Assembly: GCA_026874595.1 (NCBI GenBank)
Contig: CM049311.1
Span: 39,266,676-39,330,675, forward strand
DNA length: 64,000 nt
Direction of reading: 5' to 3'
Source of the DNA: Sipunculus nudus
Lineage: Eukaryota > Annelida > Sipuncula > Golfingiida > Sipunculidae
Shown: positions 1 to 64,000 of the stretch, piece by piece
Position numbering within the stretch: position 1 is the stretch's first letter
Layout of the letters: every line of letters starts with the position of its first letter
Translations under genes and position numbers: made by a program
The notes under the pieces: generated by a model
Told to the model about the DNA's origin: nothing
What the model saw: only the letters and a program-made list of their open reading frames with translations
Database searches by the model: none

Positions 1-22
1 ATCGTTTAGAGTTAAACATGTT

Positions 23-690
23 TTGTCAAAAATCATACATAGAAACCAATTTGGATATGTAAAAAATACATCTATGACAGAGGCAGTAAGAACCATCTTA
101 GATTCTTTATTTTATATAGATCAATGTAAATTAAATGGTTTATTGGCAACAATCGATTTTGAAAAAGCGTTCGATACAGTGGAATGGCAGTTTATTTTTG
201 CAGCGCTAAAAAGATTTAATTTGGTGAATCATTTATTAAATGGGTTAAAGTATTGTATAAAGATGTGGAAGCTTGTATCATGAATAATGGACATTCTTCA
301 GGATATTTTAAGATAGGAAGAGGAGTTAGACAAGGAGACCCCTTATCACCGTATTTATTTATTATCTGTTTAGAAATAATTGCAGTTAATATTAGGAATA
401 ATCAAGACATTCATGGTATAAAGATTAAAAATAAGGAGGTAAAATTGGTTTTATATGCTGATGACACCTATGTTATCTTAAAAGATTTGGACTCACTTAA
501 AACTGTTCTAGATTTGTTCAGAGAGTTTACTAAATGTTCAGGTTTACACATTAATAATGCTAAAACTGAAGCAATGTGGTTAGGAAAAAACAAAGATAGC
601 AATAGTAAACCTTTAGGGTTAGTGTGGTCAAAATGTGTGAAAGTGCTAGGCACATATATATCATATAATACAGAAAATGAGTAATACATT
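23..690 (+). pseudogene. LINE reverse transcriptase core, frameshifted
   Basis: Two overlapping open frames (23-283 and 253-684) carry the palm domain. The first has the A-box FEKAFDTVEW; the second has GVRQGDPLSPYL and the catalytic LYADDTYV, then the GLHINNAKTEAMWLG block. The frame change falls between about 253 and 283, and a stop follows YNTENE near 684. The catalytic aspartates are present, so decay is by frame breaks rather than loss of the active site. Confidence 0.85.
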
Positions 691-1931
691 AAATTTTGAA
701 AATAAAATTAATGGCATATATGATATAACAAATATGTGGAAACAAAGAAATTTAACATTGCAAGGGAGAATTTTAATAGTTAAAACACTATGTTTTCTAA
801 ACTCTCTCATCTCTTGGCTAATTTCAATATGCCGGAAACTTATAAAAAGCGATTAAATAATATATTATGGTGTTTTATATGGAAGGGACGGAAAAAGGGA
901 AGAGTTAGAAGAGATCTGCTGATAAAACCATTTGAAAATGGGGGGCTGAATATGTTAAGTATTGATTGCTATATAAAAGCGCAACAGATAATGTGGATTA
1001 AAAGATATTTAGATAAAACCAAAAAAGATTGGAAATAGTTTATAGACTCATTTTGTGATATATTTGGGAACACAAAATTATTGTTAGAGTGTAATTATAC
1101 CAAAAACTGTCCACCAGTTAAAGGTTCAATGCCAGATGTATACATAGATATGTTTATTGCATGGAAGCAAGTTCGTATTCCAGAGTTATCTTATTGCATA
1201 TGGAATAATAAGAATATTAAAATAAAAGGCAAACCGTTCTTCTGTAAGTCACTTTATCAGTCAGGTTTAATATATGTAAAATACTTATTTGGTGTGAATG
1301 GGAATCCAGTCAGTTTTAAAGAGTGGGAAGAAAAAGGAGCAAAACAAAGAGATTATTTGGTTTATAGGTCAATAATTAAACAAAGTAAAATATTGAATCA
1401 CTGGGAATATAATGGACAGTCGTTTTACAAAATGTATTTAATTGTGAAACAAGACAAGGGCCAGTTGCAGTTGAAAATGTTATTGCAAAGCAGGTATATG
1501 ATTATTTTATTAGTCTTGTTAAAACACAGGATTCCAGTACAAGGCAAAAGTTTAGTACTAAATATAATGTAACAGATGAAGAGTGGGGTCTTTTATATAC
1601 CAATAGTCTAACATTATGTTAAGAAAAGAAAGTGAGTGAGTTTCAGTTTAAAATACTCCATAATTATTTATATCTTAAAGAGAGATTATATAAGTTTGGT
1701 TTTACTGAAGACCCATATTGTAGGTTTTGCCATACAGAGGTAGAAAAGTATGAGCATTTCTTTTGTAATTGTTCTATTGTTAAACGGTTTTGGCAAGATA
1801 TAAGCATTTTTTATGGTTTACCTATTAGTTTATTTACAGAATGGAATATTATTTTAGGAATATCTAAAAAGAATATGAGAATGGAAAATAAAATTCTTAT
1901 AAATGCAAAAGCTTTTATATATAGAACTTAA
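691..1931 (+). pseudogene. LINE thumb and C-terminal Cys/His domain, broken
   Basis: Open pieces at 706-790, 790-1038, 1081-1572 and 1632-1931 continue the same polyprotein in shifting frames. The first two give LTLQGRILIVKTL and KLSHLLANFNMPETYKK, a region typical of L1/Tx1 ORF2. The last piece has a knuckle CRFCHTEVEKYEHFFCNC (C-x2-C-x8-H-x4-C) followed by KRFWQDI, as found near the C terminus of many LINE ORF2 proteins. The stretch 1932-2387 is an untranslatable 3' tail. Confidence 0.75.
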
Positions 1932-2590
1932 GATTCTGTTCAGATAAACCTTGAAAACTTTAAAAAATACATGGATTATCAAAGGAAGATTGAATGTACA
2001 GATAAGCCTGCAGAAAAGACAAAAAAATGGAAACTTTTGTGGCAAAATATCAGAAGGACAATGGAAACTTGATCCATAACTACATAATAGATAATTTGTA
2101 TGACACAATTTATTTGACATATAAAGGAAAACAATAATATTGAGCTTGTTTAACTTAACATTATAAGTAATTTTAAAATTATATATAGATGGAAAAGGTG
2201 ATATATTGTTAGTCATACTGTACTTTGAACAAACAGGTCATTTTATATGTATATATGTACTTTGTATATAGTACCCTTTTTTGTATGTTCTTTTGTATGT
2301 TGGTTTTGTTACTGTTTTGGTGTATTGTCTTGTAATCATGGGTGTTATTACTGTCTGTAATTTTTTTGGGTAATAAAAAAAAAAAAATCATTGCTGCCAG
2401 ATAAGGCTCTCCAAAGGAAACAGAACCTCTTGTCACAAAAAGAGTCCATTTTATTTTAAATAAATTGATTACTGAACACTGGCCAGTAAGTGATATAAAG
2501 GTTTCGCTTGAAAGCCTGCCGTAATTGTATCATTAATTGGTTGCTGACAATAATTTTAATTTATATATTGATACATATCTTGCTTTACAG

Positions 2591-2883
2591 GAGAAAGAGG
2601 CACTATGGGCAGCAGAACTTAAACGAGCTGTTTGAACAAGAGGGTATTGCCACTTCAAACCTAATGCCACGGGAACAACCAAATGGCAACAACAACCTAG
2701 CCCTGGGTACTGGCAACCCAGACATAGATACCTTCCCACCGTATTTACCGCTCAGTATTTTTGACGACACAGAACATGACTGCAGGAACCCAGATGAATG
2801 GCTACAAATGGGTCAAGAAAATGGAATCAGAAAACCTGTCCCTGGAAAAGCACTGCTCCCCATCAGAGATGATATGCATCACT
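2591..2883 (+). CDS. DNAH1: DNAH1 exon 1 of window (N-terminal tail)
   Basis: Acceptor TTTACAG, donor ACT|GTGAGT. The first base completes a codon begun upstream, so at least one earlier coding exon exists. The peptide contains [42 protein letters not shown] and [11 protein letters not shown], the signature that first identified the gene as DNAH1. The exon ends after base one of a codon. Confidence 0.93.
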
Positions 2884-5800
2884 GTGAGTATAAACAGTTC
2901 ATGGATCAGTCTGTGCTGTACTCCATCCAGCAAGGAGGCCATAAAAAAAATATTGTTCTGCAGATTTGCTACCCCCATTCCTAGTTCCCTGCCATAAGAA
3001 GGAAGAGAACTTAAATGAGCTACCTTAATTCGTTCATCTGTCTTGTCCTCTTCTTTTACCAAATATCTCTTCAACCCCTACTGTTAGACTGTATTTGAAG
3101 TTCAAGATAAAATCACCTGAAGTAAGAATTTTTTTCCTGATAACCATTAATTGTTTCTTCCTAAATCTTGGATGAGTTGGAAAACTGGTGTCCTCAGCTT
3201 TCAGTCAAGATCTTGGATGAGTTTGAAAACTGGTGACCTTGACCTCTCAGTAATTTTTTCAAGAAAATTCAGATTTCTTGGACCCTATAACTTTTGTGCT
3301 CAGAGGTTGAAATTTAATGACCTGGACTTTGATCTTCAAGGTCAAATTTATAGAAATATATGATTTCTGTAATTACCTTACCTTTTGAAGCAGTGTCTAA
3401 TTTTTCCTGAAATTTGGGAATGGGGTGCATGGGAAGGGAAACATATTTGGTTTTTGCAACTGCAAAATCAAACTCGTTGTAATTTTCTTTGTCTTACACA
3501 CTATACATTGTGATACTTTCCTTTTGCTAGTGGACCCAAGAGACCCAGCCATTGAATACAGTTGGTTTGATGTTGGAATGCTGGACTATAAGCCTAAAGA
3601 GAAGCTGTACCTGGTACAGAAGGTGGATAACAACAGGAGAATTGTTGACACAGAAGGAAATCCTGTCATCAATGGAGGGGTGCGGCCAGATGGTAAGCAA
3701 GCTTGGTATGACCAAGTACAAATTACCAGTAATCATTGAAGGTGAAAAAGGTTGTATGATTTGTTTTGGTGCTTGCTCTTCTTATTATGCATGCATTTTC
3801 TAGGCAGCAGTATAATGAGCCACTACCAAACTATATATAATCAGAAACGCTGTTTCTCAAGAAACATTGGATCTCTTATCTTGATGCCACCAGATATCCA
3901 GGACATCAGTACATACTTATGATAAGATCTTTGGTGTGCAAACAAAAGCATATGCCAGTATGCTTTGACATCCCTATCAGATTATAGCAAAAGAGCCAAG
4001 TAATAAAAAGGACAGTTACTTTTAAAAGTGGATATCTGTGCTCTCAAAAATAAAAATTGGTACCAGGAATTGTGAGTGCCCTTGAAAATATAAAGAGGAA
4101 CAGATGTTTTAAGTGTACTATTTACCTGATAATACCAGGAGGCGCCCTGCTACAAACTTCTGCATGTTTATTTTGTGTGGTTTTACCTTGTATAATTACT
4201 TTCATTAATTAGTCATATTATTATCATCGTTACAGGAACCAGACTCAGTTTGCCTTCACAGTACTGGATTCCCAGAATCAGACTTCTGTTCTGTGCTGAA
4301 GATCCCAGTGTCTATGCCAAGCGTGTTTCCCGAGCATTCTTCTTGAGACGTAAAACAGAAGCCCTGCTTCGTTACAATCTGTACATTGACTGCATGCCCA
4401 TGGAGGGAGTGGGAGAGCTTGACCAGGCGTCACTAAAGAGAATGATAGACTGGGCAAGAGGAGCACCCCAGCTGGCACGAGACAAGAAGTAAGTTGTGAT
4501 ATACTAAACCAATTGGTTCCAGACTCAAAATAAGTTAGAAGTTAGTCCTAATGCTGTGATGCTTATTGCTTCAGCTGGTCACAATGCAAGAAATGGGTCC
4601 AGGTTTGATCTTGTCCAGAAAGAGCTTGTTTGATATTTTATCAGATTTTGTCTTCTCTATTAATCTTTTTGCTTATGTATTAGCCTTGATTATTTTTCAT
4701 ATTCTTGACAGTAGTACAGGCATTATGTATACATGTGATTTATCATTTGTTATATTTGTCAAATGCTTCATGGGAAAAGATTTATGATGCTGTTTAGGGG
4801 TGATATCCCATCAGTCACTGCACGAGTGGGTGGTTAGATATTACCCTGTCATTGTATTATTCATGAGTCAGCACTTATTTAAAAACACTATGGTGTCATA
4901 AGTTTTGCCAAAACATAAGAGTTTTGCATACCAGATCTACATGACATGTGTCAAAGAAAAGAGTACATTTTTATTTTCATTGCCTAAAACATATTGCAAC
5001 CAATTTTTTTAACTTTATTTGTTTTACATGGATTGTACAACTAGCTATAATACATAATATGAGGCACTCTCTATGGCCTGGGTGGTGGCTTTCAGTAGTC
5101 TGTGGAGGAAACCAGTTGACCCAGAGAAAACCACATACCTTGGAATGGCCACTACAACCCATATGTTTTTGAAAGGGATATACGAGTGGCTTGCTAGGGT
5201 TCTCTGAGAGAGACATTGAAGGACCTGAATTCTAGTACTCAACATGATTATGTCACCCCCCCCCCCCCCCCCACCCCCCTCCTATTAGGGAAGACCTTTA
5301 GTGTTTGGTCCCTCGTCTGGGGTTGTCGTCTGTTTTTCTTATGAACGTGATAACTTTTGAACGACTCAACATTTTTTCATGAAATTTGAAGTTTAAATTA
5401 TTTCTATGATGAGTTTGAAAACCAGTTACCTTGACCTTCATCATTAAGGTCAAATATGCTAAAATAGAAATTTCATGTGAACCCCATAACATTTGAAAAA
5501 TTGCATATTTTTTCTTCAAATTTAAATCACTTATTGTTTCAACAAAATTCTTTGATGAATTAGCAAACTGGTGACCTTGACCTGGATCTTCAAGATCAAA
5601 TCAGCCAGAATAGGAATTATTTGTGAACGCTATAACTTTGAACCACTCAATATATTTTCATGAAATTTGACTCGTGAAATGTTCCTACCCAAACACTTCC
5701 AAAATGTTAAAAAACCAGTGACCTTGACCTTCATCTTCAAGGTCAAATCAGTCGGAATATAAATTTCTTTGTGAATGCTGTGATTTTTGCTGTGAAGTAT

Positions 5801-8800
5801 TCCATATTTTTTCCCCCAATATTGGAGATTGGAGGCCCATACAGAGAGGAGACATATATGTCTGTTTTTGTATTGCAAAACAACCTATTCTAGTTTTCCA
5901 GTAGTTTCATAAATTTTGCATTTTTGACATGAATAACAGTGTTATATATAGAGCCATTATTTTCATACTGATGATACAGCCTTCAAGTCTTTTAGTCATA
6001 TTGTTAATTTTGGATTTTATTTTACAGCAGCTTGGATGACTACATACAAGTACTTGAGAAAGAGGTCAACATCGACTTCTGCCGATCAATGAACAAAATC
6101 ATCTTTGACAAGACTGTCACAGATGACCCTCAGACTTTTGCTTTTGTTACATTGCCAGATGTTGAGATCATTGAAACCCCAGATAAAGGTTAGTTTAGTT
6201 GATAAATGAATGAGATAAAGATAGAATGTGCTAATACTCAGTTAACTGGGTTAAAACACTTTACAGATTTATCTGTAAATATATTTATATTCATGCAGTA
6301 CAGTTGTAAAGTCAGTGGTTATCCGTAATCAATAAGTCACAGATGAATTCACAGAATCAGCAGACTGAAAAGGAATTCTCAATCCTGAAAATTTTACACA
6401 CACAGTTTTAATATGATTTTTTTTTCAAAAGAAATTAATTTAACAATTCACTTGAAATGTGCGTACAGTTGTATGAGTGTCTGGCTTACTGATGTAACAA
6501 GATCAGAACTGCCTTGTTAAGCTATGCTTGCTTGATGCGGTAAGGGTTGAACTGAGCTGTAATTCATCCAGCAGTAGGTAATGTGATTATTAAAACAAGG
6601 GTGACTTATTAACAATGTGTCATATTTACTGTATTTATATTTTAGGCTGCTGCATGGATGTACCTGAGTACCCGTTTGATGAGCAGTATGACAACTTTGC
6701 CTTCAACTCACTGCTCACCAAGGAGGAGAGTATCCAGGCTATAGGGAAGGTTCGCACTGAGTGTAACAAAGTTGGGGCCATGTCCCTGTTCCATGTACCT
6801 ACAGCTAAACACATGAGACTGGAGGAGTTTGAGCAGACCCAGAGTCAGGCATCGTCACAGGTCAGGGAAAGACATCTTAGTTCTTCTGGACATCAGACTG
6901 TTTCATATGCAGCAACTTAACATAGCTCTGCAACATTGCTCACTTCCTTTTGCTGAGGCCAATAAAAGCCTGTTGTTTTCTTGTATCAGAAGCATTGTGA
7001 TATTACAATTTTACAAAGAAAAATTTGTATTTTAAATTTTACCAGATACTAATAAATAACTGTAAGAAAAATATTCAATAATAAAATTGATATTGAAATT
7101 AAGCAGCTGTTTTGAATCTTCTAAACCATGAAATCAACTCACATTATTGACACATGATTCAACAAAACTGTCCAAAAAATGATTCAGCCTCTGCCTTAAA
7201 TGTGACCATATGTAAACAAGAGGTTGATAATATAAACATTGTGATTGCAGAGAGTCTCTCGTGGATGAAACTTGTAAATTAGGTAAAGTAAAAATAATTG
7301 ATCAAAGTTGCAAATTTGTCACATTTTTTTAAATGAGAAACATTGTAAACATGGAAAGATGAAAAAAAATTCTTTTCAATGGTTCTGCACTCAGGGATAC
7401 CTGAGAATGAGAGCCTCCCCCCCCCCCCTCACCAACGAAAAAAATGTTGACCCATAAATTGATATAGAAATAAACTTGTCTACCCCTATAATCATCTCTC
7501 ACTATCATAATAACCAAAGTAACCAAGTTTAAGGTCAAATGGCAACCTGTGAAGACTAGTGATTATTTGTTTAACTGTCATGTGAGCAAGTGCAACTTTT
7601 CAGCTAATTTTTTAAAACTTGCCTGTGAAGTATATATTGTAGACACCAGTTCACTCAAACTAGAGCTTCTCAGCCATATAAAGATTTGATGTTTTCATAA
7701 CTATAAATAAACAGCAAATATAACAAATGTAACAAACACATAAAGTTCCTTTTAAGACAGTGAATACACTATTTTCTCAACACTTTTCCAGATTTTTGTC
7801 ATGTTTTGAAGTCAACATCATAGCCACTTGGCTTATACATAAACAGTATTGTGCTATGATGATGTAATATCATGACACTTATACAACATATGCCATATTC
7901 TGCCACCAGGTGTCTCTGTTCCTGAAAGACAGTTGGATTACAACATTACGAGCAGCCATCAGGACCAGCCTGAGAGACGTAGGCAAGGGCTGGTTCAACA
8001 TACATGAGACAAACTGGGAGGTTTACCAGATCTCTAAACTCAAGAAGTTTATGGAAATGGTCAAGTTCAACATGCAGGTTTGTATGGACTTTTGATTACT
8101 GTGTATTGTTTTCCAAACATTGATGCTTGAATAATGTCATTAAAGAGTTATTATTCTCTTCTTAAAAAAAAGGCAGAGACTTTCAATGAATGTGTATTGT
8201 TTTCCAAACATTGATGCTTGAATATTGTCATTAAAGAGTTATTATTCTCTTTTTTAAAAAAAAGGCAGAGACTAGAAATTAGCATTGTAAGGAATGCAAG
8301 CTTCCATCATGTGTTTGCTTTCTCTTCATCAGCCTTTATTCCCACTGAGGTTTATTTGTGCATAAGTGAATGAACATTTGTAAATGTTCCTGTATTATGT
8401 TCCTGAATCTGGGTCATGTGCAGGATCCACACCAAAATCTAACTGATTTTTTCCTTGGCCAATTCCCAAAATGCCCTGAAAATTTCATGAGATTCCTTTC
8501 ATGGTTGTATTAGTATATTGTGAATACACACAAACACACACAGACAATAATGAATGCAACCTTCCTGGCCAAAGCAAAAAAAAGTTTTTAAAGGGTTTTA
8601 GGAGATATATATATAATCTGTTTTGCATGGATGGATAAGGTACTGGAGTGTGTTGCTCCCTTGTCCCCTCTTATTATCACTGACACCATTCAGGTGTTCC
8701 TATCACTGACAGATTTGTGATGCTGCTCATCTTTTGCCACACAGTAATGCTAACTGTTTTAAAAGTTTTGCTAACAGTTTTTCATTGATATAAAAAAAAT

Positions 8801-11800
8801 TATAGATCATTAATCTCTCATTGCGATTGTAGAATGAGTTGTTTCTGGACTGTGTCATATTGAAATAAATAAATTAATCATGTCTCTGGCTGTGAACGTC
8901 ACCCATTGATAACAGCCTTTTGTCAAGTCACCCAACAAACAGTTTAAGTCACATGACACAGGTCCACAGGTCCCCAACAAGCTGACGATGGCAAAGCTCC
9001 TGGAAACAGTCGCCCAAAGGCTCTGATATTAGAACATTTTTCACAGGCTTACTGGTACTCTCAGTTGGATGGGGTTTTGTTTATCCATTGATTTTACTGT
9101 CATATTTGCTGACTGAAGTTTTCTCTCAATCAAGTGCACCAAGCATCTTTATTTGTGCACATTAAGATACATCACCGTTATATTTTTTACCAGGACTCAC
9201 TGAGGTACCTAGTGCAGGATTCACTGGTTAGCTTCACACAGATGGTCCTTGACAGCTGTCACGCCACACTTAACTGTGAGGAGGAACTGGAGTGGGGCAA
9301 GGACGTCATCAACAGTCCATACAAGTAGGTGCTTCTGTCATTGTATCATTATCATGCAAACACGAAATTATTGCTAAAAGAAAACCCTTGTAAATAAGAA
9401 ACACCACACATAAAGGGAAGTCAGAAAGCAAAATATTGATCTATAGATAATAATAGTTTCATTATGTGGACTTAGAATAGGTCTCTGAATTTATGACAAC
9501 TCAACCCAACATGTTTGCCTTACAGTTAACACAGAAATTTAGCTGAAGTTACCATGGAATTTAACATGGGAGCCCTCTGTTGAGATCGCAGAAATGGAAC
9601 CTTGCTGAACACGGAAAAAGTAAAATTGTGAATATGAAACCGATCTCTCAGAAAGCTGAAAGATCATTGATTTGTGGACATAGTTACTTTAATATTGATT
9701 AACATAGTGATCATCATATATAGTGATATTGATTATCATAGCGATCATCATATATAATGATATTGATCATCGTAGTGATCATCATATATAATGATATTGG
9801 TATGATACCTGTTGATGTCTTAGTTATTGTGGAGACAATGTATATATATTATGTAATTATATGGATTCCTGGTGAGATTATGAAGAAGATACCCCTCACC
9901 AAACACTAAAACAGAAAACATCACAAAATATCAAAATCATGAATGTGAATCCAACCATAGTAAATAATGAGATCACACTGACATAAAAAAATACTTGCAT
10001 AAAAAAGCTTTAATTTGTGAAACATATGGGTCATAGAGAAAGTGTTTGCTTCAAAGAGTTACATTTCAGGTATATAGAAGTGATTTTAATTAACCCTTCC
10101 ATGTTTGCACAACAGGTTTACACAATATGAGTAAATCAGTTAATGACCTCAGTAACTATTTAGCAGTAATATTTATGGTTTATTTTGTATTTCAGCAATC
10201 TTTATTAAATTGAAGTTGTAACACTCAGTGCTGCCACTCTATACTTTTTAAAGTACTATAATTCTTTTTTTTTCAGAAAATACTTGTACTTTTTTTTGTA
10301 CATTTTTTCTAACTGTTTCAGGTATTAATACTGTTTTTATACAATTTGTCTCAAATCTTTATCTTGAAAATGATTAATTTTATAGTCTATACTCATTTGC
10401 TTATATATGATATGCTCTGTCAACATATAATAATGACATTTTATCATGTGAAGATTGGCTCAACAAAATAATTGAAAATATGAAAATACTGAGGGTTCAT
10501 TTTTAAAATCCTGAATGACTGATGAGTATCAGACCTGTTGCTTGTCTCGAAGCAAAACAAATAGTAAAATTGTGTGAAAAGTTTCACACTTTGGGGATGA
10601 TTTATATATTTTTATACTTTTATTCAGACAATTCTAATTTTTTTGTGCAAGATCTTGTACTTTTTTTTGTAAAGTCCAGAATGGCAGCACTGCACCCTTC
10701 ATGGTGTTTTTGTGTATGTAAACCATGGCGTGCATGGTTTACATATCTTATGCATTTCTGTAATTATACCAATTAATATATTTCATTATTTATGAATACC
10801 AGAGATCCAAGGCAAGTGTGAATAAGCCTCTCATGCTGGATTTTCATTGTTTATTATCATTTCAGATGTTTATATTTATATACAGCTATGAAATGCTATT
10901 GTTACAATAAGTTGCTGAGTATGTTTATAATTATAAGATTTTTGCTGGTACACACATTTCTATTACATCACAGTAGTAGCCTCACTGCTCACATCAATTA
11001 AATAATTTAAATAGGTCAAATGCAGAGACACTTCTATGGGCCTTTGCTACATTATATAGTTATATAAGTTTGCTTTTCAATTTCACAATGCTTTTTCTCT
11101 TTTTTTCATTTAATGATATTTTTTGGCAGGTATAAGCTGATTACATGCAGCGCTTCGTGATCTTGTTTTTGACTAAAGCAGCTTCTTTACACTTACAAAT
11201 CTTAGATCACATAGTTTTGCTGTAATGCCCATGAGCTGCTTATTGTTTTTATTATAAATATTAATCATGGTTATAGATAAAACATTTATAACACTATTAC
11301 AACCACAGCTACTTGTGTGTCATTTCAATGTTAAAATGAGAGAGGTTCCTATAAAAGTAAAGTAGTATTTACCAGTATGTTAAAGAAATGTTTTTAACAT
11401 GTCTTTTACATTTTTAAAGCTTAATTTGGAAATTAATTTTTATGACCATTTTTGATTTTTGTACCTTTCAGATCAGTGGATGGCATTTTATGTTCACAAA
11501 TGTGTGTTTTTTTTAGGTAAATCAGTTTGTATATGTGAGTATTTTCTCTTTTGATCAAGTAAGTCAGAAGTCATGACTGCAACTTGCCACTATGAATATT
11601 TATGTCATGTGACTTTGATTGACAGGCCCCGTAAGAACGCCCTCTTCCTCCTGGACCTTCAGCTGGACAACCAAGGCGTCCACTACAGCACCAACCTGGC
11701 CAACTTTGAGAGCGTGTTGGTGTCCTTGTTTGACCGAGGCATTGCGTCTACGCAGAATGTTCCACAACTTGAAAAGGTAATGCATCACACTTTAAGAGAA

Positions 11801-14800
11801 ATGAAGACATCTGCTCATACTGCACAGAGAACTGGGAAAAAAGGTTCTGTGTTTTAAATGACCAGTTTTGTAAAAAATTAATCAACATTTGGTAATTTAT
11901 TTTGGTTCTTTTCCTAACCTGTTTATGGAAGAACAAATACTTTGATAGTTCAGATAGGGATTGCATTGGCATTAAAACAGAAATATTTATACCAAAAAAA
12001 TTCACGGGAAAGACATTAGCAAATACTTCTGTTAAAACTTTCTGATGGACTTTCATGTCTAACAGATTGCATACCATACAACTGTTTCAGTGGACCAAAA
12101 AAGGTGTGTATACAATGATACACTACTTGGACATATATATAAATTCCTTACATGTATTATTATAGTACATTACATATATCAATACAGTACATTTATTGTT
12201 AATTACGTATGTTGTTGCAGTACATCACATAAATCATGACAGTATTTCATATATATCATGACAGTACATCACATATATCATCACAGTGCAACATGTATAT
12301 CATTACAGTTCATCACATATATCATTACAGTACATCATATATATCATTACAGTACATCACATATATCATTACAGTACATCACATATATCATGACAGTACG
12401 TCACATATATTATCACAGTGCAACATGTATATCATTACAGTTCATCACATATATCATTACAGTACATCATATATATCATGACAGTACATCACATATATCA
12501 TTACAGTACATCACAAATATCATTACATTACATCACATTTATCACTACAGTACATTACATATATCATCATAGTACATCATATATCATTTCATATATCATT
12601 ACAGTACATCACATATATCATTACAGTACATCACATATATCATTACAGTACATCACATATATCAATACATTACATCACATATGTTATAACATCTATTATT
12701 ACAGTACATTATGGAGGACATCTTCTGGTCAGGCACACCACTGCTGGAATCTGTGGGAGAACATGAACCTCATGTGGAGGAACTGAGGGAGACCATACGC
12801 AATGCCATCCGCAAATCCCTCATTCCAATGAGAGCATATGCCCGGTGCTTTGAGCAGTATCTTCCTCTGATCAACATGGACATCAATGCCTACATCAAGT
12901 CAGTATTGTAAAACTGAATACCTTATTAACTTATTCAGCAGATGCTCAGAGACCCACCCATTTTTGGTATTATAGAAACTATCCATATTATCATAGCTGT
13001 TATTATTAATTGATTTAGTATGATTATACAGTACAGTACCTATGCTTCTGAGGGGTTCTCCTCAGAGTATATTGATTTGAGAGAAGGGGATTTCTGGGTG
13101 AGGAGTTGAAATACTTCCCTGGATGGTTTGAGGTAAAATAAGACCTTGTCAGTTGAGCCCTAACATGTTAGCCACAGGCAGAGACATGTTAACTTATTCT
13201 ACTTTCAACAGTGTTCATCCTCCCTATCTTGGTGCTGTTTTAACAAGTGCTTCCTGTGAAAAATAGTTCATGCAGTATTATTGTTGTATTGGTAACATCA
13301 TAGGTTTGTACATACCAAGGTGTCAGTTAAATGTACATTGATTGAACTTGTATTATGCTCTCTTTCTGACAGTATTTGTGTGCACGGTGTACTGAATTGT
13401 ACTCACAACAAGAGTACATTGACTCTGCTGGTTAGGGATTGTGGGTAAAGAAATCCTTTCCCCACAATGCACTGGGACTTCTCAATTCACCAGTGGTGTA
13501 GGTATAAATACAGTGAAGTGGATAATTAGTCCATAAAAATAGCTTGGGTAAAGATTGTTCAACGCAAATTACATGAACATGAATCTTTGTTGTTCACAGA
13601 ATAAATAATATATATCTGGCAAGCATACATATGTAAAATGATTTTGAAGATACTGCCACAACCCTCAACTGGCAGAGTTTCTTTTTGTATAGAAAAGAAG
13701 TCTAGCAGAAGGGTGTGTTTGTGTGCTGATATTGGTGTATGTTAACCTGCCTGTACTGGTGTTTTGGATAGAAGTACCAGCAGAGGTTTGACTGGTTCTG
13801 TTCTTTATTGACTGTACTGCTGCTAATCAGGATGAAGGACTTAGAAATACAGCAAAAGCTAGAAGCCTTGGAGACTGCAGCTGCTGCTGCCGCAGCAATA
13901 GGAGACCAGATACCGTATACAGTCTTACTGTGCTTCACTTAACAGCTGTTATCTTCCCTGAATATGTGTCAGTTCCCAAAGCTTACCAATCATCTGACAA
14001 TTACCAGAAGGGGTTAGGGATTCAACTTTGAGATATTGACCATCAGAAGGTCCCTGGTTCAAATCCCACCTTTTGTCGGGGCCATTCCAATACATTATCT
14101 TCTCATACCTTGCCTTACAACCACGTCAGTTTAGTACCCACCAAGAAATGCGACTACTTTATTTAGGTCCCGTTTATGGCCATAATTGTCAGGGTTCACT
14201 GTATTTCTCATAAGATCTGGTCCTATAAGTTGTGTAAAAGATTACTTTCATCATAAAACTTGCACTTGGTTCCTTTCTTAATTTAACTTGAATCATTCAA
14301 ATGACTCTGTGCAATCCCTCTGTTAACATCATCTCTACCTGTTTTACTTTATTTGAAGAAAATTTTGTTGAATTAATGACAAAATTAAATACTAACTGGA
14401 ATATGGTAAGCTTTGGGCTCCGATACATTTGTATACACACATCCCCTACCAATTTTATATTTAATATTGTACATTGTGGACTTTCACAGATAGTGATCAT
14501 CTATGCTTGGTTATGATGGAGGCAAGGACAGTCATATTTATTATCCTCACCGCATGATCGTAAAACATTGTGGTTGTGGATTGTCTGTGACAAGCTGGTC
14601 CATTTTTGGACTTGTGTCAACCACACTTTTGCTATTTTTTAACTTTATACATTTGTATATTTTCACAGGTGGTAAAAGTGATGTTGTTTGTTTTGTGTTT
14701 TTTTGTGAGGAAATATAGCAGACACCAATCAGAATAGCAGCAATTTTTAATTTAAAATTTAAATTAATAAAATTCTATTCTTTTATTCAAAAGAATCTTT

Positions 14801-17800
14801 CATGTAAATATATAAGCAAAATTTATTTTACAGTATTGAATCCAAGAGCTCATCCTCAATAGAATTTTTGTAACTGTTCATTATTCCTTTTTTTTTGAGA
14901 AAATAATAAAAAAAATTATGGATAATTGAAAAAAGTTTTAAAGATGAGCTAAGGATGACATCTGTGATGGCATAATTATCATTATTTGAACTCTTTAACC
15001 ACAGATTAATTCACCAGCTTATAAAAAAATGTGTTATATTGAACATTACATGGTTTATAGTTTTCAACTTGTTTGAAGTTGTATTTGCCAGTAACAAATT
15101 GATGGTATAATAAGTGTGATGCAAGAAGGTAAAACATATCTGATTTACATAAATTGAGTGTGCTTGTCTTACTGGATTTTATGTTTACAGGGAATACGAA
15201 TCTCAGAACCACACAGCAGCAGAGGTCAAGGATGAGGTCGAGATGCACATGCGTGAGAAGGAGATTCTAGAGGCCACAATTCCCAGCAACATTGTGATTG
15301 GCCCGTTCTACGTGAACACAGAGAATGTCAGGCAAGCTCTGTCTAAGAAACGCAAAGCCCTCAGCAATGCTGTGCTGGAGCTGCTGGCCAGGAAGCTCAG
15401 GACACAAGCTGATGATGTAAGTATATATTAGAATCTGTGTGTTACAGTGTCCACCATCTCAGACATTATGATTTTTTTTTTTTGTGATGGTAATTACGCA
15501 CACAGAGTGCATGTTTTTGCTATTTAGCCTGATTATTCTATTTCATTAGATATTGTACTGGATTGTTTTCATGACAAAAATTATGGTAAGCTCCCATCTA
15601 AATAATGACTATCGCTTTATCTTGACCATTCCTGTATGATTACCACATTTTTGTCCCTAACCAGTCATTTTACATGCACATTACATTCACAATTTCAAAT
15701 GCACATTATAACCATACCTTTGACAGGACCACATTTAGATGATCTGTTTACTAGGATCATAGTCTCTGTAAGTAAAAGTCATGATATAACACCAAACAGA
15801 ATATGTTACCATTTTGTTTGGTAATATGCTCACCACACATGGCCAGTATAAAGTACATACTGTCTGGGGCCTTTTTGTTTGATATTTTATTTTGCATTAA
15901 ACATTAGAAATGTCTCTATGTTGTTAGGATAAAAAAAAGTTGAATAAATAACTTAAATTTTTTATAAGTTATTTTTCATTACTTTTCCTCAGTTACTTTT
16001 ACTAAATTATTTAAGAAAACTTATATCACAATAATTTGAGATGGATATTTATTTATCAGCTGATGTATAATGGGTTTTTGATACAGCTCATTACACATAC
16101 CATTATCTTTTTGTTTTATTTTCTTTTAAGGCATGTGAGGAGTTCAAGGCCATCAGCCGTAAACTGTATGAGAAACCTAACTGTATTGAAGAGCTGTCTG
16201 AGATGAGAGAATGGATGAAGTCCATCCCTGATACACTACACGAGCACCAGGTAAACAGTAGCTCCCAGTTATAATTGCGGAATCAAATGAAAATGATCAG
16301 TAATCTAATCACGTCAGCCTAAATTCAAGAGCGGAAAAATGCACAGAAAAGCGGGGTAGTTGCTTATAATTATAAAGCCTGAACTTTCAAAGATGGTGCA
16401 TTATAGCCTGAAAAAGCCTGGTCATTCAGTCAATCAACATTAGAACTTGCATGTACATATCTGTTAAAAAACAGCTGTAAGTTTAAGTAAACTTTCATTG
16501 TCATATAGTTAATTCATGCATTTTACAACAGGTGGTGTCACCTATGGGGGGGGGGGGGCAGGGTTCCAAACCTTTAAAAATTTGCTGTTAATGCAAACTT
16601 AATAGTATCAAAGTCAACAAGGCTTTTTTTTTATTTATTATATTCAATCTAATAATTTTTATTGAGATCTGTTTTTTTCAGTGTAAGAGCTGTCAAAAGA
16701 GAACTGACCACTGTTCTTCTGAGATTCACTGCTACTAAATGTTAACCTGTTTTGCCTTTGATAGGAATTAATTGACAAAGCCATGGCTGATTATGAACTG
16801 ATTGAGGAGTTCTACTACAACCTGTCCAATGATGACTTCAATGCAAAGTAAGGATATTAGTTTGCATTTTCTAAAATTTATAATTTAATTAATATATGTC
16901 TAAAGGTTTCATTGTAATACAGCTAGTAATGTATACATCCATTGGATGTTGATTAGCTGGTATTGTAAAGTAATTATGTTAACATATCAGTAAGAGAAAT
17001 CATGTCCAGCAGGAAAAGGACATTGAAAGAGAAAAGAATATTCCCTGTTAACATGTTTTTTTTTCACATCTATGCATCTTTAAACATATATTAACCAGAT
17101 CCAATCCCCATTTTCTGGATTAAGATTATTTTCAAGTGCTAAGTTTGATCTATTTCATAATCCAAAAAGTCAATGTTAAATAATTGCCTTGTGTGAACAG
17201 TATATGCACCTTACATGACAATGTACAGAGCCTGGAAATAGATCTGTTTCACTTTGAGGTTATGATTTGCAGATGGAATACCATTGGCTGGCCAAACAAG
17301 ATTGTTAAACAGTTACATGACAATATATAGAGCCCTGAAATAGATCTGTTAACGTTGAGGTAATGATTTGTAGGTGGAATGCTATTGGCTGGCCCCACAA
17401 GATCGTGAAGCAGATGGAGGCGGTGGAGGCCCAGCTGGAGGAGGATGAGGAGAGATTCAGGAAGCTGCAGCTCAGTGACTGTGCTAACTTTAACGACCGC
17501 TTGGACACACTCACTGTCAGTCATTTACTTAATTCACATCAGTTACCCCTCACCTTGTTAAAACACTTCACCAGAAACATGGTTTAACATTGTCTAGCTT
17601 TGAAATAAGAATTTCTATACCAAAGGAAATTATTCATTCACGAAACATAATTACTGAACTTTTGGTCACTGATGATCATTATTTTAAAATTATACCAAGA
17701 GCAGTTTTCTTAACTATTACAGGATTCATAGGGTAATTTGTAAACATATCAAGCAAACATAAATATAATACTGCATACTTATTTGAAAGTATAATCCTCC

Positions 17801-20800
17801 TCTGCTAATTCATTTTTTAACTCAGCTGACTGTAAGTCATCTGAACTATAGCAGTGGTCCTTTGTCAAAGATATTGGTTTTCCCGAAACACCTACAACTC
17901 TGCCTTCAAATTTTGCTTGGACCGATACTGTAATGATAGCTTCAGCTGAGGTCTGTCTTGTCAGGAATTCAATAAATAAAATTCACTGTTGTTATAATAA
18001 CAGTGTCACAAGGAAAGGAAAACTCAGTAATATTGAAAAGATGATAAACAAAAAGCATACTGTAGATAGGTAAATATGGGGTGTCTGGGCACACTGTTTT
18101 TATGGCTGATATGCATATCTTGCTTACAGATGGTGGTAGCAGGCATGGCAGCACATACTGACATCAGTAGGGCTCATGAGATTGCAAACGAGGTTCGACG
18201 TGTCAACAAGCAGTTGAAGGAGGCCCAGACATCGTCGGTGACATACAACAACCGTGAGAGGTTGTTCGGTCTTCCCGTCACCAACGTATGTTACATCTCC
18301 ATTCAGCAAAGTGTTTACCTTGGCCCCCGCCGGGATGTTCATGTTTTATTACAGCATGGTCTGCTAATGTTGTTCACGCATCAAGATACTAACATAATAT
18401 ACCTGTATTCGCCATGCATAAAAGTCAAAGGTCATCTAACTGTTCTTACACAGCAAGCCTTGTAAAAATTCACAGAAAGTAATTTTGTTTCCAGAGAAAT
18501 GGTTTGACTAGCAGTATTTTGCTAACAAATTTCAAACAAGAAAAATAAATTATTCATTAGGGTTTTTTTCTGTCTTTAATAGAACAAAAAGGTGGCGAAT
18601 ATATGTATGTTACGTTCACCATTTACTAATACTCCAGTGTAATATTAAAGTTAAGGTCTTACCATCTCTCATCACTAAGGCTGATTATATGTTTTGCTCA
18701 GTACATTTTCATATGAGTAATGTTACACTTATTTTTTCCTTTTCTCTGATCACCCACCTAATTTGCTAAGAAAAACAAAACAAAAATGGCTGACAGAATG
18801 TACAACATCATGACAAATTACTTTTTCTGTATATAACACATTCCAAATAATGTTCATAGTCAATAAAACAATAAACAGCCTCCTTTTCATGATGTGTTTT
18901 TGAAATCTTACACACTCTGTATCTTTTTACCTAAATGAAGAATGATTGTTTGATGAGTGTATAATATGCATCGTTTGAAGTGTTTCAGGACTTGGCTATT
19001 TATTTCGCATGGATTAGATCATGCTTGAAACCATTTCAAGCTGGTCATATTATCATGCTGAAATAACATATGCTGCCACACACACCTGCACGTGCTGCCC
19101 ATTTGCATGACACCTAACTTGCATGATCTACTTTTTTCATACATTAAAACTCACCTTACCTGCATGACACACTAACCTGCACCTTTAATGATCCATTTGT
19201 GGGGTTAACCTGTAACCTAGGCTTTGAGTATATCTTTATATTTGCTTTTTTGTGTTGCATGTTTTGTTTCCTGTCAGTGTTTGTTATATGATTATCAGTT
19301 TATGGAAGTAAATGACAATTTGGTCATATTAATACATGCTTAATGCAAAATTAATGTGCTTGGAGGTGGCCTTACCAATCTCAGCCAATTTTATTGCTGT
19401 CTCTGGCAGAGCTCAGCACAGAATAAAATGATTTACTAATGAAGCATCAATTCAAATTTTGTCACAAATAATTTTAAACAACCTCCAGGTGGTACAGAGA
19501 ATTGAAACTGGTTCATTTATCTCTGCCAGAATAACATAATAAGCATGATTGATAGTTTTGTATCATTGGCTGCATGTTAATTAGTTTAGGGGGAAAAAAA
19601 GTTTGAAAATCTCCGGCTTATTGATAATGTTATTTTGTTAACTGAAATAAAGTGCTTTGTTTATCATCGCAGACCTCTTCCCAGTAATCGACATATACCT
19701 GAAACCTGAATGCAGACTTGCCAAAAATTATGATAAAAAGAAAACTATAATTTAATTTTGATAATTCAGAAAAATGTTTGTCCATCAATGGATTTCAACA
19801 ACTTTGAAATCTGAAGGTTAAGTGGGGTTCATCATATTGTTAACAGTTAAATAATGACCCTTATACTTCCATAAACTGAATAGATCCAATTTTGTTTTTA
19901 TTTGTTTTTTTGTGTATATTTTACCTATATGAATATATTTGTGCTTTTCATTACAAGTTGTTTGTACTAGTTATATATTATAATGCTTGTGCAAGATATG
20001 CTGTATAATGTTGCTTGTTGAATATATAAAAAAAAGCTTTGCGTGTCAGATGAGCAGAAAGGAATGCTTTACATAGCATATTATAGTGGATTTCTTCTTT
20101 AGTTGATGTGTGCATTGAATCACATATATATTTATCAGTGATTCTAATTAATGAAATGCTGTCATGGAGTTATATATTTTTATGAATGGTACATCTGAAA
20201 TTAAGTCTTTGTTGCCTCATTCACAGGAGATTCAGGATGAAGTTTGATTTCTGTTCAAGTTAATAAAATCTTATGTTTTGTACATTAATATTTTTTTGCT
20301 GAGCCATACGGTAATTGCTGATGATTATTTGACTTTCTTCCCATCATATATTATTGTTCATGAGCTAGGCTGGTTTGTTTATTTTATAGCTAGAAACCTT
20401 TAACTTGGCACTCAAACAGATATTTTAGCAAGAACTCCTGGCAATTGACTGTTGTAATCACAGTGACACAGTGGCTAAGCAGGTGTTTTCATTGACTTGC
20501 CAATTAATTGTAAAAAAGAAATGCTTGGACAGATTAGAGTTTGCTATTTTAATTGCATCATGTATATTGATGATACCATGACAGTATTTCACGTACAGCT
20601 GAAAACTCAAGCCTTGTGAATATTCTATTTCTGTAGATTATTTAAACAGTGATCATGTCCTCTGTAAAAATTTGCTTGTACAGCTCCCATTATTTGACCC
20701 GTTTCACCAGTATTTGTGATTCCCTTGCTTGATTGATAGTGTATTGTAAATGGGGAATTAGAAGCTGTAAAATTGTCATTCTGTTAAAGTAACTCAGTTA

Positions 20801-23800
20801 AATATAGTGACATGCTTGAAGAGGAATATGGCTGGTTTCAAAGAGACATTTGTGTTCTTAATAGGTTTTATTAAAATTAAAATCTGGAACAAATATAAGA
20901 AAAGGATTCATATGAGGAAGTGCATGAAATTACACTTTTTTTGTGGAACCAAAAAGTTAGGGGAAAAGTGGAAATTAAAGACAAAAAATTGAAATATTGT
21001 TCAGAAGTATACCCATAATAGCACGTTCTACAGAAAATGAACATTGTATATGTTCTTCAGGAAATTTTGAACACAACATTTTGTTATAGTGTTACAGCTT
21101 CTAAAGTCCCCTTACTATTGGTGTGACCTCTGACCTGGTCTCTCACCTCCAGTGGCTTGCGTCTGTTATTCTAGTATGACAAACTGGCCAAGCTTGTCAA
21201 GGATTTTGAGCCATTCCGTAACCTGTGGCTGACAGTCTCTGATTGGCTGAAATGGCACGAGAGCTGGATGAACGACCCCCTGACCTCTATTGATTCTGAA
21301 GCAGTTGAGAAAAATGTCAACGACGCCTACAAGATAATGCACAAATCTGTCAAGATCTTCAATGAGATACCAGGTTGGTTTTTGAACATGTACATGAGTT
21401 AACATTGTTGTGAACATAGTAAACTAAATGTTTCTTAAGGAAGATTTTCAATTATGCTTCATATTAGAATGCTCTGTAGAATGCTTCAATATCATTTTAA
21501 ATAGTCAATAGGGTGCACATGATTCTATACATATTTAAATGTACAAATGAAAGTTTGACCTCAAGTACATGGGTTACATCTGAACAAGAATGGCTGCTTC
21601 ATGTATGTAACCATCACTGAAGATGGATTCTTTATTAAATGTGTTTACTGTGGTTAGGCTTATACAAGGTTTTCTGTGCTAAAACCTTTGCAAAAAGAAC
21701 CTTTGTAAGAAAATTAGAAATTAATTTAACGGTTATCTTGCATTCACCAAGCCTAGGGTAAACTTTGTACCAACATGGACCAATCAATGACATACTGGAT
21801 ATCTCCTTATAACACCAGCTTGGAACGTTTGATAACATTTGTTGTCTTTTTCTGTGGCAGTTAACAACTGGTAATTCAACCTTAAAAAACATGGAAGGTT
21901 GGAAGGTTGAAGAGAAATTGTAATTTTTTCACACAAACTGCAAGTTAACATGATACAGCTCAACTGAAAATGACCACCCACTGTAAAATGGGGACATGTT
22001 GTCATTGTACTGAAATGCTTTTTATCATTAACAAATATTTGTACTTTTAAGCTCAGCTGACTTTCAGTCATGCAAAGCTATAGCACTGGTTTTTTGTCTG
22101 ATGTCCATTTGGTAATCTGCCGGTCCAGTTTTTTGTTAACATGGCACAAATCTTAGTTGTTGGACCTAGAAAATTAAATTTTAATTTCAATCAAGAATGG
22201 TCTTTAAGAAATCTTCCTTGAAACCCTGATGGGCTTTACTTTCACAAGACTATGCATGTTTTTGTGGGTACCTGGATTCTCCTGACACTTAAGGTGCTCT
22301 TTGAACTCAGATAGTATTTTCTCAGTTTAACTGGACTGGTAGTGCTGTCTGAATTTTTTTCAGTTTTAGCTAAGATGACTTCAGTCATGGCTTAGCTCTA
22401 GCAATCACCCTTTGTCTGCCATCAAGCTGTCAGTTAACATGGCACAAATTGTAAAAAACTTCTAGATGAAGATCCAGGGAGGACAATAAAAAAAATTTTT
22501 TTGCGACCTAGTTATAGGGCTTGTTTGTGCACACCCCAGAATAATTAAAACTTTTATAGTAAAGTTCCAGTATCTCCATTATTAATGCTTGGTTTGCCAT
22601 GTTTCTTGCTTTGCTTATTGATCATAGTGTTTCATCAGGTTCCTGAAGACTGGTGGTGCCACCTGTATTTTTTCTAATTTTTTTCATATTTTCCTCTGTT
22701 TTTGAGACTGTCCAATTTCTTTATGATCATGACTAGTTTTATCAGTTCCTGAATACTGGTTGTGCCATCTGTAATTTTTTCCTGTTTTTGACACACTTTT
22801 TTCCTCCAATTCTAGGCTGACAAATTACATCAGTGGTGTCAGTTTCTAAACTGTGGGTTTATCCAGTGTTCTTAAACCTTTCAATAATGCTGAGCTATAG
22901 CGATGAGTCTTTGTCCAACATCCAGCCATCCGTTAGCAGGGCATAAATCACAAGCATTTGACTTAAAAATTTCTAACTCAACATACAGGGAGGTCTTGGT
23001 GAAACCTCCTTGGAAATTAGGTCATAGTAACCCATATCCTGTGAGCTGCATGGCTAAAACACCTTAAAAGTCAGACTCTTTACAGTGTTTGAAGTATGGC
23101 AGATTTCCCCTCAAATTTAATACACAAATTTTTACAACCATTACCACAGATAAAACACTTGAATACTGGTGACCTTGATCTTTAAGTTTAAGTTTAATGA
23201 AATAAAGTAAGTTTCCCCTCAGTTTTGTGGCCCATGGGTAGACATCTGCATGTTTGTGCAAGAAAAAAGCCATTCTTTTCATATATATTCCAGCCAGCAT
23301 ACAAAATTTTACTAAACAGGTCAAACCAGTTCTTCAGAAATCTTATTTTTCTCTCATACACCCTGAATCGACAGATCATGATTGGTTTCAGTCTTCAGAT
23401 AGGTGTGATCAATCAATCAAGAAGCACAATGTCAACTTTAGTGTCAGAAGGTCAGAGGTCAGTGACATTGAAGTCAATCTCTGTTTCATTTTCAGATGAT
23501 AAAATTCCTCTGAATGTTAGGGTATAAAGTCATGCTAGTCTGCTGATCTTCATAAACCCATGGGTTTTTATTAGCTCTGCTCACTTAAAATATTCTGAGC
23601 AATAAAGAAGGTCCTCTGTGTATTATCTCTCTGTCTGTTTGTCAGGCACAGTTTTATTTTGAGGCTTTATCTATCTGTCTGCATTCGCAATCTGGTGTTC
23701 CCAGGAAAATTTTATTCTTGCTGTTTTTTTTAAAGAAATCAATGCATGTCCTGATCAAGCACACCAGCAGTTAGGAGGAAGATTACTGATTTCAGGTTCA

Positions 23801-26800
23801 GCTGAGCATCATGGCCTGTGAGCCATTTGTTGTGTTTTTTCTTCTCTAAACTTTTACTGCAACAATTAATTACAAAGTATAAAAAAATGATATTTTCATT
23901 TTGCATTTGAAATTATAAACATTTTTTATAAAATATAGACTAATTATTGTTGAACAACAGAGATGTTTCAATCTGATCAAATCAGATGTTCTTGCAAGTT
24001 TTTATATTCTTTGGACTAATTATCCAGTACATCTATTAACACTGTATCTTTTTCAATAGATTGTAATTCAGTCTTTGCTGAGAGTAAGTTTTGGCATGAC
24101 AGACCATCTAAATGTTATTTTTGTCACAATTATTTTGATGTGAACATATACATGCAGTGAAACATAATATTCCTAGTATTCTTAGTGTCTTGTGAGTGTA
24201 CAAACTGCATGCATATGTTACAGCATTTTAAATAAACAATACAAATCACAATTTCCAGTTTTTTTCATTTATTTTCAATTTTTATGCCATTGTAGAAAGA
24301 TTTTTTTATAACAGATATGCCAAATGCATGGCTACATAGCAGTCTTTTTGCCTAAAGCATTTTTCTCAGAAAAATGTCATCATTGTTTTTTATGATCTTA
24401 TTTTTTTTCTTATCTTTGATGGGCTGTATATTTCAGAATAATTGTTTGTAGATATTTTGATGTGCCTTTTGTATGTTGTTATTAAATCATCATCATTAAG
24501 CTAGAAACTCACATGTTCATAAAGCAAAATGGGTTGTCGTCTGCTTTTATTCAAATACAGAAAATTCAGTTGAACCGCATATACATATAATGCATATTTT
24601 GGGTACATTGTACATAGTTCTATTATCCTTTTCACTCACAAAACAGTTTAAAATTGTTTTGGCCAATGTGGATGAAGAGAATCAGTTTTTCTGAAACAAA
24701 ACTGTTTTGCTTGTTATCACAGGCATCTTGTATCAAGGAAGATTTCATTTTATATATGAGACTGTTACAACCTGCAGCTGCAAGCATTTGTGCTTCAGAA
24801 CTAGGTCTATACCTTTTCATCTCACTAACATGGAATTAATGCAGATTATTTCACTCATATTGGAAACAAATCAAAACCCACTCCTGAGCAGGAATAAAAA
24901 AGTTTTGGCTCAAATAGATTTAAAATTCTTGGACTGAGCACTGTATGAATGCACATTATGCATTCAAAAATGTTTGAATCTGTTCTATATTTGACATGCA
25001 AAAGTTGTTAAAGTAATTCTTACAAATTGTTTCACACATTATACCTGGTACCATGTGGCAGTTGTTCAGGACTGCCAATGTAAATTCATTGTTATCAGAA
25101 ATTTAGTGCTCTGATTTTCTCAGATGTTAACATTTTCAAAAACTGTGCAACTTTGAAAACACCAGTCATAAAATATTGGTTTGAGAAAGTGATTTTAAAT
25201 GCAGTGGATTTGTTCAGAATTTGCAACATGCCTTGTAAGAGTGCATGCAGACACAAACCTATAATCATACAATATGTACATTTGGGTTTCGAGTTTGATT
25301 AGTTATTAAGCTTTTTGCTGTGTTTTCATGTATATTCTTTATGAAGTGCCTTTTTACCATAAACCATCCATATATATTTACACATACACACACAATTGTT
25401 TCTCTTTCTCAGACATACATTAAGACCTTATTTGAGTCTTTGAGACTTCTCAGAAAGGTTTGCAGTGGCTAACTTTACATATGCAAGAATCAGTTTTACA
25501 AAAGGGGTAGACATCAGGTTCCAGTGTTGTATGGCTGAAACTGAAATACTCCCTGGTTAAATCAAGGCTATGGATGTTTGTATACTTTTTTTATAATAGT
25601 TTTTATAACATTGAGATGTGGCAGGATAATACTGTTCCATTAAGTTTTATCAAGTGATGAATGAATGTATAAATATTTGTTTGGTGTGTTTGATGTTGTG
25701 TGCTGCTTTGATCTGACTTACAAGCTGATCCTGGTAAGATTAATAGTCCCCTATCATGTGTAGAGGACCTGTGGTTACCTTAGACATTATAAATAGGATA
25801 TTGTCTTATTTCCTTGTCCATAAAACAGACACATTCCAACCATTTACCTACAAGAATACCTAATTGTATCCCAAGACAAACCCTTTTAAAGGGGGTATAT
25901 CTAGTCTTGGGATACTGTGGCATCTGCAATGCCAGAAATTCTATAGTCTGTTCCACAAACCTGTGTTGAACTGTTTTTTGGAGATAATTTTCTTAAAAAT
26001 TTATTTTTTTTTTTAAATTTCCTTGAAAAATACACATGGAAGTGACAACCTAATATGGCAATTAAAGATTTTACAATTAATTTCCTAGTTTGTTTCACAA
26101 CTTTTTGGTCTCTTCCTGATGATCTGACAGATTAGATGTGTTCTTGCATGACTACCGGTAGCCATCTTTCTTTTAGCTGGTTATATGTTTAGTTTGTGCT
26201 CAGTTTGTCATGCCCATAGGTCACCTTCCTGATTTCAATAGTGGCTTCTACTGGGGCTGTAATGACTCACCTCTGCACTAATAAAACACGATACCAGGTC
26301 AGATATTGTATCAGTATTGTCAGATGTCTCTGCATTGATAATTTTACAAAATTTTATCATCTGTAAAGAAGTGACATCTGACATGTAATATAGTCTATCA
26401 GCACCATGTAAAACATCAGTGGTGTAATTCTACTGATAAGATGAGAAGTGACATCTGACATGTAATATAGTCTATCAGCACCATATAAAACATCAGTGGT
26501 GTAATTCTACTGGTGAGAAACAATATGAATGACTCCCGATGCCTTATTATTTGTAAATCTATTTTATTTATGATTTTGAAATACATTTTATGACAGGAAG
26601 TTAAATTACATACTTGGGGAAATTTTGGCTGGGAATTTAAAAATATAATGTATCATACATGTATCGTATCGTGAGCATGTATCAAGATGCTTATCGTATC
26701 GTGAGGTAATATATCTTTACAGCCCTATTTTACACTTAACCAGTCTCTTGGGCACCATGTATCTTTAGGAAATTACTTAACCTTTATATTTACATAGGAG

Positions 26801-29800
26801 TATCATAGTTACAGCTTTTAGTGTCAGCTGTGAAGGTGAAAAGATGCGTGTCTAACCATCATGTAGCATTGTGTGATATTATCACAAGGCAGTTATACTA
26901 CTTTATCTATTGAACAGTATATCATATTAACCAAATATGCACATCCATGGTATATATGAAACCATCTTTAATTTTGAAACAGTTTTTAATTTGATTTTAA
27001 TAAGGGCCCAGCTTGAAAAGCGGTGCCCTATTGTGATCACTGTGTCAGTCCTTCCGTCCAACCTTCTGTCCATCAGTGACGCTTTCTTTTGCACAATATA
27101 TCTCAACAAGAACATGCTTGATCTTTTTCATATTCACAGAGCTGATTGGTGCCTGTGAGGACTCTATCCCTATTAAATTGTAACAGACTTGCTGGAGATC
27201 AAATATGGCCACCAGAGTACAATGGGTGATTTTGTATTGCACACTTTATTCCAGACATGTCTTCTTTAATATGATTTGAACCAGTAGGATTTTTATTCCC
27301 TCGTGCATATAAAAAACCTGCATGTTTCTGTTTGTCATATTTTTAAACTATAAACTCAACTTTTTACCCAAATGTAAACTAGTCCAGCTGTACCAGAAAT
27401 GCTGGGCCCTCTGAGGACCATTGTCTGACCACATCTTGTTTATTTTAAAACTGGAATGGTTTTAGTCGTTTGAATATATTTCAGGATGATGCAGTGTTAA
27501 TCTGGGGAAGTGAATAGTACTGGATCAGTTCTCACGGAGTTCTGATTCAGTAACAGTTATCATATTTTATAGTCCTGAATTTTGTATTTCATTGTAAGAT
27601 GCAACACACATTATAAACAAGCAGGCAAGGCTTGTTTTGCATATAATTTCAGATAAATAATCTGTTTTTATAAAAAACATAAGTATATACTTAGTCTTTA
27701 AATGTTTGTTTACATATTGAACAGTCACCTGTACAGTAGCTGACATAGAAATTACAATACCATTTCTCTCACTGAACACTTGAAATAACCACCATACTTT
27801 ATCTCTGACATAGTGAAATCCTGTAAATATAATTTATAATAATTTTTTTTATTTTTCAATTGTCAAAAGGGATCAGGTTGGTTAAGTCATCTAAGAGATT
27901 TATAGTTTTTTATAATAGCTTTTCCGTTGACTTTATTCTTAGTATTTCTCTGAAATACAAAATTTGAAACAGAGATGTGTTGTTATTTTGTGTTGATATG
28001 TAACAAACAGGTGTATCTGATGTCGCCATTGAGGTGAAGGGCTACATCGAGGAGTTCCGTCCGTATATACCATTAATCCAAGGTCTGAGAAACCCAGGGA
28101 TGAGGAACAGGCATTGGGAGCAGGTATAGGTTCATCAGTTATCCTATTTATCTCTGCTGCTTATATTTTATTTATAAGCTGGAGTGAACTTTTAAATATA
28201 GCAGTTATATAACCCTGTTATGAATTTCTTTGATAATATTTTTTTTGTATCATGAATAACTGCTGGATTGGAATTCCAAAACATTTCTTTCATTTTATCA
28301 ACAAACCCAGTTTTCAATTCAGCTGCCTAAGTAAAAACATAGGTCACTGTAAGCTTCAAATATTTTCTGAGATACTTTTTTATTGGTCATTAAATGTAAA
28401 TTTGGTTGGGTTTTAGTTGATCTTTCTCTGGATGGGTTGATCTTTTATTGCACATTTTGATTTCAGCTTTCCAATGACCTTGGTTTCCCTGTCAGACCAA
28501 AAGGGTCATTGACCTTTAGTAAGTGCCTGGAGATGAAACTGCAGGATCATATACAGGCAATCACCAAAGTGGCAGAGGTGGCAGGCAAGGAATACTCGAT
28601 CGAGCAGGTATATATGGCTGTGTTGTAGTCATTTCTGATTATGGTGGATCAGAATTTCATATATTTTATTTATCTGGGTAATTCAAATAACCACAAGGAT
28701 GCAGAGTTGATAATCACTCTAACAATTAAAAGTACATAAACATTTGCAATAATATGTTTATTATCTTACCCTATTAGTTCATTTTGGCTGAATAAAAAAA
28801 AATCCCCAGCAAAACCATCCTGGTACAGGGACTTACTAACTCCAAGTCACTGTTTTTATATGTTGTGATGGTTCTATGTGTGAGTAAACATCGTCTTCAT
28901 GTGTCTTTTTACCATAACAAGACTGAGTGACCAGAGGTCCAATCATGTGCATGTGCAACATTTCCCAAACAAGGAGAAGAAACATGAAAGACGGAAGAAA
29001 CACTGGTGGGAAACTTGCAAAATCTTGTACAGTACAGCCACCATGTGGCGAGGACACTGTGTTACAGTTTTGTGCCACTGATTGTGCCTGGTGCAATCTT
29101 TTTCCACTTGTGTACAGGAGTAATTAGAATGAATTATTGACAGATACAATGATATATAAGGAGAATACCCTATTGTTCCTGTATATTTATATACCTGGTA
29201 AGTGAGTAGGTCCCTTTAACAATCATCAAACTTAATGGTGGGCCGATCATCGAGTTTAATTGAAAGTCAGTCAGTTTGCTGCCACTTTCAAGCGCTCAAT
29301 TACCAAAGGCAACTATCCATTACATCATAATCATGATAATGAGTCTTTTTTTCCCAAATAACTTCCGTATGTAACTGAGTAACACGGTAGAGGCGAGAAT
29401 GGAGGACGTAATAAACCTCTGTGAACTGGCAGGGAGCTGCAGAATTAGCGGGGAGTTTTGTAACGAAATGTACATTGCACAATATGGGCGGTATGGAGTT
29501 AAAATGCTCCATAAACTATCTAGGTCTGTGCAGCAGGTAGATGTCCTGGATTTTGGTTTAATTCTTGATTATTATAAATAATTAAAATGAAACTTTTAAA
29601 AGCATATTTTACTAATAATAGGAAAATATGAAAAAAGGCAAGAACTTCTTTTCTTAAGGTAGAATTACTAAGACATGCGGGCTTGGTTAAGAAATTACAG
29701 TTTCACAGAAAACTGCATGTTTCTTTAAATTTGCCCGAATCAATTGTTATTCGACCATCGATCGGTTTGCTCAAACCAATGATTGATTATGAAAAAGGAA

Positions 29801-32800
29801 CCGACTCCCACCACTAATATAATCTGTATGTACCAGCACACATGAAAGTAAACACATGCCAAGGCTGATATCAGGACTGCATTCTTGGAAATACAAAAGA
29901 TGGTGGTTAAAGTAAAAATATATATATATGTATTCTCAACCATTGGTCCAGGGCAGGGTAAGGGCATAAAGTTTCATTTTATTAGAGATTGGCCAGCATA
30001 CCAAAAAATTGATATGTAAATTTGTGCAAGAGGACAAAAATAAATGCTATTTTCTGATACAAGTACAGCTAACTTGGAAAGTTTTTTTATTACTCTTAAT
30101 ATGGATTAGATAAAAAACATTGCAACATAAATTGTATCTTTTAAGATATTTTAATGCAAATTAAATGTAGAATACCATATCAAGAATATCATACTTCTGT
30201 TGTGAATGATCATGACAAAATTACTTCCATGAACACTTATTGCAATTAAGTTCTAAAAAATGTTGATGAAATGTGACCTTTTTCTGATAGGCTAAGGGAC
30301 ACTTTATTGATTATTGGGGGGGATCAGTCACATTTTGGGATGGAGCTGTATGCAGATGGCATGTGCTTTCTAATGTTTCTGCTAAACAGTACTGATTTTT
30401 AATCCAAAATAAAATTATTTGTACCCCAGTGTTTTTTCAAAGAAACAATTCTTCGAATAGAAAAATCTCAATAGGATTATAAATGTAAACATTTCAGGCT
30501 TTGGACAAGATGGAAGGCGAATGGGAGCCCGTGAACTTTGACATCTTGCCGTACAAGGACACTGGTACATTTATCATGAAGGCCTCGGAGGATATTTCTC
30601 AACTTCTCGACGATCACATCGTCATGACACAGAGCATGTCATTCTCACCATACAAGAAGCCATTTGAGGAACGCATCAACACCTGGGAGAGCAAGCTCCG
30701 TACCACACAGGTCAGGAAATCCACAGTCATCACTCATATTACAGAACTGACAGGAAAAAAAATTTAGGGTATAAAAATTTTTTTAAAAGTGAAATAGTAA
30801 TTTACTTTGGCTGATAGTAGTTACTGGTTGTGAGGGCCATACACATATTATTCATTATTTAGTTTTAAGTTTTTTGTGTAGATTCTGTACGATTTAATAT
30901 TTGTATTGCAATTATAATAAGTACTGTAATTCTTTAGTCTTGTAGAGCTGAAATAAGAGTTCCTTTAGTGAAACATTGTTTATTTTTTATTACAAAAATA
31001 ATGTTCTGGTAGTTTGTATTCTGATCAAATATAAGTATGATGTGTAGGATTTTCTAATATTAGTTTATTTTAACTTTTTTTACTCTTGTTGTGTAAGCAT
31101 CTATATAATGGATTAGAGTTTAATAATTTTGTCTACATCATCAGGATGTTCTGGATGACTGGTTGCTGTGCCAGCGACAGTGGCTGTATTTAGAGCCAAT
31201 CTTCAGCTCTGAAGACATCAACCGGCAACTGCCAGTAGAGAGTAAGCGCTACCAGACCATGGAGAGACTGTGGCGTAAGATCATGAAGAATGGTAAAGAG
31301 AACCCACAGGTAAACTATAATATGTATCAAGTTTCACTACCTGACAGTGTCAACTGCAAATAAATTTATGCAACCAAGTAACAAGTAATCTGTCATGGTT
31401 ATTTTTGTTGTCAAAGCATTTTAGCACTGAATTGTTCTTTCAAGGTCATTCCAAGATGACATGTATGAAGGGAAATTTGATAAAATATCTTCTTCACAAA
31501 GACTTGGCAACCGTAGTACTAAAATCAGGGAGCATTACTATTTTATTAAAGGAGTTCTTCAGATGTTTTCTTGAATATCAAGTGCTCTGACCAGAGCCTC
31601 TAGTGGTTTAGATGACTGATATGTTTTGAATTTTCCATAACTCTTAGTTTTAGCCTTTACAATACAGTTCTCATTCTCCTTCAATTCTTCAATAATCCTT
31701 TTTATAATTACAAGTTTAATAAAAATTCAATAAAAAAAAACAATAGTAAACACCCTTACCACACATAACAAACATCTAAGTTTTCTTAATGCTGTCCACA
31801 TAGAAGCAAAGCAAAACTGGGGAAAAGAATATATCATAAAATATTTACATGGTATATACAAAGTGGTTTGCTGTGTCATTACAGGTGATCTCTCTTTGCC
31901 CTGACAACCGTCTCCTTGACAACCTGAGGGAATGTAACAAACTATTGGAGCAGGTCCAGAAGGGACTAAGCGAGTACCTTGAGACAAAGAGGAATTCCTT
32001 CCCACGATTCTACTTCCTGTCTGACGATGAGCTGCTGGAGATTCTGTCTCAGACTAAAGATCCCACAGCTGTACAACCACATCTCAGAAAATGTTTTGAG
32101 AATATTGCCAAGGTGAGGTCTAGCTCATGGAGCTGCTAGTTTTTCTGGAATGTGTTTATTTTTAAATTCTGATTCAATAAAAATATTTAATTTTTTTCTG
32201 AGATACATGGCCGCCACTGTTTTGATATATCAGATCTTTATCATGATACTGTGGTTGGCTTTTTGTTTGCAAGGTTTTAGATTTTGTGATATCTGCAGAA
32301 GGAAAATTTTAGCTAAAATAAAACCTCTGCAAATAAGAGACCTGCCTCATCTATACAGGTGATCAATTAGTTACGGTACTGCCTCATATAAAGTATCCAC
32401 GCCTTTAGGGTCAGAAGTGGAAGAATAAAGATTGATACTTTAAATACTTAATATACTTCATGTTATTTGTAAATTATTGTGTAATTGGTTTTACAAATAA
32501 TATTATCTGTTCTATTAAATGTGCAAATAATGAACAAGTATTTCCATTATTTCAGTGTTCCCCTTTGTCCTTGTCAAATGGTGAAGATTGTTATCTACGT
32601 ATTAAATGATGAAATAATGGCTATACTTTCTGTAGGTTAATGCATGGTAATGTCATGAAAATGAAACCCTCATGAAACACTGAAAAATTGAAAATCACAA
32701 AAATTTAACCCAGTAAATATGAAACTAGTCACTCTTATCAGTGTAACATAATTTGCAAAAAAGAACCAACTTTATTTTAAATTCATATTAAGCCCTATAA

Positions 32801-35800
32801 AATATATATTATTTTAAAGCTGATACAGTTTCTTTCTGATTTTTTTTTACATATTTCTGAACTTTTCATTCATTTTCACCTGATATTTGATTTGAAACAT
32901 GTTTAACAGTAGGTTACATTGTGTTACAGCTTACTTTTGAGGATGATCTGAAGATCACGGAGATGTACTCAGCGGAGGGTGAGATGGTGCCGTTTAAGGA
33001 GGTCATGTACCCGACCGGTAATGTTGAGGACTGGCTGCTGGAGGTTGAACGTGTCATGAGGGAGAGCCTGCGATGCATTCTTGGGGAAGCCCTAAAAGAT
33101 TACAAAGAGGTCTGCCAGATGTTGTTGAGACTAAATACATATCTGTATCACCATATGTTCAACAGAAAAATGTACCCTGATTGTTAATAAGTGCAGTCTT
33201 TTGTTCAGTCTAGGAATTTTTTTTTTCATATTTAATTTTAAGTCATATTGTATTCCTATGTGATGTATTAGGAAACATTAAGTCATAATATATTAAAAGT
33301 AAAATGTACCCTGGTTGGTAACCACTGCCATCTGGTGCACATTCTAGAAACTAGTCTTCTATAATTATTTTTCTTTAACAATTGTAACATGTTTTGAAGT
33401 GTTATGATAAGGTCAAGCTTTGAACCATATTAGCTATCTTGGTAGTTTTCATTTTCTATTTGGTTGAGTGAACTGTTATGACTGAAAAAAATTGTTCATT
33501 TGACGTTATTCAGTTCAGCTATGTATTGTTGAAAATAAACATTTACTTTTTTTATAATCTCCAGTTACACTATGGCTACTAGTAAATTTCAGTGTTTACA
33601 AATTCTGTTATATATAGTACAAAGACAGACACATAAAATAATTCCTCATCCCATTAATTTTTTCAGTTTATTTACTCCACAATGGAGGTTAAGTTTCTGC
33701 CTGTGTCTTTTTGTTTGTCTAACAGCAGGATTATGCAAAAATCATTAAATCAGTTTCCACCTACCCTTTCAGAGGGATGGGACATGGGCCAGAGAAACCC
33801 CTTATTACATTCTGTTGTGGTGCTTCATGAAATGGCATTATTTGGCCTGGGCAGAATATAAATTGACTGAGCCATTCTAGTTTCCAATTTGTTGTGTTTT
33901 TTTTAGCGGCCACGGACAGAATGGTGCCTGAATTGGCCTGGACAGGTGGTTATCGCAGCCTGTCAGACATACTGGACGTCAGAGGTGTCAGAATCTTTGG
34001 AACAGAACGACTTGGCGGGGCTCTACCCGAAACTCCTGTCACAGGTATGACAGGGCTGAAGATAGAATTGGAAAGTAAAGTAACAATGATTGGCGATAAT
34101 AGATGATAATTTGTTATTATTATTGAAAATTAAGTAGAATTTAAGAACAAAGATTTATCAATTATAGGATTCAAAGGAGTTGGCCACTGACAAGTTTAAG
34201 GGACTTGTATAGACTACAGTAAAGAGTTTGATACTCTAGCATTTAGAGTGAGGTCAGAAATATAGTAGATTGACACTGCAGTAGGTTCAAAATGCTGAAA
34301 TAAGATTTGTGTTGGGTGGAGTAAAACTGAATATTAAAGCAGATTACCTGCAAACCTGCTCGCAAATATCTAAGAGGGTTAAGTTTTAGACACGTATGTA
34401 GAGAGATATATATTTAGAGAGATAATCTAGTGACTTTCACCTCATATTTTATAGTACATTTTGACTACATAAACTGTGACTATTATTTGTCTTATTATTA
34501 TAAGAAGTGGTCACAATGTTATTTGTGATTGCAAATGTGCAAAAAAAACATGGGATGTTTCGTGTCTATAATTATAAGAGTTAGCTTCTTATAATTATGA
34601 TACAGGGGTTGCAGGACAGCCTTAACTCTGATATATAACTTAAACACAGCAGCAAATAAAATTTTTTTTTATGATGTTAAGGTGGATTTAAATAATAGAG
34701 AATGTTGAAATCTGTATTTAAGACAGCATATTTTATAATAAAATACAGTGGACCCCCTGAAATGGCAGACATTTTTGTCTGTTATATATATGCCAGAAAA
34801 CAGAGTTGTCCCACTGTTTTTTTTTTTTTTTTTTTGCATGTACATTCTTGAAATTTTGAATATTGAACTGTTGATAAGGTCTGTTACCTGTGGAAACACA
34901 TCTTTTGTGTGGCAATGACTGATAGATACTGAATGATCAGTGCTGCAGAAATGGTTCACACAAGTAAAACCTTGTTGTGTCAGACTTGAACTGGGTACAC
35001 CAGACACATCAGAGGGCCAAAACAATTGTTTTTTTTTTCACTGGGTAATTATAAAAACTGCAACCTGATTAGGTTGAGAGGTCAAATTTCAGCTGAGGAT
35101 CAGCGAGATTTTTTAGTTTCACAGTTGGCCCAAAGCCAGTGTGACTGCTCTGTAGGCTTCATGGGAAAGCTATGCCCTGCATCAAAAGATTGCCTCTGAT
35201 GGGAGTTCCTTGGTCTTATGACACAGCAGTTGGGATGATCACCAAACCGGGACAGGCAAGTGTGGTAGATACTGGGCCTGGGTGACACAAGACTGTAAAA
35301 TGACAGGAAGTGAGTGCTACTGACTGGTCAAGTAGTGCGTAAGGGAAACGGAATCCTGCAGATGTACATAGCTTTCATTAAGATAGCATTAAATAAATAG
35401 AGGGGTTAACTCCACATTATGAAAACTGCTCATTCTGAAGATTGACCAACTTACACAGGCTGTCAGACAGGTTTGACACAACAAGGTTTTGCCTTATACT
35501 CTGAGATCTTTTTATTCCTCTTTTGAAAATGTGTTTGGAAGCTGTGGTTGTGTATTTTTGCATCTTTTGTATATTTGCACAAACCACTGGTACAAAGGCA
35601 TTGTGAATTTTGTATCTTTACACATTGTATCTCCTTTGATTAAGGTTTGAGGTGTTTTATCTGGGTCATTTTGTAATCTCATACCGTGTTTTTTAATCAG
35701 TCCCCAGCAGTTTGTCTGGTTTTTTTTTGGTTTTGAGAAATATACATACACATGACACAATACTGTAATACAGGAAATTTAATTGCCATTAAATTTTGGA

Positions 35801-38800
35801 ATATACTCAAACAAATTTTGCAACCAACTTTCTGTGAATCACTTAAGTTGGCTGCTTACACATGTAATTCAAGAAAACCTGTAATTTCAGTAGAAATTAA
35901 CATATTTAATACTTTAACTTAGTCAAGCAGAAAATGAGACAGACAGTTACTGATGTCAGAGCATCAGTGTTCTTAAGTCAGGTTTTAGCATACTGATTGA
36001 CACTGAAGTTAAAGGGACCATGTGCTTCTTGCAGATCAGTGTTTGTGTTCAAAATTTACATGCATATAAAATTACTTGCATTACAGTATACTGTGGATAC
36101 ATATTTCAATGGTTTTTCTGTCTTAAAGTGATACCAATGTCTTTTGAATCACATGTTAATGAGTGTTTATAATTTGTCATGTCCTTATCATTTTAACGTA
36201 TATAGGGGAAGCTGGTAAGCTAAACAAATGTTTGCACAAAAATGAAATAAATGTAGCTAGCTTTATATAATAAATGTGCCTGAATTCTATATAAACTGTA
36301 AAAACACAGTTTAGTTGCAGATGTATATTTATCATGTCAATGTATTTCTTTACCAGACACATTTTTACCTACAATTATCTTTTTTTCTTTTTAAGATAAT
36401 CAGACCTGTCTCTTGGTAATTAATTTATCGGGACAGAATATGTTAATTTTTATACATCACATTTTCCTGGCATGACTATCCTTATACCTCTTGTTCTTAA
36501 GTCACATTATATTATAAAATATATACTACACATTAAAGACAGATCTTCAATGATCTAGTCACTATAAAGAAAGCAGAACCAATATTTAAAGCAGAATTTT
36601 AATTATTTAAAACCTGAAAATAATCTAGTGACACCTAAAAATGGGTAAGATTATTTGAAAATTTTGTTTTTCTGTTTCAGTGTAATAACATCCACTAAAT
36701 ATGGGGAAAGCACTTTTTTTTTACTCAAGATATTTTCCATCAAAGTTGATTGTAATATAATTGTTTTTTTTTTTACAAAAAAGACAAATATTTAAATATA
36801 TTTTGTGCAGTTTTCTCATAAAGAAAACCAAATAAGCAATAAGCATGAACTAAATGTAAGTCACATCCTAGCATGAGCTGTCACAAAACCTTACAGTCAC
36901 ATCATTCCAGGCAAGGTACCAGAACTTTATTTCTTCTTTTTTTTCAGTATTACTTCAGTAAAACTTAATTTTAAATGAAAGTTCAGTGTTTCAGTCTATA
37001 AACTTTGAGTTCAAGTACATGTCTGAATCCAAGCCACTCAATTCCAAGTCTGAGTCTGAGCGGTTCGAGACCAAGGTTTTTCTAACTTTTGGAAGTCATT
37101 TTGAGTCCAAGCCGAGTCCTGTAAAAAAAAATCTTAATTAAAAGCACCCCATAAGTATAACAGAAAGTTGAGAATATCATCAGTTAGTTTATACATGCTT
37201 TTCAACTTTATGTTTAATAACATTCAGCTTTTGATGCACAGATAAAGCTTTGTCATTTTTAAAAAATATTCGGTCAATAATTTTATTGTATAAATTTTTA
37301 TCATGTTTTTTTATCAAGATTCCTGACCTATTGAATCCAAGTGCAAGACAAAGTCCGGACTCCCATCCCACATCACATTTACTTGTCTGATAACTGGCCT
37401 TTGGTCATTTTGGCCTACCAGTACAGGAGTTCTGACTTGCCTGATTGTTTCCATTATATACGTTGCATGAAACAAGATCCCAACATCATCTTTTTAGATT
37501 TATTTTTCTAGGTTTGAACTGGGTTTCAGTTACATGTTTGTGATACATTTCAATGAAGCAGTTATAAGAGAATCAGTTTTTTGGCTACTGCACACAGTGG
37601 ATGAAGATATTGTTTGGATGTTGTCTTTTTTGCATGATATTCTACCTTTGGGAAAAGTATTTACCGCAAGGTTGGGACTATGTCTTGATGATTTTTTTTA
37701 CATTTGATAAGAATATATACAGTGTTTTTTGTGATGTATTTTTTCTACTTTTTTTTGTCTTCTATCTTTATGTTATAATGTAATCTTCTAAACATTTTTC
37801 TTCCAATCTGTCCCATAAATGTCAAATCTTACAAATCATATTTTTTAACCATGTTTTTTTTTACTCTATCTGGTATTTTCACTTTTTCAAATATATTTGA
37901 AAATCCTGTATCAAATATTTTTTTGGCAATATTTATTATGTCTTTCATTATTTTTTTCTAAGAGCAACTGGATGTTATGACAGAACATTTCTGAACAGAT
38001 ACAGATTAGTTCATTTACTTTCATAAAGTAGTTAATGTTCTCATGTAATATTATTTGCAGCTGGATGACTTGCGAGAACTTGTACGCAGCAAGCTGACTA
38101 GGATTGGTCGTCAGATTTTATCAGCTTTGATCGTAATTGAGGTGCACGCCCGAGATGTGGTCGCAAGAATGATTGAAGAAAAAGTGATGAACGTTAATGA
38201 TTTTGAATGGATCAGTCAGCTGAGGTATGATAAAAAATTGAATATTAATTATTATTTTAAATTTCTTTTTTCTTATCATCATGCATCAGCATGATATTTT
38301 AGATAATATTTTGTGTTTCACTGGCAGAAGCATGTAAAATGCCATTAGTAAAGGAGTTTATCAGTTAGAATGATTAAAAAAGTGAAAACAGTTGAATCAA
38401 GTGCCTGAGGAGTGTGTGTGATGTATCTGTCACACTACTTGTGTTAACAACTTTATCAAAGAACCTGTCTTGCTTGCTATTGTGCAGTTAATAACTGGCT
38501 TCAAAATCTTTGTCACTCTGCTGAGCTTTTTGTACATGTATTGTGTTTAGGAGAAAATGAAAAAAAAATAGATTCTGTGGTTTGCTAGGGTTTCAAATTT
38601 GCGATATTTGCAAAATGGAAATTGTGCCAAAAATAAAACCATTATGAAGACGTCCAGTCTATACATTTGAACATTCATGTGTACTTTAGCCTCAACGGCA
38701 TCTCATATACGTTACCCTGTACCAATGAAAGCCAAAAGGCTGAAGAAAAATGACATCACCAATATCAACTGATCTGTTTGAACTGAACAAGTGAGAGACT

Positions 38801-41800
38801 CACTTGTGTGCAGGGCCATCATTATTCATTTCAGTGCTATGAATGTAATAACAGTGATAATAACTGTATCATTATTTGCCAATGGCAGCAGAGTGACCTC
38901 TGACCCAAGATGCTCAGCTCAGTGTGGTGTAGAATAATACTGTACATACCCAATTTATTCCTATCAAAATTTGGTAGCTTCATTAATTTTGATATCTGAA
39001 TTAGTCACTGGAGGTCATAGTATTTAGTTTGTCTGGTACTAAGTATGTCTAGAGAACATTGTAATAGAAACTTGTGTCACCTGGAGTTAAAAAATGTGCC
39101 ATCACATGGATGGACATACAGAGATACAAACAATGGACAGAGAATGGTCATTGCATCTTTAAAATTAATTTCACTTACACTGATTTCAGAAAAATCCATA
39201 TTTTGCAATTTAAACTTTTACAATATTTCAGATAACCGATAATGTAGATGAGATGTTAGTTGATGACGGTTTATAGTAGGAAGTTGATCTGTGTAGGTTG
39301 TTGTCTTATTCCTGAAGGTGTTATTTTCACAACAATTTCCTTTCACAAATTAAGCAAATTTGACACTCTCGCAAGCTAAAAGCTGACGACAGTAATTGAT
39401 TGTGTATAAAGATATTGCCTCTGTACCTGTTCTGATGGCAGTATCCTCAGACGTGTCACAGTAATTGTTTGTTTTTAATGATATTGCCTCTTTACCTGTT
39501 CTGGTCAAGCAGATATAATCCAAATCTCATTATATTATCATATAACATATTTGGTAATGAAAAAAAATATATAAATATAGATTTTACTTAACATGAGCCA
39601 AATTCCTGGAGGAATTCCATTTTTTCTATATATTTTTCCACTAAAAACTTGAGGTTGTGTGATTTGTTCAAAAACTATTGGCACATCTATGAGCACTGTC
39701 AACTTGGTAGTGACGTCAAACACTGGGAAATCCCCTGTGACTAAAAATTCCAGATCTTAGTTAAAGCACAGTATTTCTGCCGCCGGCAGTCCCAAATTTT
39801 CAGCAGGGAATAAAAACAACATGCATTACTAGATCTGAGTTGTTGATAAAATCTAGTCCATGATGTCACATGTGTACCAACCAGTCAAATCAGGGCAAAG
39901 TCTGGGATCTGGATGAAATCCTCCATTCACACAACAAATGCACACGGCATGTGGAATAGGTTTACATAACCTTCTGATGGCAGTATCCTCAGACATGTTG
40001 AATTTGATCTTCAGGTACTACTGGGTTGATGAGAACCTCTACATCAGGGCTGTCAATGCTGAGTTCCCCTATGGCTACGAGTACCTGGGAAACAGTGGTC
40101 GCCTCGTTATCACACCTCTCACTGACAGGTAGGTTCATTCACTGCATCTTCACTAATTAAGACTGGTGGATGCAAGGTAAATAATAATTGTTGTAACATG
40201 ACCTGTCTTAGTTACTAATGTAACAGATCTTCATATGGTGTACATTTAATTGAATATTTTACATAATTTAATATTAAACTGCTATATTTGCGAAGAGAAA
40301 AAAAACGCAACCATCAAATTAAGGTAATACCCCTGGCAAAAATCCCTTTGTTAAAAATTAATCTGAAAGCTGTTTCAGATGTATATTATACCCCATAAAG
40401 TATACAGCATTTAAACCTGATACAGATTTCTTTCTGATGGTATATGAATTTATGAGATTCACATCCGTTTTCCTGGATTTACAGATGTTACCTGACTCTG
40501 ACTGGAGCTCTTCACTTGAAGTTTGGTGGGGCACCTGCTGGACCTGCTGGTACAGGGAAAACTGAAACCACCAAGGTACACCCAGCATGAAACAGCTTAT
40601 ATAACAATTCTCTGTAATTCTTAATGTAGAAATAGAGCTAATGCAGGTCTGGACAGATGATATATTTTTAGCTCAGTGAGCTTATGTCATGGCGATGCTA
40701 ACTTTTCAAAATCACGAAAAAATACTTCTTTTGCTTTATTTCTTGACCAGTTTCATTTTGTTTGTTTTACCTAATAGGACTAGATGTCGGCTTTAAAATC
40801 TCAACACAAAGTTTTGAAACTTACTTTATCAAAGTCACAAAAAATGCTTCTTATCCCATATTTCTATAATTGTGAGTCTGCTTGTTTTATCTGAATGGAC
40901 TTGGAGCTCATCTCCTAAACTTTTACACCAAATTTTGAACCTGCAGGTTGGGCTTCTTGAGATACCAACTTTCAGAGATGAAAAGTTCATTCCATGCACT
41001 TTGTGAATATTGCATTATTTTATGTTTTGGGGGTGTCTGGTGAGCACTACACCATGGAGGTTCTGGTTGTAACCCATTTGTCTGTGGGTTATGCAAATGG
41101 CAGATTGAGATTAAACATTAAGTTTACTTTGCAAAACCCTTAAAAAGTGAGTGTTAAGCCATTAAGGATATTGGCTAACAGGATTGTGCACTTTTGTCAT
41201 TTTATCAGCTGATCTTTGGTTTCGAAGCTGAATGCATTTGTAAGAAATATCACAAAAACTTGTATGAAATTTAAATTGAACATTATCACTACTAACATCT
41301 GACATTTTTTGTTTCAGGATTTGGCCAAGGCTATGGCTGTCCAGTGTGTTGTGTTTAACTGTTCTGACCAGTTGGATTTTATGGCTATGGGCAAGTTCTT
41401 CAAAGGTCTTGCCAGGTATGTCTTTCATTTGTATTATGCTTAATGATAATGTTATCATTTAAGATAGGCCAGTTATTATGAATTATAAAATTATTTGATT
41501 TAGCTTGGAGGGCAGATTTCATCAGACTTCTTTTTTTTTTCTAAAGGCTTTCCAGCATTTCTTCCCCAGATTATTATTACAGTTTTGCAGTTAATCTGGA
41601 TGGACCCATATTCAAAGTTAAGTTATATCTTTAAAAAATTAAAGTAATGTATATAATTCCTTTTTTTGTAATTTATTTCTTCATTTAATCAGTTTCCAGA
41701 ATTACAGATTTCAGTAGTTAACTATACTTATTACATCATAATTTTATTTGTTTTTAAAAACTATATGAAAGAATAATCCGAAACAAAAACTTTCCAAGCA

Positions 41801-42883
41801 TGTCATTTATGGTGTACCCCTCTCCGCACAGTGCGGGGTCTTGGTGCTGTCTTGATGAGTTTAATCGCATAGACATAGAGGTTTTGTCTGTGGTGGCCCA
41901 GCAAATCACAGTCATTCAAAGAGCCAGCCAGATGCAGGTAACGCACAGCCGCATGCTGATGGCAGGAAAACTGATGCATCAAATGCTTACTGAACACATC
42001 GCCTGTCTGGTTGTATAAACCTGTACTGGCCAGACGTTATAAATACAGCACCTTATCTTACTTGGTGTTATGTTGGAAATAAATGTACCCCTCAGACTGC
42101 ACACCCTCCAAAACATGTACCTCAACATTATCAAGTATACTTACACTTGGATATGGCTGGTGGCTGTCGCAGTGATTGCTATTTGAGCATACCACACACA
42201 AATCAGGTTGAGACATGACCTTTGGAATCAGAACATTATAAATGACAAATGCTTATGACTAGTGACCCCTGTGCTGGTAACATAAAAGGACATGATGAAC
42301 AATTATAACATAAAATGTTGTATCCATCCAAGGATATGATGGGACCAAGGATTACATCTATGGCACTAGATGTGTCAATATATAAGACAAAACCTTGTGA
42401 AATGGGCTTTTGAGCTGGAACTGTTAACGTGTGGGTTTTTCCCCATTTTGGAAGTCTTCCACACTGAGATCACTGTTAAATTTCCCTCTGTAAGTATATG
42501 CCATCTTAACCAGGAATAAATAAACTAGTCATGACTGACTGGCAAATGTAGAACAGTCTACTTAGAGCAAGCCTGATATGGCTTCCTTGGATTCATGTTT
42601 ACCAAGGCAGTGAGAGAAACAAGAACAGACTCATATTGACCAAGGTGTAAAGATGTTGATACTGTCATTGTTGGTGATATCAGACTATTTAGTCTCATGC
42701 TTGACCCTTCTACAATGGAGCATTTTCACTGTCAGCATAGATATATTGGTTGGACAGGACTTTAATTGGCACCTGCTTTATCTGCAGTCACCAGGCTGAG
42801 TAATACTTGTACCTACAATGAATTCATAAGCTTAAAGCCAGCTAAATTCACAAAGCATATACACAGGACCAAGCACTGTATTC

Positions 42884-42914
<31 letters not shown>

Positions 42915-45900
42915 CACAGGCTAGCAATTATTGCTTAAAACAGACTAAGCAGCATAGACTTTGTCCACTTTCAATTTCTAAGTATGAACTGACATACATT
43001 AGGATATATCCCTGACCTCAGTTGCACTAGCACACATAATACCGACCCTGGTGCCCCTCCTCCCATGCATTTGTACACACAATGTTCAGCCTCAGTGTAT
43101 GTGTCTCTACCTATATATATATACACACACCTGTAGGTATTTGACCCTGGTCCCACTCTTACAGCTGGTGCTGATTCTGTATTTTTTAATCATTGTTTTA
43201 TATGTCACAACGCTGCCCACCCATGTCGCTATTGTCAAATCTTCCCAACTTTTCACTGCAGCCTTTGATGGAGTTTTAATGGATATCATACCTGTTTGGT
43301 AATATACATTTATGGTTATTTATGTAGGAATATGGGTATTCAATTTTTTCATTTTTTGCTTTTAAGAAGAATGTAAAATTATCAACCACAGAATCTCTTA
43401 GTGGTATTTTTATATTAAAAATATAATTGAGTGGATGTAAAGCATTGTCATGAAAAGGTGATTTCTCTATTTTGATGAACAATGTTTCTTATTTTTTTTT
43501 CCCACTATTTACCTCAAATGTTTCTGTGTAAGCTGAAATCAGCTGCTCAACCACTTGTTGATCACCCATTTCTAATAAAATCCATTTGTCTGTTAGCCAA
43601 AGTACACGGACAATCTCCAAGTCTCTCTTAAATACCCCAAATTATAATTAATTAACATGACCACTAACAGTAGAAGCCCACTTGCAGTGCGGGAGCGTGG
43701 GCTTGTTTCGACGAATTCAACCGCATCGACCTTGAGGTGCTTTCTGTGATTGCGCAGCAAATCACAACGATACAGAAAGCACAGCAGCTGAAGGTAACCT
43801 GCTCGTAAAGACCCTTGCTGACAACTTTACCTTGTACAGAGCCTTGTCAGACTTCTCTAGGGGCCCAGCATGATACCCCTGTCTTTCAGAGTCAGCCTCA
43901 CCATCCTGATGATCAAAAAAGTTTTTCTGTTCTGTATGGTCAGAGATTTTATATATTTTATGGATAATCATCTTGTAAATGACACTATTTGGCTAAATGA
44001 AGACTAGTTTAATCAGTTTGGTGTTGTGAAAGTCTTGTGTTAGGGAGCACAAGAGTCCTTACTTTCCCAGGAAGAAAAACAAAGTTTGAAAATTAAATTG
44101 GTTCATATAGTAACTTGGGCAAACTTTCCTTTGTCATAAGAGCTCAAACCTTAAATAAAGTTTGCTTCAAGTCATATTCAGATGATTATTGGATATAAAT
44201 GTAATCTAGTTTTGGCACAATTATTAAACATATTGGTGTAGGCCTATTTAGTTTTGTGAGATGTAATTCAATTCAGACTTAACACAAACATGGTGAAAAA
44301 AATTTTTGATCAAAGGATGTGTGATAAATAGCTTTGTGGATGCTTCTTTTTTTCAAGGCAATACACATCTGACTGTAAACCTTTTTGTTTACAGTCAAGT
44401 GTATTCCATTTTTGACAGATGAGATCCTACTGATCTCCTTTTTTCATCAGATAGTGATATTATATTTAGCATGTTTAGGTAGCTGCACAAGAAATACCAC
44501 ATGTACAGTAGCATTTAACATAAAAAAGGCATGGCACTTAATAAATCAAAGGAGATAACTCAAAATTTCTCTGTGTATGAATTTTTTCCCATAGCGTATA
44601 AACTTTTTAGATACTAATATAATACTATTTTATAGTTTTGCATATTTTAGGCCAGTTTAATATGGTCAGCAGTGATCTATGACCTTTGTGTGGTCACAAG
44701 AGCATTGATTAACACCTGCTGGTGCATGATAAAGAATATTAAATACTCATGGCTATAATAGCTCAACAAGCAGTGTGTTTGATTTAAAAGCAATCTGGTA
44801 TGAAAACTTGTGTTGTTTACATACATTCAACCCTGGAATATTGTTGCAGTGATTGCGTGCATCCTTCATTTCAGATACTTTCTGACTGATATTTGGCTGC
44901 ACTTAATACCCACCATCCATCATAAATATCAGCTCTGCTATACCTTTATTGTGTAAACCTGTGTTGTTTACATACATTCAACCCTGGAATATTGTTGCAG
45001 TGATTGCGTGCATCCTTCATCTCAGTCATCTTTCTGACTGATATCTGGCTGCACTTAATACCCACCATCCATCATAAATATCAGCTCTGCTATACCTTTA
45101 TTGCAGGTATGTAGGAGCTAGGATTTATGTTTGATCAAGACGGAACTCTGTAATGCAGAAAAAAGTAACCTGCAACCATACCTGGATCAAAACCAAGCTT
45201 AAATGCAAAGTTAGAATAAGAAAAAATCATAACCTTCTGATCTTCTACTTGTAAAAGTATTAACTTTCTGATCTTTAGGATGGATTCATAACAAGTCTAC
45301 CAGTAAAAATGTCAACCTTCTGATCATCTACTTGTAAAAGTATTAACTTTCTAATCTTGAATCATATTTTCCTGTTTCCTCAAATCCTCATTTAGGGCAT
45401 ACATTGTATGCGGTCTGATACACTACAAGAATTCTCATCTACTGTCTTCTGCTACTGCATGTTGTACATACTCTGCTAGTTCATTTTACATGAATGATGG
45501 ACGCTTTTATTCCAGTGCGGGCGCATGGGCATGTTTTGATGAGTTCAACCGTATAGATATAGAGGTTCTGTCAGTGGTAGCACAACAGATTGCTACAATT
45601 CAAAAAGCTCAAGAAGGGAGGGTGAGGCGTCAGGGCACTTTTATTTCTGTGACACCCTATTTGGTGTAGTAGACTATACTGACCTACTGACCGTCTGTCA
45701 TTGATTCCATTACTGGTTTGATGCACTTGTGTGGTGATGCAAATTTTATAATAAATTTGAATTTTTTGTGGAATGGTTTGATTGCATTTTAGCGTGGTTT
45801 GCATTAACTTGATCACAATAAGGTCACAGAGAGCAAAGCATGTTTAGCACTCTCCTCTAGTTATAGTTATTTTTGCCTACTAACATTTTATACTAGGTTT

Positions 45901-48900
45901 TTTAACTTTATTTCTTTTTTCAGAATTTACAACTGAAATATATAGAAATATATTTCTTTTTTCTTCTGCTAGTATTGAGTTGATCTTTTTATCATCATGG
46001 ATTCTTTTTCCACTGCCAATCCATGTAAATTTTGTTCATATTTTTTTTGCTTATATTCAAATATTGCTAATAGTTTTATAAATCTTATGCATGACACATT
46101 AAAATAATTCACATTTTTTTCTGACTTGCCTCATGCTTTTACTAAAATCCTGTAGATCATTCTTTAGAAATAGATGCTTGGCTAAATGTGCTTTCTAAGA
46201 AAAAATACAAATGTTTACAAGATGGCTAAGCACCATTGCAGATAATTGCTTTGCCTTTCAGTCCAATATCTTTGGATGTAGTCAGTCCATTACAATACAG
46301 TTGTATAATACTATCACACATTTTAGAATGTGGGTTTCCAAAATAGCAGGAAATGTGGAAATGAGTATAGTATTTTTTAATACTAAGAAACAGTCCTTGT
46401 AGTGAGAGTTAGTATCATGAATAGAAACATTTGGTCTTACACACAGGTCAGTATTCATAGCCCTAGTATCAGAAAATTCAAGTCATCTAAAAACTTCAAA
46501 TTCATTGTGCAGGTCACAAGTGGTCCCCTGGTATGCCATTTGTGGATACTGCTGTTCAGCGAAAGACAAGTTAGCCATAGACAAATATGATGGTATAGTC
46601 AACTGAAGTTCCTTCAGTCCGAGACTTTACTTGCATTAAAGGCATGATCAAAGAGGTCAGGTCACACTTCAGTATAGCTTTACTAGTCAGAGGTCAAACA
46701 GGCCTGATCAACCTTGAACAGAACTTGTTAGTCCTTTGTCATACTGGCCTTATTAGCCTTGTTAGTCTAAGATCCTTCTGGCCTGATTAGACTTGAACAA
46801 AGCCTTGTAAGTCTAAGATCCTTCTGGCTAGACTGGTACCCCGCTCTATTATGGCACCGCTGCTCTAGGCCAATCATAGTGACGGGCGTACAATGCCATT
46901 TTCAGTACTCCCGGCAGACTAGTTCCAACTCAAGTATGTATTATATATGATAAAAAAAAGCATTTCATTTGCTCAGAGAAGTTGCCAAAAGTTGGCTGTA
47001 CAATTCGTGTGACATTTAAGATTAGATTAATAGATATTGATAATAACCCAATGCCACGTACAGTGGAATATCAGTTATTCAGTATATCATATCATATATA
47101 CATCCATCAGTCAATTTTGTGCAACAACTCATTTTTCAATATTATGAAACTATAAATAACTAAAGAAGCAATTTTATCAGAAATCTTCACAGATAACGAG
47201 CCAGGATCACGTTAACGCCCATGCCAATCGGTATGAGCGTGTAGACTGGAGTTGGAACCAGTCTACAGGTAAGTCATGAGTTGCAACTGGGAGTACTTAA
47301 GATGACGTTGTACGCCTGTCTCTATGCTTACCTGAGGGCCATAATAGAGCAGAGTACCAGTCTACCTTCTGGCCTGATTAGACTTCAACATAGCCTTGTT
47401 AGTCTAAGATCCTTCTGGCCTGATTAGACTTCAACATAGCCTTGTTAGTCTAAGATCCTTCTGGCCTGATTAGACTTTAACAAAGCCATGTTAGTCTAAG
47501 ATCCTTCTGGCCTGATTAGACTTGAACATAGTCTTGTTAGTCTAAGATCCTTCTGGCCTGATTAGACTTCAACATAGCCTTGTTAGTCTAAGATCCTTCT
47601 GGCCTGATTAGACTTCAACATAGCCTTGTTAGTCTAAGATCCTTCTGGCCTGATTAGACTTCAACATAGCCTTGTTAGTCTAAGATCCTTCTGGCCTGAT
47701 TAGACTTCAACATAGTCTTGTTAGTCTAAGATCGTTCTGGCCTGATTAGACTTCAACATAGCCTTGTTAGTCTAAGATCCTTCTGGCCTGATTAGACTTG
47801 AACATAGTCTTGTTAGTCTAAGATCCTTCTGGCCTGATTAGACTTCAACATAGCCTTGTTAGTCTAAGATCCTTCTGGCCTGATTAGACTTCAACATAGC
47901 CTTGTTAGTCTAAGATCCTTCTGGCCTGATTAGACTTCAACATAGCCTTGTTAGTCTAAGATCCTTCTGGCCTGATTAGACTTTAACAAAGCCTTGTTAG
48001 TCTAAGATCCTTCTGGCCTGATTAGACTTCAACATAGCCTTGTTAGTCTAAGATCCTTCTGGCCTGATTAGACTTCAACATAGCCTTGTTAGTCTAAGAT
48101 CCTTCTGGCCTGATTAGACTTCAACATAGCCTTGTTAGTCTAAGATCCTTCTGGCCTGATTAGACTTCAACATAGCCTTGTTAGTCTAAGATCCTTCTGG
48201 CCTGATTAGACTTGAACATAGTCTTGTTAGTCTAAGATCGTTCTGGCCTGATTAGACTTCAACATAGCCTTGTTAGTCTAAGATCGTTCTGGCCTGATTA
48301 GACTTCAACATAGTCTTGTTAGTCTAAGATCCTTCTGGCCTGATTAGACTTCAACATAGCTTGTTATATTATCTTGAACATATTTATTTCTTGTCAGTGA
48401 GGCTGTTTGGTTGTTGCTAACAAACCCTATCTGCATAACAAAAGGTTGTCAGTGACAAAATATATTATGCATGGAACAAACTGTTGACCATGGGGAAAAT
48501 ATGATTAAATTAAACTCAAGTGGTCATTAACTTTATATATGACACTGACATCATTATATTTATTGCAAACATAGATAAAACTTGAAAGAGGCAGTGTATA
48601 AACCTATATATTAAGTATAAAATGTGATGTGAAATCTGTTTCTCGTTAGCAGAATATTAATTGACATTGTTGAATCTTATTTAATATGATGTTACTTGTG
48701 ATTATGAATTCATTAGTAAATCAATGAAGAGTTTACAAATTGGGGGTTGATATCCTGTAGGTACTAATCTTATTGTAGTTTGTCAGTGTAGTTTTTTTTC
48801 ACAGATTAATACTGTAACCAGGGGTTTCAGAACAAAATCAGACCCAAGTTTTAAAAAGCCTAAAAGTAGCATTTCTATTAAATAAGATGTATCATTATTG

Positions 48901-51900
48901 AACTGAACAGTTAGTTGATTTGAGTTTAAAAAAAGGTTTCAATTCAGATTTAACATTTACACAGTATTTACTGTTCAAAGTTTGTAATCTGTCATTATAA
49001 AAAAAGTCTATTGTATTATTATATGTATACTGTGGTTGGCTTGTTTTTTGCAAGGTTTTCAAATTTGTGATATTCACGAAAGGGAAATCATCACAGAAAA
49101 AACAAACCTTCGTGAATAAGACACCTCATCTTTACCCAGGCAAACTGTCATTTAGAAATCTAGCCTCATCAACTTACATGTATATTTTCAAGGTGGTGTC
49201 ACTTGTATGTTAAAAATTGAAAAGCAACATTTGACATAAATGTAATGTGACAAAGATTGACGATCAATGATTGACATTACAAAAATAATCAGATCATCCA
49301 TATTATATGCCCTTAAAAGACAATTAATTGTCCTCTTTCTTGTGGGTTCCATTAAAAGTGATTGAGTTGCATATTGAATATTGTGTGAGTTACTGCATGG
49401 TAAGATTGCAAAAACGGAACCCTCGTGAAACAATGAAAAAATAAAAATTGCAAAAATTTGCCCTCGTGAATATGAAGCCAACCACAGTATGTTCCCTGAG
49501 TTACAGTATTAAACTGATCTGCTGTGTGTACATAAGCACCGTTGTAATATAGCCCTGAGCACTGCTTTTACCCCGATCCTCAGCTCTGGAGCTTGGGCAT
49601 GCTTTGACGAGTTCAACCGTATAGATATTGAAGTGTTGTCGGTGGTGGCCATGCAGATTATGACCATACATAAAGCACAACTTGACAAGGTACATCCTGT
49701 ACTGGGATGGATTGTTCATGTTGCATTCATTTGACAGGTTCACTTGTCAGTTAAATGTTGTTCCTGTTGAAACTGATGCTTCTGTTTGAATATAGCACAA
49801 TATTACAAAAGAGTCATTCACAGGCAGATTAAGTTACAGTTGGATAACTATACAATTTTGAAGATGCTGTTTTTACTCCTGATGTTTTTTTTGTAATGTA
49901 TTCATGATATATTCTCGTAGAAGTCATCAGATTTTCTCTCTCTAGTAATTAATTAAGGAAATTTGTCTATTCTAATTAACCATATGTGATTTTTTTTACA
50001 TCAGCTTTTTGCTCATTTATGATATTTATCTGTTAAGTATTTTTTAATATGTTTTTTAATATCTACATTTCAAGAGTGTCAGACATAGATTATAAAATGT
50101 CACATGGATAAGTATATAGATAATTTGTTTAAAATATGTTGTCTATTATAATGTCACTTTACCATGTCTTTTTATATAAAGCTTTAAATGACTTGGTCAT
50201 TGAATCTTTTTTAATGATGATTTTTTATAAAAAAATTTTCATCTATGAAATAAGTTCTGTAACATTTATTTGATTTTAAATGACAGGAAAGCACTAAGAA
50301 AACATTTCTGAAAAGCTAATTTAAGTAACACAGTTTGAAGTGTTGTTTAACATGAAGTTATCCTTCCTATACAGGACTGCTGAATATTAAATAAGCTTTT
50401 CAATTTAAATTGTTTTAGTTCAACACCAGTTTTAGATTGTTAGATCTGAACATAATTAATATCAGCTGAGTACTACATGAGCATCATGTGAGTTCTGACT
50501 GATGAGTACTATATTTAACCTCAGATGGAGCGGTTCATGTTTGAGGGTGTAGAACTGGTACTCAAACCTTCCTGCGCTGTCTTCATCACCATGAACCCGG
50601 GTTATGCTGGCCGTACTGAGCTGCCAGATAACCTCAAGGTCAGTTTATACAGTTTAATTATTTTATGATTTTGTTAGAATTAATTCTTGAATAAAATTTT
50701 TCAGTCTTCCGGGAGAGAACCAATCTTGCTGGTTACAGGAAAAGTTCATGCTCATTAAAGGTGCCTCTTCGGATTCCAGGCATGTTAAATAAATATGAAA
50801 TAGTGTTTTTCCTAAAATGTTATGGTATCTGCCAGTATTTTTGTTCAAAAACCATTTGCAAACATCTGTACACAAGTGGAAATAAGCTTGCATTAGGCAC
50901 AGTCAGTGGTAAAACATAAACATTGAGCAAATGCCACCTGTTGGCGGTATAGCATTGCAATTTCACAAATCAAGATTTTTCATACTTCCTTCCAGTGTTT
51001 CTTATTTTTTGTTTGGCTATGCAGTCTTATTATGAGAAACACGTGTGGACAATGTTTACTAACACTCAGAACCATAACAATATATTTAACAGGTGAATGT
51101 GGCAAGATGGTTTTGCTGGAAACTTTTGTATTCAGCCAGATTTAACTTATAACAAAAGATAATACACATACTACTGCAAATGATTGTCTTTTTGAACATG
51201 AATGATTGGTTATTTCATGAAAATAAAATAATTATAAAGCCAGTTTAGAAAAAGGTTTATCCTGTATCTTCAGATCCAAAAATATGCAAATGAGAAGTTA
51301 TTTGGTATTTTTCCTTTTATTCTGAAAATAAATAATCCTTTTATAATTTGGTGCGTGGAATATTATGTATATTATGGGTATAACTATATTTTGAAATAGA
51401 ATGATTTCTTTACTGAATGCCTGGACATGCTACAGAAATATGTTTTTAATAGTTCTCAATACACAGATCTATGTGTAATATATACATCAAGTTAACCTTT
51501 ATATGGTCTGTATTTGCTGAAGAACAAGTTACTCATGTATTTTTTTCTATGTTTCAGGCTCTCTTCCGACCAGTAGCCATGATGGTGCCTGACTACGCCC
51601 TGATCGCTGAGATCAGCTTGTTCTCATTTGGGTTCTCTGATGCTAAAGTTCTGGCGAAGAAGATCACCACGACATTCAAACTGAGCTCAGAACAACTCAG
51701 CTCACAGGTAGTGAATAGTTCACAAAAAATAAATCACATCTTTTGTAGTTGTCTTTATATTGTTAAATTGTACCTTTAAATGTTGTATCTCTTGCAATCA
51801 CTTTTACTATTTGTGAAGTATTCATCTTTGGACTTTGTAAATTATTATCCAAGACCATCATGACTTCAGTGTATGTTAAGTGTGAGACTTGACCTGCCAG

Positions 51901-54900
51901 GAAAACTATTTAGAGTTGATATATCATTTGACTCAATAACATTTTTCAGGATCACTATGAATATGGTAGGCCTTCATCATTAGACTTGATTCTAACTTTC
52001 AGGACTACTAAAAACTGTCTTTTATGTGATAATTATTTTACTTGATTCTAATGTTCAGGACTACTGTAAGTATCCTTTATGTTCCTCATTAGACTTGATG
52101 TCTTCATTTTCAGGACTGCTTGAAGTGTTTTATATGTTCATCATTGGACTTGGTTCTAACTTTCAGGACTACTCTGTCTAATATGTTCATCATTTGACTT
52201 GATTCTTACCTTCAGGACTACTCTAATTGTCTCGTATGTTCATCATTGGACTTGATTCTTACTTTCAGGACTACTCTGAGTGTCTTATATGTTCATCATT
52301 GGACTTGATTCTAACTTTTTAGGACCACTATGACTTTGGAATGCGTGCAGTTAAGAGTGTGATCTCAGCTGCTGGAAACTTGAAGAGACAGAACCCTGAC
52401 ATGGATGAGGAACTGATCGCCCTGCGAGCCATCAGAGATGTCAACGTTCCCAAGTTCTTGATGGACGATCTGAAACTGTTCAATGGCATTGTGTCTGATC
52501 TCTTCCCTAACATCAAGTTAGTCATGTTTCCTGCACTTGTTTTACAAATCAGTAGTTTATCTTAAAAAGGATCACATTTTACTTCAAAATCATCAAACCA
52601 GCCATCAACAATGGACAAGATCATAATGTAAAAGATTAGAATATAATCTGGGTTTTACAGTGTAGAAACAGGTCTTGTTAATGTGTCCATATATATGGAT
52701 TATAAAAAAAAGTTATTTAGGTTTGCTGGTTTGCCAGAAACCTTCACACGTTTCTGAATATTTATATAATTAAAAACAGTAATGTACTAGAGAAAAATAA
52801 CATCAGTTCCCTGTGAAAAATCTTGGAAACTGCAGTGGTTCCATTCTTATAATGTATGAATACCCTTGAAGCTGATTAGGTCTGTATTAAACGTTTGATC
52901 AAAGGAGCAGGATTAATAAATGGCAATGCGTTTTCTCATCCTCTTTGGAAAATTTGTAATAAATTGCTGTTTAAATCAAGACATCTTGAAAAATATTCAA
53001 GATATTCTTATTGAAGAGTTTTAGAATTCAGCTTCACAGGCTGAATGAATTCTGATCAAAGTGCAATGGAAATCAATGTTTTGTAAAATATCTCCACTGT
53101 GCAATTCATGTTTTGCTTGCAGGGACGAGCCTATTGACTATGGAGCCCTGGACAAGTCCCTCAGAAAGACCTGTGAGAAGAACAACTTGAAGGACGTGGA
53201 CGCCTTCATCCACAAGTGTATCCAGCTGTACGAGACCACCGTGGTGCGTCATGGTCTCATGATCGTCGGTCCCACTGGCTCTGGAAAAACAAAGGTACAC
53301 ACTGTGCATAATCAGACTCACAAGAGTTCCACTCTGCTGGTTAGGTTTTGTGGGCGCAACAATCTGAATCCCACAATGCACTGTGGCTTGTAAATACACA
53401 GATGGAGTAGGTATGAATGTAGTGAAGAGGGTATCGTAGTCCATTCAAGTACGCTGGATAATAATTGTTTCATAGCAGATTACATAAACATGGATGTTTT
53501 TGTGGCAAGGATTTCATGGAGTAAGTAATATATTGTAAGCATGCACAAGTGAAATGTAAAGAGGTGTTTTCTTGAATGTAACAAATTCTGATTTTTAAGT
53601 TCGACAGTTCAGACAAGTCCAATAAGTTCAATAATGTGTTTACTTTCGAAGTTAAAACTTCCGTTCATGTTGTGTACATGTGCATGTTTGTCATTTTGTC
53701 AGAAATCACCTTACATTTTTATCTATATTGCCTAGTTATAAGTACTCTTACTTTATTGTAATAGTTTTACATTTCTGTAGCCTTTATTGTGAGGATTTAA
53801 TGATTATCCCTTTATTTGTCGTTCCCAGTGCTATGAGGTACTGCAGCAGGCCATATCATCGCTGAAAGAGACCACGTCACCGGCGGGTACCACCTTCCAA
53901 GCTGTCCTGACCTATATACTCAACCCCAAGTCCATCACCATGGGCCAGCTGTACGGAGAGTTTGACCTGCTCACCCATGAATGGTAAGGGAGCCTAGAAA
54001 TAGTGATTTTCATATAAACAACATTGTTTTGATGCCTCACTTTCAAAGCAAAATCATTCATACCATCAGCCAAAAAAATTAAAATTTGCCATTAGTATAT
54101 ACAGTGGAATCCTCAAATTATACACACTGGTGAGGCATGGACTTGTCCATAACATGGTATAGGTGCATTATGTGGGGCTGACATTTTGGGAGCTAAAACA
54201 TCAACTGAACCCACTTTTTTATGCAGAAAAATGTTGGTTCAGTGTGTGTGTAATAGACACTCAACCCAGTGAACCCACAGTTTTATTTTTACGGACTTCA
54301 GCATTTCTTTTTGTGAACCCACATTCATTCTGTGCAAATTGAATCCATTTTTGGTATTATTGTCAATGACGTTGTGTAATACCTACAGAAAAATAAGTCA
54401 AGAAGTGAGGCCCATTTCTTTCTGCAAATTTCAAAATTGTGAAATACTATTATATATTATTTATATCGTTATATAGTAGAAGCCTGTTGGGCATTGAACC
54501 CACATGTTTTTGTGAGAAAATGTGTGCTCATTTCAGTGTTCTAGCTGATCTATGTATGTTTATGATGAACCTACATTTGACATATTGTCAGTGACATTCC
54601 AGTATTAAAGGGTATTGGCCTAAGAATGTACTTCTTATAAGAGGGTCCTTTAAAACCACCTGTTATACAGGGGTGTCCTACAGGAGATATTTCCCTGTGT
54701 ATGAGTCTGAGATACCAGACTGGTTTTTGTTACCATCAAGAGATATGTATGATGATGATGATTTATGTTTTGCTTTGACAGGACTGATGGCATCCTGTCC
54801 TCCCTGATCCGTCTTGGAGCGTCCTCGCAGGAGGAGGATAACCGCTGGTACATGTTTGACGGTCCTGTGGATGCGGTGTGGATTGAGAACATGAACACTG

Positions 54901-56901
54901 TGCTGGATGACAACAAGAAGCTCTGTCTGAGCAGCGGAGAGATCATCAAACTCACCGAGGTATTGATGGTTGTACAACAAACAGCACAGTCAGGGCTCAA
55001 AGGGTTTTTGTCGCCCATCTATAACTGGATGTATTATGGCATATACCCACTGTCTATCCATCCCTTAACATTTAGTGTTGCTGTGATAACTTACCTGGGC
55101 TTTGACTGATTTTCACAAAACTCACCATAACTATTACCAATAGATTATCTTGCCTAAGTTCGATTTCTGGCAAAATCCATGCATATTTATTGAGGTCAGA
55201 GGTCACCAGGGTTTAGTGGTGTCATGATGACTTACCGAAAATTTTACGCATTTTGATGAAACTCATTTTTATAATTACCAATAGAATTTCTCACCTGAAT
55301 TAAATTCTTTGCAAAACTCACGCATATATAATGAGGTCATAGGTCAGAAGACATACCAAGGGTGTATTATGCACCTAATTTTCATGGCTGAGTCATGAGT
55401 GCTTCTCTGAGCAGTGAAAGGCTAAGCATGAGTTATGGCATGACAAAGTAAATGCAGCACCTGTCCAGACAAACACTCCTTGATGAAGCTGCTTTGGATA
55501 TAACTCCATAAGTCCACCAAGCAAATGTAGGATTGGACGAAACCCTGCCTTTCACCAAGATGTAAAATTGTAACACTGTTTTCATCTTGGTATTTATATG
55601 CCCATTTTCCTTAAAGGTCATGAGTGATTATGTATAAAAATGTAACAAAAGTATGATGTATAAAAAATGGTATAAATAATCATATCTTCACAGTTCTGAT
55701 TTTTAAAATGATAAATAATAGTATTTCTAGCATATTTGAAAAAGTGTGTCTTAACAAACCAAGAAAGTGTATAATGGTGGAATCTGTCTTGGACTTTTCT
55801 TTTATTGCATGTATATACAGTTTGAAGGGATATTTGTCTGAGGGAACTTTTGTTTCAGTGGAATTTTATTTCATCATTAGCAAGTAAAAAATGTTGGGCT
55901 TCAGTAATCCCATCCTTTAGCCTATTGTAAGTTTTATTAAGACAGAGTTTTGTGAAACTATAACTGTCCTTAACCCCACTAATATCTGTTGTTTCTGTTT
56001 CAGTACATGACCATGATGTTTGAGGTTCAGGACTTGGCTGTGGCGTCTCCTGCCACCGTCAGTCGCTGTGGTATGGTCTACCTGGAGCCCAGCATCCTGG
56101 GACTGCAGCCGTTTGTCACCTGCTGGCTGCGGAAGCTGCCAGACCCCATCTACCAGTTCAAAGACCAGCTTCAGGGGCTGTTTGATATATTCCTGGAGGT
56201 AAGGTCACAAACAGTTAAATCAACAAATAAAGTTTAGTATATGAAGATGGTGGTACAGCCACTATAGGTTGGTGTAATATAGTGGCCACTGAATAATTAT
56301 TGTACTATAGAAGTACACCAGCTTTTTCTTAGTTTTGAACCCTACTTACCAAGTAAAGTTGGAGAGTAGTTGCCAATATATGCTTAAAGCAATTGCTAGG
56401 AAGGGGAAAAAATGAACCAATAAATCAAATATAGTAGCTGATGTGTGCTGAAACACATAGTAGGGAAAATAAGGATTTATTCATTTGTTTAAAATGAGGT
56501 GAGTTGATACACCAAAGTTTTCTCATGTGTATTGAATATTAATTATATCCCCTGAATGTTGTTTTCATGAATTTAGAGTGTTAGCAGTGATTTAGAATAT
56601 GTCCTTAAGAATCTTGCCAGTGAATTGTTGTGCAAAAATCATTCCTCTTGGCAAGGATTTTTAACAATAGCTTTTGATAGTTGATAAAAAAAAGATAATA
56701 ATATGTCACTACATTTAACTGGAGGGAAGGTGACCCATATTGTAGTTTCCACATGCTTTAATGATGTATTGATCACTGTAGGATTCTATCAGCTTCCTGC
56801 GGCACAACATGAAGGAGATTGTCCCATCAATGGACAGCAACTTAACATTCAGTCTACTGAAGATGATTGAGTGTTTCTTCAAACCTTTCCTGCCCAAGGA
56901 G
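2591..56901 (+). CDS. DNAH1: Axonemal inner-arm dynein heavy chain 1, partial (35 exon positions, one in four alternatives)
   Basis: Dynein heavy chains are the ATP-driven motors of cilia and flagella. DNAH1 is a single-headed inner-arm chain, needed for sperm flagella in mammals. I identified it from peptide blocks that follow animal DNAH1 in order: [72 protein letters not shown], then the motor. Exon phases agree at every junction and sum to 1,894 codons with no stop. AAA1 has its P-loop [10 protein letters not shown] in exon 25, Walker B DEFN in exon 27 and the [12 protein letters not shown] block in exon 28. AAA2 has GPTGSGKTK in exon 31. The start codon and the AAA3-AAA6, stalk and C-terminal parts lie outside the window. 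The usual protein is about 4,200-4,300 residues, so roughly 45 percent is present. No promoter or polyadenylation site of this gene is in the window. Confidence 0.95.
2884..3530 (+). other. Intron 1, with a TGACCTTGACCT-type repeat fragment
   Basis: Between about 3150 and 3365 there are two short similar segments (CTTGGATGAGTTGGAAAACTG and CTTGGATGAGTTTGAAAACTG), then GGTGACCTTGACCT and TCTTCAAGGTCAAA. This matches the larger repeat cluster at 5290-5880. Nothing else is recognisable. Confidence 0.7.
3531..3692 (+). CDS. DNAH1: DNAH1 exon 2 (tail)
   Basis: Acceptor TTTTGCTAG, donor GATG|GTAAGC. Contains [20 protein letters not shown] and [12 protein letters not shown], colinear with the animal DNAH1 tail. 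It enters after base one and leaves after base one of a codon. Confidence 0.93.
3693..4235 (+). other. Intron 2, nothing recognised
   Basis: AT-rich sequence of about 540 bases without a recognisable repeat, RNA or coding signal. Confidence 0.6.
4236..4488 (+). CDS. DNAH1: DNAH1 exon 3 (tail)
   Basis: Acceptor CGTTACAG, donor AGAA|GTAAGT. Contains [29 protein letters not shown] and [18 protein letters not shown]. The RLLFCAEDP block is strongly DNAH1-like. It ends after base two of a codon. Confidence 0.94.
5255..5279 (+). repeat. Poly-C tract
   Basis: A near-pure run of C interrupted by one A. It sits at the upstream edge of the 5290-5880 repeat cluster and may mark the insertion edge of that element. 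Confidence 0.9.
5290..5880 (+). repeat. Diverged repeat units, about 180 bp, carrying TGACCTTGACCT
   Basis: Three related segments recur here: CGTGATAACTTTTGAACGAC / CCCATAACATTTGAA / CGCTATAACTTTGAACCAC, each followed by CATGAAATTTGA-like text, then 'AACC/ACTGGTGACCTTGACCT' and 'TTCAAGGTCAAAT'. The GACCTTGA...TCAAGGTC pair makes each unit locally self-complementary. Shorter relatives lie at 3150-3365 and near 23160. I see no coding capacity; it is likely part of a dispersed non-autonomous element. Confidence 0.75.
6022..6030 (+). promoter_or_regulatory. Tandem NAGNAG splice acceptor of exon 4
   Basis: The acceptor reads TTACAGCAG followed by CTTGG. Splicing after the first AG gives Asn-Ser-Leu-Asp at the junction; splicing after the second gives Asn-Leu-Asp. 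Both keep the frame, so one serine may be optional. Confidence 0.7.
6028..6188 (+). CDS. DNAH1: DNAH1 exon 4 (tail)
   Basis: Starts at 6028 (or 6031 with the second AG), donor AAAG|GTTAGT. Contains [28 protein letters not shown] and [12 protein letters not shown], matching the MNKI...VTLP order of animal DNAH1. It ends after base one of a codon. Confidence 0.92.
6189..6645 (+). other. Intron 4, nothing recognised
   Basis: About 460 AT-rich bases with short homopolymer runs only. Confidence 0.6.
6646..6860 (+). CDS. DNAH1: DNAH1 exon 5 (tail)
   Basis: Acceptor ATATTTTAG, donor CACAG|GTCAGG. Contains [35 protein letters not shown] and [10 protein letters not shown]. It ends on a codon boundary. 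Confidence 0.95.
6861..7909 (+). other. Intron 5, simple-sequence only
   Basis: Contains a short C-rich run near 7417-7429; otherwise AT-rich with no recognisable element. Confidence 0.6.
7910..8077 (+). CDS. DNAH1: DNAH1 exon 6 (tail)
   Basis: Acceptor GCCACCAG, donor ATGCAG|GTTTGT (a weaker donor). Encodes [20 protein letters not shown], then [20 protein letters not shown], closely matching animal DNAH1. Codon boundaries at both ends. Confidence 0.95.
8101..8282 (+). repeat. Recent tandem duplication, 91-bp unit, two copies
   Basis: GTGTATTGTTTTCCAAACAT at 8101 recurs at 8192, and both copies run through to AAAAAAAGGCAGAGAC with only a few differences. The near identity indicates a recent event, just downstream of the exon 6 donor. 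Confidence 0.92.
8283..9193 (+). other. Rest of intron 6, nothing recognised
   Basis: No coding, RNA or clear repeat signal beyond short CA-rich text near 8520-8545. Confidence 0.55.
9194..9324 (+). CDS. DNAH1: DNAH1 exon 7 (tail)
   Basis: Acceptor TTTACCAG, donor TACAA|GTAGGT. Encodes [20 protein letters not shown] and [11 protein letters not shown]. Reading past the donor gives an immediate TAG, fixing the exon end. It ends after base two of a codon. Confidence 0.94.
9325..11625 (+). other. Intron 7 (2.3 kb)
   Basis: Contains the 34-bp tandem repeat at 9689-9803. The remainder is AT-rich with several T runs and no recognisable gene or element. Confidence 0.6.
9689..9803 (+). repeat. Tandem repeat, 34-bp unit, about three copies
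   Basis: GATCATCATATAT recurs at 9709, 9743 and 9777, each preceded by TATTGATTATCATAG-like text. The unit is rich in GATCATC/GATNATC and partly self-complementary. Confidence 0.85.
11626..11776 (+). CDS. DNAH1: DNAH1 exon 8 (tail)
   Basis: Acceptor GATTGACAG, donor AAAAG|GTAATG. Encodes [20 protein letters not shown], then [16 protein letters not shown] and VPQLEK. Animal DNAH1 has the same LFLLDL...GVHYST order. It ends on a codon boundary. Confidence 0.95.
12162..12704 (+). repeat. 22-bp minisatellite abutting the exon 9 acceptor
   Basis: Unit TACATCACATATATCATTACAG, varying mainly between CATTACAG, CATGACAG and CATCACAG. ACAG falls at 12261, 12283, 12305 and so on in 22-base steps. A longer block of six units (132 bp, from about 12258 and again from about 12390) is repeated, showing a higher-order duplication. 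Each unit reproduces the real acceptor context ATTACAG|TACAT of exon 9 at 12705, so the array is a ladder of decoy 3' splice sites. The repeat has few stops in any plus frame, which creates spurious open frames. Some terminal units lack the AG (near 12525 and 12665). Confidence 0.93.
12705..12898 (+). CDS. DNAH1: DNAH1 exon 9 (tail)
   Basis: Acceptor TTATTACAG, donor ATCAA|GTCAGT. Encodes [40 protein letters not shown], and [17 protein letters not shown]. The first block is nearly invariant in DNAH1. An in-frame TAA at 12687 lies just upstream of the true acceptor. It ends after base two of a codon. Confidence 0.96.
13400..13650 (+). mobile_element. Dispersed repeat, copy 1 of a pair
   Basis: Shares ordered blocks with 53315-53562: ACTCACAACAAGAGT, CTCTGCTGGTTAGG, CCCACAATGCACTG, GGTGTAGGTATAAATACAGT, TTACATGAACATG(A/G)AT and GCAAGCATACATATGTAAAATG. 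Both copies lie in introns of this gene in the same orientation. Class unknown. Confidence 0.75.
13831..13914 (+). CDS. Possible optional DNAH1 exon (84 nt), not required by the main model
   Basis: A pyrimidine-rich tract leads to CTAATCAG at 13830 and the segment ends at CC|GTATAC, a weak donor. It would enter and leave after base two of a codon, exactly fitting between exons 9 and 10, and 84 nt adds 28 residues without a frame change. The insert reads [15 protein letters not shown], seven alanines, then IGDQIP: a charged, helix-forming stretch. Exons 9 and 10 join well without it (AYIK-EYESQ), so it is optional at best. It may equally be chance; only transcript data can decide. Confidence 0.3.
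14005..14160 (+). mobile_element. tRNA-derived SINE-like fragment
   Basis: GGTTCAAATCC at 14056-14066 is a good RNA polymerase III B box, preceded by GAAGGTCCCT and a possible degenerate A-box region near 14010. No cloverleaf could be drawn for a functional tRNA, and the sequence continues into unrelated 3' text as in a SINE. Confidence 0.4.
15191..15416 (+). CDS. DNAH1: DNAH1 exon 10 (tail)
   Basis: Acceptor TGTTTACAG, donor GATGAT|GTAAGT. Encodes [40 protein letters not shown] and [20 protein letters not shown]. The IVIGPFYV...LSKKR block matches animal DNAH1. It ends on a codon boundary. Confidence 0.94.
15417..16130 (+). other. Intron 10, nothing recognised
   Basis: About 710 bases, AT-rich, ending in a good pyrimidine tract before exon 11. 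Confidence 0.6.
16131..16250 (+). CDS. DNAH1: DNAH1 exon 11 (tail)
   Basis: Acceptor TTCTTTTAAG, donor CACCAG|GTAAAC. Encodes [14 protein letters not shown] and [15 protein letters not shown], highly conserved in DNAH1. Codon boundaries at both ends, 120 nt. Confidence 0.95.
16251..16764 (+). other. Intron 11, with a poly-G run
   Basis: A run of G at about 16546-16558 (TATGGGG...GCAGGG) is the only distinctive sequence. Confidence 0.6.
16765..16847 (+). CDS. DNAH1: DNAH1 exon 12 (tail)
   Basis: Short 83-nt exon. Acceptor TTTGATAG, donor GCAA|GTAAGG. Encodes [20 protein letters not shown] then SNDDFNAK, matching the YNLSxDDFNxKW block of DNAH1. It ends after base two of a codon. Confidence 0.93.
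17211..17312 (+). repeat. Upstream duplicate of the exon 13 acceptor and first 39 bases (pseudo-exon)
   Basis: TTACATGACAAT at 17211 and again at 17313 begins two copies of a 101-102-bp unit. In the upstream copy the acceptor is GATTTGCAG (17264-17272), followed by sequence coding [13 protein letters not shown]; the functional copy codes [13 protein letters not shown]. Most differences are silent (CCA/CCC, ATT/ATC, GTT/GTG, AAA/AAG). If the upstream site were used, translation would run into TAG at 17325-17327. The decoy acceptor (TTTGCAG) is closer to consensus than the real one (TTTGTAG). Confidence 0.93.
17374..17515 (+). CDS. DNAH1: DNAH1 exon 13 (tail)
   Basis: Acceptor GATTTGTAG, donor CTCACT|GTCAGT. 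Encodes [40 protein letters not shown] and DRLDTLT. Acidic and helical, in line with the corresponding DNAH1 segment. It ends on a codon boundary. Confidence 0.94.
17516..18129 (+). other. Intron 13, with a short AGCTCAGCTGACT-family fragment
   Basis: At 17820-17950 CTCAGCTGACTGTAAGTCAT, CTATAGCAGTGGTCCTTTGTC and a terminal CAGCTGAGG match the dispersed family seen near 22050, 57042 and 59168. Confidence 0.65.
18130..18285 (+). CDS. DNAH1: DNAH1 exon 14 (tail)
   Basis: Acceptor TGCTTACAG, donor ACCAAC|GTATGT. Encodes [33 protein letters not shown], and [14 protein letters not shown]. The [13 protein letters not shown] and YNNRERxFxLPxTN blocks are diagnostic. Codon boundaries at both ends. 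Confidence 0.96.
18286..21174 (+). other. Intron 14 (2.9 kb), nothing recognised
   Basis: AT-rich throughout. Short open frames (for example 20807-20992) lack any recognisable motif. No repeat pair was found by eye. Confidence 0.5.
21175..21373 (+). CDS. DNAH1: DNAH1 exon 15 (tail/linker approach)
   Basis: Acceptor TTATTCTAG, donor CCAG|GTTGGT. Encodes [37 protein letters not shown] and [15 protein letters not shown]. The ESWMNDPL block is a dynein family hallmark. It ends after base one of a codon. Confidence 0.95.
22050..23815 (+). mobile_element. Diverged copies of the AGCTCAGCTGACT dispersed family
   Basis: Three starts are visible: near 22050 (AAGCTCAGCTGACTTTCAGTC), near 22370 (AGCTAAGATGACTTCAGTCAT) and near 22885 (TGCTGAGCTATAGCGATGAG). 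Each is followed by TTTGTC..., TTAACATGGCACAAAT-like and 'CCTTGGAAA' blocks. The characteristic end CAGCTGAGCATCATGGCC lies near 23799. This is the same family as the tandem array at 59168. Confidence 0.65.
26252..26727 (+). mobile_element. hAT-like non-autonomous element with an internal duplication
   Basis: The left end TGGGGCTGTAATGACTCAC and right end GTGAGGTAATATATCTTTACAGCCCTA-like text are inverted (GGGCTGTAA...CTCAC). TATCGTATCGTGAG near 26664-26703 is typical of such ends. Inside, a 77-bp segment (GTGACATCTGACATGTAATA at 26371 and 26448) is tandemly duplicated. The target duplication is poor (TTCTAC / TTTTAC), so superfamily assignment is tentative. Confidence 0.5.
27004..27409 (+). 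mobile_element. MITE-like element with GGGCCCAGC / GCTGGGCCC ends
   Basis: A perfect 9-bp inverted pair, GGGCCCAGC at 27004 and GCTGGGCCC at 27401, bounds 406 bases. No coding capacity. The inner sequence (TGATCACTGTGTCAGTCCTTCCGTCC, then TTGGTGCCTGTGAGG) looks like a dispersed invertebrate repeat. Confidence 0.5.
28011..28123 (+). CDS. DNAH1: DNAH1 exon 16 (linker)
   Basis: Acceptor CAAACAG, donor GAGCAG|GTATAG. Encodes [20 protein letters not shown] and RHWEQ, the conserved 'PLIxxLRNPGMRxRHW' start of the dynein linker (DHC_N2) domain. It ends on a codon boundary. Confidence 0.96.
28124..28466 (+). other. Intron 16, nothing recognised
   Basis: About 340 AT-rich bases. Confidence 0.6.
28467..28607 (+). 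CDS. DNAH1: DNAH1 exon 17 (linker)
   Basis: Acceptor GATTTCAG, donor GAGCAG|GTATAT. Encodes [40 protein letters not shown] and KEYSIEQ. Codon boundaries at both ends. Confidence 0.95.
28608..30497 (+). other. Intron 17 (1.9 kb)
   Basis: Contains a possible MITE at 29232-29817 (listed). The rest is AT-rich; a GGGGGGGATCAG run lies near 30317. Confidence 0.55.
29232..29817 (+). mobile_element. Possible MITE with TTARTGGTGGG ends
   Basis: TTAATGGTGGG at 29232-29242 and CCCACCACTAA at 29807-29817 form an inverted pair matching 10 of 11 bases, and both ends have a CCGA motif nearby. No target duplication is clear. Ends of this style occur in hAT-type elements; evidence is limited. Confidence 0.35.
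30498..30710 (+). CDS. DNAH1: DNAH1 exon 18 (linker)
   Basis: Acceptor CATTTCAG, donor ACACAG|GTCAGG. Encodes [40 protein letters not shown] and [18 protein letters not shown]. The [22 protein letters not shown] block is a strong linker signature. Confidence 0.97.
30711..31144 (+). other. Intron 18, nothing recognised
   Basis: About 430 AT-rich bases. Confidence 0.6.
31145..31309 (+). CDS. DNAH1: DNAH1 exon 19 (linker)
   Basis: Acceptor CATCATCAG, donor CCACAG|GTAAAC. Encodes [40 protein letters not shown] and [22 protein letters not shown] is near-invariant across axonemal dyneins. Confidence 0.97.
31310..31884 (+). other. Intron 19, nothing recognised
   Basis: About 575 AT-rich bases. 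Confidence 0.6.
31885..32112 (+). CDS. DNAH1: DNAH1 exon 20 (linker)
   Basis: Acceptor CATTACAG, donor GCCAAG|GTGAGG. Encodes [60 protein letters not shown] and [25 protein letters not shown] is the classical linker motif. Confidence 0.98.
32246..32740 (+). mobile_element. Diverged copy of the ATACTGTGGTTGGCTT MITE
   Basis: The left end ATACTGTGGTTGGCTTTTTG matches the intact element at 49027. Further shared blocks are GCAAGGTTTT, ATTTGTGATAT, the CTCATGAAACACTGAAAAATTG region near 32671 and AATATGAAACTAGTCACT at the eroded right end. Confidence 0.65.
32930..33109 (+). CDS. DNAH1: DNAH1 exon 21 (linker)
   Basis: Acceptor GTGTTACAG, donor AAAGAG|GTCTGC, which is weak. Encodes [38 protein letters not shown] and ALKDYKE. 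The end is fixed by frame with exon 22 (DYKE-RPRTEW). Confidence 0.92.
33110..33906 (+). other. Intron 21, nothing recognised
   Basis: About 800 AT-rich bases. Two loosely similar segments around AAAATGTACCCTG (33170 and 33303) suggest an old local duplication. Confidence 0.5.
33907..34044 (+). CDS. DNAH1: DNAH1 exon 22 (linker end)
   Basis: Acceptor TTTTTTTTAG, donor TCACAG|GTATGA. Encodes [40 protein letters not shown] and PKLLSQ. WxxxWPGQVVIxxxQxYWT ends the linker domain. The exon has no in-frame ATG. 138 nt, codon boundaries. Confidence 0.96.
34045..38060 (+). other. Intron 22 (4 kb), nothing firmly recognised
   Basis: AT-rich with many T runs. A patch at 37010-37120 repeats GAGTC/CCAAG words (CCAAGTCTGAGTCTGAGC, TTGAGTCCAAGCCGAGTCC). 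No coding or RNA signal was found. Confidence 0.5.
38061..38224 (+). CDS. DNAH1: DNAH1 exon 23 (linker to AAA1)
   Basis: Acceptor TTATTTGCAG, donor CTGAG|GTATGA. Encodes [40 protein letters not shown] and [11 protein letters not shown]. '[13 protein letters not shown]' and 'DFEWxxQLRYYW' are dynein hallmarks. It ends after base two of a codon. Confidence 0.97.
38225..40014 (+). other. Intron 23 (1.8 kb)
   Basis: Contains a third, partial copy of the ATACTGTGG MITE (about 38572-38670: TTCTGTGGTTTGCTAGGGTTTC, then ATTTGCGATATTTGCAAAATGG). A tandem pair of about 69 bp begins at ACAGTAATTG (39388 and 39457). TTCTGATGGCAGTATCCTCAGAC is found near 39431 and again at 39972, 20 bases before the exon 24 acceptor region. 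Confidence 0.6.
40015..40128 (+). CDS. DNAH1: DNAH1 exon 24 (start of AAA1)
   Basis: Acceptor GATCTTCAG, donor GACAG|GTAGGT. Encodes [20 protein letters not shown] and [18 protein letters not shown]. '[22 protein letters not shown]' opens the AAA1 module of all dyneins. It ends after base two of a codon. Confidence 0.97.
40129..40484 (+). other. Intron 24, nothing recognised
   Basis: About 356 AT-rich bases. Confidence 0.6.
40485..40575 (+). CDS. DNAH1: DNAH1 exon 25 (AAA1 Walker A)
   Basis: Acceptor GATTTACAG, donor ACCAAG|GTACAC. Encodes [20 protein letters not shown] and [20 protein letters not shown] is the P-loop of AAA1, the main ATP hydrolysis site; the lysine and threonine of GKT are present. 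91 nt, ends on a codon boundary. Confidence 0.98.
40576..41317 (+). other. Intron 25, with an AGCTCAGTGAGC repeat fragment
   Basis: From about 40671 (AGCTCAGTGAGCTTATGTCATGGCGATGC) to about 41100 the text resembles a dispersed family with paired blocks 'TTGTTTTACCTAATAGGACTAG' / 'CTTGTTTTATCTGAATGGACTTGG'. Confidence 0.5.
41318..41415 (+). CDS. DNAH1: DNAH1 exon 26 (AAA1)
   Basis: Acceptor TTGTTTCAG, donor GCCAG|GTATGT. Encodes [15 protein letters not shown], then [17 protein letters not shown], continuing AAA1 after the P-loop. It ends after base two of a codon (AG), which the next exon completes to Ser in all four alternatives. Confidence 0.97.
41832..41937 (+). CDS. DNAH1: DNAH1 alternative exon 27a (AAA1 Walker B), divergent version
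   Basis: Acceptor CTCCGCACAG, donor ATGCAG|GTAACG, 106 nt, entering after base two and leaving on a codon boundary. Encodes [19 protein letters not shown] and [17 protein letters not shown]. It keeps the catalytic DE of Walker B and the invariant NRID, but has CCL where the other copies and other dyneins have ACF, and Ser for Ala before the Trp. No stop or splice defect is visible, so it should be usable; a role in regulation or in a tissue-specific motor is inference. Confidence 0.85.
41938..43687 (+). other. Intron between alternative exons 27a and 27b
   Basis: 1,750 bases. A TA microsatellite lies at about 42886-42916. No further exon copy or RNA was found. The sequence immediately after 27a (GTAACGCACAGCCGC) is not obviously shared with the other copies. 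Confidence 0.55.
43688..43793 (+). CDS. DNAH1: DNAH1 alternative exon 27b (AAA1 Walker B)
   Basis: Acceptor CACTTGCAG, donor CTGAAG|GTAACC, 106 nt with the same phases as 27a. Encodes [19 protein letters not shown] and [17 protein letters not shown]. The Walker B core is the animal consensus. Leu replaces Ile after RID, and Ile replaces Val in the following helix. Confidence 0.92.
43794..45515 (+). other. Intron between alternative exons 27b and 27c
   Basis: 1,722 bases. Contains a 151-bp tandem duplication at about 44809-45111 (listed) and two copies of 'AACCTTCTGATC...TACTTGTAAAAGTATTAAC' at about 45231 and 45313. Confidence 0.6.
44809..45111 (+). repeat. Tandem duplication, 151-bp unit, two near-identical copies
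   Basis: TGTTGTTTACATACATTCAA occurs at 44811 and 44962; both copies continue through GTTGCAGTGATTGCGTGC to CTGCTATACCTTTATTG with few changes. It lies 400 bases upstream of exon 27c. Confidence 0.93.
45516..45621 (+). CDS. DNAH1: DNAH1 alternative exon 27c (AAA1 Walker B)
   Basis: Acceptor TTTTATTCCAG, donor GGGAGG|GTGAGG, 106 nt with the same phases. Encodes [19 protein letters not shown] and [17 protein letters not shown]. The core is the consensus of axonemal dyneins, so this or 27b is the best candidate for the ancestral form. The C-terminal EGR is unique to this copy. Confidence 0.93.
46829..47364 (+). mobile_element. Long-TIR non-autonomous transposon (MULE-like MITE) in the 46-bp array
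   Basis: The ends are TAGACTGGTACC (46829) and its complement GAGTACCAGTCTA (to 47364). Imperfect inverted repeats extend about 100 bases inward, for example GCTCTATTATGGC versus GCCATAATAGAGC, and GGGCGTACAATG versus CGTTGTACGCCTG. The 9-bp CCTTCTGGC flanks both sides (46820-46828 and 47365-47373) and belongs to the array unit, giving a clean target site duplication. Long TIRs with a 9-bp duplication fit Mutator-like elements. It has no open frame of note and depends on a transposase elsewhere. Confidence 0.85.
47266..47274 (+). promoter_or_regulatory. Perfect consensus 5' splice site within the transposon
   Basis: CAGGTAAGT matches the U1 snRNA pairing consensus at all nine positions, on the same strand as the gene. 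If an upstream AG were used with it, a transposon-derived exon could be made; no open frame supports one. Confidence 0.4.
49027..49490 (+). mobile_element. TA-flanked MITE with perfect 16-bp inverted ends
   Basis: ATACTGTGGTTGGCTT (49027-49042) and AAGCCAACCACAGTAT (49475-49490) are exact complements. If TA is the target duplication, the element proper runs CTGTGG to CCACAG, which fits the Tc1/mariner type. Related copies lie at 32246-32740 and near 38572, all in introns of this gene. Confidence 0.8.
49584..49689 (+). CDS. DNAH1: DNAH1 alternative exon 27d (AAA1 Walker B)
   Basis: Acceptor CCGATCCTCAG, donor GACAAG|GTACAT, 106 nt with the same phases. Encodes [19 protein letters not shown] and [17 protein letters not shown]. 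The core is intact, but Gln becomes Met in the AQQ motif and Thr-Gln become Met/His in the next helix. It is the copy nearest exon 28. Confidence 0.91.
49690..50524 (+). other. Intron 27, nothing recognised
   Basis: 835 AT-rich bases with T runs; no exon copy. Confidence 0.6.
50525..50638 (+). CDS. DNAH1: DNAH1 exon 28 (AAA1 sensor region)
   Basis: Acceptor AACCTCAG, donor CTCAAG|GTCAGT. Encodes [20 protein letters not shown] and [36 protein letters not shown] includes the sensor I Asn and the conserved [10 protein letters not shown] of AAA1. Codon boundaries at both ends. Confidence 0.98.
50639..51557 (+). other. Intron 28, nothing recognised
   Basis: 920 AT-rich bases. Confidence 0.6.
51558..51707 (+). 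CDS. DNAH1: DNAH1 exon 29 (AAA1)
   Basis: Acceptor ATGTTTCAG, donor TCACAG|GTAGTG. Encodes [40 protein letters not shown] and [21 protein letters not shown] is the AAA1 arginine-containing block. 150 nt, codon boundaries. Confidence 0.97.
51941..52322 (+). repeat. 54-bp tandem array abutting the exon 30 acceptor (decoy 3' splice sites)
   Basis: TTTCAG|GAYYACT-like sites occur with exon-like starts at 51950, 52003, 52059, 52114, 52167, 52215 and 52269, then the true site TTTTTAG|GACCACT at 52323. Between them runs GTTCATCATTGGACTTGATTC-type text. The first copy, GATCACTATGAATATGG, still codes DHYEYG beside the real DHYDFG. The last unit is 54 nt, in frame with exon 30, so use of the 52269 decoy would be read through to the true acceptor's own TAG, which is an in-frame stop at 52320-52322. 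All seven decoys carry CAG; only the real site has TAG. Confidence 0.95.
52323..52516 (+). CDS. DNAH1: DNAH1 exon 30 (AAA1 to AAA2)
   Basis: Acceptor ACTTTTTAG, donor ATCAA|GTTAGT. Encodes [40 protein letters not shown] and [18 protein letters not shown]. '[18 protein letters not shown]' is universal in dyneins. It ends after base two of a codon. Confidence 0.98.
52517..53122 (+). other. Intron 30, nothing recognised
   Basis: About 600 AT-rich bases. Confidence 0.6.
53123..53294 (+). CDS. DNAH1: DNAH1 exon 31 (AAA2 Walker A)
   Basis: Acceptor TTGCTTGCAG, donor ACAAAG|GTACAC. Encodes [40 protein letters not shown] and [22 protein letters not shown] is the AAA2 P-loop; the AAA2 site of dyneins binds ATP without cycling. 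It ends on a codon boundary. Confidence 0.97.
53315..53562 (+). mobile_element. Dispersed repeat, copy 2 of a pair
   Basis: Counterpart of 13400-13650, starting 20 bases after the exon 31 donor. Shared blocks are GACTCACAAGAGT, CTCTGCTGGTTAGG, CCCACAATGCACTG, GGAGTAGGTATGAATGTAGTG and GCATGCACAAGTGAAATGTAAAG. Confidence 0.75.
53829..53983 (+). CDS. DNAH1: DNAH1 exon 32 (AAA2)
   Basis: Acceptor GTTCCCAG, donor GAATG|GTAAGG. Encodes [16 protein letters not shown], then [17 protein letters not shown] and LLTHEW. '[24 protein letters not shown]' is highly conserved. It ends after base two of a codon. Confidence 0.97.
53984..54781 (+). other. Intron 32, repeated GTGAACCCAC words
   Basis: Between 54230 and 54520 there are four AACCCAC words with variable spacing (54246-54520). 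Possibly an old dispersed repeat; otherwise nothing. Confidence 0.4.
54782..54959 (+). CDS. DNAH1: DNAH1 exon 33 (AAA2 Walker B)
   Basis: Acceptor CTTTGACAG, donor ACCGAG|GTATTG. Encodes [40 protein letters not shown] and [19 protein letters not shown]. '[32 protein letters not shown]' holds the AAA2 Walker B Asp. Confidence 0.98.
54960..56003 (+). other. Intron 33, with a 141-bp diverged tandem pair
   Basis: From about 55110 to 55370, two diverged copies carry 'AAACTCA...ATTACCAATAGA', 'AATTCTTTGCAAAACTCACGCATAT' and 'GAGGTCAGAGGTCA/GAGGTCATAGGTCA'. The style is that of a dispersed bivalve repeat. The remainder shows nothing. Confidence 0.5.
56004..56198 (+). CDS. DNAH1: DNAH1 exon 34 (AAA2)
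   Basis: Acceptor TCTGTTTCAG, donor CTGGAG|GTAAGG. Encodes [40 protein letters not shown] and WLRKLPD. '[15 protein letters not shown]' is the AAA2 sensor block of all dyneins. 195 nt, codon boundaries. Confidence 0.98.
56199..56781 (+). other. Intron 34, nothing recognised
   Basis: About 580 AT-rich bases. Confidence 0.6.
56782..56901 (+). CDS. DNAH1: DNAH1 exon 35, last in window (AAA2 C-terminal part)
   Basis: Acceptor ATCACTGTAG, donor AAGGAG|GTTGGT. Encodes [20 protein letters not shown], then [16 protein letters not shown]. Ends on a codon boundary. The continuation (in other DNAH1 proteins a Gly-Leu-Lys stretch leading to EPWFIFSLIWS) is not found before 64000. Confidence 0.95.
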
Positions 56902-59167
56902 GTTGGTATACACTCTACTGTGAATCATAATGTGCTTGAAGCATATATATGTAGTTACTTGTATACAGTTATACTGTATGTCCTTATATCAGTATGGTAG
57001 CTTATTTAATGCTGTCCATAGATTATAAAATTGTTTTCTTTAGCTCAGCTGACTATAAGTCATTTAAGCTATAGCAATGATCCTTTGTGCGTCATCTGTC
57101 CATTACACTTGGACATTTTAGACCTACAAATCCAAAATTTGACATAGTCAAATGGCCCTAAATTCTCCAACCAAACCTGAAACTGTGACTTATTTTTTCG
57201 ATGAATTATGAGAAAACCTAATTAGTGCCTGAAATTTTGCCTAACTTTGACCATGGCACATTTCTTCTTGTAAGCACTTTTGATTTAGTTTTCACAACAG
57301 GATTCAATCTTTTATAATCTTAAATTTGAAAGCAGTTAAAAAAAATACTGAGCTTTAATTCAAGATTTAGTAAACCTTGTCAAACAAAATGGATTCTTTA
57401 CATCAGTTGCAGTCACTGGTGTAGGCCCACCTGGCTTATTATTGTAGCACTCTCGCGGGATCTTGTGTGTGGGGAAATTAGCAAATTACAAACAACAATA
57501 ATAAGTCCTCAAGTGGTAGAGACGGTGTATTCAGTGAACACATGTATACAGTATGCTGGTCAGTTCATGTCTGTCCAGCTTGGTGGTCAATTCAAATCTG
57601 CTGCTGTCCAGACATCTGGCAGCATCATTATACTTTGACCCTGATGCTACCAGGGTGACATGACACTGATGGGCTGCTCATTAACACTGATAGGATCATG
57701 CCAAGATACATAAATTTACATTCTGTTACAGCAATTAATTAAATCTGTGTTTCCTCATGTTACTGACACATTATACAAAAACTACCTTATCAGATTAACT
57801 GAAACTTTACATCCACATGAAATGTAACCCAAAGATTATACATGTAGAAAATGGTATCAAACTAACATATAGCTATTACTTACTGTATAGGATATCACAA
57901 AGTTTAGAACTTCAACAGACACAGAAAATCCATTTAAATCATAACTGCAGTACCACTAAATAAGACACAAGGATGAAAACAGAGTTAATTAAAGTTATAG
58001 GAATCTAGCAGTGTTCTAAATATGAAGCTAATATGTATAATACTGAGTGATTTATAGAAGAATTATTATGGTCCAACAAACACCTGTACTGCTGGTGACT
58101 GTCCAGTGGGCTGACCACATGGTGTGACACACTAGGGAACAAACAGGCCCACAGCATGGTTCTTCACATGTATAAAGTTAATAGTACAACTTGCAGAACA
58201 TACACAATAAATTAGCATCACTTAATTGATCTCTACCACATTATTAAGTTCACTTCACTAAGGGCAGCTCCCTTGTTCAGCTTAGCTAGGCTTCTCCTTT
58301 GCCCCTTTGAAAAATAGGGTTTAATATAAACTTGAAATCATCAATCCCATGCCTCAGCAGAAGATGAAATAAAGTGATCAGTTTGTCTGTCCATCTGTAA
58401 ATATTTCACGTGTAACACAGTATCTCAAACACTTTTTCTAGTATCCACTGTTGATAAAATGGCAGAATAAGATATGGTATGATAAACCACCTTTCTGCAA
58501 ATGTGTGCTTTTATCAAATTTGGTAGTGGAAATCTCTTGACTGCTACATTAAACTCCTTAAGTAACTTTTGAAAGGAGAACTGCCAAATTTGTGAATACT
58601 TGCAGCACCATGCTTTTCTCTGCTTAAAAGCAGACAGACCTTTGTTATTAGGTTAAAGCTTGGTGCACTAAGACCATATCTTATATTTACTTGCTGCCTA
58701 TAAGTACCTGCGTTGTTAATAAGGATCTTACTTCTCATTCCAGTGTCAGTCATGCACTCTTTGTGACCATAGATCCCTTAAATGTTTAAGTGCATATATA
58801 AGTATTTTGAATTTATAATAAGACCTTGTTGAGCTTCAGGACTTCAGAGTCAGTAAATTTATGTATTATGTAAATACTTTGACCATGTCATATTAGGCAG
58901 AATAAACAGTATTTTTAACAGGCTTTAGAGCCGTTTCTATGTCTATATGTATTATAATGTCACATGTATTTGGAACTTAAATAAGGAAACTAAACATGCA
59001 AGACAGACTTATTAATAACATTTTTAAATGGCTGTAGCATTAGGATTTTCACTTTCAGCGATATAACAAAAACTGTCACATCTTTTCTGTCTGCCAGGTT
59101 TTGATATTTTTCTGTCATAGGCAAATTCAGCTGAGCGCCATGACCCATGGGTCCCTTGATCTTTTTT

Positions 59168-61228
59168 AGCTCAGCTGACTGAAAGTCATATGAGCTATAG
59201 CGATCACTCTTTGTCCGTCGTCCGTCTGTCCGTCTGTCCGTCTGTCCGTCCGTTAACCAGGCACAAATCGTAACCGCTGGACCTAGAACCTTGTAACTTG
59301 GGATTCTGAGAGGTCCATAAAAAATCTCCTTGGAAACCAGAAATTAGGTCTCTGTTACTCATATCCTTCGAGCTATGTGGCCCCAAAGTACCCCCCAGAA
59401 AAGTCAAAAATTTCATACAAAAACTTCAATATCTCATTAACTACTTGACTGATGGTCATGATTTTTGGCATACATATTGATCATGAGATGTTACATCACT
59501 TCCTGCAGACTGGTGGCGCCACCTGTATTTTTCCATTTTTTACGAATTTTTTTCTCTTTTTTTGAGACCTTTAAAAATGTGAACATCTGTTAACAAGGCA
59601 CAAATCATAAAGACTGGACTTAGAATCTTAATTCTTGACACACTGAGAGGTCCATGAAAAATCTCCTTGGAAACCAGAAATTAGGTCTCTGTTACCCATA
59701 TCCTTTGAGCTATGGGGCCCCAAAGTACCCCCCAGAATAGTAAAAAATTTCATACAAAAACTTCAATATCTCAATAACTACATCACTGATGGTCTTCATT
59801 TTTGGCATACATATTGATCATGAGATGTTCGATCAGTTCCTGCAGACTGGTGGCGCCACCTGTACTGTTTGATTTTTTACGATTTTTTCCTCTATTTTTG
59901 AGACCTTTGAGGATGCTGTCATCTGTTAGTGTGGCACAAATCATAACGACTGGACCTAGAATCTTCATTTTCGACACACTGAGAGACCTATGAAAAGTCT
60001 CCATGGAAACCAGAAATTAGGTCTCTGTTACCCATATCCTTCGAGCTATGGGGCCAAAAATTACCCCCCAGAATAGTCAAAAATTTCATACAAAAACTTC
60101 AATATCTCATTAACTACATCACTGATGGTCATGATTTTCGACATACATATTGATCATGAGATGTTTCATCAGTTTGTGCAGACTGGTGGCGCCACCTGTA
60201 TTTTTCAATGTTAACGAATTGTTTTCTCCATTTTTGAGACCTTTAAGGATGTAGTTATCTGTCAACAGGGTACAAATCGTAACGACTGGACCTAGAATCT
60301 TCGTTCTTGACACACAGGGAGACCCATGATAAGTCTCCATGGAAACCTGAAATTTGGTCTCTGTTACCCATATCCTTTGAGCTATGGCACTCCAAAGTAC
60401 AGCTCAGAATAATGGAAAATTTGATACAAAAGCTAAAGTATCTGAACAACTAATGCAGAGATAACCATAATTGTTTGCATGGATATTGATCATGGAGTGT
60501 TTCATAAGTTTCTGCAGACTGGTGGCACCACCTGTATTTGTTCGTTTTTTTTTACGAAATTTTTCTGTATTTTTGAGACCTTTAAAGATATGAACATCTG
60601 TTAACAGGGCACAAATCATAAAAACTGGACCAAGAATCTTCATTCTTGACACACAGGGAGACCCATGTAAAGTCTCCATGGAAACTTGAAATTAGGTCTC
60701 TGTTACCCATATTCTTTAAGTTGTATGGGTCCAAAATACCCCCCCCCCCCAGAATATTGGAAAATTTGATACAAAAACTGCAGTATTTCAATAACTACAA
60801 CACTGATGGTCATGATTTTCGGCATACATATTGATCATGAGCTGTTCATCAGTTTCTGCAGACTGGGTGTGCCACCTCTATTTTTTTTTTCAAATTTTTA
60901 CGAATTTTTTTCTTTTTTTTGAGACCTTTAAAGATGTGGTTATCTGTCAACAGGGTACAAATTGCAACAACTGGACCTAGAATCTTCATTCTTGTCATGC
61001 AAGGAGGCCCATGAAAGGTGCCTGTGGAAACTTGAAATTAGGTCTCTGTTACCCATATCCTTCAAGCTATAGGACTCCAAAGTATCCCTCAGAATAATGG
61101 ACAATTTGATACAAAAACTGAAGTATCTGAACAACTAATGCAGAGATCACCATGATTTTTTGCATGGATATTGACCATTAAGTGTTTTTATTAGTTTCTG
61201 CAGACTGGTGGAGCCACCTGTATTTTTG
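59168..61228 (+). repeat. Tandem array of about 336-344-bp units, six copies
   Basis: It opens with AGCTCAGCTGACTGAAAGTC and a (TCTGTCCG)n run. GACTGGTGGCGCCACCTGTA-type text recurs at about 59508, 59845, 60181, 60517, 60861 and 61203. Each unit also has 'ACTGGACCTAGAATCTT', 'GAAACCAGAAATTAGGTCTC' and 'TTGATCATGAGATGTT'. This is the internal satellite of the dispersed family also seen at 17820, 22050 and 57042. All open frames here are repeat by-products. Confidence 0.92.
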
Positions 61229-61256
61229 TATCCGCCAAAACGAAGTTTTGCGGATA
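61229..61256 (+). repeat. Near-perfect hairpin joining two repeat modules
   Basis: TATCCGCCAAAAC and GTTTTGCGGATA pair around a GAA loop with a single bulged C. It marks the junction between the 340-bp array and the 280-bp array. Confidence 0.85.
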
Positions 61257-62580
61257 CTATGTTTTTGACCGAGTTCCTCCGCCGCCGCCGCGTTCGTTTC
61301 CAGAGAGCTCCTCGGAGACTAATGGACCGATTTTTCCCAAACTTACACCTATTATCGGGTCACATGTGAACTGGTGCCTAACCAATTTGCATTGACCTCT
61401 GACCTTTCCTCTCTATCCAGTGTCCATTTGTGGGTCTGTTTCCACTCATAAACCCTCATATCTAGGGAACCGTTTGACCGATCAGGAAATAAAATTGATA
61501 CAAATGTAGCCCTTGGATTGCTTTATAACATACACAAAAAATGGTGGCGCCACCTGTAACCATGTTTGCACAGTGTCCATCTGTTCATCTGCCTTGGGTT
61601 AAAATCACTCATATCTCTGCAGTGAATTGACTAATTCACCTGAAATTCGTCATGTGTATACATCCAGGATAGCTTTCTTGATTTTATGACAGGTGGCGCC
61701 ACCTACGTTTACGCTCACACTGATGACATCCAAGCTTATATCTCGGGAACCGTTTGACCGATCAGGAAATAAAATTTATACAAATGTAGCCCTTTGATAG
61801 CTCTGTAACATACACAAAAAATGGTGGCGCCACCTGTAACAATGTTTGCACAGCGTCTGTCTGTTAGTCTGCCGTGGCCTAAAATTACTCATTTCTCTGT
61901 AGTGGATCGACATAACTGCCTAAAATTTTGCAGGTTTATACATCGTGGACAGCTTTCTTGATTTTATGACAGGTGGCGCCACCTACATTCTAGTTAATGC
62001 TGGACACATCCAAGCTCATATCTCAGGAACCATTTGACCGATTGGGCCAAAATTGTGCATGTGTTTAGATCTCACATAGGTCTTTATCATGCACAAAACT
62101 GGAGGGGTTACCTGGAAAGATTTTTGCACAGTGTTTGTCTGTTTGTCTGCCATGGGCAAAAATCGCTCATATACATGTAGTGGTTTGACTTTTCTGCCTA
62201 AAATTTTGCAGGTGTATACAACTTGGACAGCTTTCTGGATTTGTGGTAGGTGGCACAACCTACATACACATTTAGGCTGCAGACATCCATGCTAATATGC
62301 AACATACCTCACTCTATTTCCCCTTGCCACTCAATCCATGCCTCACTATCTGATTTTGGCAGATACATGTAGTCACTTGTCGGTTACCCGTATTCTAGTT
62401 TTAAAAGTTTACACATTTTTCTCTATTTTTGAGATATATAAATACAGACTAAATCTTGGCCTGTTGGTTAATCTGTTTGATGCTTCAGTTGAATGGGTAT
62501 ATACTACCATTCTGATGATAAAATTTCCTTTTGCGAATCTCTTCCCAGTCAGCTGAGCGTCATGACCCATGGGTCACTTG
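61257..62580 (+). repeat. Second repeat module, about 280-bp units, three copies
   Basis: ACACAAAAAATGGTGGCGCC recurs at about 61533 and 61813 with a diverged third near 62094. 'TTTATGACAGGTGGCGCCAC' lies at about 61684 and 61964. 'ATCTCGGGAACCGTTTGACC' and 'GATCAGGAAATAAAA' blocks recur. The module ends with the family terminus CAGCTGAGCGTCATGACCCA near 62552, which contains the palindrome GACCCATGGGTC. Confidence 0.85.
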
Positions 62581-63644
62581 TTGTTAAATGGGATAGCTTA
62601 CAATAGACTATAAAATAGACCAGAATATAGATAATATACTTAGTATAAAGATAGCTGTAATCATATCCTTTACAGTAGTACTTGTCATGTCTTGTGAAGT
62701 ATAAGTATAATGTTGTGTCTGTATTAAAATTTTTCATTACTTTGAATTTAAACTCAAGTTATGAGATCAGTTGTCTGATGTTCCGTCATACACTAGAAAA
62801 TTAGCAAGCGATAAAACTAGTATTCTTCTTTATGAGTTTTCATGAATGTTTAAAGAAACATTTGTTTAAATATGTCAGGGTTACCAAGTTTTTGGTTTCT
62901 GAGATGGCCCTCTTGTTTGTTTTTTCATGAAGTAACTTTGTGTTGGAGAAAAAGCATTCATTTTGAAAGATTGTTATTGATAAACACTAATGTTCAGTTG
63001 TACATCCATGGAATGAAAAATTAATTTTAGGGATGTCAAAAGTGTAATTGTTTTAAATACAGCAGGGTTCCCACAGGCTCCTATATTTCCTATTATATAC
63101 TGTATTTACCTATGAAAAGTCTCCCATAATGTCCTTTATTTCCCAGCATTTACATTGTTATCTCTTATACTTTTCTATATTTTTCTACATTTTTAATTGT
63201 GTTTCTGTTATGTAATTGTTACTACTGAATATTCATCATTATATAAACCTGTCATCTTTGAAAACACACAGCTCTTTTGTAGCACTGTCAATGTAAATGA
63301 TGTAGCATACAAGTACAGCCATCTAAACCAATTATACAGACTGTTAAACGCTGTGGGATGAAAGATGTTTATGTTACTTTACCGTGGAAACCAGAGTTGT
63401 ACGTTGAAAACTCCTATATCTTTCTTGCATTTATGGCTGAAATTCCCTGCAAACTCCTTTATTTTCCTACATTTATGGCTGAAATTTTCTGTAAACCTCT
63501 ATATTTTTGTCTCAGGTCTTCCTATAAAATTCCTTGTTTATTCGGGAGCCTGGTTGGGGCCCTGACACAACTGAATAACCATATACACCAATACATCATC
63601 AAAGTTCTCGTGTGTGTAATTTGATAGATCTGCAGTTTATATCC

Positions 63645-64000
63645 TCTAATATCCACAGAGCCCTAGAGATGTTCTTATATCCACAGAGCCTTAGAGATGC
63701 TCTGATATCCACCGAGCCTTAGAGATGCTCTTATACCCACAGAGCCTTAGAGATGCTCTTATACCCACAGAGCCTTAGAGATGCTCTTATACCCACAGAG
63801 CCTTAGAGATGCTCTTATATCCACAGAGCCTTAGAGATGCTCTTATATCCACAGAGCCTTAGAGATGCTTTTATATCCACAGAGCCTTAAAGATGTTCTT
63901 TTATCCACAGAGCCCCACTGATGTCCTTATATCCACAGAGCCTCAGAGTTGCTCTTATATCCACAGAGCTTCAATGATGCTCTTATATCCACAGAGCCTC
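63645..64000 (+). repeat. 28-bp tandem array running off the window end
   Basis: The unit is ATATCCACAGAGCCTTAGAG plus ATGCTCTT, 28 bases, repeated about twelve times with few changes (for example CCACAG at 63681 and CCACCG at 63709). Each unit holds a CCACAG acceptor-like site. The array continues beyond 64000. Confidence 0.95.

Follow-up and report, generated by a model that had tools for sequence, protein, structure and literature searches.

The window (the whole stretch of 64 kb that was analysed) carries on its + strand a gene for the dynein heavy chain DNAH1, in which four exons of 106 nt each lie between two constitutive exons. Every one of the four is preceded by AG and followed by GT, is entered in phase 2 (within a split Ser codon, AG plus T or AG plus C) and left in phase 0, is free of stops in the corresponding frame and encodes the motif DEFNRID. 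This anatomy had been put forward in the original prediction and is exact to the base. The exons concerned and the introns between them are as follows:

40015..40128, + strand: constitutive DNAH1 exon preceding the Walker A exon; AG/GT borders, open joined frame, 90% identity to Ruditapes DNAH1 by tblastn
40485..40575, + strand: DNAH1 exon with the Walker A motif of AAA1; AG/GT borders, open joined frame, 31 of 31 residues identical to Ruditapes DNAH1
41318..41415, + strand: constitutive exon directly upstream of the cluster, its last two bases being part of the split Ser codon; AG acceptor, GT donor, 94% identity to Ruditapes DNAH1
41832..41937, + strand: candidate alternative Walker B exon, copy 1, 35 residues, divergent type (borders, phase, open frame, comparison with related rows)
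43688..43793, + strand: candidate alternative Walker B exon, copy 2, 35 residues, near consensus (borders, phase, open joined frame)
45516..45621, + strand: candidate alternative Walker B exon, copy 3, 35 residues, near consensus, with the top-scoring acceptor of the four (borders, phase, splice scores)
49584..49689, + strand: candidate alternative Walker B exon, copy 4, 35 residues, of an M-type common to Haliotis, Ruditapes and the second Paralvinella copy (borders, phase, relatives)
50525..50638, + strand: constitutive exon directly downstream, which includes TMNPGYAGR; AG acceptor, GT donor, 82% identity to Ruditapes DNAH1
41416..50524, + strand: span of the five cluster introns of 416, 1750, 1722, 3962 and 835 nt, as given by the exon borders

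Joined to the three exons before it and the one after it, copy 2 can be read without interruption from the exon preceding Walker A to ELPDNLK. Searches of both strands of the 64-kb window with tblastn and nhmmer placed the Walker B exon at four positions and found no fifth copy there, all other matches having E values of 0.17 or higher. Several repeats were seen in the same stretch. The intron between copies 3 and 4 contains a minisatellite (47365-48366; about 22 copies of 46-bp units) and, directly before it, an inverted repeat (46829-47364) with 27-nt arms that are 93% complementary and lie 482 nt apart, which may be a small mobile element, and the intron between copies 2 and 3 holds a two-copy tandem duplication of 152 bp (44804-45103). 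Upstream of the DNAH1 exons found, the + strand carries reading frames that by eye resemble reverse transcriptase (2-2069).

The assignment of the gene to DNAH1, as originally proposed, is borne out in two ways. In the AAA1 region, where DNAH1 was compared with other chains, the joined segment of 106 residues placed human DNAH1 (8j07 chain g6) and two more DNAH1 chains at the top of the PDB list with 200 bits, followed by DNAH12 with 174 bits (among the best 60 of 84 matches). Along the gene, tblastn with DNAH1 proteins as queries yielded 38 matches for Ruditapes DNAH1 between 2.6 and 57 kb of the window, with fourfold matching limited to the Walker B stretch. By PDB alignment the exon corresponds to residues 1626-1660 of human DNAH1, including the Walker B residues Asp1633 and Glu1634. 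We take DNAH1 to be an axonemal inner-arm dynein heavy chain, and the exon presumably also encodes the helix that follows the Walker B strand in dynein structures.

The reading frame gives the cluster its logic. All four joins of a single copy are open across the flanking exons, none of the 11 combinations of two to four copies is open, and the one join that skips all copies runs into a stop about nine codons into the downstream exon. The original prediction, that only one copy per mRNA leaves the frame open, thus stands, as does its statement that skipping, or joining two or three copies, disrupts the frame; its proviso that a join of all four would restore the frame fails in practice, because translation meets a stop within the second of the copies joined, as in all 11 multiple joins. 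Messages with no copy or with several would accordingly end prematurely and presumably be destroyed by nonsense-mediated decay, so that protein would come from single-copy messages alone.

The copies are old. Any two of them agree at 66-76 of the 106 nucleotides and 22-29 of the 35 residues, and their likeness ends at the exon edges, the 300-nt flanks offering matches of at most 10-13 nt. Across the six pairs, synonymous sites are saturated (pS 0.78-1.07) at a pN of 0.086-0.246, and in neutral simulations started from copy 2 (n=3000 at each of three nucleotide identities) no replicate reached the observed number of retained residues, and 19-26% stayed without a stop. Because of this saturation, the residues kept and the outcome of the simulations, the copies are best understood as old sequences that for most of their existence were maintained as protein, in agreement with the protein-level selection first suggested for them, although one copy may have been retired lately. 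Fifteen of the 35 positions vary among the copies (1, 3, 5, 7, 15, 21, 23, 26, 27, 29, 30 and 32-35).

For comparison with other animals, 267 distinct proteins with 272 exon equivalents were assembled from the best 120 of 2922, 3577 and 1105 matches, respectively. Every residue of copies 2 and 3 recurs among the 261 rows with DNAH1 context, and both copies resemble the usual sequence of DNAH1 and other heavy chains in the 267 proteins listed. The differences of copy 4 are rarer, with Met23 in 5 of the 261 rows, Met26 in 27, His29 in 1, Leu33 in 1 and Asp34 in 3, frequencies that are biased because the rows stem from ranked lists, two of the three drawn by similarity to M-type exons. Copy 1 departs furthest: Ser3 occurs in a single one of these rows, and Cys5, Leu7, Val27 and Ser32 occur in none. 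Neither Cys5 nor Leu7 was seen among the 272 exon equivalents of the 267 proteins listed, and the closest of these rows reaches at most 27/35 identity to copy 1. Judged by residues, copies 2 and 3 thus appear close to the family consensus and copy 4 a distinct old class, with copy 1 as the odd one.

The exon peptide was searched against the animal's own assembly (1.43 Gb, 153 contigs), where the best-scoring candidates comprised 17 matches: the four copies of the cluster, in order on a contig of 88.9 Mb, and 13 scattered ones. Each of the 17 fetched 3-kb loci contained one exon, and among the dynein loci found in this way DNAH1 is the only one with more than one such exon. Met23 is present in one of the 13 other dynein exons (L036, which we take to belong to a dynein-2-like gene). 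The unusual residues of copy 1 recur there in part: Ser3, Cys5 and Val27 in 4, 2 and 1 of the 13, respectively, and Arg30 likewise in other dynein genes of the genome, with Leu7 in 0/13 and Ser32 in none of the nine exons read that far. Two other dynein genes of the genome carry GSWCC and GAWCC before Walker B (L027:1492-1593 and L025:1504-1596), and copy 1 has GSWCC within DNAH1.

The matrices used to score splice signals were built from the gene's own constitutive sites (14 acceptors, 17 donors), which themselves scored 1.1-11.4 as acceptors and 2.2-11.5 as donors in leave-one-out mode. The donors of copies 1 to 4 score 9.0, 6.7, 5.9 and 6.7, and the corresponding acceptors score 0.2, 0.3, 7.8 and 2.9, those of copies 1 and 2 falling below all 14 constitutive ones used. 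In the 20 bases upstream, copies 1 and 4 have nine C each and copy 2 has nine pyrimidines. The weak acceptors of copies 1 and 2, together with the low score of copy 4, suggest a regulated choice, within the limits of so few sites. Docking-selector pairing was at best weakly indicated: on the single sequence used, 2, 1 and 0 of 20 shuffles reached the observed value in three layouts.

Unlike the cluster, 262 of the 267 representative animal proteins have a single Walker B exon equivalent, a count in which other isoforms of one gene are hidden, because each row represents a cluster at 90% identity. Two equivalents occur in the remaining five, and only in Paralvinella are they adjacent. The other four, Exaiptasia (P0001), Acipenser (P0002), Cervus (P0121) and Paragonimus (P0122), were rejected as cases of alternative exons, because their two matches are separated by 230-791 residues and look like repeated pieces of the gene. 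At exon position 23 the 272 rows have Gln in 264, Met in 6, Leu in 1 and His in 1. The Met rows are Haliotis rufescens P0123 ('isoform X3'), Ruditapes philippinarum P0134 ('isoform X2'), Mya arenaria ('isoform X3'), the nemertean Tubulanus, P0186 (source 'lgn', about 70% identical to mollusc DNAH1) and the second copy of Paralvinella. Of the 17 lophotrochozoan proteins compared (flatworms apart), 12 have the Gln23 exon only.

Copy 4 has a stretch of 13 residues in common with Haliotis P0123 and Ruditapes P0134 and is identical to them at 32/35 and 31/35 positions, respectively; raw identity is not decisive for membership of its class, however, because two firefly proteins without Met23 (P0126 and P0133) also reach 31/35. 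The joint state of positions 23 and 29 appears more telling. Among the 261 DNAH1-context rows Met23 is found in 5, a residue other than Gln at position 29 in 4, and both in 3 (Haliotis, Ruditapes and P0186), a coincidence with a hypergeometric probability of 1.4e-5 if kinship and biased sampling are ignored. Copy 4, with Met and His, and the second Paralvinella copy, with Met and Asn, combine the two features as well. The proteins of Haliotis, Ruditapes, Mya and Tubulanus each contain one exon equivalent, and their Met23 exons may be plain substitutions. That the records of Haliotis, Ruditapes and Mya are named as isoforms is at most an indirect sign of alternative transcripts.

The predicted protein P0003 of Paralvinella palmiformis is of a different kind. 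It contains an exon resembling copy 3 (32/35) followed by one resembling copy 4 (28/35), in the same order as in the window and with the second copy directly before the same downstream exon. The 24 residues between the two read like a translated pyrimidine tract, as would result if a gene predictor had to accommodate both exons. P0003, though itself a prediction, provides independent evidence for adjacent alternative exons in a second species. Together with the exons of copy-4 type in Haliotis and Ruditapes, it makes the copy-4 class look older than the split between annelids and molluscs.

A tree of DNAH1 (LG+G4, 29 sequences, 1771 columns outside the Walker B exon, of which Paralvinella fills 1399) groups the gene of the window with that of the annelid Paralvinella (ultrafast bootstrap 95), adjoining the nemerteans (75) and outside the mollusc clade (100). 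The bivalve host assumed at the outset is not supported by this tree, and an annelid is likely rather than proven on a sampling with one annelid and neither brachiopods nor phoronids. A scan of prokaryotic genomes returned 19 contigs with dynein heavy chains (L001-L019), four of them in one Verrucomicrobiaceae bin, which are probably eukaryotic contamination of metagenome bins and were left aside; a separate scan of viral contigs yielded none.

Taken together, we assign a probability of roughly 0.85 to the reading that DNAH1 of this lophotrochozoan, most likely an annelid, contains four mutually exclusive exons, one of which would be used per mRNA. The upstream exon (41318-41415) would be spliced to one of the four copies and this copy to the downstream exon (50525-50638), so that the chosen copy would supply the Walker B strand of AAA1. 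As the weak acceptors suggest, the choice would be regulated. Since the catalytic core is kept and the second half of the exon accounts for 10 of the 15 varying positions, the effect of a swap would likely be a tuning of the AAA1 ATPase or of its coupling to the ring rather than a loss of activity. Because the messenger is readable with exactly one copy, several tuned motors from one gene are possible.

It is conceivable, though on balance unlikely, that true alternation involves just the M-type copy 4 and one copy of consensus type (2 or 3), the others being redundant or recently retired. The consensus type and the M-type are the only ones that recur among other animals, copy 1 has no near relative among the 267 proteins listed and differs at five positions that are otherwise invariant or almost so, and the weakest acceptors belong to copies 1 and 2. 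A weak acceptor is, however, equally typical of a regulated exon, and all four copies have kept their splice sites, frame and DEFNRID despite saturation; moreover, Ser3, Cys5, Val27 and Arg30 of copy 1 are no strangers to the other dynein genes of the genome. We regard it as distinctly improbable that the main role of the extra copies is that of a brake, whereby skipping and double inclusion would create targets of nonsense-mediated decay that set the level of DNAH1 with little meaning for the protein. The early stop in every outcome tested other than single inclusion would fit such a role, yet a brake needs no conserved frame, and here protein-level selection has acted on all copies and the M-type sequence is common to different phyla. 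An assembly artefact or a recent local duplication without function, to which the repeat-rich intron between copies 3 and 4 might lend some colour, is scarcely credible in view of copies that differ at 28-38% of sites, have unrelated flanks and lie in order on the 88.9-Mb contig.

Arrays of interchangeable exons in tandem, from which one is chosen per mRNA, are familiar from Dscam-type genes, where competing RNA pairings are involved. The DNAH1 cluster resembles them in its tandem layout and, as its frame suggests, in the use of one exon per mRNA; unlike in those arrays, the frame alone makes the other outcomes unreadable. A large dynein inventory of 2016 would be a likely place for a prior account of such a case. 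Among the open-access matches listed, a mutually exclusive exon of an axonemal dynein was not found. The passages of a Pinctada paper on expression, polymorphism and a splicing tool do not contain the Walker B exon, and in a human survey dynein is mentioned in the references only (PMC5740500). The original prediction that no dynein heavy chain with such exons had been described is superseded by cytoplasmic DHC1 of Schistosoma mansoni, for which the relevant passages describe a mid-gene exon with a candidate second version of equal length and strong homology, called mutually exclusive (Pillmann et al. 2011, PMC3228551). Set beside the DNAH1 cluster by this description, it is likewise a dynein heavy chain gene with homologous exon versions of equal length; as described there, however, the S. 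mansoni gene is cytoplasmic and has two versions with codons split at both ends, whereas the present one is axonemal and has four, and the S. mansoni case rests on sequence alignment (PMC3228551).

A further parallel is offered by muscle myosin heavy chain, whose mutually exclusive clusters, in the account consulted, include the exons from P-loop to switch-1 in scallops (Kollmar and Hatje 2014, PMC3912159). The same account gives seven exon clusters for myosin heavy chain of the annelid Capitella and reports losses in some lineages (PMC3912159). Both are cytoskeletal motors with motor-domain exons that are swapped or, in DNAH1, would be; myosin, however, is an unrelated muscle motor whose clusters are backed in part by experimental and transcript evidence (PMC3912159), whereas DNAH1 is a ciliary AAA+ motor and its cluster is known from sequence. 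The kind of exon cluster is known, and the gene and the site look new. If used as proposed, the DNAH1 cluster would work as that of myosin does, in an unrelated motor.

A wider reading, to which we give somewhat less than even odds, is that splicing of the catalytic exon of DNAH1 forms a switch (at least two-way between consensus and M-type, and four-way here), kept since before the annelids and molluscs parted, by which one gene would furnish different cilia with inner-arm dyneins that are unlike in ATPase behaviour. It is an open question how cilia with distinct beats arise from a single set of dynein genes, and, if the switch is real, the cilia of the gut and the nephridia, the larval bands and sperm would be candidates for different versions of DNAH1. 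The swapped Walker B and post-Walker B segments within one heavy chain would, in addition, represent a ready-made natural experiment on AAA1.
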